DNA from: Opitutales bacterium
GTDB taxonomy: Bacteria > Verrucomicrobiota > Verrucomicrobiia > Opitutales > T3Sed10-336
Direction: 5' to 3'
Assembly: GCA_022565335.1 (NCBI GenBank)
Contig: JAIUMY010000012.1
Coordinates: forward strand, 1-49,145
DNA length: 49,145 nucleotides
Made by a program: the position numbers and the translations under genes. Positions 1-49,145 of the stretch are shown here, piece after piece. Numbering within the stretch: the first letter of the stretch is position 1; each line of letters opens with the position of its first letter. Under the pieces are notes generated by a model, which saw only the letters and a list, made by a program, of their open reading frames with translations, was not told where the DNA came from and searched no databases.

Positions 1-55
1 AATCCACGGAATAGGCATCACCCTCAATAGTATGCCTCGCAGAGCGAGAGCAGGA
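1..55 (+). repeat. Partial copy (A) of three-hairpin palindromic repeat: 3' arm of hairpin H2 plus hairpin H3
   Basis: AATCCACGG at 1-9 matches the 3' arm of H2; CTCGC-AGA-GCGAG hairpin at 36-48; same order as copies at 121-205 (inverted) and 49101-49145. Confidence 0.75.
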
Positions 56-120
56 GAAGAGTCGCTCAAATGGTACTAGGTTTTTGGCTAATGAAAGCAC
101 CTCAAACCCACCCCTATCAG

Positions 121-205
121 GTCTCGCTCTGCGAGACATTTTGATTTTTGCTTGGGGATTACGTGGATTGCCACCACGCCTACCATCGGCCCGTCCCTCC
201 GGGAC
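121..205 (-). repeat. Copy (B) of three-hairpin palindromic repeat, inverted
   Basis: H3 GTCTCGC-TCT-GCGAGAC 121-137; H2 CGTGG...CCACG 162-178; H1 GTCCC-TCC-GGGAC 193-205. Confidence 0.8.
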
Positions 206-493
206 TTAGGTTTCTTTTCACCTCTCATGCGATGACTTGCCGGTATTCTCTCGCGAAAAGGGTTTCCTTTGCCGTTTCATACGATTTATCAGAGCAGAGC
301 CTATCGTCTTGCGCTTAAGTCTTTATTCAAAAACAACTTGAAATTTTCGATGGGGGGTTCCGGGAAACGTGGGATCAGGAGTTCTGAGACTGTCCCTTGA
401 AAACGGGAAGTTTCCCGATACGTTCGCACTCCTCAGTTGTGGAGTTTAGGTAAAAACGCCTGCTCCGCCGCAGGTGGTGGAGGAATCCTTAGC

Positions 494-1567
494 TCAGGAA
501 ATGTTTGGGTAGCTGCCGAGCCATTTGACGAGGGGGCAGATACGGCGCAGGTCTTGGAGGGCTTCCTGCACCTGCGGCTCATCGTGATGACCGATGAAGT
601 CGATGAAAAAGTAGTAGTCCCAGGGGCGTTTGCGACTGGGGCGGGATTCGATTTTGCAGAGATTCAGTTTGCGTGAACTGAAGGGGGCAATGGCTTTTTG
701 CAAGGCTCCGACTTCGTCGTTGATGGAGATGACGATGCTGGTCTTGGACTCGGTAGAGGTCGGGGCGGTGGGTTGTTTGCCGACGATGAGAAAGCGGGTG
801 ATATTGTCGGATTTATCCTGAATGCTTTCCCGCAAAACGGGAACCCCGTGCATCTCTCCGGCGAGAGTGCTGGCGATGGCCGCGCAGTCGGGTCGGTTTT
901 TGACCAGTTGCACGGCGTGGGCGGTACTGGCCGTGTCAACCAGGCGGGCTTGGGGCAAATTCGTTTGCAGCCAGTGGCGGCATTGTCCGATGGCCTGGTC
1001 CTTCGAATAAACCTCTTGGATTTTGCTCAAGTCGGTTTGTTCGGTGAGCAGCGCATGTTTGATTTCCAGGTACAGCTGGGAGACGATTTTCAAATCCGAA
1101 TCGACCAGCATATCAAGCGAGTGAAAAACCGCCCCTTCGGTGGAATTTTCTATGGGAATAACGCCGTAGTCGGCCTCGCCGCTTTCGACCAGATGAAAGA
1201 CATCGGCAATGGAGGGGAGGGCTTTGTAGTGAAGGGAAACGCCGAATTTTTTCAATGCGGCCTGGTGGGTAAAGGTCGCCTCGGGCCCGAGAAAGGCAAT
1301 AACGGTTTCCTTTTCCAGGGCGATGGCGGCGGACATGATTTCCCGATAGATCGCGCGGAGGGCCGCGTTGGGAAGCTTTCCCTGATTGTGCTGACAAACT
1401 TTGCGGAAAACCTCTTCCTCCCGTTCGGGCACATAGATGGGAGCGCCCTGGCGTTTTTTGATCTCGCCAATGGCGGCCGCCGATTCGAGGCGTTGGTTGA
1501 AAAGTTGTACCAACTGCTCATCAAGGGCATCGATTTTCTCGCGGTGGGGGGTGAGTTCGTCGGACAT
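494..1567 (-). CDS. pheA: Bifunctional chorismate mutase/prephenate dehydratase
   Basis: N-terminal chorismate mutase helix (REKIDALDEQLVQLFNQRLE), prephenate dehydratase (AFLGPEATFTHQAA; GVIPIENSTEGAV) and C-terminal ACT-like ESRPSRKRPWDYYFFIDF. Confidence 0.95.
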   Translation of the reverse strand: MSDELTPHREKIDALDEQLVQLFNQRLESAAAIGEIKKRQGAPIYVPEREEEVFRKVCQHNQGKLPNAALRAIYREIMSAAIALEKETVIAFLGPEATFTHQAALKKFGVSLHYKALPSIADVFHLVESGEADYGVIPIENSTEGAVFHSLDMLVDSDLKIVSQLYLEIKHALLTEQTDLSKIQEVYSKDQAIGQCRHWLQTNLPQARLVDTASTAHAVQLVKNRPDCAAIASTLAGEMHGVPVLRESIQDKSDNITRFLIVGKQPTAPTSTESKTSIVISINDEVGALQKAIAPFSSRKLNLCKIESRPSRKRPWDYYFFIDFIGHHDEPQVQEALQDLRRICPLVKWLGSYPNIS

Positions 1568-1590
1568 TGCTTCAGAGTAAGTAAAAAAGG

Positions 1591-2343
1591 TTAGGCTTGG
1601 GAAGCGTTTTCCTCGGGCAAGCCCATGTCTTTATCCGACATATCGCTTTGTTTGGAGGCGCGGACAATCCATTCGTCCACTTGTCGGGGGGAGAGGACAT
1701 CGGAGGAGGGGAGTTCTTCCAGGCTCTGCAAGCCGATGAATTCGAGAAAGCGGTCGGTGGTGCCGTATTGTATCGGTCGACCGGGAAGGTCGGCACGGCC
1801 TTTGATCAAAATCAGGTCTCTCTCGAGCAGCCTTTGCACCGCTCCATCCACCGAGACTCCCCGAATGGCTTCGATCTCGGCTTTAGTGGCCGGCTGGCGG
1901 TAGGCGATGACCGCCAGGGTTTCCAGGGCGGCCTGGCTCAGTTTGATCTCCCTCGGTTCATTGCGGAGGAGTTTGACCCACAGGCTGTGTTCCGGGCGGA
2001 TGACCATGCGGTAACCATCATGGGTCTTTTGAATATCATAGACGGATTCCTCCTCGCGGAGGGATTCCCGCAAGTTTTCCACCGCTTCCCGGATGTTGGT
2101 GGAGGTGATCAAGGAGGGAACGTCCTCGGGCCATGGGTCGGCCGCTTCTTCGGCCGCTTCCTCAATCGGTTCCGAACCTTCGGCCTTTTCCTTTTCCCGA
2201 CGTTCCTGTTCTTTTTCCTTCTCCTCGTGGAAGCGCGTAAAAACCTTTTGGATCTCCTTCACCGAAAGGGCATCGGAAGAGGAGAAGAGCAGGGCCTTAA
2301 TCACCGTTGGCAGATGGAAACTCATGCAAAAGGTCTTGCGCAC
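1591..2343 (-). CDS. scpB: Segregation and condensation protein B, with charged insertion in the N-terminal half
   Basis: LSQAALETLAVIAYRQPATKAEIEAIRGVSVDGAVQRLLERDLI...GRPIQYGTTDRFLEFIGL is a typical ScpB winged-helix signature. Confidence 0.92.
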   Translation of the reverse strand: MRKTFCMSFHLPTVIKALLFSSSDALSVKEIQKVFTRFHEEKEKEQERREKEKAEGSEPIEEAAEEAADPWPEDVPSLITSTNIREAVENLRESLREEESVYDIQKTHDGYRMVIRPEHSLWVKLLRNEPREIKLSQAALETLAVIAYRQPATKAEIEAIRGVSVDGAVQRLLERDLILIKGRADLPGRPIQYGTTDRFLEFIGLQSLEELPSSDVLSPRQVDEWIVRASKQSDMSDKDMGLPEENASQA

Positions 2344-2420
2344 GGCGACCTTATTGTCAATAAATTGGCGTTATCCTATGGAAACAAGGGCTCCAGGTAG
2401 CCCGTAACCCCTTTTGTCCT

Positions 2421-4112
2421 ATGAGTAACGCTGATAAAAAACGCCAATATTCCTCCCAAGTGGTGGATGGACCGGATCGCACCCCCAATCGCTCGATGTT
2501 GCGCGCGGTGGGTTTTACGGATGAGGACTTCCAGAAGCCGGTAGTTGGCGTAGCTTCCACCTGGAGCATGTTGACGCCCTGCAATATGCACATCGATGAG
2601 CTGGCCCGGCAATCCGCCCGGGGGACTGATGAAAACGGGGGCAAGGCGGTCATTTTCGGGACTATTACGGTCTCTGACGGCATCTCCATGGGAACCTTGG
2701 GCATGCGGTATTCGCTGGTTTCCCGCGAAGTTATCGCGGACTCCGTGGAAACGGTGGCGGGGGCTGAGGGCTTTGACGGCGTGGTGGCGATCGGCGGGTG
2801 TGACAAGAACATGCCCGGATGCTTGATTGCCATGGCCCGCTTGAACCGGCCTTCGGTTTTTGTTTATGGAGGTACCATTGTTCCCGGTATTCACAAGGAG
2901 AAACCGGTCGATATTGTTTCGGTTTTCGAGGCTGTGGGCGCGCATGCCAACAAGAAAATGGACGATCAGGAGCTCAAGGCGATTGAGTCCTGTGCCATCC
3001 CCGGGGCCGGCTCCTGCGGTGGAATGTACACGGCGAATACGATGGCTTCGGCCATTGAGGCAATGGGTATGTCGCTGCCCAACAGTTCGGCGCAGCTGGC
3101 AATTTCCAAAGAGAAAGTCCAGGATTGCGTGAATGCGGGGCAGGCGGTGATGGAGCTGATTGAAAAAGGGATTTGCCCCCGCGATATTATGACCCGGAAA
3201 GCGTTTGAGAACGCGATTACGGTCGTTATTGCCCTCGGGGGTTCGACCAATGCGGTGATGCATTTGATTGCCATGGCCCATGCCGCAGAGGTTGAATTGA
3301 CCTTGGAAGATTTTACCCGGATTGGGAAAAAGGTACCGGTTTTGGCTGATTTAAAGCCTTCCGGAAAATACAACATGGCGCATTTTACAAGGATCGGGGG
3401 CTTGCCGCCGTTGTTGCGGATACTTCTCGACGCAGGTCTTTTGCACGGAGATTGTTTGACCGTTACCGGCAAAACCGTGGCCGAGAATTTGGAGGGAATA
3501 GAACCCTACACGGAAGATCAGGATGTCGTTTATCCGATTGATCGACCGATCAAAAAGGACAGCCATCTGAGAATTCTTTACGGTAATTTGGCCCCGGAGG
3601 GTGGGGTCGCCAAGATATCCGGTAAGGAAGGTCTGCGCTTTGAAGGGGAAGCCATTGTTTTTGAGGCCGAGGAAGAAGCCATGAAGGCGATTCTCGAAGG
3701 GCGGGTGCAGAAAGGGCACGTGATTGTCATTCGCAATGAAGGTCCCAAGGGCGGTCCTGGTATGCGGGAGATGCTTTCCCCCACCTCGGCGGTTATGGGC
3801 AAAGGGTTGGGCAAGGACGTTGCGCTTATTACCGATGGTCGTTTTTCCGGAGGAAGTCACGGTTTTGTCGTCGGACACATCACCCCCGAGGGTGTGGTAG
3901 GGGGTCCGATCGGTTTGCTCAAGGATGGGGACAAAATTGAGATCGATGCCGATAAAAACGAGATCAATGCTCTTCTTAGCGACGAGGAGTGGGAGGCTCG
4001 CCGTAAGGCATGGACACCCCCTGCGCCGAAGGAACGCCGGGGAGTTCTTGCCAAGTACGCCCAACAGGTCAGTTCTGCTTCCAAGGGGGCGGTGACTGAC
4101 GGACATTTGTAA
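2421..4112 (+). CDS. ilvD: Dihydroxy-acid dehydratase
   Basis: GGCDKNMPGCLIAMARLNRPS, GAGSCGGMYTANTMASAIEAMG, TDGRFSGGSHGFVVGHITPE motifs. Confidence 0.97.
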   Translation: MSNADKKRQYSSQVVDGPDRTPNRSMLRAVGFTDEDFQKPVVGVASTWSMLTPCNMHIDELARQSARGTDENGGKAVIFGTITVSDGISMGTLGMRYSLVSREVIADSVETVAGAEGFDGVVAIGGCDKNMPGCLIAMARLNRPSVFVYGGTIVPGIHKEKPVDIVSVFEAVGAHANKKMDDQELKAIESCAIPGAGSCGGMYTANTMASAIEAMGMSLPNSSAQLAISKEKVQDCVNAGQAVMELIEKGICPRDIMTRKAFENAITVVIALGGSTNAVMHLIAMAHAAEVELTLEDFTRIGKKVPVLADLKPSGKYNMAHFTRIGGLPPLLRILLDAGLLHGDCLTVTGKTVAENLEGIEPYTEDQDVVYPIDRPIKKDSHLRILYGNLAPEGGVAKISGKEGLRFEGEAIVFEAEEEAMKAILEGRVQKGHVIVIRNEGPKGGPGMREMLSPTSAVMGKGLGKDVALITDGRFSGGSHGFVVGHITPEGVVGGPIGLLKDGDKIEIDADKNEINALLSDEEWEARRKAWTPPAPKERRGVLAKYAQQVSSASKGAVTDGHL

Positions 4113-4175
4113 GGACCCCGTTCGTCTCCTTCCTCATCAAAGTCCTCCACCAAAACCATCAGAAAAGAATCCATT

Positions 4176-5759
4176 ATGTCAGAAAACTGGGAAAACTTCC
4201 GCAAAACTCTTTATCGTAATGAGCCCACAGGCTTCGCCCTCGATGTCAGTCGTATGGGCTTGCCGGACAATTATCTGAAATCCCGGGAAAAGGCTTGGCG
4301 TAAGGCTTTTCGGGATATGGAGGCCTTGGAAGAGGGCGCGATCGCCAATCCGGATGAAGAGCGTATGGTAGGCCATTATTGGCTTCGTAGCCCGGAACGG
4401 GCACCCAGCAAGGAAATCACCCAGGCAATTGATTCCACGCTGGAAGAGATGGAAGCGTTTGTGGCCAAGGTTCACCGCGCGGAATTGAGTGGAGAATCGG
4501 GACCTTTTACCAATCTGCTGGTCATCGGTATTGGCGGTTCCGCTCTGGGACCGCAATTTGTCAGCCAGGCCCTGGGCCGTGATGAAAAGGACAAGCTGAC
4601 CCCGTGGTTTTTTGACAATACCGATCCGGAGGGAATGGATCGGGTTTTGGGGCATTTGAACGGGCAATTGGGGAGAACGCTGGTTTTGGTCATCTCCAAA
4701 TCCGGCGGGACTCCGGAGACGCGCAATGGTATGCTGGAGGCCGCCCGGGCTTATGAGCGGGCCGGATTGGCTTTTGCTCCCCATGCGGTGGCAATCACCG
4801 GAGAAGACAGTGCTTTGCACCAACGGGCCAAGGCAGAAAAATGGCTGGCTACTTTTCCCATGTGGGACTGGGTCGGTGGAAGAACCTCCGAAACCGGACC
4901 GGTGGGGCTTTTGCCCGCAGCGCTGCAAGGTATTGATATTCGCCGATTTCTATCTGGAGCGGCATCGATGGACGAGCTTACCAGGGCGTCCGACCTTGCG
5001 AAGAATCCGGCCGCGCTTCTGGCGTTTTCCTGGTTGCACGCGACTAATGGCCAAGGCGAGAAGGATATGGTGATTTTGCCTTATAAAGACCGCTTGGAGC
5101 TCTTCTCGAAATACCTTCAGCAATTGGTGATGGAATCTCTGGGCAAGGAGAAGGACCTTGAAGGCAACGTCGTGCATCAGGGGATAGCGGTATACGGGAA
5201 TAAGGGTTCCACTGATCAACACGCCTACGTTCAACAGCTCCGTGAAGGGGTGCCGAATTTTTTTGCCGTTTTTGTCGAGGTTTTGCGTGATCGTAGGGGA
5301 CCTTCCATGGCGGTGGATGAGGAGGGAATGACCTCCGGTGACTATCTGCACGGCTTTTATCTTGGAACGCGGGAGGCTTTGACAGAAAATGGCCGTCCTT
5401 CCTTAACCATCACTTTGCCACAGGTTGACCCCGAGGGAGTAGGCTCACTAATTGCTCTATTTGAGCGGGCCGTGGGGTTTTATGCGAGTTTGGTGAACAT
5501 TAATGCCTACCACCAGCCCGGGGTGGAAGCGGGCAAAAAAGCGGCCTCCTCGATTCTGCGGCATAAAAGCGAAATCCGCTCTCTTTTGGTGAAAGAACAG
5601 AAAGCTTTGACGGTAGAGGAAATCAGCCAAAAACTCTCTCAAGTGGATGAGGAAACGGTTTACAAATTGCTTTGCCACTTGGCGGCCAATCGGGCCGTGA
5701 GTATGGAAAAATCTGACCATTGGTGGGAAAATAAGTATTATGGGAAAAATTCATCTTGA
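4176..5759 (+). CDS. pgi: Glucose-6-phosphate isomerase with C-terminal winged-helix-like extension
   Basis: [52 protein letters not shown]-terminus [31 protein letters not shown]. Confidence 0.93.
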
Positions 5760-5836
5760 AAAATGGTATTTTTTCCATTGTCATGTAGTCTTCCCCTGAA
5801 TAACTTTCATTATCCCAATACCTAAAACCAAACGAT

Positions 5837-6640
5837 ATGAACATTACCTCACTTATCTTACGTGTTCTGGCCATTGCCGGAGCCATTGCCGCCGTAGTCC
5901 TCTTTATGCAAATCAAAGATTTCCATGAAGAGATGGAAGGCGAAATTGCCACGACCCGTGGCCAAATTCAGGAGTCCGAAGAAAATCTTCGGGTAATGAC
6001 CGATGACCGGGACGCCGAGCGTGCTCGCGCTGATGGTTTGGAAAGTGATTTGGAAGACGCTCGGGCGGAAATCGATGTGCTGGAGAGAAATCTTGCCCAG
6101 ACGGAGCGCGATCTACAGGAAGCCCGCAGCGATTTGCGCGATGCCCGCAGAAATATTTCGCAACTTGAAGACGAAAGGGATGAATTGAATCAGCGTAATG
6201 CCGAACTCGATCGCCGCATCGCCCAGATGGAAGACGAGCACGAGCGGACACTGGTCAGTTTGCGTCAGCAAGTAGCTTCTTTAGAGGAAGAACTTGATGA
6301 AGCGGAAGCTGCGCAGGTTGACGATCGGGATGTTGCAGGCATGGATTGGGATGATTTTAATGGCGTCACCGATGAACGTGACGAACCCGAGCCTGTGGTT
6401 ACCGGTCCCATCAGTGGATTGGTTTCCGCCGTTGGGTCGGACTCCGCGTTTGTGGTCCTGAATCAAGGGTCCGAAGACGGGGTGCGGGAAAATATCAACT
6501 ATGCGGTTTTTCGTGGGGACCGGGCGATTGCCCGGGTTCGGGTCAGCGAAGCCAGGGAAAATCTGGCGATTGCCCAGGTACTGCCCGGCACCCTTGATCG
6601 TTCGATTCGTCAGGGGGATACCTTCAGGTCGATCGACTAA
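5837..6640 (+). CDS. Membrane-anchored coiled-coil envelope protein, uncharacterised
   Basis: N-terminal TM, long heptad/acidic coiled coil (~40-155), C-terminal beta-rich domain (GPISGLVSAVGSDSAFVVLNQGSEDGVRENINYAVFRGDRAIARVRV...). Confidence 0.8.
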   Translation: MNITSLILRVLAIAGAIAAVVLFMQIKDFHEEMEGEIATTRGQIQESEENLRVMTDDRDAERARADGLESDLEDARAEIDVLERNLAQTERDLQEARSDLRDARRNISQLEDERDELNQRNAELDRRIAQMEDEHERTLVSLRQQVASLEEELDEAEAAQVDDRDVAGMDWDDFNGVTDERDEPEPVVTGPISGLVSAVGSDSAFVVLNQGSEDGVRENINYAVFRGDRAIARVRVSEARENLAIAQVLPGTLDRSIRQGDTFRSID

Positions 6641-6652
6641 TCGTCTTCACCC

Positions 6653-6793
6653 ATGAAAAGACTCATTCTCATTGGACTCTTCCTGACCGGGCTGCTTTTC
6701 AGCGGTTGCAATGGTCACGACCCTGATGAGACCTCAGTTCCCTGGAGTCGACCGGCGTCATGGCAGGACGAAGCGCCGGTAATGGGATTCTGA
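6653..6793 (+). CDS. Small (46 aa) predicted lipoprotein
   Basis: ATG at 6653; MKRLILIGLFLTGLLFSGCNGHDPDETSVPWSRPASWQDEAPVMGF* with lipobox-like LFSGC; 12 bp after the previous stop and followed by a terminator. Too short for the supplied ORF track. Confidence 0.75.
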   Translation: MKRLILIGLFLTGLLFSGCNGHDPDETSVPWSRPASWQDEAPVMGF

Positions 6794-6803
6794 AAATCTT
6801 TTG

Positions 6804-6835
6804 GCCCGCTGGTACTATCCAGCGGGCTTTTTCTT
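6804..6835 (+). terminator. Rho-independent terminator after coiled-coil/lipoprotein pair
   Basis: GCCCGCTGG-TACTAT-CCAGCGGGC followed by TTTTTC. Confidence 0.85.
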
Positions 6836-6836
6836 T

Positions 6837-7538
6837 GTGGAAACTTCGGGAAAATTAATTCTTATTGGAACGCCGATTGGGAACCGGGCAGACTTCTCAG
6901 CCCGGGGAGCCGAAACTCTTCAATCGGTTGATGTTTTGCTGTGTGAAGACACCAGAATGTCCCGGCGTCTGACCGATCCTCTCCATATCGAAAAGCCCAT
7001 GATCCCTTTCCATGAGCACAACGAGAAGGCTCAGGCGCCGGTTTGGGCTGATGCCATTGCCTCTGGGAAAGTGGTGGCCCTGTTGAGTGATGCCGGTATG
7101 CCCGGTATCAGTGACCCCGGGTTTCGTCTCGTAAGAGAATGCCGCCGTCGGGATCTGCCGGTGGAGGTAGTTCCCGGACCAACCGCCTGTTTGTCCGCAT
7201 TAGCGATCAGCGGGTTGCCGACCGACAGTTTCTATTTCCGGGGTTTTCTGCCTCCCAAAAAGTCGGCCCGGCAAAAATTCTTTCAGGAATTCCGCTCCTT
7301 TGGATCGACCCTTTGTCTCTACGAATCCAATCACCGCATCGAAAAATTCATTCGCGAGGCTTGCGCTGAACTGGGACCCGAGCGGTGGATCTCGGTGGCC
7401 AAGGAAATTACCAAGATTTACGAGACCGTGTTAACCTTGAGACTGGGAGATATGGAAAAGCGGCTGGAAACCAGCGGCGCTTTATTCCGCAAAGGGGAGT
7501 TTGTCGTGATGATTGCCCCTGAGGGTTACGAGCTTTAG
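6837..7538 (+). CDS. rsmI: 16S rRNA (cytidine(1402)-2'-O)-methyltransferase
   Basis: KLILIGTPIGNRADFSARGAETL, LCEDTRMSRRL, LLSDAGMPGISDPGFRLVREC, VPGPTACLSALAISGLPTDSFYFRGFLP. GTG at 6837 preferred over the ORF-track start at 6801, which lies inside the terminator. Confidence 0.93.
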   Translation: METSGKLILIGTPIGNRADFSARGAETLQSVDVLLCEDTRMSRRLTDPLHIEKPMIPFHEHNEKAQAPVWADAIASGKVVALLSDAGMPGISDPGFRLVRECRRRDLPVEVVPGPTACLSALAISGLPTDSFYFRGFLPPKKSARQKFFQEFRSFGSTLCLYESNHRIEKFIREACAELGPERWISVAKEITKIYETVLTLRLGDMEKRLETSGALFRKGEFVVMIAPEGYEL

Positions 7539-7539
7539 G

Positions 7540-7565
7540 GAACCTTAGAGGTTCAATACTTTTTT
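7540..7565 (+). terminator. Probable terminator of rsmI, overlapping 3' end of the convergent receiver gene
   Basis: GAACCT-TAG-AGGTTC hairpin then AATACTTTTTT. Confidence 0.5.
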
Positions 7566-7922
7566 GATGCAATGATTGAGTTTATCGACCGTAACCGGCT
7601 TGGAGAGGAAAAGTTCGCCAGCGCTGGAGAAAGGCTCCTTGGTGCTTTCCGACGAAGAAACCATGGCGGTTAGATAAACAATCGGGGTGGATTTGAGTTT
7701 CGGATCATTTTTAATTTCGGCGGCCACGTCGCCGCCATCTTTTTCCGGCATCACAATATCGAGAAAGATGAGGTCGGGTTTAAATAATCTGGCGGAAGAG
7801 CATGCCTTGGGGCTTTGGTTTTCCACGCGAACGACATATCTTCCGGTTTCTTCCAGATTGAGCTTAACCATTCTGGTAAATGCGGGTTCATCGTCGACAA
7901 GGAGAATTTTTAATTTTTCCAT
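7545..7922 (-). CDS. Single-domain response regulator receiver
   Basis: KILLVDDEPAF..., PDLIFLDIVMPEKDG, PIVYLTA, LSKPVT. Confidence 0.9.
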   Translation of the reverse strand: MEKLKILLVDDEPAFTRMVKLNLEETGRYVVRVENQSPKACSSARLFKPDLIFLDIVMPEKDGGDVAAEIKNDPKLKSTPIVYLTAMVSSSESTKEPFSSAGELFLSKPVTVDKLNHCIKKVLNL

Positions 7923-7934
7923 GGGGTTCAGGGG

Positions 7935-10004
7935 TTATTTCTCAGGGGTTGCTGCCCGAAAGGAAATGCTGGCTTGAACGCCGCCTTCGGGGCGATTTAC
8001 GATAGTAAAGACGGCGTGGTGAAGATCAAGAATACTCCGGCATACGCTCAATCCCAAGCCAGTGCCTTGGCCGGTTGGTTGGGAAGTGAAAAAAGGCTCA
8101 CATACTTTGGCAATCTTCTCTTCGGGAATGCCTATCCCGGTATCTTCAAATTGGATGGTGACCAACTCGTCCCCCACGCGAAAGGACCCGGGGCGTTCGG
8201 AGGCAACATTTGAGCCGATGCCCGTCAAACGATGGCGGAAACTTTTGATTCGTAACATTCCCCCATCAGGCATGGCATTCATGGCATTTATTATAATATT
8301 CACAAATACTTGATCAATCTTATTCGGATCGACTTTGACCAGGGGAAGGTCTGAAGCTAGGGATTTATTGATTTTAATATTAGCCTTGCGGAGGGTGTGG
8401 CGAAGAAGCAAAAGGGATTTTTCGAGGATATGGTTCAGGTTATTAGGTTCGAGATCCAGATCCTTAGGGGAGGCAAAATCCAACATTTCGAGGATCACCT
8501 GATTGGCTTTTTCAATGGCTTCAGCCATGTCCGCGTAAACTTCCTGAAGTTGTTTCTTCTCTGGTAATTTCGTCTTTAAAAACTCCATGCCCATAGAAAG
8601 GATTCCCAGAGGGTTTTTGACTTCGTGCGCGACACCGGCGGCCACCCGCCCGAGAGATTTGAGCTTTTCTGATTCGATCAATTGCATTTGCATTGACCGC
8701 AAATTGTCGAGGGCGTTTCGGAGCTTTTGTTCTTTTTCCTCTAGAGCGCTTTTGGCTTCCAATAATTTCTGTTCGGCATGTTTACGGTCGGTGATGTCAC
8801 GGCTGATTCCGACAAGCCCCCGGATGGTCTTACCTTTTCCCCGAAAAGGAACTTTGCTGGTAAGGCTCCAAACCTCCCGGCCCTTGTTGTCGATAACCTT
8901 CTCCTCCACATTGATAAGCGGAGTCCCCTTGCGAAGGAGGGTTAAATCGTCTTCATGGAACTTTTCGGCAATCTTCTCGGGAAACAAATCCTTGGCCGTT
9001 TTCCCTTTGAGATCCTCCTCGTGGCCGAGGTTATTGGCTTTCAAATGAGCGGGGTTGCTCATTAGGTAGTGTCCTTTTTCATCTTTTACGAAAATCTTAT
9101 CCGGCAACGTATGGATAATGGCTTTGAGAAGATTGTGCTCTCTTTCCAGCTTTTCCTCCATTTGCACAATGTGGGTAATATCACGGGAGATGCCCATGGT
9201 GCCAATGACTTTCCGGTCCGTATTGAAGATGGGCATTTTGGTGGTATTGACCCATCCGACCCGACCATCCGGGTAGGTTTCCTTTTCTATGGTGGCGAGA
9301 AGGGGTTTTCCGGTTCGCAGGATTTTTTTTTCATCCTCGAAAGCGGGCTTGGCATGTTCCTTCGTGAAGAAGTCAAAATCGGTTTTACCCACCGCTTGGC
9401 TGGGGTCTTCCAAGCCAAAAGCCTTGGCCAAGGCGGTATTGATGCGGACAAAACGGCTCCGGGCATCCTTAAAATAAATCCTATCCGGAATATTGTCGGC
9501 CAGGAGATGGAAAAGGCCGATTTCCTGATTGAAATAGTTGTGCCGGTATTGGCGGGATTGGAGAAGATGAATCGTCTTTTGGAGGCTCTCCAAGGAGGAA
9601 AACGGATATTCCATCCAGTCCTCGACGCCGCTGGTAGAGGGTTGGAAAATTCGCTTGGGAGGTTTACGGCCCCCGATGAAAAGTATAGGCACTTCTGAAA
9701 ATCGACTTCGTAGTTTTTGTAATACTTTTTTTCTGAATTCCCGTGGCAGCGGAACGAGTAGAAGGGCGCAGGTAGGGGCTTTGCGGGGGAAAAGAGGCAG
9801 GTCGCCAGAGGAAGAGTCCGGCTGGGGTTTGAGGAAGCGAAGGCGACATTTCGGAAAGGCTTCCCGCAGGGACTCTTTGATTCTTGCCTTCTCAGTATCA
9901 TCCCGGCTTACCACCAGGAAGAAGGATTCTGCGGAAACAAAAGTATACCCGGTTAGAAGTTGTCCGGATAGTGAGGGGGTAGCGGTATGGGGAAACTCTT
10001 CCAT
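7935..10004 (-). CDS. PAS-PAS sensor histidine kinase with receiver-like N-terminal segment
   Basis: Two PAS segments ([36 protein letters not shown]), H-box [18 protein letters not shown] boxes [34 protein letters not shown]. Confidence 0.93.
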
Positions 10005-10056
10005 TTTGCGAATGCGGGAGCATTTCTGTTATAAGAAAATAAAATATCTTTGGCAA

Positions 10057-11556
10057 ATGATCTTTGCGAAAAAAGGTGCCTTGCCGATGGACTGGAATTT
10101 GCTAGGATATCCAGAGATGTTTTTTGAAAACTACGACAGAGGTGAGTTCTTCGACGAAATGTTTGACGCAGAAGGAAGCGTTCGCCCTCATTACCGGAGA
10201 TTGTACGAGCGCTTTCGCAACCTCAGCGAAGAAGATTTTGAACAGAAGCGTCAAGCGGTGGATGTTTCCTTTATGCGCCAGGGAATCACTTTTACGGTTT
10301 ACGGGGACGAGCAGGGAACGGAGAGAATTTTTCCTTTCGATCTCTGCCCCCGCATCATTCCAAGGAGTGAGTGGGAATACCTGGAAAAAGGCTTGGCGCA
10401 GCGAATCACCGCCTTGAATTTGTTCCTGCACGATGTTTACCATGACCAGAAGATTCTCAAAGATAAGGTGGTCCCCCGATGGGTGGTCGAGACAGCCTCT
10501 CATTTTCGCCCCGAATTCATGGGTAGCCAAGTTCCGAAGGATATTTACATTCATATCTGCGGGACCGATCTAATACGGGATGACAGTGGGCAGTATTTTG
10601 TCCTAGAGGACAACGGGCGGTGCCCCTCCGGGGTTTCCTATGTGTTGGAGAATCGCCTGGCGATGAAACGCGCTTTCCCGAATTTCTTTCACCAGGCAGG
10701 GGTTCGTCCCGTTGATTTGTATTCCCAGGATTTGTTATCGACGCTGCGGCACGTCAGCCCGGACGGACGGGAACGACCAGTCTGCGCAGTGTTGACCCCC
10801 GGGGTTTTCAACAGTGCCTATTTTGAGCATTGTTTTCTGGCTCAACAGATGGGCATTGAGGTGGTTGAAGGGCGTGATTTGGTCGTTGAAGATGATACTG
10901 TTTACATGCGGACCACCAAGGGTTTAACGCGAGTCGATGTTCTCTACCGTCGGTTGGATGACGACTTCCTGGACCCTGAAGTTTTCCGGTCCGATTCCCT
11001 GTTGGGAGTTCCGGGGTTGGTCCGGGCGGTACGGGCGGGGAAAGTGACTCTGGCCAATTCCATTGGTACCGGAGTCGCGGATGATAAGGTGACCTATCGT
11101 TTTGTTCCGGATATGATCAAATATTACCTCGGCGAAGAAGCGATCATTCCCAATGTGCCTACTTTTTTAGCTTCCAACGATAAAGAACGTTCCCATATCC
11201 TGGAAAACTTGCCTGACTTGGTTGTCAAGGCGGCCAACGAGGCGGGGGGCTATGGTATGTTGATCGGACCTAAGTCAACCGCCGCGGAACAGGAAAAGTT
11301 TGCCCGCATGATTGTGGAAAATCCCCGTAATTTCATCGCTCAACCAACGCTCTCGCTTTCCCGGTCTCCCACTATGTGCGAGGGGAACTTTGAGGGGCGG
11401 CATATCGATTTGCGTCCGTATATCCTCTATGGCGATAAAATCCGTATTATGCCCGGCGGGTTGACCAGGGTTGCCCTGCGCAAGGGTTCCTTGGTGGTGA
11501 ATTCCTCTCAAGGGGGAGGCAGTAAAGACACCTGGGTCTTGTATGGGGACGAATAA
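10057..11556 (+). CDS. Circularly permuted ATP-grasp type 2 protein (COG2308-like); start may be ATG 10057 or 10087
   Basis: [91 protein letters not shown]. The ORF-track start at 9655 is antisense to the kinase and rejected. Confidence 0.9.
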
Positions 11557-11569
11557 GAAAGGAAAAAAA

Positions 11570-12577
11570 ATGATTTTATTATCTAGAGTGGCCGACTGCT
11601 TGTATTGGATGAGTCGATACATTGAACGAGCCGAGAACGTGGCCCGCATTGTCGATGTAAATTTGCAACTTTTGTTGGATTCGGAAGACCTGGAGGACTC
11701 TGGGATGGCTTCGCATTGGATGCCCATCGTCAAAAGCACCGGCGACGAGGCGCTTTTTGCCCGCCTGTATGATAAGCCGGATAGTGGGTCCGTTACGGAT
11801 TTCCTGACCTTTAACCGCGAGAATCCCGGTTCCATTCTATCCTGCATTTTCACCGCCCGGGAAAACGCCCGACAGGTTCGGGATAAAATTTCCACGGAAG
11901 TTTGGGAGGAGGTGAACCGCCTCTATCACTTTGTCCGGGGGCAAAATATCAAGAGAATCTGGGCTTCCGGTCCCTATGAGTTTTATAAACAGATCAAACA
12001 GAGTTCGCACCTTCTGCAAGGCCTCAGCGATGCGACCGTGGTCAGGGACGAAGGTTGGGAGTTTATACAGGTCGGACGTTATTTGGAACGGGCCGACCAA
12101 ACCACCCGGATATTGGATGTGAAATACCATATTCTTCTACCCAGTCCCCGGGATGTCGGGGGAGCCCGGGACACATTGCAGTGGATGGCGGTTTTACGGT
12201 CCTGTAGTGCTTTTGAAGCCTATCATCAGATCTACGGGGCCGACGTCCAGCCATGGAATGTTGCCGATTTTCTTATCTTTTCGGAAACATTTCCCCGCTC
12301 CATCAGTTTCTGTTTGCGGCAACTCAGCGAGTCCTTACGTCGCATCAGTGGAGAAAGGCATCGGTATTTCTCCAACGAAGCCGAGCGTTTGGCAGGGAAG
12401 CTTCAAGCCGATTTGAATTATACCAGTACCGAGGAAATTTTTCGCCGCGGTTTGCACGAACAGCTTTTGGAATTACAGGATAGTTTAGCTGCCGTGGCGT
12501 TGGAACTGTTCGAAGCCTATATGTTTTTCCCTGTAGTGGATCCTTCCAAGGAAGAAGAAGAGCAAGGGGAAAAGTAA
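11570..12577 (+). CDS. Alpha-E domain protein (COG2307-like)
   Basis: MILLSRVADCLYWMSRYIERAENVARIVDVN and VGRYLERADQTTRILDVKYHILL; follows the ATP-grasp gene directly. Confidence 0.9.
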   Translation: MILLSRVADCLYWMSRYIERAENVARIVDVNLQLLLDSEDLEDSGMASHWMPIVKSTGDEALFARLYDKPDSGSVTDFLTFNRENPGSILSCIFTARENARQVRDKISTEVWEEVNRLYHFVRGQNIKRIWASGPYEFYKQIKQSSHLLQGLSDATVVRDEGWEFIQVGRYLERADQTTRILDVKYHILLPSPRDVGGARDTLQWMAVLRSCSAFEAYHQIYGADVQPWNVADFLIFSETFPRSISFCLRQLSESLRRISGERHRYFSNEAERLAGKLQADLNYTSTEEIFRRGLHEQLLELQDSLAAVALELFEAYMFFPVVDPSKEEEEQGEK

Positions 12578-12645
12578 AAGTTGGGAGTTAAAAATCCAGA
12601 AGTGTTCCCCTGGGTTTATTAAGGAAGAATTTTTGCTGGGATTTT

Positions 12646-12778
12646 ATTGTCGGAGGGAGTTGACCACACCGGGCGGCTGTTTTGTCGGAGGGACTTTGCG
12701 TCCCGAAAGAGAGCTGGTTGAGTCGTCGAACGTTTTTCCCAAATCCCTTGAATCGGGGGATTAACCCCCTCCGACAAT
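12646..12778. repeat. MITE-like element with ~18-bp terminal inverted repeats and an internal third copy of the motif
   Basis: Left ATTGTCGGAGGGAGTTGA (12646-12663), right TTAACCCCCTCCGACAAT (12761-12778; 16/18 to left reverse complement), internal TTTGTCGGAGGGACTT (12681-12696). Confidence 0.6.
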
Positions 12779-12905
12779 TGTTTTCTCTGGCGGGTTAAGG
12801 ATAAAGTGCCCCTCTCCCATATTCGAAGCTCTGACCATCTCCGCCGCTCTCCGAGCTATGGTGACCTGGAAAGCTGCGGGCTTCAGTAAAAGAAGAAAAG
12901 ACTTC

Positions 12906-14297
12906 TTACACCAGCATGAGCGCCGGGTTCTCGATCAGCTCTTGCAAGGCTTGCAAAAATTGGGCTCCCACAGCACCGTCAACCACGCGGTGGTCACAGC
13001 TCAGGGTAAGCGAAATACGGTCTCCGGGAACGATTTCATTCTTCTCGTTGACCACCGGTACCTTACGGGTGCCTCCGACGGCCAAGATGGCGGCGTTGGG
13101 GGGATTGATGATGGCGCTGAAACGGCTGATGCCAAACATGCCCAGATTGGATACGCAGAAGGTTCCTCCGGTAAACTCGTCCGGTTTGAGTTTTTTGTCC
13201 CGGGCTTTGCGGGCCAGGGATTTCACTTCTGCACTGATTTGGCGAAGGGATTTGTTTTGGGCCTTTTTGATGACCGGGGTGATGAGTCCATCGTCAATCG
13301 CCACGGCAAAGGAAACGTGCGCGTCCGCGTGTTGTTGAATGTGGTCCCCGCCCCAGGAGCAATTGGCCAGGGGGACCCGGCGCAATGCCTCGGCGGAGGC
13401 TTTCATGATAAAGTCGTTGACGCTCAATTTCGCTCCGCCTTTTTCTGGTGGCAACTGGGTGAGGGAGGCATTGAGGTCGGCCCGAAGCTTAAGCAATGGT
13501 GCGGCATCGACCTCGATCTCGAGATAAAAGTGGGGGATCTGGGTTTTGGATTCCAAAAGCCGCCGGGCAATGGTTCCACGCATCGAGGAAACCTTGATTT
13601 TTTCCTCTTCGGCAATGGCGCCTCCTTCCATCACGGGGAAGCTTTGGGCGCCGGTTGCGGGGGAATCACTACTTGCGGGGGCGGAATCGCCCCGTTCGGC
13701 CGCCGCGAGTACGTCGGCCTTGACGACTCGACCTCCGGGTCCGGTTCCTTTGAGGCCTTCCAGGGAAACACCTTTTTCCTCGGCGAGCTTTCGGGCCAAG
13801 GGCGAAATTTTCCGCCGGGGACCGGTGGAGCTTTCCTCTTTCTTCGAGTCGCTATCCGCTTTGGCGGCGTCGGTGGATTCTTTGGCTTCCGCTTTTCCTT
13901 CGGAGGATGAGGGCTCGGGTTTCTTGGTATCGCTATCCTTTTTCGGTTTGGATTTTTCCTCCTTATCTTGCTCTTTATCCTCCTCTTTATCGTCTTCCTT
14001 TGGTTTTTCGCCCTCGGCTTTGTCCGGGGATTTTACGGAAGAGGGATCAAACTCCTCGCCTTTCTCGCCTACCGCAGCAATGGCCGTCCCAACGGCGACC
14101 TCGTCGCCAGCAGAGGCCAGTTGTTTGAGCAGAACGCCTTCTTCAAAGCATTCCAACTCCATGGTCGCCTTGTCGGTTTCTACTTCGGCCAAGGCGTCGC
14201 CGATGGTGACTTCATCACCTTCGTTTTTTAACCAGTTGACCAGCGTTCCCACCGTCATGGTGTCGCTGAGTTTGGGCATTTCAATTACCGTTGCCAT
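12906..14297 (-). CDS. pdhC: Pyruvate dehydrogenase complex E2, dihydrolipoamide acetyltransferase
   Basis: Lipoyl domain VETDKATMELE, E3-binding ISPLARKLAEEKGVSLEGLKGTGPGGRVVKADV, catalytic LSCDHRVVDGAVGAQFL. Confidence 0.95.
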   Translation of the reverse strand: MATVIEMPKLSDTMTVGTLVNWLKNEGDEVTIGDALAEVETDKATMELECFEEGVLLKQLASAGDEVAVGTAIAAVGEKGEEFDPSSVKSPDKAEGEKPKEDDKEEDKEQDKEEKSKPKKDSDTKKPEPSSSEGKAEAKESTDAAKADSDSKKEESSTGPRRKISPLARKLAEEKGVSLEGLKGTGPGGRVVKADVLAAAERGDSAPASSDSPATGAQSFPVMEGGAIAEEEKIKVSSMRGTIARRLLESKTQIPHFYLEIEVDAAPLLKLRADLNASLTQLPPEKGGAKLSVNDFIMKASAEALRRVPLANCSWGGDHIQQHADAHVSFAVAIDDGLITPVIKKAQNKSLRQISAEVKSLARKARDKKLKPDEFTGGTFCVSNLGMFGISRFSAIINPPNAAILAVGGTRKVPVVNEKNEIVPGDRISLTLSCDHRVVDGAVGAQFLQALQELIENPALMLV

Positions 14298-14342
14298 AGT
14301 TTTAGGAGAGTTTGATTTAGGTTGGTGAGGGGGGAGGGGAGA

Positions 14343-15317
14343 TCAGAGGATTCGGCGGGCGGCCGCGACGACCCGGGCGGCGTCGGGAATTTGAATGTCT
14401 TCCAGCGGTTTGGCGTAGATTTGTGGAGCATCGATGGCGGATACCCGCTCAATCGGGGCATCCAAATAGTCGAACGCCTGATATTGCAGAAGGGAGGCGA
14501 TCTGGGCACCAACGCCACAGAAAGGCTTGTTCTCTTCAACAATGACCGCGCGATTGGTCTTTTGCACTGATTTAACGATGGCCTCTTCGTCGAGTGGACG
14601 GATCGACCGGAGGTCCACCACCTCGGCTTTGATGCCATCTTCTTCCTCCAGGATTCGGGCGGCCTCCAGAGAGGTGATCACAGCGCGTCCGTGGGCGATG
14701 AGAGAAATGTCTGAACCCTCCTTTTTAATATCGGCGACGCCGAGGGGAATGGTGTATTCCTCTTCCGGGACTTCCCATTTCTGGCCGTAGAGAAGGGTGT
14801 TCTCCATGACATAGACCGGGTCATTGTCGCGGATCGCGGTCTTCATCAGCCCTTTGGCGTCATAGGCCGTGGCCGGGCAAACCACTTTCAAGCCAGGCGT
14901 GTTGGCGATGAAATTCTCGGGGGTATGGGAGTGCGTTGCCCCCACATTGGTCCCACCATTGGCCGGCCCGCGAATGACGATGGGGCAGTTTATGGTGCCG
15001 CCGGCCATGTAACGAACACTGGCCGCATTGTTGATGATCTGGTCGAAGGCCACATAGGCGAAACTCCAGAACATCAGTTCCATGACGGGCCGCACGCCCA
15101 ACATGGAGGCGCCAATGCCCATACCGATGAAACCAGCTTCGCTGATCGGGGCATCCACCACGCGTTTGTCCCCGAAGCGGGCATGAAGCCCCTCGGTCAC
15201 CTTGTAGGCGCCATTGTATTCGGCAACTTCTTCGCCGATGATGACTACATTTTCGTCTCTTTCGAGTTCCTCGGCGAGGGCGTCGTTGAGCGCTTTACGA
15301 TAAGTAATTGAAGGCAT
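14343..15317 (-). CDS. pdhB: Pyruvate dehydrogenase E1 component beta subunit
   Basis: SITYRKALNDALAEELERDENVVIIGEEVAEYNGAYKVTEGL, DAPISEAGFIGMGIGASMLGVRPV, VDLRSIRPLDEEAI. Confidence 0.95.
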   Translation of the reverse strand: MPSITYRKALNDALAEELERDENVVIIGEEVAEYNGAYKVTEGLHARFGDKRVVDAPISEAGFIGMGIGASMLGVRPVMELMFWSFAYVAFDQIINNAASVRYMAGGTINCPIVIRGPANGGTNVGATHSHTPENFIANTPGLKVVCPATAYDAKGLMKTAIRDNDPVYVMENTLLYGQKWEVPEEEYTIPLGVADIKKEGSDISLIAHGRAVITSLEAARILEEEDGIKAEVVDLRSIRPLDEEAIVKSVQKTNRAVIVEENKPFCGVGAQIASLLQYQAFDYLDAPIERVSAIDAPQIYAKPLEDIQIPDAARVVAAARRIL

Positions 15318-15335
15318 TAGTGAGAGAGGTTCGAA

Positions 15336-16451
15336 TTAAAAGTCGTCGTTAAAGAAGATGCGACCCTTCTGGATTTCGTCGCGGTCATGGTCAGATTCCC
15401 AATACACATCGGTGAGGATTTCCTTTTCATCGATATAAGGGCTTTCGTTGGCGAAATCGGCGGACTCGTTGGCTTCGTCCCTCGCTTCCTTGGAGATCTG
15501 GTCAGCGTCTTCCTCGGTGAGTACTTTCTCCTCGATGAGAGTTTGTTTGAAGACGTTGATGGGATCCCGCTCATTCATGTATTTTTGGATCTCTTCCTTG
15601 GTGCGGTACTTTTTATCGTTCGCGTCGGCTACCGAGTGCCCGCGGTAGCGATAGGTTTGGATTTCCAAAATAGTGGGACGGCTTTCTTCCCGAGCCCGTT
15701 TCATGGCCACATCACAGGCTTTGCGAACGTTGTAGATATGGCTGCCGTCCACCACTTCCCAGTCCATGTTGTAACCCTCGGCACGCTTGGCCAGGGGAGA
15801 GCCTGCGGAGGAACGCTTTTGACTGGTGCCCATGGAGTAATGGTTGTTTTCTATGATGTAGACCACGGGCAGATTCCAAAGGGCGGCGAGATTCAAAGAT
15901 TCATGGTACGCCCCCTGGTTGATCGCTCCGTCACCAAGGTAGCATAGGCAACAACCTTTGAGCCCCTTGTATTTGAGAGCATAGGCCAGGCCTGCGCCGA
16001 GCGGGGTCTGCCCTCCGACGATGCCGTGCCCTCCCCAATACCTTTTTTCGGGGGCAAAGAAGTGCATGGAACCGCCTTTGCCTTTGGAGCACCCGGTGGC
16101 CCGGCCATAGAGTTCCGCCATGCATTCCTTCATCGTCATTCCGACGGCGAGAGCATGGCCATGGTCCCGGTAGGCGGTGATGACGTGATCATTTTCCTCC
16201 ATGAGGGAGATACTGCCCACGGCAACGGATTCCTGGCCGATGTAAAGATGCAGAAAGCCACCGATTTTTCCTTCCTGGGTATACGACTTCAAAGAGCGCT
16301 CCTCAAAGCGGCGAATTCGCACCATGGTGCGGTAGAGCTCCCGTTTTTCTTCTGGCGAAAGGGAGGCGTTAATATCTGACCCGGAGGAACCTTTTCCTGT
16401 TTTTTTACGGGCGACGGTCTTTTTCTTATTGGATGATTTGGCAGTAGTCAC
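15336..16451 (-). CDS. pdhA: Pyruvate dehydrogenase E1 component alpha subunit
   Basis: GGFLHLYIGQESVAVG, GCSKGKGGSMHFF, TPP motif GDGAINQGAYHESLNLAALWNLPVVYIIENN. GTG at 16451 preferred; the track start at 16556 overlaps the upstream Nudix gene. Confidence 0.93.
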   Translation of the reverse strand: MTTAKSSNKKKTVARKKTGKGSSGSDINASLSPEEKRELYRTMVRIRRFEERSLKSYTQEGKIGGFLHLYIGQESVAVGSISLMEENDHVITAYRDHGHALAVGMTMKECMAELYGRATGCSKGKGGSMHFFAPEKRYWGGHGIVGGQTPLGAGLAYALKYKGLKGCCLCYLGDGAINQGAYHESLNLAALWNLPVVYIIENNHYSMGTSQKRSSAGSPLAKRAEGYNMDWEVVDGSHIYNVRKACDVAMKRAREESRPTILEIQTYRYRGHSVADANDKKYRTKEEIQKYMNERDPINVFKQTLIEEKVLTEEDADQISKEARDEANESADFANESPYIDEKEILTDVYWESDHDRDEIQKGRIFFNDDF

Positions 16452-16507
16452 GGTGTAAGCAGAGAGATTTAGAAAAGCGATTAGAACAAAGGAAAATGAG
16501 CGGTAAG

Positions 16508-17017
16508 TCAAATCACTTCCTCGATTTGAAAATCCAGCGGTTGATCGGGATGACAATTGGCCCGCATGGCCACGAACCGGTCCTGGTATTTCTCATAAAT
16601 CGGCCAGAGCAGCTGACGATCGGTTTCCGGGATCGGAAGTTCGGGTATGGCGGCAAGGGGAAAAAAGGAAAAGTGCCCTTCGTCCATCGCTGGCGGAAGA
16701 GCGTGAATGGTTTTTTTGTAGCGGTATAAGAACATCAGCCAATGCCCCGTGCCTTCATAACTTTTTTCGGAGATCATTCCATAGAGATGAAGATCGTTTT
16801 CCTCGACGGTCAGGCCGGTTTCCTCGGCAATCTCCCGGCAGGCGCATTCCAGGGGCGATTCGCCCAGGCTCATTTCCAGCTTTCCGCCGATCGGGCTCCA
16901 GCAGTCTTTGTTGGGGGCTTTCTTCCTTTTCAAGAGGAGCTCTTCGCCTTTTTCGTTGCGCAAAAAAACCAGAACGCTGATTTTAAAGGGCATGGTTTGA
17001 TTGGTCGTTTTACCCAT
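16508..17017 (-). CDS. Nudix hydrolase
   Basis: Nudix box GGKLEMSLGESPLECACREIAEETGL; start taken at MGKTTNQTMPFKISVLVF. Confidence 0.85.
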   Translation of the reverse strand: MGKTTNQTMPFKISVLVFLRNEKGEELLLKRKKAPNKDCWSPIGGKLEMSLGESPLECACREIAEETGLTVEENDLHLYGMISEKSYEGTGHWLMFLYRYKKTIHALPPAMDEGHFSFFPLAAIPELPIPETDRQLLWPIYEKYQDRFVAMRANCHPDQPLDFQIEEVI

Positions 17018-17154
17018 AAGACCATGTTTTCTACAGGAAGGGGCCCCTTTTGCCAATTCCGGATTGTTCCAAGTTTCTTTTTCCGCTGCGGGTTTTTTAG
17101 TTGCAATCCCCAAAATCCTGCGGTTTTTTTAAAGCTTGTATGTTTCTAACCCCC

Positions 17155-17823
17155 ATGAAAAAACTTCCCTTATTCTGCCTTTCTGCCTTATTTGTTTTCG
17201 CTACTGTTGCCCACAGTCAGCAAGATAGTAGTGCACGCGTTCCTATCGAAGTCGACCGGGTCAATTGGAACGCGGTTAGAGACGGAAATCGTGGCAGTTG
17301 GCAGGAAGTTGAAATCCAGTTGTCTGTTAATGGCTACACCGAAAGCCAACAAGAGGCTTTGGAGTTGCACACCCCGCTTTTCCTTAATGATATTGAGGTT
17401 ATTCTTCACACTGCCCATGAATTGCGAAGCCCTCAAGGGAGCGCCATAAGGGACGCGCAAGACAACCCCGTTTTTGTATTCTATTCTTCCGAGGTGGAGA
17501 TTGTTTCTTTGGAAAGAAACGCCCGCAACAATCAGGTTCTTTTTTACCTCCCTCCGGAAATCGTCAAGCGCGATGGCATCAGAGCGGGTCAGGAACCTTT
17601 TCGCTTTCTTATTGAGCTGAGGGCTGATGGTCGGGAAATTCCCTTCTCCCGGGAGAGCCAAAGAAGGATGTCCTCACAACTTATGGATGCGGAGGCGGTT
17701 TCCAACTTTATGAGCCAAGTGCGCAGTCAGGCCTCCGCTAATGAAGGCATTCTCATGCCGATCTATCAGACTCCCCACTGGCACTCGCGCCGGGCCGAAA
17801 ACTCGCCGCCTTACAAATGGTGA
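17155..17823 (+). CDS. Secreted pilus-locus protein, Amuc_1102-like by position
   Basis: Signal peptide MKKLPLFCLSALFVFATVAHSQ; beta-rich (VPIEVDRVNWNAVRDGNRGSWQEVEIQLSVNG); first gene of a five-gene pilus-like block. Confidence 0.6.
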   Translation: MKKLPLFCLSALFVFATVAHSQQDSSARVPIEVDRVNWNAVRDGNRGSWQEVEIQLSVNGYTESQQEALELHTPLFLNDIEVILHTAHELRSPQGSAIRDAQDNPVFVFYSSEVEIVSLERNARNNQVLFYLPPEIVKRDGIRAGQEPFRFLIELRADGREIPFSRESQRRMSSQLMDAEAVSNFMSQVRSQASANEGILMPIYQTPHWHSRRAENSPPYKW

Positions 17824-17875
17824 GAACAGGGCTGAAACTTTACCACTCCAACGACATTACTTATACCCCTTACCT

Positions 17876-19600
17876 ATGAGCTCCGGCAAATTACAGCAAG
17901 TTCTCAATTGCGGATCCCAACATTTATCCTTTGGTGCCTTTTCCGAATCGGATGGGGAACTCTCTTTGGAGCGATTTGATTACGAACCTCTGGCAGGTGA
18001 AATTACTTCCGACGAGGATTGGATTTCCGCTCTCATTGAAGGATTGCGGGAAATCACCACCCGACAGGAAATCAAGGGTAAGGTATCCTTGATTTTTCCC
18101 GGGCATTTGCTCCTCACGAAATTTATCAAGGTTCCGTCGATTGCTGAATCAAAACGCGACCAAATTATCCGTTTTGAGGCTCAGCAAAATATTCCTTATC
18201 CCCTGAATGAGGTGGTATGGGACTATGAAATTGTTTCCGACGATGGGGCCGAATTTGAGGTGGCGTTAGTGGCCATAAAGCTGGAAATCGTCGAGCAAGT
18301 TTGCGGCCTTTTGGCCAGCATGGATCTTCAGGTTGAACGCATCAACCCGTCGAGCATGGCGCAGCTAAACGCCTTTTCCTATCAGGAACCGGAAGTGGAG
18401 GACCCCCTCCTTATTGCCAACATCGGGGCCAAATCCTCCAACCTTCTTTTCCTTTCCGAAGATTCATTCTTCATTCGGAATATCTCCCTTGCCGGAAATC
18501 AGCTTACCCAGAGCATTGCCGAGGCTTCGGGAGATTCCTTTGCCGAAGCGGAAGAGCTTAAACAAAACACTTTTGCCGAGGGTCTGGACGATAATTCCCC
18601 GGAAACCGTTCTCAATGCGGCAAATTCTTTCATCCGACGCTTTTCCATGGAACTGACCCGTTCCATTGTGAATTTCCGCCGACAAAGCGGAGCGGAAAAA
18701 GTGGGAAGAGTCGTTTTGACTGGCGGCGGGAGCATGATTCCGGGCCTTGCGGAGCAAATGGAGGAGAAGCTCAAATCCTCCGTTGAAGTTCTCGACCCTT
18801 TCACCAACATCTCCCTGGGCGAGGACATCGACACGGATTTTCTGGAGCAGCGTCAGTATGCTCTGCCCGAATTAGTCGGGGTCGCGGTTCACTCTATCAG
18901 GGGATCCGCTAAAGTTGATTTCAATCTGGTTCCCCCGGCAATCCTCTCCAAAGTTCGTCTTAATCAACAAAAACCCTATTATATCGGGGCCGCAGCCCTC
19001 ATTGCTTTAGGGCTGTTTTTCCCGCTTTGGCAAATGAATCGGGCCACCGCTTCATATGAAAACGCCGCTTCTGAATTGCAAAGTGGTCAGGCCGTTGAAC
19101 TGTCCGTTACTGAGTTGAACGCCACCCATCGGCAGATTCAGAACAACTTGGAAACCATCTCCAACCTGCGCGATCAGGTGGCCCTCTTCGATGAGACTTT
19201 GGCCCGATCCAATCGTTGGATTGACCTTTTGGCGCAGCTTGAGACTACCTTCAACCAAGTTGAGGATGCCTGGCTGGACAGTTTGCGCTTGGAAATCGTA
19301 GATCCTGCGGCAGAGCAACAGTTTCAGCGAACGCCCAGGCGAAGAGGCCCGGTCGATGAGGAGGAAGTCGTGGAAGAAGAACCGACCTTTAATCTCGTGA
19401 TCACCGGCCGCATGCTGGATCGGGCTAACCCTCTGTCCACGGTAAGCAGCGAAACCAGGGTTCGCACCCTGGCGCTCCTGGATAATTTGGAGCAATCGAT
19501 GTACATCGAGGAAAAAACTGAGGATTCCTACGATACTTCCCGAAGCGGAATCTTAACCTTCTCCGTAAATTTACGGCTTAACAACGATCTACCCCTTTAG
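17876..19600 (+). CDS. PilM (FtsA/actin-fold) fused to a PilN-like TM/coiled-coil region, Amuc_1101-like
   Basis: PilM signatures (LTKFIKVPSIAESKRDQIIRFEAQQNIPYPLNEVVWDYEI; RVVLTGGGSMIPGLAEQM) followed by TM YYIGAAALIALGLFFPLWQM and PilN-like C-terminus. Start ATG 17876 (MSSGKLQQVL). Confidence 0.85.
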   Translation: MSSGKLQQVLNCGSQHLSFGAFSESDGELSLERFDYEPLAGEITSDEDWISALIEGLREITTRQEIKGKVSLIFPGHLLLTKFIKVPSIAESKRDQIIRFEAQQNIPYPLNEVVWDYEIVSDDGAEFEVALVAIKLEIVEQVCGLLASMDLQVERINPSSMAQLNAFSYQEPEVEDPLLIANIGAKSSNLLFLSEDSFFIRNISLAGNQLTQSIAEASGDSFAEAEELKQNTFAEGLDDNSPETVLNAANSFIRRFSMELTRSIVNFRRQSGAEKVGRVVLTGGGSMIPGLAEQMEEKLKSSVEVLDPFTNISLGEDIDTDFLEQRQYALPELVGVAVHSIRGSAKVDFNLVPPAILSKVRLNQQKPYYIGAAALIALGLFFPLWQMNRATASYENAASELQSGQAVELSVTELNATHRQIQNNLETISNLRDQVALFDETLARSNRWIDLLAQLETTFNQVEDAWLDSLRLEIVDPAAEQQFQRTPRRRGPVDEEEVVEEEPTFNLVITGRMLDRANPLSTVSSETRVRTLALLDNLEQSMYIEEKTEDSYDTSRSGILTFSVNLRLNNDLPL

Positions 19601-19612
19601 AGCTCCGAAATC

Positions 19613-20659
19613 ATGAATTGGTTTAAAAAGAATCCTCTATTTTGTTCAACGCTTTTGGCCTTGGTCATTCTTATTGTGGCCCAAATTGCCTTGGTTTTTG
19701 TGCAATACGGAAAACTCACCGATTCCCGACAAAATCTGGATGATCTGGTCGGGGAGAGGGACCGTCTGCTGGCCCGCGAGCCCGCGCCAGTGCCCGGAAA
19801 CGCGGAAATCGTGGAGGAAGAACAAGATGCCTATGAGGAATTGCTTGATTCCTTAGCCGATTTTTTTGCGGAAGGTGCGCAGCTGGAAGAATTTTTCGGA
19901 ACGCCTCCTTCCGATAGCTCCCAAGCTTTTTTCGACATCAGTACCTGGAGAACCCAAACCGTTCAAAAATTCGGGCGGTCCGGAATGATCCGGAACCCCG
20001 ATGAAATTAATTTAGGATTCCAACGTCATGCTTCTCAAGTTCGACGGGAAGAACCCATTGAAAAAATCCACCAACAGCGGATCATCGTGGATTATCTCCT
20101 CGATCGTTTGTATGAAGCCACCCCGGAAACCCTGGTTCGGGTAAGCCGTCAAGACCCGACCCGGCATGAACGCGAGGAGGAAGTCGAAACGACTCGCTTT
20201 CGCCGTCCGACGCCTTCTTTGGACAGAACCGAAGGAGACTTTTTTGAAATCCCTCCAGCGGTGACTCTGCGCCGACCGGGGATCATTGAAAGCGAAGGAT
20301 TCCGGTTGGTTTTTACCGGCCAAACCGATACTTTGCGGAGCTTCCTCGATGATTTGCAGAATAGTGAGTACCCCCTGTTTATTCGCAACGTTAGGGTTGA
20401 ACCCACCGAGACCCGGGAACGCTCACGTGTCCGAGGCGATGAAACCGAGCAGTTAGTCCGCATCCTGGAGCGTTTCGAAGGGGAGGACGGACCAACCGGA
20501 GGAGGGGAAATCGATGTTTCTGTTTTAGAAGAACTCGGAACCGAGGAACGGGAAAGACTCCGGCCCATTATCGGAACGGTGATCAATCGCTTTACCGTAA
20601 CCATCGAGTTTGTCACCCTAAGCGAATCTGAAAATTCGTCGGAAATCCCCAACCTTTGA
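19613..20659 (+). CDS. Bitopic pilus-locus protein, Amuc_1100-like
   Basis: N-terminal TM, coiled coil, NLGFQRHASQ... (cf. WLGFQVYSTQ in Amuc_1100 from memory), FTGQTDTLRSFLDDLQNSEYPLFIRNVRVE, terminal VTIEFVTL; same position next to PilM. Confidence 0.65.
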   Translation: MNWFKKNPLFCSTLLALVILIVAQIALVFVQYGKLTDSRQNLDDLVGERDRLLAREPAPVPGNAEIVEEEQDAYEELLDSLADFFAEGAQLEEFFGTPPSDSSQAFFDISTWRTQTVQKFGRSGMIRNPDEINLGFQRHASQVRREEPIEKIHQQRIIVDYLLDRLYEATPETLVRVSRQDPTRHEREEEVETTRFRRPTPSLDRTEGDFFEIPPAVTLRRPGIIESEGFRLVFTGQTDTLRSFLDDLQNSEYPLFIRNVRVEPTETRERSRVRGDETEQLVRILERFEGEDGPTGGGEIDVSVLEELGTEERERLRPIIGTVINRFTVTIEFVTLSESENSSEIPNL

Positions 20660-20668
20660 TTAGCCCCC

Positions 20669-21556
20669 ATGTTTAAAAACAATTTAGAGAAAATCATCCT
20701 GGGCATTGCTGTTCTTCTGATGGCAATCCTCCTGGCCGGTGGCCTTTTTGTCGAGGATCGCTCCGCTGAAGCTCTTCGCGATACTCCATCCACGGCGGTG
20801 GACCGTTATGAACCGGATGAACTTCCAACCATTGAGATGCCGGTGTTCAATTGGAGGGACTTTGGTCCGCAGCGTGGTGAGTCAGGATGGGTCTTTTCCC
20901 TTTTTACGCCCCCCAGCGTATGGTTTGATCCCGATGAAGAGCAATTTTTCCCCTTCCCGCCCAGTCTTCCACAAAGAGAGATTGAGATCGTCGAACCGGT
21001 AGGACCGGTGGAAGTGGAAATTCCTTTCGGCGTGATTCTCACCGGAATTGAAGAAATCCCTTTTCACATCGTTCTCACTGGTTTTATCGGGGAAGAAGGG
21101 GAATTCTTTGTAAATCTTCGCAACGAGGAAACAGGTCGTAGCTTTCTCTCCCGCCCCGGACGCGAACACCCTGATGATCACGAGGTCCGTATCGACAGTT
21201 TCCGCAGGGTACGTTTTGAAGACGATGGAATCTTCCGTTCTTATGGGGAAATGACCATCACGAATTTGCGCACTGGCGATCAATATGTTCTGCGCGATGG
21301 TGAGAGGGTCGGAACGGGGCAATACCGGGCAACCTTTGAAAGCGAGAGGGACGGTACCGAATTCTCCCTAAAGCCAGGTGAGGATGCGGTTGATAACGGC
21401 CTGATTTTTACCCTTGAACAAATTGATGTGGAAGCAGAAGAGGTTATCGTGGAGCGTCTGGAAGAGTCGACCCAAGACACTGACGTGAGAACACTCCAAC
21501 CTAATCAAAGCGAAGTAATCGTCCGCCTTGTCGAACAAGAAACCGAGGAAGAATAA
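20669..21556 (+). CDS. Bitopic acidic pilus-locus protein, Amuc_1099-like by position
   Basis: N-terminal TM IILGIAVLLMAILLAGGLFV; beta-rich repeats (IPFGVILTGIEEIPFHIVLTGFIG; GEMTITNLRTGDQYVLRDGE); lies between Amuc_1100-like and secretin genes. Confidence 0.55.
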   Translation: MFKNNLEKIILGIAVLLMAILLAGGLFVEDRSAEALRDTPSTAVDRYEPDELPTIEMPVFNWRDFGPQRGESGWVFSLFTPPSVWFDPDEEQFFPFPPSLPQREIEIVEPVGPVEVEIPFGVILTGIEEIPFHIVLTGFIGEEGEFFVNLRNEETGRSFLSRPGREHPDDHEVRIDSFRRVRFEDDGIFRSYGEMTITNLRTGDQYVLRDGERVGTGQYRATFESERDGTEFSLKPGEDAVDNGLIFTLEQIDVEAEEVIVERLEESTQDTDVRTLQPNQSEVIVRLVEQETEEE

Positions 21557-21640
21557 TTAAACTTTCTTAAAACATTGTCTTTCCCTTGACCGCTACCTAA
21601 AACTACTCTAGCAAAAATATCCCCAAGCATACAAATCCCT

Positions 21641-24292
21641 ATGAAAAAATATCGTTCCCAAAAATATAAAGCCTTTTTGGCGACTTTGATCGCCTTAAAG
21701 TTATTACTTACCCCATCGGTGCTCGTTGGCCAGGAATTCAACGGAAATGACGATGCCCTGCTCGAAGAAGCACTCGAGGCTCGCGCTGCCGGTGAATACG
21801 AGCAAGCCCTTGAAAAGCTGCTGGAACTCCAGGAACGGCGTCCTGATGACACTGCTGTCGCTTCGATGATTGAATCAATTGAAGAGCAAGCTTCCGGGGT
21901 CGAGATTGTGGGGGAGAACGATGTTGAGGTAGAGGTCGATCCGTCCCTTGATGCCGCCGAGGAAGAAGAGGCGAGGCAAGCCCGCCTGATTCAAGAAGCC
22001 CGCCAGTCCCAGTCCTTGGCGGAGCAAGATATCAACGCAGGCAATTATAGAGATGGCATTCGCCGTCTTGAGAGCGCCATTGACAGCTTGCCGTCCAATG
22101 TGCGGACCGATCCTCTTCGTATTGAGATGCAAGGCCAAATCGCTGATGCGGTATTGCAGCGCGCCCAAGCCCAACTCGCCGACGGCGATCATACCGGTGC
22201 CAGTCAGTCTTTAGCGGAGTTCCGCGAAATGCAGGAAAAAACCTCGCGCATGGAAAGAGAAGCGGAATCCATTCGGCAAGAACTCGAAGATCCCGAACGT
22301 ATTCCGTTGGAAGTGGTAAGTCCCGATTTTGTGGCCGAACAAGAACGGGTTCGCCAGTTCAACACCCGTGGCCGCGCCCAGTTCCGTTCCGGGGCTTTCG
22401 AAGATGCCGAACACAGCTTTAACTTGGCTCTGGCCATTGACCCCGACAATTCCGAAGCGAGTCATTACAAACGACGCATCTCCCAGAACCGGATGAGTCG
22501 GAAAGATGTCTCCCGGCAAACCACCCGTTCCGCGATGCTGGAGGAGGTTAGCGAACTATGGCGACGTCCAACGGTTTTTCTCGAAGTTGAAGATGCTGAA
22601 GATGTTGAAGAAGAAGAAGATCCTCTCCAAGTCAAATTGGATGAGATCATCATCCCGGTGGTAAACTTTCGCAGTCGTGATGGGCGCGATGTAACTTTCG
22701 AAGATGCCATTTCCCACTTGATCGAAGCTTCGGCTGAGTTTGACCGTACCGGAATTCAACCCAGAGGATTGAACATGGTCCTCATCGGGATGGGAGAGTT
22801 GCGTGACCAACCGGTACCTCTGGTTTTGCAAAATATGTCCGTCGGACGAATTTTGGATTATCTGGTTGAAGAAGTCGGGGCAGAATATGAGTTCATCGAC
22901 GGAGTGATCGAGATCCGACCCGCCCGCGACGAAGTCGGCCGGGATTTGATTACCGATATTTTCCCTATTTCTTCCTCCGCGGTTATACGAATGACCGGTG
23001 GTTCTGGAGGAGCAGCCGCACAACAAGGGCCCACCGATCCTTTTGCTACAACTCCTGAACCGGCGGATGATGCCGGGGGAGAGTCTGACGATATTCAACG
23101 CTTCTTACAGCGTGCTGGGGTGAACTTCGATGGCGTCGAAGGCAGTAACCTTGTTTACGACGGGTCCAGCCTGATTATCACCCAAACCCGCCGGAACTTG
23201 GACCGTATTCGAACCCTCCTGGCGCAATATTCTGAAATCCGCATGGTTGAAATTGAAAGCCGCTTCCTCGAAGTCCAGGAAGGCGCCTTGGAAGAATTGG
23301 GTGTTCAATGGGATATTCAAAGACGTCGAGGTGGTCAGCGTTTTGAAACCCAAAATCGAGACTTAAGCGCGCTGGGCCTTGGCAGTGGTTCTGAGGAGGA
23401 CGCCTTTGCTAGAGTAGTCAATGATGCTGGCGAGTTAGAATTTCCTATCTTTCCTCCCGCGTTACCTGGCGATGTTGATCTTGCTTCAGAGGCGGGTAAC
23501 CTTGTTGGAATCCTTGGTCGCTGGGGTGAGTATGATGTTAATGCGGAGATTCGGGCTTTGTCCCGTAAAACCGGAAGCGATCTGTTGAGTGCTCCGAAGG
23601 TGACCGTTATGTCGGCTCCTCCACGTCCGGCGGTCATTACCGTGGCCCAGGAGTTCATTTATCCACAGTCGTATTCTGATCCCCAGGTGGATGCCGGTAA
23701 TGGTGGCGCGGCTACCATTGCTTCGGGGACGCCTTTGGATTTCACCATGAGAAATGTTGGCGTGACTTTGGAGGTTTCTCCGACTGTTCAGGACGACAAT
23801 TTCCATATTGAAATGGACTTGGTTCCCGAGGTCGTCGAATTCGAAGGATTTGTCGAATACGGTGGCCCCTCAGTTGCTATAACAGGAAATACTGGTAGCG
23901 TCTTAGCTGGTACTTTTGCAAGTGGAACAACAGCCATCGTGCCTTCCGGCTTCTTCCAGCCCATTTTCAACACCCGCTCGGTGCGGACTCAGGTGACCGC
24001 TTGGGACGGTGCCACCGTTGTCTTGGGTGGATTGACCCGCGAGGAAACCCGTTACGTCAGCGACAAGGTCCCAGTCCTTGGCGATATTCCTCTGCTGGGC
24101 CGCCTTTTCCGGTCGGAAGGAGAGAGTACGGAAAAACGAAATCTTCTGATTTTTGTAACCCCGACGATCGTCACTCCCGGAGGCAGCCCACGTAATCAAG
24201 AGTTGCGTAACGTCGATACCGGATCAACTTTCCAAAATCACTTCCATATGACCCCAGGGGGCGCCGCCCGTCGGGTTCAGTCAGTGGATTGA
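21641..24292 (+). CDS. PilQ/GspD-type secretin with N-terminal TPR-like region, Amuc_1098-like
   Basis: Secretin C-domain VTAWDGATVVLGGLTREETRYVSDKVPVLGDIPLLGRLFRSEGESTEKRNLLIFVTPTIV; N-terminal TPR-like repeats (FRSGAFEDAEHSFNLALAIDPDNSEA). Confidence 0.92.
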   Translation: MKKYRSQKYKAFLATLIALKLLLTPSVLVGQEFNGNDDALLEEALEARAAGEYEQALEKLLELQERRPDDTAVASMIESIEEQASGVEIVGENDVEVEVDPSLDAAEEEEARQARLIQEARQSQSLAEQDINAGNYRDGIRRLESAIDSLPSNVRTDPLRIEMQGQIADAVLQRAQAQLADGDHTGASQSLAEFREMQEKTSRMEREAESIRQELEDPERIPLEVVSPDFVAEQERVRQFNTRGRAQFRSGAFEDAEHSFNLALAIDPDNSEASHYKRRISQNRMSRKDVSRQTTRSAMLEEVSELWRRPTVFLEVEDAEDVEEEEDPLQVKLDEIIIPVVNFRSRDGRDVTFEDAISHLIEASAEFDRTGIQPRGLNMVLIGMGELRDQPVPLVLQNMSVGRILDYLVEEVGAEYEFIDGVIEIRPARDEVGRDLITDIFPISSSAVIRMTGGSGGAAAQQGPTDPFATTPEPADDAGGESDDIQRFLQRAGVNFDGVEGSNLVYDGSSLIITQTRRNLDRIRTLLAQYSEIRMVEIESRFLEVQEGALEELGVQWDIQRRRGGQRFETQNRDLSALGLGSGSEEDAFARVVNDAGELEFPIFPPALPGDVDLASEAGNLVGILGRWGEYDVNAEIRALSRKTGSDLLSAPKVTVMSAPPRPAVITVAQEFIYPQSYSDPQVDAGNGGAATIASGTPLDFTMRNVGVTLEVSPTVQDDNFHIEMDLVPEVVEFEGFVEYGGPSVAITGNTGSVLAGTFASGTTAIVPSGFFQPIFNTRSVRTQVTAWDGATVVLGGLTREETRYVSDKVPVLGDIPLLGRLFRSEGESTEKRNLLIFVTPTIVTPGGSPRNQELRNVDTGSTFQNHFHMTPGGAARRVQSVD

Positions 24293-24315
24293 TTCTTTGG
24301 TTAAGTATTCACTTC

Positions 24316-24353
24316 AAATAATCCCGCCTTGTCTTGAGGCGGGATTATTTTTT
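24316..24353 (+). terminator. Strong rho-independent terminator after secretin gene
   Basis: AAATAATCCCGCCT ... AGGCGGGATTATTT followed by T-run. Confidence 0.9.
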
Positions 24354-24364
24354 ACCCTTATTCC

Positions 24365-26302
24365 ATGTCCGCACCGGAACCTTACCGTTCAAAACAGGAG
24401 TTTTATCTGGGCTTTCTGCCTTGGTTTCTCCTGTGGATTACGGTGGGTCTTTTATGGGGGTGGGCCAACGCCCAATGGCAGGAAGGGTGGGTTGACCGCT
24501 CGCATGAATTTTTCCCGCCGGAGTGGCGGGCCGCCGGCGTAACGGCCGAATTGGCCCAAAAACATCCTCTTTACCGGGAGAACGACACCCAATACTGGGT
24601 TCGTTATGCCCTCGATACCCATCGGGGGGAATGGAAGCCCAATTGGACGGAAAGTGATGGCCTTGCCGAGGGCCGACCGGTGGCCTGGAATAGTGGCTTG
24701 CGTCACTTGCTGGCAACGACTGCTTCTTGGGGCGGAGAAGTCCAAGACGGCGAGCAAGCCATCAAGGAGGCGGGGCATTGGCTGAACCCGCTCCTTGGGT
24801 GGGTCTTTATCGGGGTGATTGGCTTTTTGCTGTGGTTTTACCGCGATAGTTCGGCGGCGGTGCTTTTTGTCGCTTTAGCCTTCTTTCTTCCGGCTTTGCA
24901 ATGGATGTTTGCCTTTGGCCGTTTTGACCACCATGGACTCTTCGCCCTGGGGCTCTGGCTTCAATTTTTGGGATTGATTCTGGTTTTTCTTCAAACCAAG
25001 GGGAATCAGGTCGGTTTTGTCACTTTAGCGGTTCTTGGAACAACTATTTGCTATTGGGTCAGTGCGACTCAGCAAACGCTCATCGGGTTTCTGATTACTC
25101 TCGGCTTTTTGATCTGGTTTTTGCTTTGCTGGAAGCGCAAGGAGTCACTTCCTGCACTGGAAAAGTTTTTCCTTTGGTGGGGAAGTGGTGGATTTGTCCT
25201 CATCCTTCTTTTCTGGGGATTCGAGGAGGGGTGGTCGTTGCCCGCCGGAGGGATGTCCAGTCTTCATCCAGGGCACGCTTTCGCCCATTTGGGCTCCGGT
25301 CTTTTTCTCGGTGGCGGTATAGCGCTATTACGAAAGCGGCAAAGTTTTGCCGAATTCACCCGTCCGCCGTATGATCTGCCTTTTGTCGGGGCCACTCTGG
25401 CCGGGCTGGCCCTGGGGCTTTTGCCCTTGGTCTTATTGGTGACCGGGGGAAGTGAGGCTCATATTTGGCTTAATGAATATGTCCGCCGGGCGCATGACTA
25501 TATCACGGAATTTCGCTCACCCTTGCGCCGTGGCAACTGGGGTAGCAGCGAGCTGTGGACCACTTTGATTACCGCAGGGCTGACCGCCATTCTATGGTTC
25601 AAGGAACCGCGATTGCGGGCTTTGTTGCTGGTTCTTTTGGGGATGGTTGTTGTTGCCCTTTGGCAGGAGCGTTGGTTGGGGGAGCTGGCAGTTCTATCCT
25701 GCCTTTTACTGTCGGTCGTAAGATTCCGTTTTCATTTGTGGGCCTTTGGCCTGTGGGTGGTCTTTCTGGGCTTGTTGTGGGCGGCCCATTGGAAGCACTT
25801 TGCGGATGATCCCGATGAACAAACCAGAGTCAGTTTGATGATTCAGGTGTTGGGCCGGGATATTGCCTTGAATATATCCGCCCATGCGGAGGGACAAGAC
25901 TCGGTGGTGGTCATGCCCTTTGATTTTACCCCGCAAACCCTCACCCATCCGGAGGTGCATTCCATTGGCTCTTTTTACTGGGAGAATGCCGAAGGGATTG
26001 AGCTCACCGCCGGGATTTTCGGGGAAATTGACGATGATCGCATCGTTACTTTGTTGCGGGAGCATGAGGTTGATTTTCTCGTGGTTCAGCCCCGGGGACT
26101 AGGGGATCTTTTTGCTGAGATCTGCGTGTGGATTTCCGAGGGGACCAAAGAGGAGGAACGCATCCAATCCAGCTTGGCGTGGAGGTTATCCTACGGGATG
26201 GGAGTTCCGGCATGGCTCGAACCTCTGCCTTTTTCCGGAACATTTCCCCCTCAACAAAGCTCTGCTTTATTGTATCGGGTAAGAGACCTTCCGGGGGAGT
26301 AA
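24365..26302 (+). CDS. Polytopic membrane protein, possibly STT3/PglB-like glycosyl- or oligosaccharyltransferase
   Basis: Many TM segments; early loop acidic motif ENDTQYWVRYALDTHRGEW; FGRFDHHGLFALGLWL resembles the DHH motif region of STT3/AglB-type proteins. No WWDYG motif seen. Confidence 0.45.
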   Translation: MSAPEPYRSKQEFYLGFLPWFLLWITVGLLWGWANAQWQEGWVDRSHEFFPPEWRAAGVTAELAQKHPLYRENDTQYWVRYALDTHRGEWKPNWTESDGLAEGRPVAWNSGLRHLLATTASWGGEVQDGEQAIKEAGHWLNPLLGWVFIGVIGFLLWFYRDSSAAVLFVALAFFLPALQWMFAFGRFDHHGLFALGLWLQFLGLILVFLQTKGNQVGFVTLAVLGTTICYWVSATQQTLIGFLITLGFLIWFLLCWKRKESLPALEKFFLWWGSGGFVLILLFWGFEEGWSLPAGGMSSLHPGHAFAHLGSGLFLGGGIALLRKRQSFAEFTRPPYDLPFVGATLAGLALGLLPLVLLVTGGSEAHIWLNEYVRRAHDYITEFRSPLRRGNWGSSELWTTLITAGLTAILWFKEPRLRALLLVLLGMVVVALWQERWLGELAVLSCLLLSVVRFRFHLWAFGLWVVFLGLLWAAHWKHFADDPDEQTRVSLMIQVLGRDIALNISAHAEGQDSVVVMPFDFTPQTLTHPEVHSIGSFYWENAEGIELTAGIFGEIDDDRIVTLLREHEVDFLVVQPRGLGDLFAEICVWISEGTKEEERIQSSLAWRLSYGMGVPAWLEPLPFSGTFPPQQSSALLYRVRDLPGE

Positions 26303-26561
26303 TAACCTTGGTTTGAATGTTTTCTGCGGACATGATTGAATCCCCTGTCTACGGTAAGTCCTTAGCCAATACTCTTGAAAAAGGGTTTAGACCTCGAAGT
26401 AACACCAACCTAACCTCGCCAATTTATATAAATCCTTCATCAACTGAACCAAGCGATAGCGCTAAGCTACCATGGACCATGTTTAATTACGGACCGGTAT
26501 TGATTCGTGGTTTTTAATTCAGACAATTGAATTGCTTTAAACTTCCTGCCGAAATGAACTT

Positions 26562-29500
26562 ATGAAACTCCTGAAGAGCAAAATCATTTTTCTCTGTTTG
26601 CTTTTGGGGTTTAGTATGGCCGTGAGAGGCTATGCGGCTGAGGGGGAGGCTCTCCGGATCAACGAAGTGATGGCTTCCAATGGCCAGACTCTGGCCGATG
26701 AGGACGGTGACTACCGCGATTGGATTGAGCTGTACAACCAGAGCGACCAGAGTATTTCTTTGGAGAATTGGGGTCTTTCCAATTCGAAAAATGACCTGCA
26801 CCGATTTCGTTTTCCGGAGGGAACCACCATTGGGCCCGGGGAACTTCTCCTGGTGTGGGCTTCCGGCAAAGACCGGTTCCCACGAAGCATGGACCTTCCG
26901 AGGGGAGAACGGTCTATGCTGACTCTTGCCGCGGGGGAGGCCTATTGGTATTTCCCGCAGGGAACCGGACCGGGGCGAGGGGAGGAAGCAAAGCTTTCCT
27001 TGGAAATAAAAGGATTCGGGAAGGATGATTTATCGTCTTCCTTTCTCACGTTTACGGGACCAGAACGCTTGATCCCGGAGGAGTCTCTGTCCCTTTCCGG
27101 GGACTTTACTCTTTCCTATCGTTTTCGCGGTTTTCCTGACGGAGTATGGAGTTTCTTCGGGCCTGCGGAGGAAACAGCGCACCGTTTTTCCCACTGGGGA
27201 GGGCAAAATCTCATCTTTTGGGAGCCGCTGACGGTGTTTCATTGGGATGAGCCTCTTCTTGACGACCAATGGTACACCGTAACCCTGATTCGCCGGGACG
27301 ATCGGCTGAGCGTCTGGCTTGATGACGACAAGGTGGGGGAACGTGAATTTGAGACGGTTTTGGAAATTTCCCAAATTGGCCTGGATTTCGAAGAAACGGC
27401 TGACCATAAGTCCATTGCCGGAGATTTCCAGGATCTCTTTTTTCTTCCCATCGCCCTTTCACCGGAGGAGGCGGAGCAGTGGGGGCGTGGAAACTTGGAG
27501 GAATGGGGCGATTGGCACACCTCTTTTCGTCTCTCTCCCAGTGACCCCTCGCTGTGGCTGAGTGACCCCGGGGGCCGGGTGGTTGATAGGGTCCCGGCCC
27601 AACGGATCCCCCGGGATGTTTCCTTGGGGCGAATTGAGGGCGAAGGAAGGGGGTGGTTTTATTTCCCCGATCCTGCCCCCCGCCAGGCGAATCCTTCCTC
27701 CGGCTACCAAGAGCTGTTGGAACCCGTGCGCTTTTCTCAAAGAGGGGGGTACTTTCATGAACCGGTTACCCTGGAACTCCGTCATCCGGATCCGGAAGTG
27801 ACCATTTATTACAGTTTGGACGGCTCCGAGCCGCATCCCGATTTTCTCGAAAAGGGGACTTTTCAGTATAAAAATCAATACGTCCTTCAACCGGGGTTCC
27901 CGGATGGCCCGATGCTTGAGGGGACGTTTCAAAGCCATCGCTACGAAGCACCCCTTCAGCTGGAGGATCGTTCCCGCGAGGCTGACTGGCTAACCCGGAA
28001 AGCCTCCACCTTTCATTTCCGGCCATACTATTTTCCCGACAAGCCCGTTCGCAAGGGAACCACGGTGCGGGCAATGGCTTACAAGGAAGGGGCTCTGAGC
28101 CATAGTGAGACCCAGACGTACTTTATCTGGCCGGACGGACCCGCTTTTTCCCTGCCGGTCATCAATCTCACTACGGCGCCGGAAAACTTGTTTGGGTATG
28201 AGGAAGGGATTTACACCGCGGGGGTCGACTTTGATCAGTGGCGGGAGGAAAATCCGAATCTCATCCCAGGATGGCATTCCGCCGGCAATTTCCATCGGCG
28301 CGGTCCGGCAAACGAGGTTCCGGCAACTCTGGAGATCTACGATTTTCAAACCGGGGATTTTCTGCATCGGAATATCGGGATGCGGATTCATGGTGGCTGG
28401 AGCAGGGGATTCCCGTCGAAGAATCTTCGACTGTATGCCCGCGGAGGATACGATCATCGGGGGGCGATGGATTTCCCGTTCTTTCCCGGAAAGGTGTATC
28501 GGGCGGAGGGGGAGGATTCCTCTTTGTTCGACCGCATCATTTTGCGGCGCAAGGGCAATTTTGACCGCTTCCGTGGACATATTATCGCGCATCGGGTGAT
28601 GCAACCGGTGTTCAACGGGATGGTCCGGGTGGCCAATGCACAGCTGTTTATCAATGGCGAATACTGGGGGCTGACCACCTTTCATGACCGCTTTGACCGA
28701 AGATTTGTCAGCCGAAATTTTGGACTGGACCCCGATAATGTGGTTATCACCTACCGCGGGGGAATGTTTTATTCGGAAAATGATGGATTGGCGCATGAAG
28801 TTGATCACGGATGGCCGGAGGATATAAAGCTCTATGAGGAGTTGGTTGAATTCATCGAGACGGAGGATCTCTCCGATCCGGAGAAATATTCCCAATTGAA
28901 AGAGAAGCTCTGTTTGCAAAGTTACTTCGATCATTTGGTGTCCATCATCTTCTTTCGCAACTCCCACTATGAGCACAGTTTCTGGCGGGCCCGGGAACCC
29001 GAGAATGAGGGGCATGGCGACGGGCGTTGGCGGCTTTATGTGCAGGATTTCGATCATATCATTTTCGACGAAGAGCATTATGGTTTACCCAAAATGGTTG
29101 AGTTGATTACCTTCTTCTCGCACCTGCTGGAAAGTCCCCATTTCGTTGAGGAGTTTTTGAACCGCTACGCTGATCATTTAAATTCGACTCTTCAACCCCG
29201 GCGAATTCAGCGAATCGCGAAAGAGGAATGGAATGAAATTGCGCCTTATCTGCCGGAGGATATTGCCCGTTGGGGGAATGAAGAACCGCTCAAAACGAAG
29301 GAGGATTTGGAGGTGCTGAAAGCGTTTGCCCGTCAGGAACCAGAAAATGCCTATGCCCAGGCCATGAAGGTTTTTGATATTTCCGGTTTGGCCGACGTGG
29401 TGGTCGCGGTGAACGATCCGGCCAAAGGCCTGGTTGGGGTAAACTCGCTGACGATCGGCTATGACACCTTGGGTTTGCCCAATCCGAAAAAACCTTACCC

Positions 29501-30584
29501 TTGGCAAGGAACCTATTTTCAGGAGATCCCCATGACTTTCGCAGCGAACCCCAAGGAAGGGTTCTCTTTTTCCCACTGGGACGTATCCTGTTCGGAAAAA
29601 GGTTCCTATACCTCCCGCGAAACCCCCTTGACGGTTGAGCCTTTTTCCCGGTTACGGGTTAAGGCGAGTTTTCGCCCGGACACCGGCGGGGCCGATACAT
29701 TGCGGGAGAAAACCTTTCCGGCAACGTGGAATTTGTTTACCGGCCGGGATAAAAGGATCGCGCTTTCGCATCTTTTGGCGTCTACCCCAGACTCTGAAAA
29801 TTACGCCGTGGTTTCGGTCCAGAGCTCTTCCGCTGAAGTTGTCCAGGTTGGGGTCACCGGAGAGCAAATTGTGCTGAAGCCGCGAGCTCCCGGAAAAGCT
29901 ACGGTCCGGGCTGAGGGGACTACCTCCAATGACCGAATTGCTTTAACTCTTGGAGTACTTGTCCATGGAGCTCCCCATGCGTTGGCGGAGGAACCTTATC
30001 GGCTCACCGCTTGGCCAGCTGACAAACCAAGAGGAGTCTTTCCCGACTCCGCGGTTTTTTTGCAAAGCGACCAGAATGATCCCGATCGTGCCGCGCCCTT
30101 ACTCGATCTCTATGATCCCGGAGATGATGCCCGTCGGGACCGGGACCGAAGCTATCCTTACGCGGCGGAGCGCCGAACCCGCATCAATGGCCTTGGAGAA
30201 GAGGGGATGGCCTTTATCAACACCGGACGGGGCCGGGATCTGGGGGGCTTGGCGGTTACCTTGGATACGCGGGGAGTGGAGAAGGCCACGGTCTCCTTTG
30301 AGGTCGAGACCCTGCTCCCCAACGAGCGGGCTTACGGGCTGCGGCTGCAGTATCGGATTGGGAATGAAGGGGTGTGGACGGACGTGAAACACCAAGGGCT
30401 TCCCGTTCTTTACCGGAGTCAATTGGTGCCCGGGCATCGTAAAGAATTTGACCGAATTCCTTTACCTGAACAGATTCTCAACCAACCTGAAATTCAACTT
30501 TTGTGGCGCTATCATCACCTTACCGGCCAATCCGGCCCGAGGGCGCAGATTCGACTGGACAATATAACCATACAAGCAGAGTGA
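26562..30584 (+). CDS. Giant secreted protein: lamin-tail domain, LamG-like domain, chitobiase-like beta domain, CotH kinase-like domain, C-terminal repeat-like domains
   Basis: Signal peptide; LTD LRINEVMASNGQTLADEDGDYRDWIELYNQSDQSISLENWGLSNS; EVTIYYSLDGSEPHPD; CotH segment TTFHDRFDRRFVSRNFGLDPDNVVITYRGG...WRLYVQDFDHIIFDEEH. Confidence 0.85.
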   Translation: MKLLKSKIIFLCLLLGFSMAVRGYAAEGEALRINEVMASNGQTLADEDGDYRDWIELYNQSDQSISLENWGLSNSKNDLHRFRFPEGTTIGPGELLLVWASGKDRFPRSMDLPRGERSMLTLAAGEAYWYFPQGTGPGRGEEAKLSLEIKGFGKDDLSSSFLTFTGPERLIPEESLSLSGDFTLSYRFRGFPDGVWSFFGPAEETAHRFSHWGGQNLIFWEPLTVFHWDEPLLDDQWYTVTLIRRDDRLSVWLDDDKVGEREFETVLEISQIGLDFEETADHKSIAGDFQDLFFLPIALSPEEAEQWGRGNLEEWGDWHTSFRLSPSDPSLWLSDPGGRVVDRVPAQRIPRDVSLGRIEGEGRGWFYFPDPAPRQANPSSGYQELLEPVRFSQRGGYFHEPVTLELRHPDPEVTIYYSLDGSEPHPDFLEKGTFQYKNQYVLQPGFPDGPMLEGTFQSHRYEAPLQLEDRSREADWLTRKASTFHFRPYYFPDKPVRKGTTVRAMAYKEGALSHSETQTYFIWPDGPAFSLPVINLTTAPENLFGYEEGIYTAGVDFDQWREENPNLIPGWHSAGNFHRRGPANEVPATLEIYDFQTGDFLHRNIGMRIHGGWSRGFPSKNLRLYARGGYDHRGAMDFPFFPGKVYRAEGEDSSLFDRIILRRKGNFDRFRGHIIAHRVMQPVFNGMVRVANAQLFINGEYWGLTTFHDRFDRRFVSRNFGLDPDNVVITYRGGMFYSENDGLAHEVDHGWPEDIKLYEELVEFIETEDLSDPEKYSQLKEKLCLQSYFDHLVSIIFFRNSHYEHSFWRAREPENEGHGDGRWRLYVQDFDHIIFDEEHYGLPKMVELITFFSHLLESPHFVEEFLNRYADHLNSTLQPRRIQRIAKEEWNEIAPYLPEDIARWGNEEPLKTKEDLEVLKAFARQEPENAYAQAMKVFDISGLADVVVAVNDPAKGLVGVNSLTIGYDTLGLPNPKKPYPWQGTYFQEIPMTFAANPKEGFSFSHWDVSCSEKGSYTSRETPLTVEPFSRLRVKASFRPDTGGADTLREKTFPATWNLFTGRDKRIALSHLLASTPDSENYAVVSVQSSSAEVVQVGVTGEQIVLKPRAPGKATVRAEGTTSNDRIALTLGVLVHGAPHALAEEPYRLTAWPADKPRGVFPDSAVFLQSDQNDPDRAAPLLDLYDPGDDARRDRDRSYPYAAERRTRINGLGEEGMAFINTGRGRDLGGLAVTLDTRGVEKATVSFEVETLLPNERAYGLRLQYRIGNEGVWTDVKHQGLPVLYRSQLVPGHRKEFDRIPLPEQILNQPEIQLLWRYHHLTGQSGPRAQIRLDNITIQAE

Positions 30585-30585
30585 A

Positions 30586-31479
30586 ATGAATAAAGTTTAC
30601 ATAATCGATGGGTTTAACCTGATCTTCCGGAGTTTTTACGCCATCCGTGGTCTTTCCCGCAAAGACGGTTTCCCGACGAACGCCCTTCATGGATGGGTTC
30701 GGTCCTTGTGGAAATTGGAGGATGAACCCGAGGTGGACCGCCTGGTCGTGGTGTTTGATACCGGGGAAGATGAGTTTCGCAAGGAGATCCTGCCGGAATA
30801 CAAGGCCCAGCGAAAGGAAACCCCGGAAGAGCTTTTGCAACAGATTCCGGTGATTCGGAAAATAACCGAGGCCATGGGTTTGGAGACCGTCTCGACGAGC
30901 GGGATTGAAGCGGACGATTTGATTGCCTCCATGGCCAATAAGCTGGCCGCCGGAGAGGATTGTGAGGTGCGCATTGTCAGTGCGGACAAAGATCTCGCCC
31001 AATGTGTCCGGGACGGCATCTTCCTGTTTTTGCCCCCGCCCTCGGCCAACCCGAAAAAGGGCTGGTCTCTGCTCGACAGCGATGGGGTGGAGAAAAAATT
31101 CGGGGTTCGCCCCGACCAAGTGGCGGATTACCTGGCCCTCATCGGCGACGTCTCCGACAATATTCGCGGCTTGCCGGGCGTGGGACCAAAAACCGCTGTT
31201 AAATGGCTTTCCCAGTATGGTTCACTGGACGGCATTATGGAAAATGCCGGAGACCTTCAACCCAAGCGTTTTCAGGAATTGGTGGCCTCGCAGAGGGAAC
31301 TCCTGGAGAAGAATTTGCAGCTAACCCGCTTACGGGGGAGCTTGCCGATTCCAGAACCGGAAAGACATTCCGGGAATTTTCAGGAACTCTTCGACCTGCT
31401 GGAGGAAATGGAAATGAAAAAAGCCCTCGAGGATGCCCGGCAACGCTATGGCACCGGACAGACCGAATTTGGATTTTGA
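30586..31479 (+). CDS. Stand-alone 5'-3' exonuclease (DNA polymerase I N-terminal domain family)
   Basis: YIIDGFNLIFRSFYAIRG, EYKAQRKETPEELLQQIP, GIEADDLIASMANKL, VSADKDLAQ, IGDVSDNIRGLPGVGPKTAVKWL; no polymerase domain. Confidence 0.92.
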   Translation: MNKVYIIDGFNLIFRSFYAIRGLSRKDGFPTNALHGWVRSLWKLEDEPEVDRLVVVFDTGEDEFRKEILPEYKAQRKETPEELLQQIPVIRKITEAMGLETVSTSGIEADDLIASMANKLAAGEDCEVRIVSADKDLAQCVRDGIFLFLPPPSANPKKGWSLLDSDGVEKKFGVRPDQVADYLALIGDVSDNIRGLPGVGPKTAVKWLSQYGSLDGIMENAGDLQPKRFQELVASQRELLEKNLQLTRLRGSLPIPEPERHSGNFQELFDLLEEMEMKKALEDARQRYGTGQTEFGF

Positions 31480-31501
31480 GTAAAACTGAATCGTGAGACC
31501 T

Positions 31502-31537
31502 AAAAAAAGCCTGCCCTGATTTAGGGCAGGCTTTTTT
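31502..31537. terminator. Bidirectional rho-independent terminator between convergent exonuclease and BCCT genes
   Basis: AAAAAAGCCTGCCC-TGATTTA-GGGCAGGCTTTTTT. Confidence 0.92.
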
Positions 31538-31551
31538 GGTGAAAGATTTAC

Positions 31552-33261
31552 TCAGCTTTTCTCTTCGCCCAGGGTCACCCCATTGGCGTGGAGGGCCTGC
31601 TTCTCTTTGATGAGCCCCATGACGATGGTCACGCAGAGTACCAATAATATGATGGCAAAGGGGAGACCGGTGGTCAAAACCATGGCCTGCAGGGCGACCA
31701 GACCACCACCAAGCAGAAGGACGATGGCAATCAAACCTTCGAAAATACACCAGAAAAGCCTTTGGCCAACCGGGGCATCGACTTTACCCCCGGCGGTTAT
31801 GGTATCAATAACCAAAGACCCGCTGTCCGAGGAAGTCACGAAGAACACGATGACCAGGGCAATTCCGATGAAAGAGGTAAGGGCCGTGAGAGGGAAATCC
31901 TCCAGCATTTTGAAAAGCTGAACGGGCAAGTCGGCGCTGGCGGCCTCTTCAAAGCCGCCAATGAACTGCTGAATGGCGGCCCCGCCGAAGGTCGACATCC
32001 AGAAAACGCAGACCACCGAGGGGACCAATAATACGCAAATGACAAATTCCCGCACCGTGCGTCCTTTGGAGACCCGGGCGATAAACATGCCTACGAAAGG
32101 AGACCAGGAAATCCACCAGGCCCAGTAAAAGGAAGTCCAGCCTTGGGAAAAGTTCACGTCCTCACGGCCGACCGGATTGGAGAGTGCGGGGAGGTGTTGC
32201 ATATAAGCCAGCAAAGATTCTCCGAAGTTACTCAAAATGAAGGCTGTTGGCCCAAGGACCAAAACGAAAAACAACAAGCCAAAGGCGAAGACCATGTTGA
32301 TTTCGGAGAGTCTTTTGACTCCTCCTTCCAAGCCGCGCAAGACTGATACCAAGGCTACTATAGTAATGCCTACGATGAGCACCGACTGCCATTCGGCCCC
32401 GCCGGGCATGCCGAAGAGTTCGGTTAGACCGGCATTGGCTTGCTGCGCCCCTATCCCCAAAGAGGTCGCCAAACCAAAGAGGGTGGCAAAGACCGCCAGA
32501 ATATCGATAATATGCCCCGTCCATCCCCAAACCCGGTCCCCGAAAATGGGGTAAAAGGCCGACCGAATGGTGAGAGGAAGACCCTTGTTGTAGGAAAATA
32601 AAGCCAGGGCCAGAGCCAAAACCCCATAGATAGCCCAGGGATGTAATCCCCAATGGAAAACGGTGGCCGCCATCCCTAATTTCCGTGCTTCGGCTTCATC
32701 TCCCTCGGCGGCCCCCAGGGGGGCCCAGTCAGAACGGGTCCCGTCCTCCTCTACGGTGGTGCCGCCAAGAGCGGTTTGGAAATGGTCCAGGGGTTCACTG
32801 ACTCCGTAAAACATCAAACCGATGCCCATGCCCGCGGCAAAGAGCATGGCAAACCATCCGGGATAGGAAAAGTCCGGTTTGGCATTGACCCCGCCCAAAC
32901 GGATTTTACCCCAGGGAGAGATGATGAGGAAAAGACAAAAAAGAACGAAAATATTCGCCCCGCCGATAAACAACCAGTCGAAGTTTGTCGTTACGGCCAC
33001 CCGCAGGTCCGGGAAAAATTCGACCGCCTGATCCCGGAAAATGAGGGCAAAGATGACGAAAAGGGTCACCAATCCACCCGAGATGACAAACACCGGATTG
33101 TGGATATCCAGAGATAGATTTCCGATGCGCCGCCGGATATTATCCTGCCCGATCTCGTAGTCTGTCGGGATCAGGCCAACGGGTTCAATGGGCTCCAGGT
33201 TTTCCAATTCCTTTTTCCCATCAGGGGAATCCGGAGGTGAGGGAGATTTTTGATCACTCAT
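31552..33261 (-). CDS. BCCT-family betaine/carnitine/choline transporter
   Basis: GWTSFYWAWWISWSPFVGMFIARVSKGRTVREF, MGIGLMFYGVSEPLDHF, FFVTSSDSGSLVID. Start set at ATG 33261 (MSDQKSPSPP). Confidence 0.95.
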   Translation of the reverse strand: MSDQKSPSPPDSPDGKKELENLEPIEPVGLIPTDYEIGQDNIRRRIGNLSLDIHNPVFVISGGLVTLFVIFALIFRDQAVEFFPDLRVAVTTNFDWLFIGGANIFVLFCLFLIISPWGKIRLGGVNAKPDFSYPGWFAMLFAAGMGIGLMFYGVSEPLDHFQTALGGTTVEEDGTRSDWAPLGAAEGDEAEARKLGMAATVFHWGLHPWAIYGVLALALALFSYNKGLPLTIRSAFYPIFGDRVWGWTGHIIDILAVFATLFGLATSLGIGAQQANAGLTELFGMPGGAEWQSVLIVGITIVALVSVLRGLEGGVKRLSEINMVFAFGLLFFVLVLGPTAFILSNFGESLLAYMQHLPALSNPVGREDVNFSQGWTSFYWAWWISWSPFVGMFIARVSKGRTVREFVICVLLVPSVVCVFWMSTFGGAAIQQFIGGFEEAASADLPVQLFKMLEDFPLTALTSFIGIALVIVFFVTSSDSGSLVIDTITAGGKVDAPVGQRLFWCIFEGLIAIVLLLGGGLVALQAMVLTTGLPFAIILLVLCVTIVMGLIKEKQALHANGVTLGEEKS

Positions 33262-33273
33262 AATTACCAACGC

Positions 33274-33335
33274 AAAAAGGTTCCACCGGCGAAAAGAGAG
33301 AGAAAATGTCTGCAAGCAGACCTGGGAACCGGTGG
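33274..33335 (-). promoter_or_regulatory. Structured leader/attenuator-like element upstream of BCCT gene
   Basis: Nested CCACCGG (33283-33289)/CCGGTGG (33329-33335), central GTCTGC-AA-GCAGAC (33308-33321), U-run on the minus-strand transcript (33274-33278), and mutually exclusive GGTTCC/GGAACC (33279-33284/33325-33330). Confidence 0.5.
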
Positions 33336-33436
33336 CTGAAAAAGTTTTAGCCAAAAGCAATGTCAGCTTCTGTCAACGACTTATTTAAAGATATTTGAAA
33401 AGGTTTTTTGGGGCCAAAGGTGGGGTGGCGGAAATC

Positions 33437-34114
33437 TCATCGCTCCCCAAAAACGTATCGATAGCCAATGCCCACATGATTGGATCCCCCCTTTTGCAGA
33501 AGACGACCTCCGGAAGTGTGGTGAATAAAAAGGCGAAACTGGTGCTCGCGGTGGTTGGGGTGCGCCAGGGAAACTTCGATGGGCCAGTAAAATCGCAAAT
33601 GGGAACGACTGCGGTCAGGATGTCTTTCCTCCTCAATAAGATAAATCTTCTCCAGATAGGAAAACCCGACCCCGGTCTCGAAATTGGTATAGACGAAATC
33701 GTTCCAGGGAAAATCCTTCCACCGGAGGCTCGTCCCCAAATGCCATTCTCGGAAAGAAGAGCGCCCGTTTTCATTGGTAAGGCCTGCGACCGCAACGGCT
33801 TCGAATTGTGGAAAAAAGGAACGCTCCTGGAAAGTGATCTCGGGTTCGACTAGAGTGTAGGAGGCTCCTATGAGGTAAAGCATTCCACCGGCCTCCCCAC
33901 GGGTGCGCTGAAAGGATCCGCGAAGCAATTCGTCGATGGTGTTTGATGTAATCACCGCCGCTCCCGAGCTGAATGTCCAACGGTTGATTTCGCCCAGGTC
34001 ATCCCAGGACCGCGGAAGGGCGTATCGTTCCTCCGCCTGAAGGGGAAGAAGTCCTACCGAAAAGATTGCCGGAAGGCCCCAAAAAAACGTGAAAAGGGAG
34101 ACGCGGAGAGACAT
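33437..34114 (-). CDS. Outer-membrane beta-barrel, possibly PagL-like (acyloxyacyl hydrolase family)
   Basis: Signal peptide; beta-strand alternation; C-terminal HREHQFRLFIHHTSGGRLLQKGGSNHVGIGYRYVF with PagL-like H-x-S context. Confidence 0.5.
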   Translation of the reverse strand: MSLRVSLFTFFWGLPAIFSVGLLPLQAEERYALPRSWDDLGEINRWTFSSGAAVITSNTIDELLRGSFQRTRGEAGGMLYLIGASYTLVEPEITFQERSFFPQFEAVAVAGLTNENGRSSFREWHLGTSLRWKDFPWNDFVYTNFETGVGFSYLEKIYLIEEERHPDRSRSHLRFYWPIEVSLAHPNHREHQFRLFIHHTSGGRLLQKGGSNHVGIGYRYVFGER

Positions 34115-34214
34115 TTACCCTAAGTCCTAGAACCTTTGCGTTCATTTTGGCAACGCCAAAAGGTTGGTATCCTTCCTCTTGCTATTTAATCCCCCTCCGC
34201 TTAAAAACTAACCT

Positions 34215-34856
34215 ATGAGGATTCGAACTTTACTTGTAGTTTTCTGCATTACTCTAATTGGCCTGCCCGAAGGCCCTGCATCGTCTGCTCTTCAAGGACA
34301 AAACCGTGAGGCGCAGCCAGCTAGTGGTGTATCCCGTTCCGAATTCGATCTCTTGCGTGACGATCTCCGCGCCCTTCAGCGCGAAGTGGCCCGGCAGGAA
34401 GACCGTATTCGGGGATTGGCCCGGGAAAACGAAAAGCTCAAGGAGGCCTTGCGGGACAGTCAGCGCAGAGAAAATGCCAGTAAACAAGACTTGGAGCGTT
34501 TGCGGGCCGAACTGCGGGAGAACCAACAAAAAGCCCTCCGGGAAAATAGGCAGAGTATTCTATCCGAGACCGGACGCATGATTGAGGAACTGGCCGAACA
34601 GACCCAGAAAGGACTCGACGCCCTGCGCCAGGCCATTTCCAGTCGACCCTCTCCGCGGGCAACGGAGACGGACTTCCAATTCAGCGACGATTACCCGCGG
34701 GAAGGCATCACCCATGTGGTCGAACGGGGAGAGACCCTCTCCGGAATAGCCCGTCGCCACAACAGCACTGTCCGCGATATTCAAAACGCCAACCGAATCG
34801 CCCGTCCGGAGTCCATCCAGGTGGGGCAAACCTTGTTCATCCCACAAAGAGATTAA
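34215..34856 (+). CDS. Secreted coiled-coil protein with C-terminal LysM domain
   Basis: Signal peptide; coiled coil; LysM THVVERGETLSGIARRHNSTVRDIQNANRIARPESIQVGQTLFIPQ. Confidence 0.9.
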   Translation: MRIRTLLVVFCITLIGLPEGPASSALQGQNREAQPASGVSRSEFDLLRDDLRALQREVARQEDRIRGLARENEKLKEALRDSQRRENASKQDLERLRAELRENQQKALRENRQSILSETGRMIEELAEQTQKGLDALRQAISSRPSPRATETDFQFSDDYPREGITHVVERGETLSGIARRHNSTVRDIQNANRIARPESIQVGQTLFIPQRD

Positions 34857-34862
34857 GAATTT

Positions 34863-35888
34863 ATGCCTGCAAAAAAATCACGATTAGGCCGGGGTTTGGG
34901 AGGGTTGTTGGCCGGCGGAGGAAAGTCTTCCAACTCTTCCGCGCCTGCCGCCAAACGCTCTTCGGAGAGTGCCTCCAGCGCACCGAAAAAAGCTTCCCGC
35001 CGCTCCGCTCCCGCCAAAAAGTCCGTTTCCGGAAAGAAACCCTCGAGCCCGCCCAAAAAAGCGCCCTCGCAAGATAAGCCGGAGGCTTTGCTGCCGGGGT
35101 TTCAGGAAATTCCGGTCAGTCACATCGTTCCCAGCCCGTACCAGCCCCGGCAACAAATCGAAGAAGACGCGCTGCACGAATTGTCCGAAAGCATTCGCTC
35201 GGAGGGTTTGTTGCAGCCGATTGTGGTCCGTCCCAATGGGAAGCAGTTTGAGCTGATTGCCGGGGAACGGCGCTGGCGGGCTTGCCAGCGCCTACGTCTG
35301 GCGACCATTTCGGCCAGAGTGATGGAAGTGAGTGATGCCTCCGCGGCTTCTCTGGCGTTGATTGAAAATTTGCAACGCGAAGGGCTCGACCCCATCGAGG
35401 AAGCCCACGGGTACCTCAGCTTGTTGGAAGACTTCGACCTGACTCAGGAGGCTGTTGCCGAACGCGTCGGCAAGGCGCGGGCCTCGGTTGCCAATGCTCT
35501 GCGCCTCCTTCGTCTGGAGCCCGAATTGCAGTCCTTTGTCAGCAAGGGACTGCTCAGCATTGGTCATGCAAAGTTGCTTTTGGGGGTGGAGGAATCCGAA
35601 AGCCGACTTCTTCTGGGTCGCCGCGTAATCGAGGAGGGCTTGAGTGTCCGGGCCTTGGAAAAAGCTCTGCAAGCTCGCAAAAACGGTGGGTCCACCCGTG
35701 CCCCGGGTGGCGCTTCCGCCAGCCCCGTCGAATCCACCGCGGTGCAGGCTCTCGAAAGAGACCTCGCCTCCCGGCTCAGCGCTCCGGTAAAGCTTCAGCA
35801 TTCTCCCAAAAAAGGGAAGTTGATTATCGAATACCGGGGAAATGACGACTTGCAGCGAATTCTGGAAAAGATGGGGCTTGCCCAGTAA
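34863..35888 (+). CDS. parB: ParB/Spo0J family partition protein
   Basis: N-terminal KSRLGRGLGGLL; IVPSPYQPRQQIEEDALHELSESIRSEGLLQPIVVRP, LIAGERRWRA, ALIENLQREGLDPIEEAHGY; HTH AVAERVGKARASVANALRLLRL. Confidence 0.94.
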   Translation: MPAKKSRLGRGLGGLLAGGGKSSNSSAPAAKRSSESASSAPKKASRRSAPAKKSVSGKKPSSPPKKAPSQDKPEALLPGFQEIPVSHIVPSPYQPRQQIEEDALHELSESIRSEGLLQPIVVRPNGKQFELIAGERRWRACQRLRLATISARVMEVSDASAASLALIENLQREGLDPIEEAHGYLSLLEDFDLTQEAVAERVGKARASVANALRLLRLEPELQSFVSKGLLSIGHAKLLLGVEESESRLLLGRRVIEEGLSVRALEKALQARKNGGSTRAPGGASASPVESTAVQALERDLASRLSAPVKLQHSPKKGKLIIEYRGNDDLQRILEKMGLAQ

Positions 35889-35940
35889 GCGAGGTTCTTG
35901 CAAGGTCTTCCTTTTGAACACCTGACGAAATCGCTGCAGA

Positions 35941-37809
35941 ATGACCGAAACGGACTCACCCAAGAGGCCTAACCGCGCCAAGGAAGAAGAAGGAGTTTTA
36001 CAAAACTCCCTCCCTTTGTTGCGGGAATTACACCACTATTCCAGAGGGAAATTCGGGAATGATTTGGTAGCCGGGTTGACTACCGGCATGGTCGCTGTTC
36101 CGGTCGTTCTCGGGTATTCCCTGATCGCCGGCTTGCCCCCGCAGATCCTTTTGAACTCCGCCATCATGGCGATGATTTTCTCGGCCCTGTTTATTTCGTC
36201 GAGGAATGTAACGTCAGCGCCGAGCACGACCATTTGTTTATTGTTTGCCAGTGTGGTGGTCACTACCGGCGCGGAGAATCCGCAAAGCGTAGCTATTTTG
36301 CTGGCGCTCTTGGTGGGGTTGATGACGATCGGTGCGGGATTGGTGAAACTGGGGAACCTTACCCGTTTCATTTCCCGGTCGGTTATTGTGGGCTTTTCGA
36401 CGGGGGTGGCCCTTTTGATTATTGCCAATCAGGTCAGTACCCTCGCCCAGACCTACAAGCCGAGTCAGGCGAATTTTTTCGAACTTCTGATTTCCTTCGT
36501 CTATGAAGTAGCGCAGGGGTATTTCAACCTGCCTGCGCTCTTTATCGGGATATTTACGATTTTAGTAATCATTGGTTTGAAGCGGAAAATGCCGCGTTTG
36601 CCTGCCCCCCTCGTTTTGGTGGCTTTCTTTGGTCTGCTCAGTGCTCTTTTTCACCTGCAAGACCGGCTGGGCTTACGGATTGTTGAGGACATCGGGGCCC
36701 TGGAATCCAAACTGCCCGCGCCGGACGGTTTGGGGGCGATTGCCGGATCCCTCGGGTTGATTCCCCAATTGATCACCCCGGCGCTGGCCATTGCCATTCT
36801 CGCAAGTTTGCAGAATGTGTCCCTGGCGAAAAATATCGGCTCCCGAACCGGTCAGCGCATCAACCCCAATCAGGAAATGGTGGGCCTGGGGGCCGGAAAC
36901 TTTATGGCGGGGCTTTTCGGCAGTATGCCGAATTCGGGTTCCTTTGTCTTGTCGGGAACCAATTTCAACAATCGTGGCAAGACCCAGGTGGCCTGCCTTC
37001 TCGCGGGGATTTCGCTGGCTTTGATCGTCCTTTTTGCCGGGCAATTCGCCAATTACATTCCCATTGCCTGCCTGGCGGGACTGCTCATTCTGGCCGCCGC
37101 CTCCATGATCAGTCCGGAGGCCATTCGTATTTCCGTATTTTCCACCCGTTCCGATGCCACGGTCTTTTTTGTGACTTTGGGGAGTACGCTCTTCTTCAGT
37201 CTGGAAAATGCCATTTTCATCGGGGTTGGAACTTCGCTGGTTCTCTTTCTGAAAAAAGCGGCAAGTCCCGCCTTGGTCGAATACGCTTTTGATGATGGGG
37301 GGGAATTGCGCGCGGTTGAAGATGAGAAGCAACGGAACAACAACCAGATTTCCATCATTCACGTTGAGGGGGAATTGTTTTTCGGGGCTTCCGAGTTGTT
37401 CCAGGACCAAATTCGCCGCATCGCCAACGATCAGGATATTCGGGTTTTCATACTCCGGCTCAAGAATGCCCGGCACCTGGATGCCACCGCCGTTTTCGCC
37501 CTCCAGCAATTGCTCGAATATCTCAACAAAACCAACCGGTTCATCATAATTAGCGGCATCACTCCGGATGTCGAACGGGTCATTATCAATAGCGGCACCG
37601 CCGATAAGATCGGACGGGAAAATATCTTTCAGGCCGAAAACAATCCCACCATGAGCACCAAACGGGCACTCATGCGCGCCGCCCACTTGCTGCAAACCAG
37701 CAGCCCCGACATCCGGATTTTTTACGACCGCGAGAAAGACAAAAACAAAGACCAAGCGGAAGCTGAGCCGTCCGATGACCGCCCCAAAGATCCCGAATAC
37801 GTGATCTAA
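35941..37809 (+). CDS. SulP-family anion permease with STAS domain
   Basis: DLVAGLTTGMVAVPVVLGYSLIAGLPPQ, GLFGSMPNSGSFVLSGTN, C-terminal STAS IIHVEGELFFGASELFQDQI...ARHLDATAVFALQQL. Confidence 0.93.
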   Translation: MTETDSPKRPNRAKEEEGVLQNSLPLLRELHHYSRGKFGNDLVAGLTTGMVAVPVVLGYSLIAGLPPQILLNSAIMAMIFSALFISSRNVTSAPSTTICLLFASVVVTTGAENPQSVAILLALLVGLMTIGAGLVKLGNLTRFISRSVIVGFSTGVALLIIANQVSTLAQTYKPSQANFFELLISFVYEVAQGYFNLPALFIGIFTILVIIGLKRKMPRLPAPLVLVAFFGLLSALFHLQDRLGLRIVEDIGALESKLPAPDGLGAIAGSLGLIPQLITPALAIAILASLQNVSLAKNIGSRTGQRINPNQEMVGLGAGNFMAGLFGSMPNSGSFVLSGTNFNNRGKTQVACLLAGISLALIVLFAGQFANYIPIACLAGLLILAAASMISPEAIRISVFSTRSDATVFFVTLGSTLFFSLENAIFIGVGTSLVLFLKKAASPALVEYAFDDGGELRAVEDEKQRNNNQISIIHVEGELFFGASELFQDQIRRIANDQDIRVFILRLKNARHLDATAVFALQQLLEYLNKTNRFIIISGITPDVERVIINSGTADKIGRENIFQAENNPTMSTKRALMRAAHLLQTSSPDIRIFYDREKDKNKDQAEAEPSDDRPKDPEYVI

Positions 37810-37832
37810 GTTTGCCGATCCCCCAGGTTATT

Positions 37833-37849
37833 GGCTGTTTCGTCGGAGG
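37833..37849 (+). repeat. 17-bp motif shared with MITE-like element (GGCTGTTTCGTCGGAGG)
   Basis: One mismatch to GGCTGTTTTGTCGGAGG in the 12675-12691 segment. Confidence 0.5.
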
Positions 37850-37945
37850 CCGGGCCCGCCACCATACCGAAAAACCGGTCCCGCCAAGGGTGCGTATGTG
37901 GGGTTGACCCGTGGGGTCGATTCTTTAAGATGAAATCTTTTTTCT

Positions 37946-39343
37946 ATGAATCGGGTATATATCAAGACCTATGGATGCCAAATGAATGAGCGCGACTCGG
38001 AAGCCGTGGCGTCCATGCTGCGCGAGAAGGGGTATACCATTTTGGACCGGGAGGAAGAGGCGGATGTTATCTTGTTGAACACCTGCAGCGTGCGGGACCA
38101 AGCCGAGCAAAAGGCTATCGGCAAAATGGGCTATCTGGCCAAGCGGAAGCGGGAAAACCCCAACCTCATTATTGGCTTTATGGGTTGCATGGCCCAAAAT
38201 CGCGGAGCCACGCTCTTGGACCAATTGCCGGATGTGGACCTTATCGTCGGCACTCAGCGCTATCACCACGTTCCGGAGTATCTGGAAAAACTACAATCCC
38301 AACGTGACGAGGGGATTCCCAAACCCTCCTCGATTGTCGATTTGGAGGAAGAGGAAGGGTCCCAAAACGAAATCAAAGAGCATTTGGAAGGTAGCCGGAA
38401 GGTTTCCGCTTTCGTCTCCATCATGCAGGGCTGCAATATGGCCTGCCGTTTCTGTATCGTTCCCAAGACCCGGGGCAGCGAGCGCTCCCGCCCGATTCCC
38501 CAAATCGTTCGGGAAGTGGAGGAATTGGCCGCCCGGGGAACCCGGGAAGTGACTCTTTTGGGACAGATCGTGACCAGCTATGGCCAAGGGGTGATTCCGC
38601 GCAAGGACGGAAAGGGCGCCTTTGTGCAACTTCTCGAGGAAATTGAGCAAATTGAGGGTATCGACCGTATTCGTTTTACCTCGCCGCACCCGCGCGGATT
38701 TCGCCAGGACCTGGCCGACGCCTTTCGCCGCCTCAACAAATTGTGTGAATGCGTGCATCTGCCCCTGCAATCCGGGTCCAATCGGATCCTCAAGGCCATG
38801 AACCGTCCGTATTCGCGGGAAAAATACCTGGATATCGTGGCCAGTCTGCGGCGCAGTGTTCCGGACATGTATTTTTCCACCGACATCATTGTCGGCTTCC
38901 CGGGGGAGACCGAGGAGGACTTTCAGGAAACCTGCGATCTTTTTCAGGAAGTCAGCTACGATATGGCGTACATCTTCAAATATAGCCCGCGCAGTGGCAC
39001 TCCGGCGGCCGAAATGGAAGGGGATTTGCCCGACGAGGTCAAAGAAGAGCGAAACCAACGGCTGTTGCAGTTGTTGCACGAAAATTCGCTGCGCCGAAAC
39101 CAGTCTCTGGTAGGTAGCGTGCAAGAGGTTCTCGTGGAAGGGCCCAGCCGAAAAGGCGATGCCCTCATGGGGCGTACCCGGGGCAATCGGGTGGTCCATT
39201 TCCCCGGCCAGGATCGCCTCATCGGGACCTTGTTGCCGGTTCGGGTGGATCGGGCTACGGTGAGCGCGTTGTACGGGGAACCGGTGATTTCCGAAAGCGC
39301 GGTAGCGCCGGAGGAGGTTCTCTCCTCAACCAGCGCCAGATAA
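37946..39343 (+). CDS. miaB: tRNA-2-methylthio-N6-dimethylallyladenosine synthase
   Basis: VYIKTYGCQMNERDSEAVASML, LLNTCSVRDQAEQKAIGKMG, radical SAM MQGCNMACRFCIVPKTRGSERSRP, STDIIVGFPGETEEDF, FKYSPRSGTPAAEM. Confidence 0.93.
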   Translation: MNRVYIKTYGCQMNERDSEAVASMLREKGYTILDREEEADVILLNTCSVRDQAEQKAIGKMGYLAKRKRENPNLIIGFMGCMAQNRGATLLDQLPDVDLIVGTQRYHHVPEYLEKLQSQRDEGIPKPSSIVDLEEEEGSQNEIKEHLEGSRKVSAFVSIMQGCNMACRFCIVPKTRGSERSRPIPQIVREVEELAARGTREVTLLGQIVTSYGQGVIPRKDGKGAFVQLLEEIEQIEGIDRIRFTSPHPRGFRQDLADAFRRLNKLCECVHLPLQSGSNRILKAMNRPYSREKYLDIVASLRRSVPDMYFSTDIIVGFPGETEEDFQETCDLFQEVSYDMAYIFKYSPRSGTPAAEMEGDLPDEVKEERNQRLLQLLHENSLRRNQSLVGSVQEVLVEGPSRKGDALMGRTRGNRVVHFPGQDRLIGTLLPVRVDRATVSALYGEPVISESAVAPEEVLSSTSAR

Positions 39344-39367
39344 CTCACAAACTCTCCTCCTGCGCTT

Positions 39368-39904
39368 ATGTCCTTAACGTTGGCTACCACTTTTCTCGGG
39401 TTTTTGTTTCTCCTTGCCGGAGCCTTTCTGGTTTCGGGGCACGAACAGGTGCGCTATTGGACCCGAATTTTCCCCCGCTCGGAAACCGCCTCCTGGGTGC
39501 TTATGACGATTGCCGGAGGCTGGTTTCTTTGGCATGTGTGGCATTTGGGGGAAGCCGACTTCGGTCAGTTCCGGGGGATTTTATTTTTAGTCTTTGCCGC
39601 CCTTGCCGTGTTGAGTTGTCTGTATGCCAAAGATTTTCTCTCCGTTCGGGCGGCCTGTATCCTTTTCCTGCTTCTGGCCAATGTTTTTCTGGGGGCCGCC
39701 TTCATGCAGGAGCCTCTCAGCCGCTTGTTTATGGTAACCCCGGTTTACCTGGGGATCATTCTGGCTCTTTATCTCACCCTGTCCCCCTTTCGCTTGCGGG
39801 ATTTCTTTGAGTGGATTTGGCAGGAGCCCTTCCGTTTTCGCCTGACCGGAGGATTGTTTCTCGGCTACGGCCTGTTCCTTTTTGTTCTACCTCTGAGCTA
39901 TTGA
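39368..39904 (+). CDS. Multi-TM membrane protein, unknown function
   Basis: ORF of 178 aa with about six hydrophobic segments, packed between miaB and gmk. Confidence 0.7.
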   Translation: MSLTLATTFLGFLFLLAGAFLVSGHEQVRYWTRIFPRSETASWVLMTIAGGWFLWHVWHLGEADFGQFRGILFLVFAALAVLSCLYAKDFLSVRAACILFLLLANVFLGAAFMQEPLSRLFMVTPVYLGIILALYLTLSPFRLRDFFEWIWQEPFRFRLTGGLFLGYGLFLFVLPLSY

Positions 39905-39911
39905 TTGATTT

Positions 39912-40571
39912 ATGAGTATCGTGAAATCTTCCTCGGCCGAAGAAGGTGTGGTCCTGACCCGCAAAACCGAAGGCTTGTTGTTTATTGTGAGTGGACCTGC
40001 CGGAAGCGGAAAAACCACTCTTTGCGACCGTCTTCTGGCCGATAACCCTGAAGTGGCCCGCATTGTCACCGCCACCAGTCGGCCTCCCCGGGAAGGAGAG
40101 ATCGATGGTAAGGATTATTACTTTTTTTCCGAGGATGGCTTTCGCGAGCGCATCGAAAATGGTGAGTTCTTCGAGTGGGCCCGGGTCCATAACCATTATT
40201 ATGGATGCTTGCGCCGTGAAGTCCGCGGAAAGATTCAGGAAAACCAAGACCTTCTCTTAAATATCGATGTGCAGGGCGCGACGACCTTTCGGAAGGAAGT
40301 CCGGGCGGATGATCTTCTTCGCGGCAAATTGGTTACCGTTTTCGTTTGTCCCCCTTCGACGGCGGAAATTCGCCGTCGGCTAGAAGACCGGGCTCAGGAC
40401 GAGCAAGCCGAAATACAACGGCGTTTGAAGAACGCCGAAGAAGAGATCCGCCAATGGCGCTATTACGACTACTGTCTTTTGTCCGGAACCCGGGAGGAGG
40501 ATTATCAAAATTTCCGTTCCATCTTCAACGCCGAGAAAATGCGCAACCGGCAGAAAGTCAATCCCACCTGA
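39912..40571 (+). CDS. gmk: Guanylate kinase
   Basis: LLFIVSGPAGSGKTTLCDRLL, TATSRPPREGEIDGKDYYFFSEDGFRERIENGEFFEWARVHNHYYG, LLLNIDVQGA. Confidence 0.96.
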   Translation: MSIVKSSSAEEGVVLTRKTEGLLFIVSGPAGSGKTTLCDRLLADNPEVARIVTATSRPPREGEIDGKDYYFFSEDGFRERIENGEFFEWARVHNHYYGCLRREVRGKIQENQDLLLNIDVQGATTFRKEVRADDLLRGKLVTVFVCPPSTAEIRRRLEDRAQDEQAEIQRRLKNAEEEIRQWRYYDYCLLSGTREEDYQNFRSIFNAEKMRNRQKVNPT

Positions 40572-40632
40572 GCCGAGTTCTCCGGCTCGCCAGGAATTCG
40601 TTTACTCAGTTAACCAAAAACCTTTTATCATT

Positions 40633-42012
40633 ATGGCTACAATCGCCTTTATTCAACATCGCCTGGGGCGTACCGACGGGGTTTCCCTGGAGGTCGACAA
40701 ATGGCGGCTGATTCTTGAACGCCTGGGGCATAAAGTTCTCTACCTGGCGGGTAATGAGGATGCTCCGGACGGATATTTTATCCCCGAACTCTACCCCCTC
40801 GACCCCACCACCAACCGGATTCTCCACAATGCCACCCGGGAATTAAAGGATTATCCCAACGGGAAGGCCCTCATGGACGAGGTCACGGCCCATGCGGCGA
40901 AGATCAAACCGCGCATCGTGGAGTTCTTACAAAAGGAAAACATCGATCTTGTTTTTCCCAACAACCTGGTTTCCGTAGGGTACAATTTGCCGGGAATGAA
41001 AGCCTTGGTGGAGGCCTTGGAGGAAACGGGCGTGAAAGCGGTTTGCCACAATCACGATTTCTGGTGGGAAGACAGCGGGGAAGTCTATCCAACTTGCCCC
41101 GAAGTGATCGAATTTTATGAAAAATATGCCCCACCGGTAGCTCCGCAAATCAGTCATTGTGTGATCAATCGCATCGGGCAGCGGGAATTGAAAGCCCGCA
41201 AAGGCGTTGATTCCCGCGTGGTGCCCAACGTTTTCGATTTTCAACAACCCAGCTGGGAAGCCGATGAGTACAACGCCGATTTCCGTGAAGCCATTGGACT
41301 CGGTCCCCATGATTTGTTTTTCCTCCAAGCCACCCGGGTTCTCGACCGCAAGGGCATCGAGCTGGCTATTGAGGTGATTGCCGAATTGCAAAAACCGGAA
41401 AATCGCCACCGTCTGGAGGCCTGTCCTCTTTATGATGGGCGAACTTTTGGCCCCGGGGAGCAGATCGTTTTGGTTTGCGCCGGGTATGTTGAGGTGATCG
41501 GTTTGAGTGGCAGTTATGCCGCCAGCCTCCAGGCCAAAGCTGATGAATTGGGCGTTAAAATCATCTGGTGTGCGGATCAGGTCAAGCATAGCCGGGGGAA
41601 AGAGGATGGGCGGAAGATTTATTCCCTCTGGGACTCTTATGTGGCCGCCGATTTTGTCACCTATCCGAGTTATTGGGAGGGTTGGGGGAACCAGTTGATC
41701 GAGGCCGTTTACGCCAAAAAGCCCGTTCTTCTCTTTGAATATCCGGTCTATGTCACCGACTTGCGGGAGGCCGGATTCGAGGTCGTTTCGCTGGGAACGG
41801 AGTTGGGCCCGCGGGATGACCGCGATTTGGTAACCGTTCCCGGGGAACGTGTTCGCGCGGCCACCGATCAAGTCATCACCTACCTCCAGGAGCCAAATCT
41901 GCGCAAGACTGCGGTGGAAAAGAATTTTCAATCCGCCGCCGAACGCTATTCCTACGAGGCATTGGAGACCATTATCCGCGAGATCCTGCACGAAAACGGC
42001 ATCAAGTCCTGA
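40633..42012 (+). CDS. GT4-like glycosyltransferase, possibly mannosylglucosylglycerate synthase-like
   Basis: IAFIQHRLGRTDGVSLEVDKWRLILERLGHKVLYLAG; VVPNVFDFQQPSW; FLQATRVLDRKGIELAIEVIAEL; YPSYWEGWGNQLIEAVYAKKPVLLFEYPVY. Confidence 0.8.
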   Translation: MATIAFIQHRLGRTDGVSLEVDKWRLILERLGHKVLYLAGNEDAPDGYFIPELYPLDPTTNRILHNATRELKDYPNGKALMDEVTAHAAKIKPRIVEFLQKENIDLVFPNNLVSVGYNLPGMKALVEALEETGVKAVCHNHDFWWEDSGEVYPTCPEVIEFYEKYAPPVAPQISHCVINRIGQRELKARKGVDSRVVPNVFDFQQPSWEADEYNADFREAIGLGPHDLFFLQATRVLDRKGIELAIEVIAELQKPENRHRLEACPLYDGRTFGPGEQIVLVCAGYVEVIGLSGSYAASLQAKADELGVKIIWCADQVKHSRGKEDGRKIYSLWDSYVAADFVTYPSYWEGWGNQLIEAVYAKKPVLLFEYPVYVTDLREAGFEVVSLGTELGPRDDRDLVTVPGERVRAATDQVITYLQEPNLRKTAVEKNFQSAAERYSYEALETIIREILHENGIKS

Positions 42013-42040
42013 ACCTTTTTTCGGTCGCCCAAGGGATGTC

Positions 42041-42170
42041 TTGGTAGGGCTCGCGTTTGCGCGATGCCGTCGCGGAGGGATTGGGCGAGGGCACTTCCCA
42101 AGGAAACGCCTTGTCCAGCGGCCTGCGGAAGCCTTTGGCAAGAGTGCAGGGTCTCCACAGGCGGCCCTGC
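42041..42170 (+). repeat. ~130-bp structured intergenic repeat, copy 1
   Basis: Core AGGGCTCGCGTTTGCGCGATGCCGTCGCGG (42046-42075) and GGTCTCCAC segment align with the inverted copy at ~48860-48990. Confidence 0.8.
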
Positions 42171-42216
42171 ACAAGGGGAGCCCCCCACAGGAACGATGGT
42201 AGAGCCCGCGTTTTCC

Positions 42217-42900
42217 TCAGAGCTCTCCCAACTTTTTCTCCTTGTAGCCAATCCGGTGAAAGGGGTTGACCACACTGGTCACGATATTCCGGGAATGGCC
42301 GCCGATTCTTTTCAAGTAGCGGGCATAAAGGGAAACCGCAGTGGCCGTCGGGGCCTCGAGGTCCGGGGCTTTCCCTTCAATGATATGGCGAATGATATCC
42401 TCGCATTCCTTTGATAAGGAATCTTTGTACCAATGCATCACGTCCCGCGCCAAATCGATGTCATGGTGTTGAAAAGCCTTTACGGTGGAGGAAAAAATAT
42501 CCGTGGTCTTCTTCTCGACGGTAGTCAGGCGTTCCTCCAAAGACCCGGCATCAAGACGGGCCGTATGGTACTGCGCCAAATCATAGATGTTTTTGGCGTA
42601 GTCGCCGATTCGTTCGATATCAATAATGATGCTCACCAGAACCAGGCCGGACTGCAGGTCCGAGGCCCCGCTTACGGTTAAATGGGTCAGGACCTTTTGT
42701 CGGACCTCCCGCTCGAATCGGTTGATCTCCTTGTCCTTTTGCAATACATCGATATCGAAGCCTCCTTGCTCATGTTCCCGCAGGGAATGGACCGAGGCTT
42801 GGTACATTTCCAAGTCCAGGCGTAGCATTCGGTGGGATTCATCAAGAGCCTGGGTTAGAAGGTTATCGCGTTGAAAGTATTGGAGAAAATTACGCCACAT
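42217..42900 (-). CDS. PhoU-domain protein
   Basis: VLVSIIIDIERIGDYAKNIYDLAQ and VSLYARYLKRIGGHSRNIVTSVVNPFHRI; directly downstream of the Na/Pi symporter. Confidence 0.85.
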   Translation of the reverse strand: MWRNFLQYFQRDNLLTQALDESHRMLRLDLEMYQASVHSLREHEQGGFDIDVLQKDKEINRFEREVRQKVLTHLTVSGASDLQSGLVLVSIIIDIERIGDYAKNIYDLAQYHTARLDAGSLEERLTTVEKKTTDIFSSTVKAFQHHDIDLARDVMHWYKDSLSKECEDIIRHIIEGKAPDLEAPTATAVSLYARYLKRIGGHSRNIVTSVVNPFHRIGYKEKKLGEL

Positions 42901-42927
42901 AGTTGATATTGGATGAGGGGTTGGAAG

Positions 42928-44067
42928 CTAGGGGAGGAGTAGAATCCCCAGGAAGGGGATGATAAAATATATTCCCGCGACCACCGCAAAGGGAAACCAT
43001 CTTTTGTGAAAAGCGGTATTTCCGCAGAATTCGGCAATCCGCATCGGAATACGGCGCAAGGGAGGAATGGACCAGATAACGACAATCCCGGTGACATTAA
43101 AGAGTAAATGACTGAAGGCCGCGACAATGGCCACACTGTTGCCGGTCGCCAGGGCCGCCAGCATCGCCGTCATGGTGGTGCCCATGTTCGAGCCGAGACA
43201 GTAGGGATAGACCTGTGCCAGCCGCAAAATTCCGGCGGCCGCCAACGGGACGACCAGCGCCGTGGGGACCGAACTGGTCTGCACCGCGAAGGTAAAGAAA
43301 AGCCCGAAAAACATCGCCCGCCGCCAGTTGCGGAAAAGGTGCTTGTCGAAAAAGGCTTCGAGCTTGTGCAGCACCAGACTCCGCAGCAATTTTACAATGC
43401 ACAGCAGCATGCCATAGGTAAGGACAATGGTCAGAACGAGCAGCAAAATAGGCTGTCCCTGAACAATCCAGGCAAGGAAGTCGATGGTCGGCTCGGTGGC
43501 CGCTTTGAGCGGATTGCTCAAACGCATTCCGCCCACCCCTTCAAAAAGGTCGCCACAAAGCTTGGCGGTATGCCGAAGGTACCCCGTGGCCAACTCCAGC
43601 GGGAAAAGAACGAGTGCGGCGCAGAGATTGAAAGAGGAATGTACCGTGGATGCGGAAAAAGCCCGGCGTAGCTCTTCGGGTCGGCTGGCATGGCCGAGGG
43701 ACACCAACATGCTGGTGATCGAAGTTCCGATGTTTGCCCCCATGATCATAAAGACCGCCCCCTCCAACGACAAGGCGCCCCCGGCAACCATCCCGACTAT
43801 AATGGACGTTGACGTGGAGGAGCTTTGAACCAAAGAGGTCGCCAGGATGCCAATGAAAAGCGCCGTTAACGGATTGCTGGTAGCGGTCAATACCCGGTCG
43901 GCAAAGTCTTTTCCGAAAAGCTTGAACGCCTCGCCCATTCCGCCGACGCCAACGACGAACAGGTAGAGACATAGGAAGATCGAGGCAACCTTCAGCAGAA
44001 ACAGAACTCTATGGCGATTCATGGCAAAGCGTTTGTCGCGGGTTGTGCCGTTGCTCGACAAAGGCAT
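42928..44067 (-). CDS. Na/Pi cotransporter family protein
   Basis: ATSLVQSSSTSTSIIVGMVAGGALSLEGAVFMIMGANIGTSITSML and QTSSVPTALVVPLAAAGILRLAQVYPYCLGSNMGTTMTAMLAAL duplicated QSSS/QTSS motifs. Confidence 0.93.
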   Translation of the reverse strand: MPLSSNGTTRDKRFAMNRHRVLFLLKVASIFLCLYLFVVGVGGMGEAFKLFGKDFADRVLTATSNPLTALFIGILATSLVQSSSTSTSIIVGMVAGGALSLEGAVFMIMGANIGTSITSMLVSLGHASRPEELRRAFSASTVHSSFNLCAALVLFPLELATGYLRHTAKLCGDLFEGVGGMRLSNPLKAATEPTIDFLAWIVQGQPILLLVLTIVLTYGMLLCIVKLLRSLVLHKLEAFFDKHLFRNWRRAMFFGLFFTFAVQTSSVPTALVVPLAAAGILRLAQVYPYCLGSNMGTTMTAMLAALATGNSVAIVAAFSHLLFNVTGIVVIWSIPPLRRIPMRIAEFCGNTAFHKRWFPFAVVAGIYFIIPFLGILLLP

Positions 44068-44161
44068 TTCCCCAGGAGGTCCTGATGGGACCGCATGACT
44101 TCTGTTTCAGCATCATTACAGATCCAGTAAGAACAAGTGACGAAATTGTGGCAAGGATGTA

Positions 44162-44196
44162 ACGCATGCGTAAATGCGTAAAATATTGCAATGCGT
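44162..44196. promoter_or_regulatory. Candidate operator cluster: ACGCATGCGT palindrome plus three ATGCGT motifs
   Basis: ACGCATGCGT 44162-44171; ATGCGT at 44166, 44175 and 44191, in a divergent intergenic region. Confidence 0.35.
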
Positions 44197-44245
44197 GGCC
44201 CTTTATTGTTCGCAAAAAAATAAAAAATAAGGGATACTTTTGGAT

Positions 44246-44267
44246 TTCTGTGGGTCATACCACAGAA
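44246..44267 (+). promoter_or_regulatory. Leader hairpin upstream of HlyD/ABC operon
   Basis: TTCTGTGG-GTCATA-CCACAGAA followed by pyrimidine/T-rich tract (~44273-44295). Confidence 0.4.
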
Positions 44268-44341
44268 CACATACTTCTTTTTTGTTTTTCTTTTCCCCCT
44301 GGGCTTTCCGCGAATTGGATGTTTCAGGGGGTTTTTCGGTA

Positions 44342-45469
44342 ATGAATGATTTGACTAATGCAGAGAGCGTCATCGCCCTTACGGGCGGCAAAAAATTCCA
44401 CTGGGGACGGTGGCTTTTTGCGTTTTTGGGTCTGGTTGTTTTCCTCTTGGGGATTTTTTTCCTTCGCTCGGAGTTTTCGGTTCCGGGGGATGGAGTCGTG
44501 ATGGCGGAAGAGGAATGGGAAATCCAATCGCCCCTCGATGCCTGGGTGACCAGTGTTCAGGTGACGGAAGGCGGGAAGGTTTTTCAAGGGCAGCTTTTAT
44601 GGCAAATGCGCGATGACGACCTACAGGAGGAGCGACTGCGGCTTGAGGAACAGAAGGAGCAATTGAAGGCGGAGAAAATGGCCGCGCAATTGGCCCTCCG
44701 ACAAGTCGGCCAAACGCCCGATTTTCTTGATTTGCAAACCTCGTCGGAGAAGTTGGCGGTTCTTGAGGAGATCATTGCCAAGCGGGAGAATCTCTTGGTG
44801 CGGTACTCGGAACTGGAGGCTCGGCAGGCGATTTCCGCTTTGCAAGTCCGGCAGGAGGAACTGGCTCTGCTGCGCGATCAAATGGAGCAAATGGACTGGA
44901 CCTACCTAAGTGAGTTACTTGAAGAGGGCTTCCTTTCCCTGGCGAGGGAAAATTACCAACACCGAATTGTCGGGATCACCCAGCAATTGGCGCTCCTGGA
45001 AAAGAGAAAAGAACTTCTGCAAAGGCAGATCGAAGAGCGTAAAATTCGTAGTCCGGCGGATGGTTTTATCAGCAATGTACAGGTTCGCCACCCTTATCAG
45101 GCGGTGTCCCGTGGACAAACCCTGGGCCACGTCATCAATCCTGACCGTCCGAAACTGGTCCGTGCCTATTTGGGGCAGAGGAATATCGACCTCATAACGC
45201 CGGGCACCCCGGTGCGGATGAATTCCGCGGTCTTTGATTCCCCCTTGGAGGGCTATGTGTATGGGACTGTACAACGGGTAGGCCGGGAAGCCCATCGCGA
45301 GGAAACGGCGGCCCGGGGCGAGCGGGTCTTTGAAATCGATATTGAGGTGGGAAAGAGCCCGTACCCGCTGGTGTATGGATCGGGTCTGGAGGTCGAGGTA
45401 ATTCTCGGCAGCCGTAACCTCTGGCAGGTCATGACTGGTCACCGTACCGAAATCCGCGGCCTCGAATAA
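44342..45469 (+). CDS. HlyD-family membrane fusion/periplasmic adaptor protein
   Basis: N-terminal TM; EWEIQSPLDAWVTSVQVTEGGKVFQGQLLWQM; coiled coil; KIRSPADGFISNVQVRHPYQAVSRGQTLGHVINPD. Start ATG 44342. Confidence 0.88.
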   Translation: MNDLTNAESVIALTGGKKFHWGRWLFAFLGLVVFLLGIFFLRSEFSVPGDGVVMAEEEWEIQSPLDAWVTSVQVTEGGKVFQGQLLWQMRDDDLQEERLRLEEQKEQLKAEKMAAQLALRQVGQTPDFLDLQTSSEKLAVLEEIIAKRENLLVRYSELEARQAISALQVRQEELALLRDQMEQMDWTYLSELLEEGFLSLARENYQHRIVGITQQLALLEKRKELLQRQIEERKIRSPADGFISNVQVRHPYQAVSRGQTLGHVINPDRPKLVRAYLGQRNIDLITPGTPVRMNSAVFDSPLEGYVYGTVQRVGREAHREETAARGERVFEIDIEVGKSPYPLVYGSGLEVEVILGSRNLWQVMTGHRTEIRGLE

Positions 45470-45518
45470 ACCCTTTTTCTGTTTCCGGGGCGAGGCCTTC
45501 CGGAAACTTCTTTGCGTA

Positions 45519-47267
45519 ATGTGTACATCGAAACAAAACAACCACGAACAATTCACTTCCGACACCCTTTTTCAATTTGTGTGGAGTTATCGCCGCGCCC
45601 TCATGCCGGGACTGTTTTTGGCCTTGGCCCGAACCATCGTGATCGCGCCTTTTCCCTTTTTCTTTCAGGTCATCATCGATGAGCATGTCAAGAGTGCCAA
45701 TGTCGCCGGGATTATCAGCATCAGTTTGATGTTCATCGGGCTTCTTTTTCTGCACTGGGTGTTCACCGTCGAGGGTGCCGGAGCCATCGCCCGGGTGGTG
45801 GCGAGGATGATTCTGGAATTGCGTTCCCGCATTTTCCACAAGCTTCAGTTTCTGCATTTCGGGTATTTGGACAGGCAGAAAGCGGGACGACTGTTGTCCA
45901 AATACGCCTTTGATACCCAGAATGTGGAGCAAGTGATCATGCCCATGCTGAACCAGTTGCTGCCGAACATTCTCTACAGTCTTTCCATTATCATCCTTCT
46001 GACTTTTCTGAACTGGCAACTATCGCTCATTATTTTGGCTATCGTACCTCTTTACTATTTCAGTCGCCGGTTTTTCTTTATGCGTATCCAAGTCAAGAAT
46101 CGGGCCATGAGGGAGGCCCGGGAACGACTGACCGGTACCGCGAGCGAATACATATCCGCTCTTCGCCTGGTGCGGGGGTATGGACAGGAACGCAACGCCA
46201 TCGGCACCATCGAGGAAACCAGCCTGGACTACGCCCGCTCCCGCACCGATCAGATTGCGATCAATAACAGCTTTGGTGCGTTTGCCACCGTGGCAACCCA
46301 GGCGCTCTCCCTCTTGGTGGTGGCTGGTGGAGCCTACATGGTGATTTACGGACACCTGACTCTCGGAACCCTTTTCGCCTTTATGGCGGGACTGCCGATC
46401 ATCCTCATGCCGGTGCAGCTGTTTCTGAATTTCAGTCAGCAATACTTCGTCGGGAAAGAGGCCTTTTATTCCCTGCGCGAACTCTTGACCAGTCAGTATG
46501 TGGAGGATTGGAAAGGGGTCCGCAAACCCAACCCTTTTGAGGGCCGGATCACCTTTGAGAATGTATCCTTTGCTTATGACAAGACCAGCGATCCCGCTAT
46601 CCGTGAAGTAAATCTCGATATCGGCGCGGGCGAGCATGTCGCGTTGGTGGGTCCCTCCGGCTCCGGAAAAAGTACCATCGCCAATTTGGTCCTCGGCCTG
46701 TATGGAGCCAAATCAGGACAGATCCTGATCGATGGTATTCCCCAGCGGGATATCAACATGCGTTGGCTCCGCCGTCATTGCGCCATCGTCATGCAGGAAA
46801 GCCTCATGCTGTCGGGCTCTATTTTCGACAATATCCGCTTTGCCCGTTTCGGTGCCACGCGGGAGGAAGTCGAAGAGGCGGCTCGTCTCGCCAATGCCGA
46901 TGAATTTATCAAAAAACTGCCCGAACAATATGAGACTGAAGTCGGCGAACGCGGTACCATGCTTTCCGGAGGGCAGCGGCAACGCCTCTCCATTGCCCGG
47001 GCGATTTTGCGGGATCCGCGAATCTTAATTTTGGACGAAGCCACTTCGGCTCTCGACTATGAGAGTGAACGGCTGATTCAGGATGCGCTCGACAATCTTT
47101 CCCGGGGCCGGACGGTTATCACCATTGCCCATCGGCTCAGCACCGTGAAAAAGGCCGACCGCATCATTGTCATGTCCTCCGGCCAAATCCTGGAACAAGG
47201 CAGCTACGATGATCTCTCTCATGCTCAGGGGTATTTCCAGCACCTCCTGCAAAGCCAAGGCAATTGA
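45519..47267 (+). CDS. ABC transporter, fused TM and ATPase (MsbA/exporter type)
   Basis: Walker A GPSGSGKST, signature LSGGQRQRLSIARA, Walker B ILILDEATSALD, TIAHRLSTV; no N-terminal C39 peptidase domain. Confidence 0.95.
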   Translation: MCTSKQNNHEQFTSDTLFQFVWSYRRALMPGLFLALARTIVIAPFPFFFQVIIDEHVKSANVAGIISISLMFIGLLFLHWVFTVEGAGAIARVVARMILELRSRIFHKLQFLHFGYLDRQKAGRLLSKYAFDTQNVEQVIMPMLNQLLPNILYSLSIIILLTFLNWQLSLIILAIVPLYYFSRRFFFMRIQVKNRAMREARERLTGTASEYISALRLVRGYGQERNAIGTIEETSLDYARSRTDQIAINNSFGAFATVATQALSLLVVAGGAYMVIYGHLTLGTLFAFMAGLPIILMPVQLFLNFSQQYFVGKEAFYSLRELLTSQYVEDWKGVRKPNPFEGRITFENVSFAYDKTSDPAIREVNLDIGAGEHVALVGPSGSGKSTIANLVLGLYGAKSGQILIDGIPQRDINMRWLRRHCAIVMQESLMLSGSIFDNIRFARFGATREEVEEAARLANADEFIKKLPEQYETEVGERGTMLSGGQRQRLSIARAILRDPRILILDEATSALDYESERLIQDALDNLSRGRTVITIAHRLSTVKKADRIIVMSSGQILEQGSYDDLSHAQGYFQHLLQSQGN

Positions 47268-47288
47268 GCCTGTTCCCTTCCTTCCCAT

Positions 47289-47339
47289 GGTGGGGTAACC
47301 ATTCTTGCTCCGCAGAGGAACAAGTTCCACCTGCCCACC
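47289..47339. repeat. Interrupted inverted repeat between convergent genes
   Basis: GGTGGG...CTTGCTCC-GCAGA-GGAACAAG...CCCACC. Confidence 0.5.
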
Positions 47340-47398
47340 GAAAGGACGTCGGGTTTCGCTCCTGCGGGGGGGCTTCCGAGAAAGAGAAAATCTTCTGC

Positions 47399-48730
47399 TC
47401 ACCCGGAACGCCTCCGCTCGCCGGAGTGCTGCAGGTGTTCCTGTTTCCATCCGGCGGCGCTGAGAATCATATCGGCCAGAATATAGCCGGCGGCGGCGGC
47501 AAGAATGCCATTGACCGGCGGCACCCCGGGAGAAAAATAAGCCGCGGCGGCGCCGATCACATAACCCGCCAGGCCGGAAAAATTAAATTTTTTCATCCTA
47601 ACCGAGCTAAGCAGGGGGTATTGCCCTTTGTGCTTATAAAAAAAGTCGGCCATGATCACCCCGCCAATGGGGGGTATAAAGGTGCCCAGAAGCAGGAGCC
47701 ACGGAACCAACCAGTCATAGAAACCAAGAACCGCCAGAACCGTGCCGATCGCCGCACCGATAATGGTCAGGGTCTTTCTCTTCTCGCTGCGAAACAAATT
47801 GCACCCGGCCACCGAGAAATTGTAAACGGTGTTGTCCTGCGTGGTCCAAATATTCAAAAAGAGCATCAGGATTCCGGCAAAAAGCAGCCCCTGCAGAGCC
47901 AGCACCTCTACGATGTCGGCTTGCTGGTAAACCATCGCCCCGAAGGCGCCGGTAAAGATCATGAGCCCATTGCCTACAAAGAAGGCCAACAAACTGGCAA
48001 TGACCGCAATTTTACCACTTTTGGCGAATCGGGTCCAGTTGGTCGCCTGGGTGCCTCCACTAACGAAGGTGCCAAAAACAATCGTTATCGCAGCACCGAG
48101 GGTCAGCGATTCAACCGGTTCCAGCGAAAGCAACCCCGCCAGGCCGCCGGCGTCACGACTGGCGATGGTGAAACTCCAGAAAAGGAGAACCAGCATCAAG
48201 GGAACAGAAACCAGCGATAGCCTCTCCAGTCCCCGGTAACCAACCAAGGCGGTCCAGCAAAAGGCCAGGCCAAAGAAAATCATCAAGGGAATGGTGAGCC
48301 CTTGCGGCCAGGAGAGCAGGCGTACAAAAACCAGCGCAATTGTCGCCGTGCCCCAGGCATACCAACCGACCTGGGTAAACCCTAGAACGAAATCCGGCCA
48401 CCGGCTCCCCGTATCACCAAAGCTGAAACGCGCCAACAAGACCGAGTTGAGGCCGGTCTTGAAGGCAATAAACCCCAGCGCGGCAACATAGGCGCCCAGC
48501 AGAAGATTCCCCAGCGCGATCACCCACATCAACTGACCGAAGGGAAAGGCGACCCCCAGACTGCCCCCGCCCCACATGGTCGCGGTAAAGAAGGTGAACC
48601 CCAGGAGAACCACCGAGGTAGACCAAAGGCTCTTACGATAGTCCATCGGGACCTCCATCAAGGGAAAATCCTGAAGCGCCTCGGCCGAGGTGATGGGGCT
48701 GCGATCGTGTAAAGTCTCCTCGTTACTCAT
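47399..48730 (-). CDS. CodB-like cytosine/purine permease (NCS1 family)
   Basis: RKSLWSTSVVLLGFTFFTATMWGGGSLGVAFPFGQLMWVIALGNLLLGAYVAALGFIAFKTGLNSVLLARFSFGDTGSRWPDFVLGFTQVGWYAWG; NIWTTQDNTVYNFSVAG. Confidence 0.85.
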   Translation of the reverse strand: MSNEETLHDRSPITSAEALQDFPLMEVPMDYRKSLWSTSVVLLGFTFFTATMWGGGSLGVAFPFGQLMWVIALGNLLLGAYVAALGFIAFKTGLNSVLLARFSFGDTGSRWPDFVLGFTQVGWYAWGTATIALVFVRLLSWPQGLTIPLMIFFGLAFCWTALVGYRGLERLSLVSVPLMLVLLFWSFTIASRDAGGLAGLLSLEPVESLTLGAAITIVFGTFVSGGTQATNWTRFAKSGKIAVIASLLAFFVGNGLMIFTGAFGAMVYQQADIVEVLALQGLLFAGILMLFLNIWTTQDNTVYNFSVAGCNLFRSEKRKTLTIIGAAIGTVLAVLGFYDWLVPWLLLLGTFIPPIGGVIMADFFYKHKGQYPLLSSVRMKKFNFSGLAGYVIGAAAAYFSPGVPPVNGILAAAAGYILADMILSAAGWKQEHLQHSGERRRSG

Positions 48731-48859
48731 AAAGCTTTTAGGTTCAGAATTCCCTGCGCCTTGGCCAGCATTAAATATTCCATGCGGAGGCCGGGTTTCA
48801 CTCCGACAGGCGGTTTCCCTTATAGAAAAATTCTTTCCTCACTTGTCGGGCCACTTGAC

Positions 48860-48990
48860 GAAGCGTCGCCCGTGGAGACCTGCGCTCCGGCCAAAGCTTG
48901 GCGCAGGCACCGGAGAGGGCGTTCCCTTCGAAAACCCTTCAGCGTTCCTCGCCGCGACGGCATCGCCCAAGGGCGAGCCCTGCCGCAAGA
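48860..48990 (-). repeat. ~130-bp structured intergenic repeat, copy 2 (inverted)
   Basis: 48952-48981 is the reverse complement of AGGGCTCGCCCTTGGGCGATGCCGTCGCGG, 27/30 identical to 42046-42075; further similarity through the GGTCTCCAC segment. Confidence 0.8.
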
Positions 48991-49100
48991 CCGCCGCTGC
49001 CCCTGGAGGGGCGAGTCTAGCCTCAGAACTCTTGATTCCAGTGAGGTAAAAGTGACACCAATGGAAATTTTTTGGGGTTGAAAGCACACGCATTTGACAA

Positions 49101-49145
49101 GTCCCAGAGGGACGGTAAGAGGATAGCCGTGGATGAAAATCCACG
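49101..49145 (+). repeat. Partial copy (C) of three-hairpin palindromic repeat: H1 + H2, cut at window end
   Basis: H1 GTCCC-AGA-GGGAC 49101-49113; H2 CGTGGAT-GAAA-ATCCACG 49128-49145. Confidence 0.8.

Follow-up and report, generated by a model that had tools for sequence, protein, structure and literature searches.

Known relatives of the locus

Many studies have dealt with Amuc_1100 of Akkermansia muciniphila as a "pili-like" probiotic protein, yet the machine to which it belongs is poorly understood. It is encoded in the Amuc_1102–1098 cluster (MUL2 plus PilQ), with which two other systems are comparable: the type IVa pilus set, with the canonical order pilM-N-O-P-Q, and the GspL/GspM/GspC/GspD set of type II secretion (T2SS). 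According to PMC13174399, citing Davey 2023, MUL2 of Akkermansia mediates the transport and processing of mucin. Its published range comprises Verrucomicrobiales and, more weakly, Chthoniobacterales, with absence from Methylacidiphilales (PMC13174399), and the same paper, which calls Amuc_1099 uncharacterized, makes no mention of Opitutales or other classes in its main text.

Organization of the five-gene module

The window analyzed here, the whole 49,145-nucleotide stretch of DNA from an Opitutales genome, holds five plus-strand genes (P1 to P5) at 17155–24292, separated by intergenic gaps of 9–84 bp. The order and topology that a first-pass annotation had read from these co-directional genes were all found, and they are alike in every position, in order, and in direction to Amuc_1102–1098. 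P1 (17155–17823; 222 aa) possesses a Sec signal peptide, while no class III (prepilin) leader was found in it, and is the homolog at the Amuc_1102 (MUL2A) position. P2 (17876–19600; 574 aa), the homolog of Amuc_1101 (MUL2B), consists of a PilM-like actin-fold domain, an internal transmembrane (TM) segment at approximately residues 369–387, and a periplasmic part of about 190 aa, which is the layout of a PilM-PilN fusion or a GspL-like protein. The longest P2 frame starts at 17741, but the ATG at 17876 is favored by relatives and was adopted because the ortholog in L009, a closely related Opitutales metagenome-assembled genome, is 574 aa long. P3 (19613–20659; 348 aa) is a coiled-coil protein with an N-terminal TM segment, homologous to Amuc_1100 and in the PilO/GspM-like position. 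P4 (20669–21556; 295 aa), the Amuc_1099 homolog, combines an N-terminal TM segment with a beta-rich periplasmic part and occupies the PilP/GspC position, the role of which it may share. P5 (21641–24292; 883 aa) is a PilQ-like homolog of Amuc_1098 with a signal peptide, a TPR region, and a secretin domain. This topology is kept in most relatives. A terminator-like hairpin on the plus strand just 3' of P5 (24328–24343) could mark the end of the operon; it was recognized by its consensus match alone, the hairpin count being no higher than in shuffled sequences.

Directly 3' of P5, the window encodes a 645-aa multi-TM protein (24365–26302) weakly similar to the oligosaccharyl transferase STT3 (E 0.014). 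This protein is also found 3' of P5 in the near relative L009 and in none of the other loci read. It is followed by a 1340-aa exported protein with lamin-tail and CotH kinase domains (26562–30584).

Family assignment of P2, P3, and P5

P2 matched NF045709 (Amuc_1101_fam) of NCBIfam with 340 bits (E 2.5e-101), TIGR01175 (pilM) with 134.9 bits, which passes the cut-off of 133, and PF11104 of Pfam at 4.7e-37. P3 matched NF038287 (Amuc_1100_fam) with 72 bits (E 5e-20), and P5 matched NF042912 (Amuc_1098_fam) with 422 bits (E 5.6e-126) as well as the Pfam secretin domain PF00263 at 7.5e-35, together with TPR motifs. The PilM and secretin of a type IVa system are thus identified by TIGR01175, PF11104, and PF00263. 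Because all three NCBIfam matches to the Akkermansia families fall below the NCBI equivalog cut-offs (340 of 650, 72 of 180, and 422 of 750 bits), the locus is a divergent variant and not an NCBI equivalog, in agreement with the first-pass description of it as a divergent counterpart of Amuc_1102–1098. A P3 profile built from Opitutales members only found the solved Amuc_1100 structures 6lad/6kny (E 1.5e-8). The Amuc_1100_fam match was present in all 14 members of the P3 family and a GspM match in six of them (best 4.6e-6), and phmmer searches of the PDB with single P1 and P3 sequences returned nothing relevant. Another segment of the window (5837–6640) was considered as a second P3 and rejected, its match at 1e-13 being a coiled-coil artefact.

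Conservation across Verrucomicrobiota

P1–P5 occur in order in 12 distinct Opitutales loci (the window, L009, L071–L076, L078, L080, L082, and L088; L079 duplicates L009), and P2–P5 in four further ones (L010, L077, L081, and L158). Of the 22 loci belonging to other orders and classes (L089–L110), all picked by PilM alone, 22 have P2–P5 in order and 21 also have P1. Since these loci, chosen on a single gene, carry P3, P4, and P5 in order, the arrangement is far beyond chance. PilM of the Amuc_1101 type was found in 374 of 388 Verrucomicrobiota genomes at E <= 1e-3, a cut-off that admits other PilM/FtsA-like proteins as well. The cluster therefore recurs in the same order throughout most of Verrucomicrobiota, beyond its published range. 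In the PilM tree, the Opitutales branch is long and separate. The gene set that the first-pass annotation proposed as a candidate verrucomicrobial envelope machine is recognizable in these loci, and it is phylum-wide and not peculiar to this genome; the two findings on which that proposal had been made to depend, matches for P2, P3, and P5 and a conserved order in related genomes, were both obtained.

Lone secretins of the Amuc_1098 type (~670–780 aa), with no P1–P4 adjoining, are encoded in Opitutales genomes of 0.8–1.0 Mb (L083–L087). Counting every NF042912 match as a module was consequently rejected, because these tiny genomes hold the secretin alone. Additional copies were also observed elsewhere. 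Akkermansia possesses a second Amuc_1098-type secretin (841 aa, TPR and secretin; L160:4900–7425, corresponding to ~1921900–1924425 of contig C1 in genome G024), located away from MUL2 without P1–P4 alongside, and in L096, L097, and L109 a second one lies directly 3' of P5. One family member, G428, carries a second PilM (C288:737–2182) that is far closer to the Amuc_1101 model (7e-149) and possibly represents a contaminating contig or a transfer.

Motor genes are encoded elsewhere

Searching the matches of this genome (G000), we found no T2SSE (PilB/PilT) or T2SSF (PilC) match on C12, the contig of the window, and no N_methyl pilin on C12 among the matches listed, as the first-pass annotation had observed for the window. 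The genome-wide search it had suggested shows that the type IVa parts PilB, PilT, PilC, and pilins are present: the totals are nine PilB/PilT-type ATPase, ten T2SSF, four secretin, and 28 N_methyl matches, and contig C39 carries a pilB2-pilT-pilB1-pilC operon without any secretin or PilM match on that contig. The separation of the alignment/secretin module from its motor, likewise anticipated, extends to other genomes. The C39-type operon recurs, with its two PilB copies, in other Opitutales, in other classes, and in Akkermansia (L154, without pilT), and in every genome checked it is unlinked to the module, at distances of ~560 kb in the closed genome of Akkermansia G024 and >1 Mb in that of G442.

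Three small Opitutales genomes (G149, G176, and G305) possess only one secretin, which is of the Amuc_1098 type, only one PilC, in which two T2SSF domains lie on one protein, and a tandem PilB pair; for G149 and G305, the loci of the motor operon were inspected directly. Because these genomes offer one secretin and one PilC, the module was matched to the C39-type motor by elimination. Furthermore, the closed Akkermansia genome G024 has only two secretins, both of the Amuc_1098 type, and one PilB pair among the top ATPase matches listed. Among 80 Opitutales genomes that could be scored from the top matches listed, six intermediate genomes being left out, the tandem-PilB motor was present in 48/50 genomes with the module and in 4/30 without it (Fisher 1.2e-14, a statistic that ignores phylogeny). 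The exceptions are G060 and G397, with a module and no motor pair among the matches listed, and G108, G429, G437, and G440, with a motor pair and no module. In G108, a reduced Opitutales genome of 1.7 Mb, secretin remnants broken by stops were observed (C6:72220–72626).

In five Opitutales loci (L028, L116, L117, L119, and L120), the motor operon is immediately flanked by a Rho-like gene, which lies upstream of pilB-pilT-pilB-pilC in L028 (L028:13486–15222). In other lineages, rho is located just downstream of P5 (L089, L092–L095, L098, L103, L106, L110, and L111 of Akkermansia); the window, unlike Akkermansia, has no rho immediately 3' of its secretin. Both halves of the machine thus share a rho neighbor, in different lineages, and this is only suggestive because rho is a housekeeping gene.

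Possible architecture of the machine

The analysis established homology, gene order, topology, conservation over the phylum, the separate location of the motor, and the co-occurrence of module and motor, and on this basis a possible architecture was proposed. The locus probably encodes a PilMN-O-P-Q alignment complex with its secretin, the fixed, envelope-spanning half of a MUL2-type machine resembling the type IVa pilus and presumably driven by the C39 motor. It is read as a type IVa alignment complex and gate because a PilM (with PilN), a bitopic coiled-coil protein, a bitopic beta-rich protein, and a secretin reproduce the pilM-N-O-P-Q order of roles, with the secretin last, and because six of the 14 P3 family members resemble GspM. 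Compared with the canonical set, PilM and PilN are apparently fused here, the secretin bears N-terminal TPRs, and the exported P1 is an extra gene upstream. P5 would form the outer-membrane secretin gate bearing the TPR region, and P2, as a fused PilM-PilN, could tie the motor in the cytoplasm to the periplasm. Single-TM clamps from the inner-membrane ring to the secretin may be provided by P3 (PilO/GspM-like) and P4 (in the PilP/GspC position), and P1 may be a small exported beta-rich component of the complex. The unlinked pilB2-pilT-pilB1-pilC operon would power extension and retraction by acting on pilins whose genes lie at other sites. Two observations stand against this proposal: no PilP/GspC match is detectable in P4 with profiles against the PDB and Pfam, and a second PilMNOPQ-like set on contig C10 could use the same motor. 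By analogy with MUL2, the Opitutales machine may mediate glycan attachment and the uptake of complex glycans. The first-pass wording of an uncertain function is partly out of date, since a mucin role of MUL2 has been reported for Akkermansia (PMC13174399 citing Davey 2023).

It is unlikely, in our estimation, that the module instead forms an independent channel for secretion or uptake, either T2SS-like or a motorless glycan port, with no pilus motor as a partner. Such a channel would fit the GspL-like layout of P2, the weak similarity of P3 to GspM, the lone secretins of the tiny genomes, and the fact that motor or pilin genes never adjoin the module in the genomes checked. However, module and tandem-PilB motor are present together and absent together, the genomes with one secretin and one PilC leave the pair matched to each other, and P2 exceeds the TIGR01175 cut-off, PilM models scoring best. 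In addition, GspE/GspF are not alongside the module, unlike in type II secretion, and the T2SS-like sets of this genome are separate, on C35 and C5.

Still less probable is a pilus alignment complex that uses another motor, assembled from a lone PilC on C6 and a lone PilB on C79, leaving the C39 motor to the C10 set. G000 does hold several unpaired motor genes in addition to the C10 set (L031:4638–10648), which comprises proteins of 351, 216, 195, 145, and 815 aa, has no adjoining motor, and includes a secretin scoring best as PilQ and a third gene that is weakly GspM-like. Nevertheless, the C39-type operon is kept in genomes whose only secretin is of the Amuc_1098 type, so there the motor needs no C10-type secretin.

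Distant homology of P1 and P4

The proteins of the window encoded by P1 and P4 have no direct NCBIfam or Pfam match, and in the P1 family NF042424 was matched by one of 12 members (0.0034). In hhalign comparisons, the Opitutales P1 family matched the Amuc_1102 family (96.4%, E 1.3e-9) and the Opitutales P4 family matched the Amuc_1099 family (98.0%, E 1.8e-13) over most of the protein length, and swapped-pair controls gave only 0.2% and 0.8%. The Opitutales-only P1 HMM picked the P1-position gene in five Verrucomicrobiales loci (best 1e-9), and the corresponding P4 HMM picked the positional gene in eight, that of Akkermansia among them (4e-5); the Akkermansia reference locus was recognized by the match of its P1 to PDB 7dsz at 4e-138. 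It is very improbable that P1 and P4 are unrelated genes in the Amuc_1102 and Amuc_1099 positions, the common set comprising only PilM, the Amuc_1100-like protein, and the secretin, as the missing direct matches and the failure of the Opitutales P1 profile to find 7dsz might suggest, because the profile–profile matches come with clean controls, the HMMs pick exactly the positional genes, and the topology is the same as in the counterparts. Models of P4 and P1, predicted from one and two sequences, reached pLDDT 41 and 44, respectively, too low for fold reading, and the Foldseek matches of the P1 model were discarded as meaningless. Judged from profile comparisons, all five products are homologous to Amuc_1102, 1101, 1100, 1099, and 1098, and the locus is a distant member of the MUL2 superfamily.

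TSP3 repeats at the Amuc_1099 position

The motif DxDxDG..N.EE, a TSP3 repeat of the calcium-binding type, occurs in at least one copy at the Amuc_1099 position of 21/22 other-lineage loci: two or more copies in ten loci of other classes, one copy in 11 loci of Verrucomicrobiia, and none in L099. None of 17 Opitutales loci carries one (L079 counted with L009, and L158 outside the count), the window included, whose P4 is also shorter than the Akkermansia protein (295 versus 337 aa). Pfam TSP3_bac matched eight of 11 tested members of the Verrucomicrobiales type (best E 3e-4). The three repeat states need three changes on the PilM tree, compared with a mean of 17 after shuffling, which with the other classes as outgroup suggests a stepwise reduction of the repeats. 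These repeats and their absence in Opitutales are apparently undescribed. A tentative reading of these motifs, in our estimation somewhat less likely than not, is that the Amuc_1099-position protein could be a calcium-responsive clamp in nearly all sampled Verrucomicrobiota, the repeats lying between the membrane anchor and the beta-rich part (two in other classes, one in most of Verrucomicrobiia), and that the Opitutales version may have become calcium-independent after repeat loss.

Significance

The locus is a divergent form, specific to its clade, of a known system under recent study, and what is new is its wider range, its likely motor, and the calcium-repeat difference. From the conserved layout, Amuc_1100 would be an inner-membrane clamp, similar to PilO/GspM, in a pilus-type machine found throughout the phylum, and the operon most likely powering that machine, located elsewhere in the genomes checked, can now be named. 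The repeat loss in Opitutales amounts to a natural experiment by which a putative calcium switch could be examined. Should the glycan role extend beyond Akkermansia, this machine may be the basis on which Verrucomicrobiota in general take up polysaccharides.
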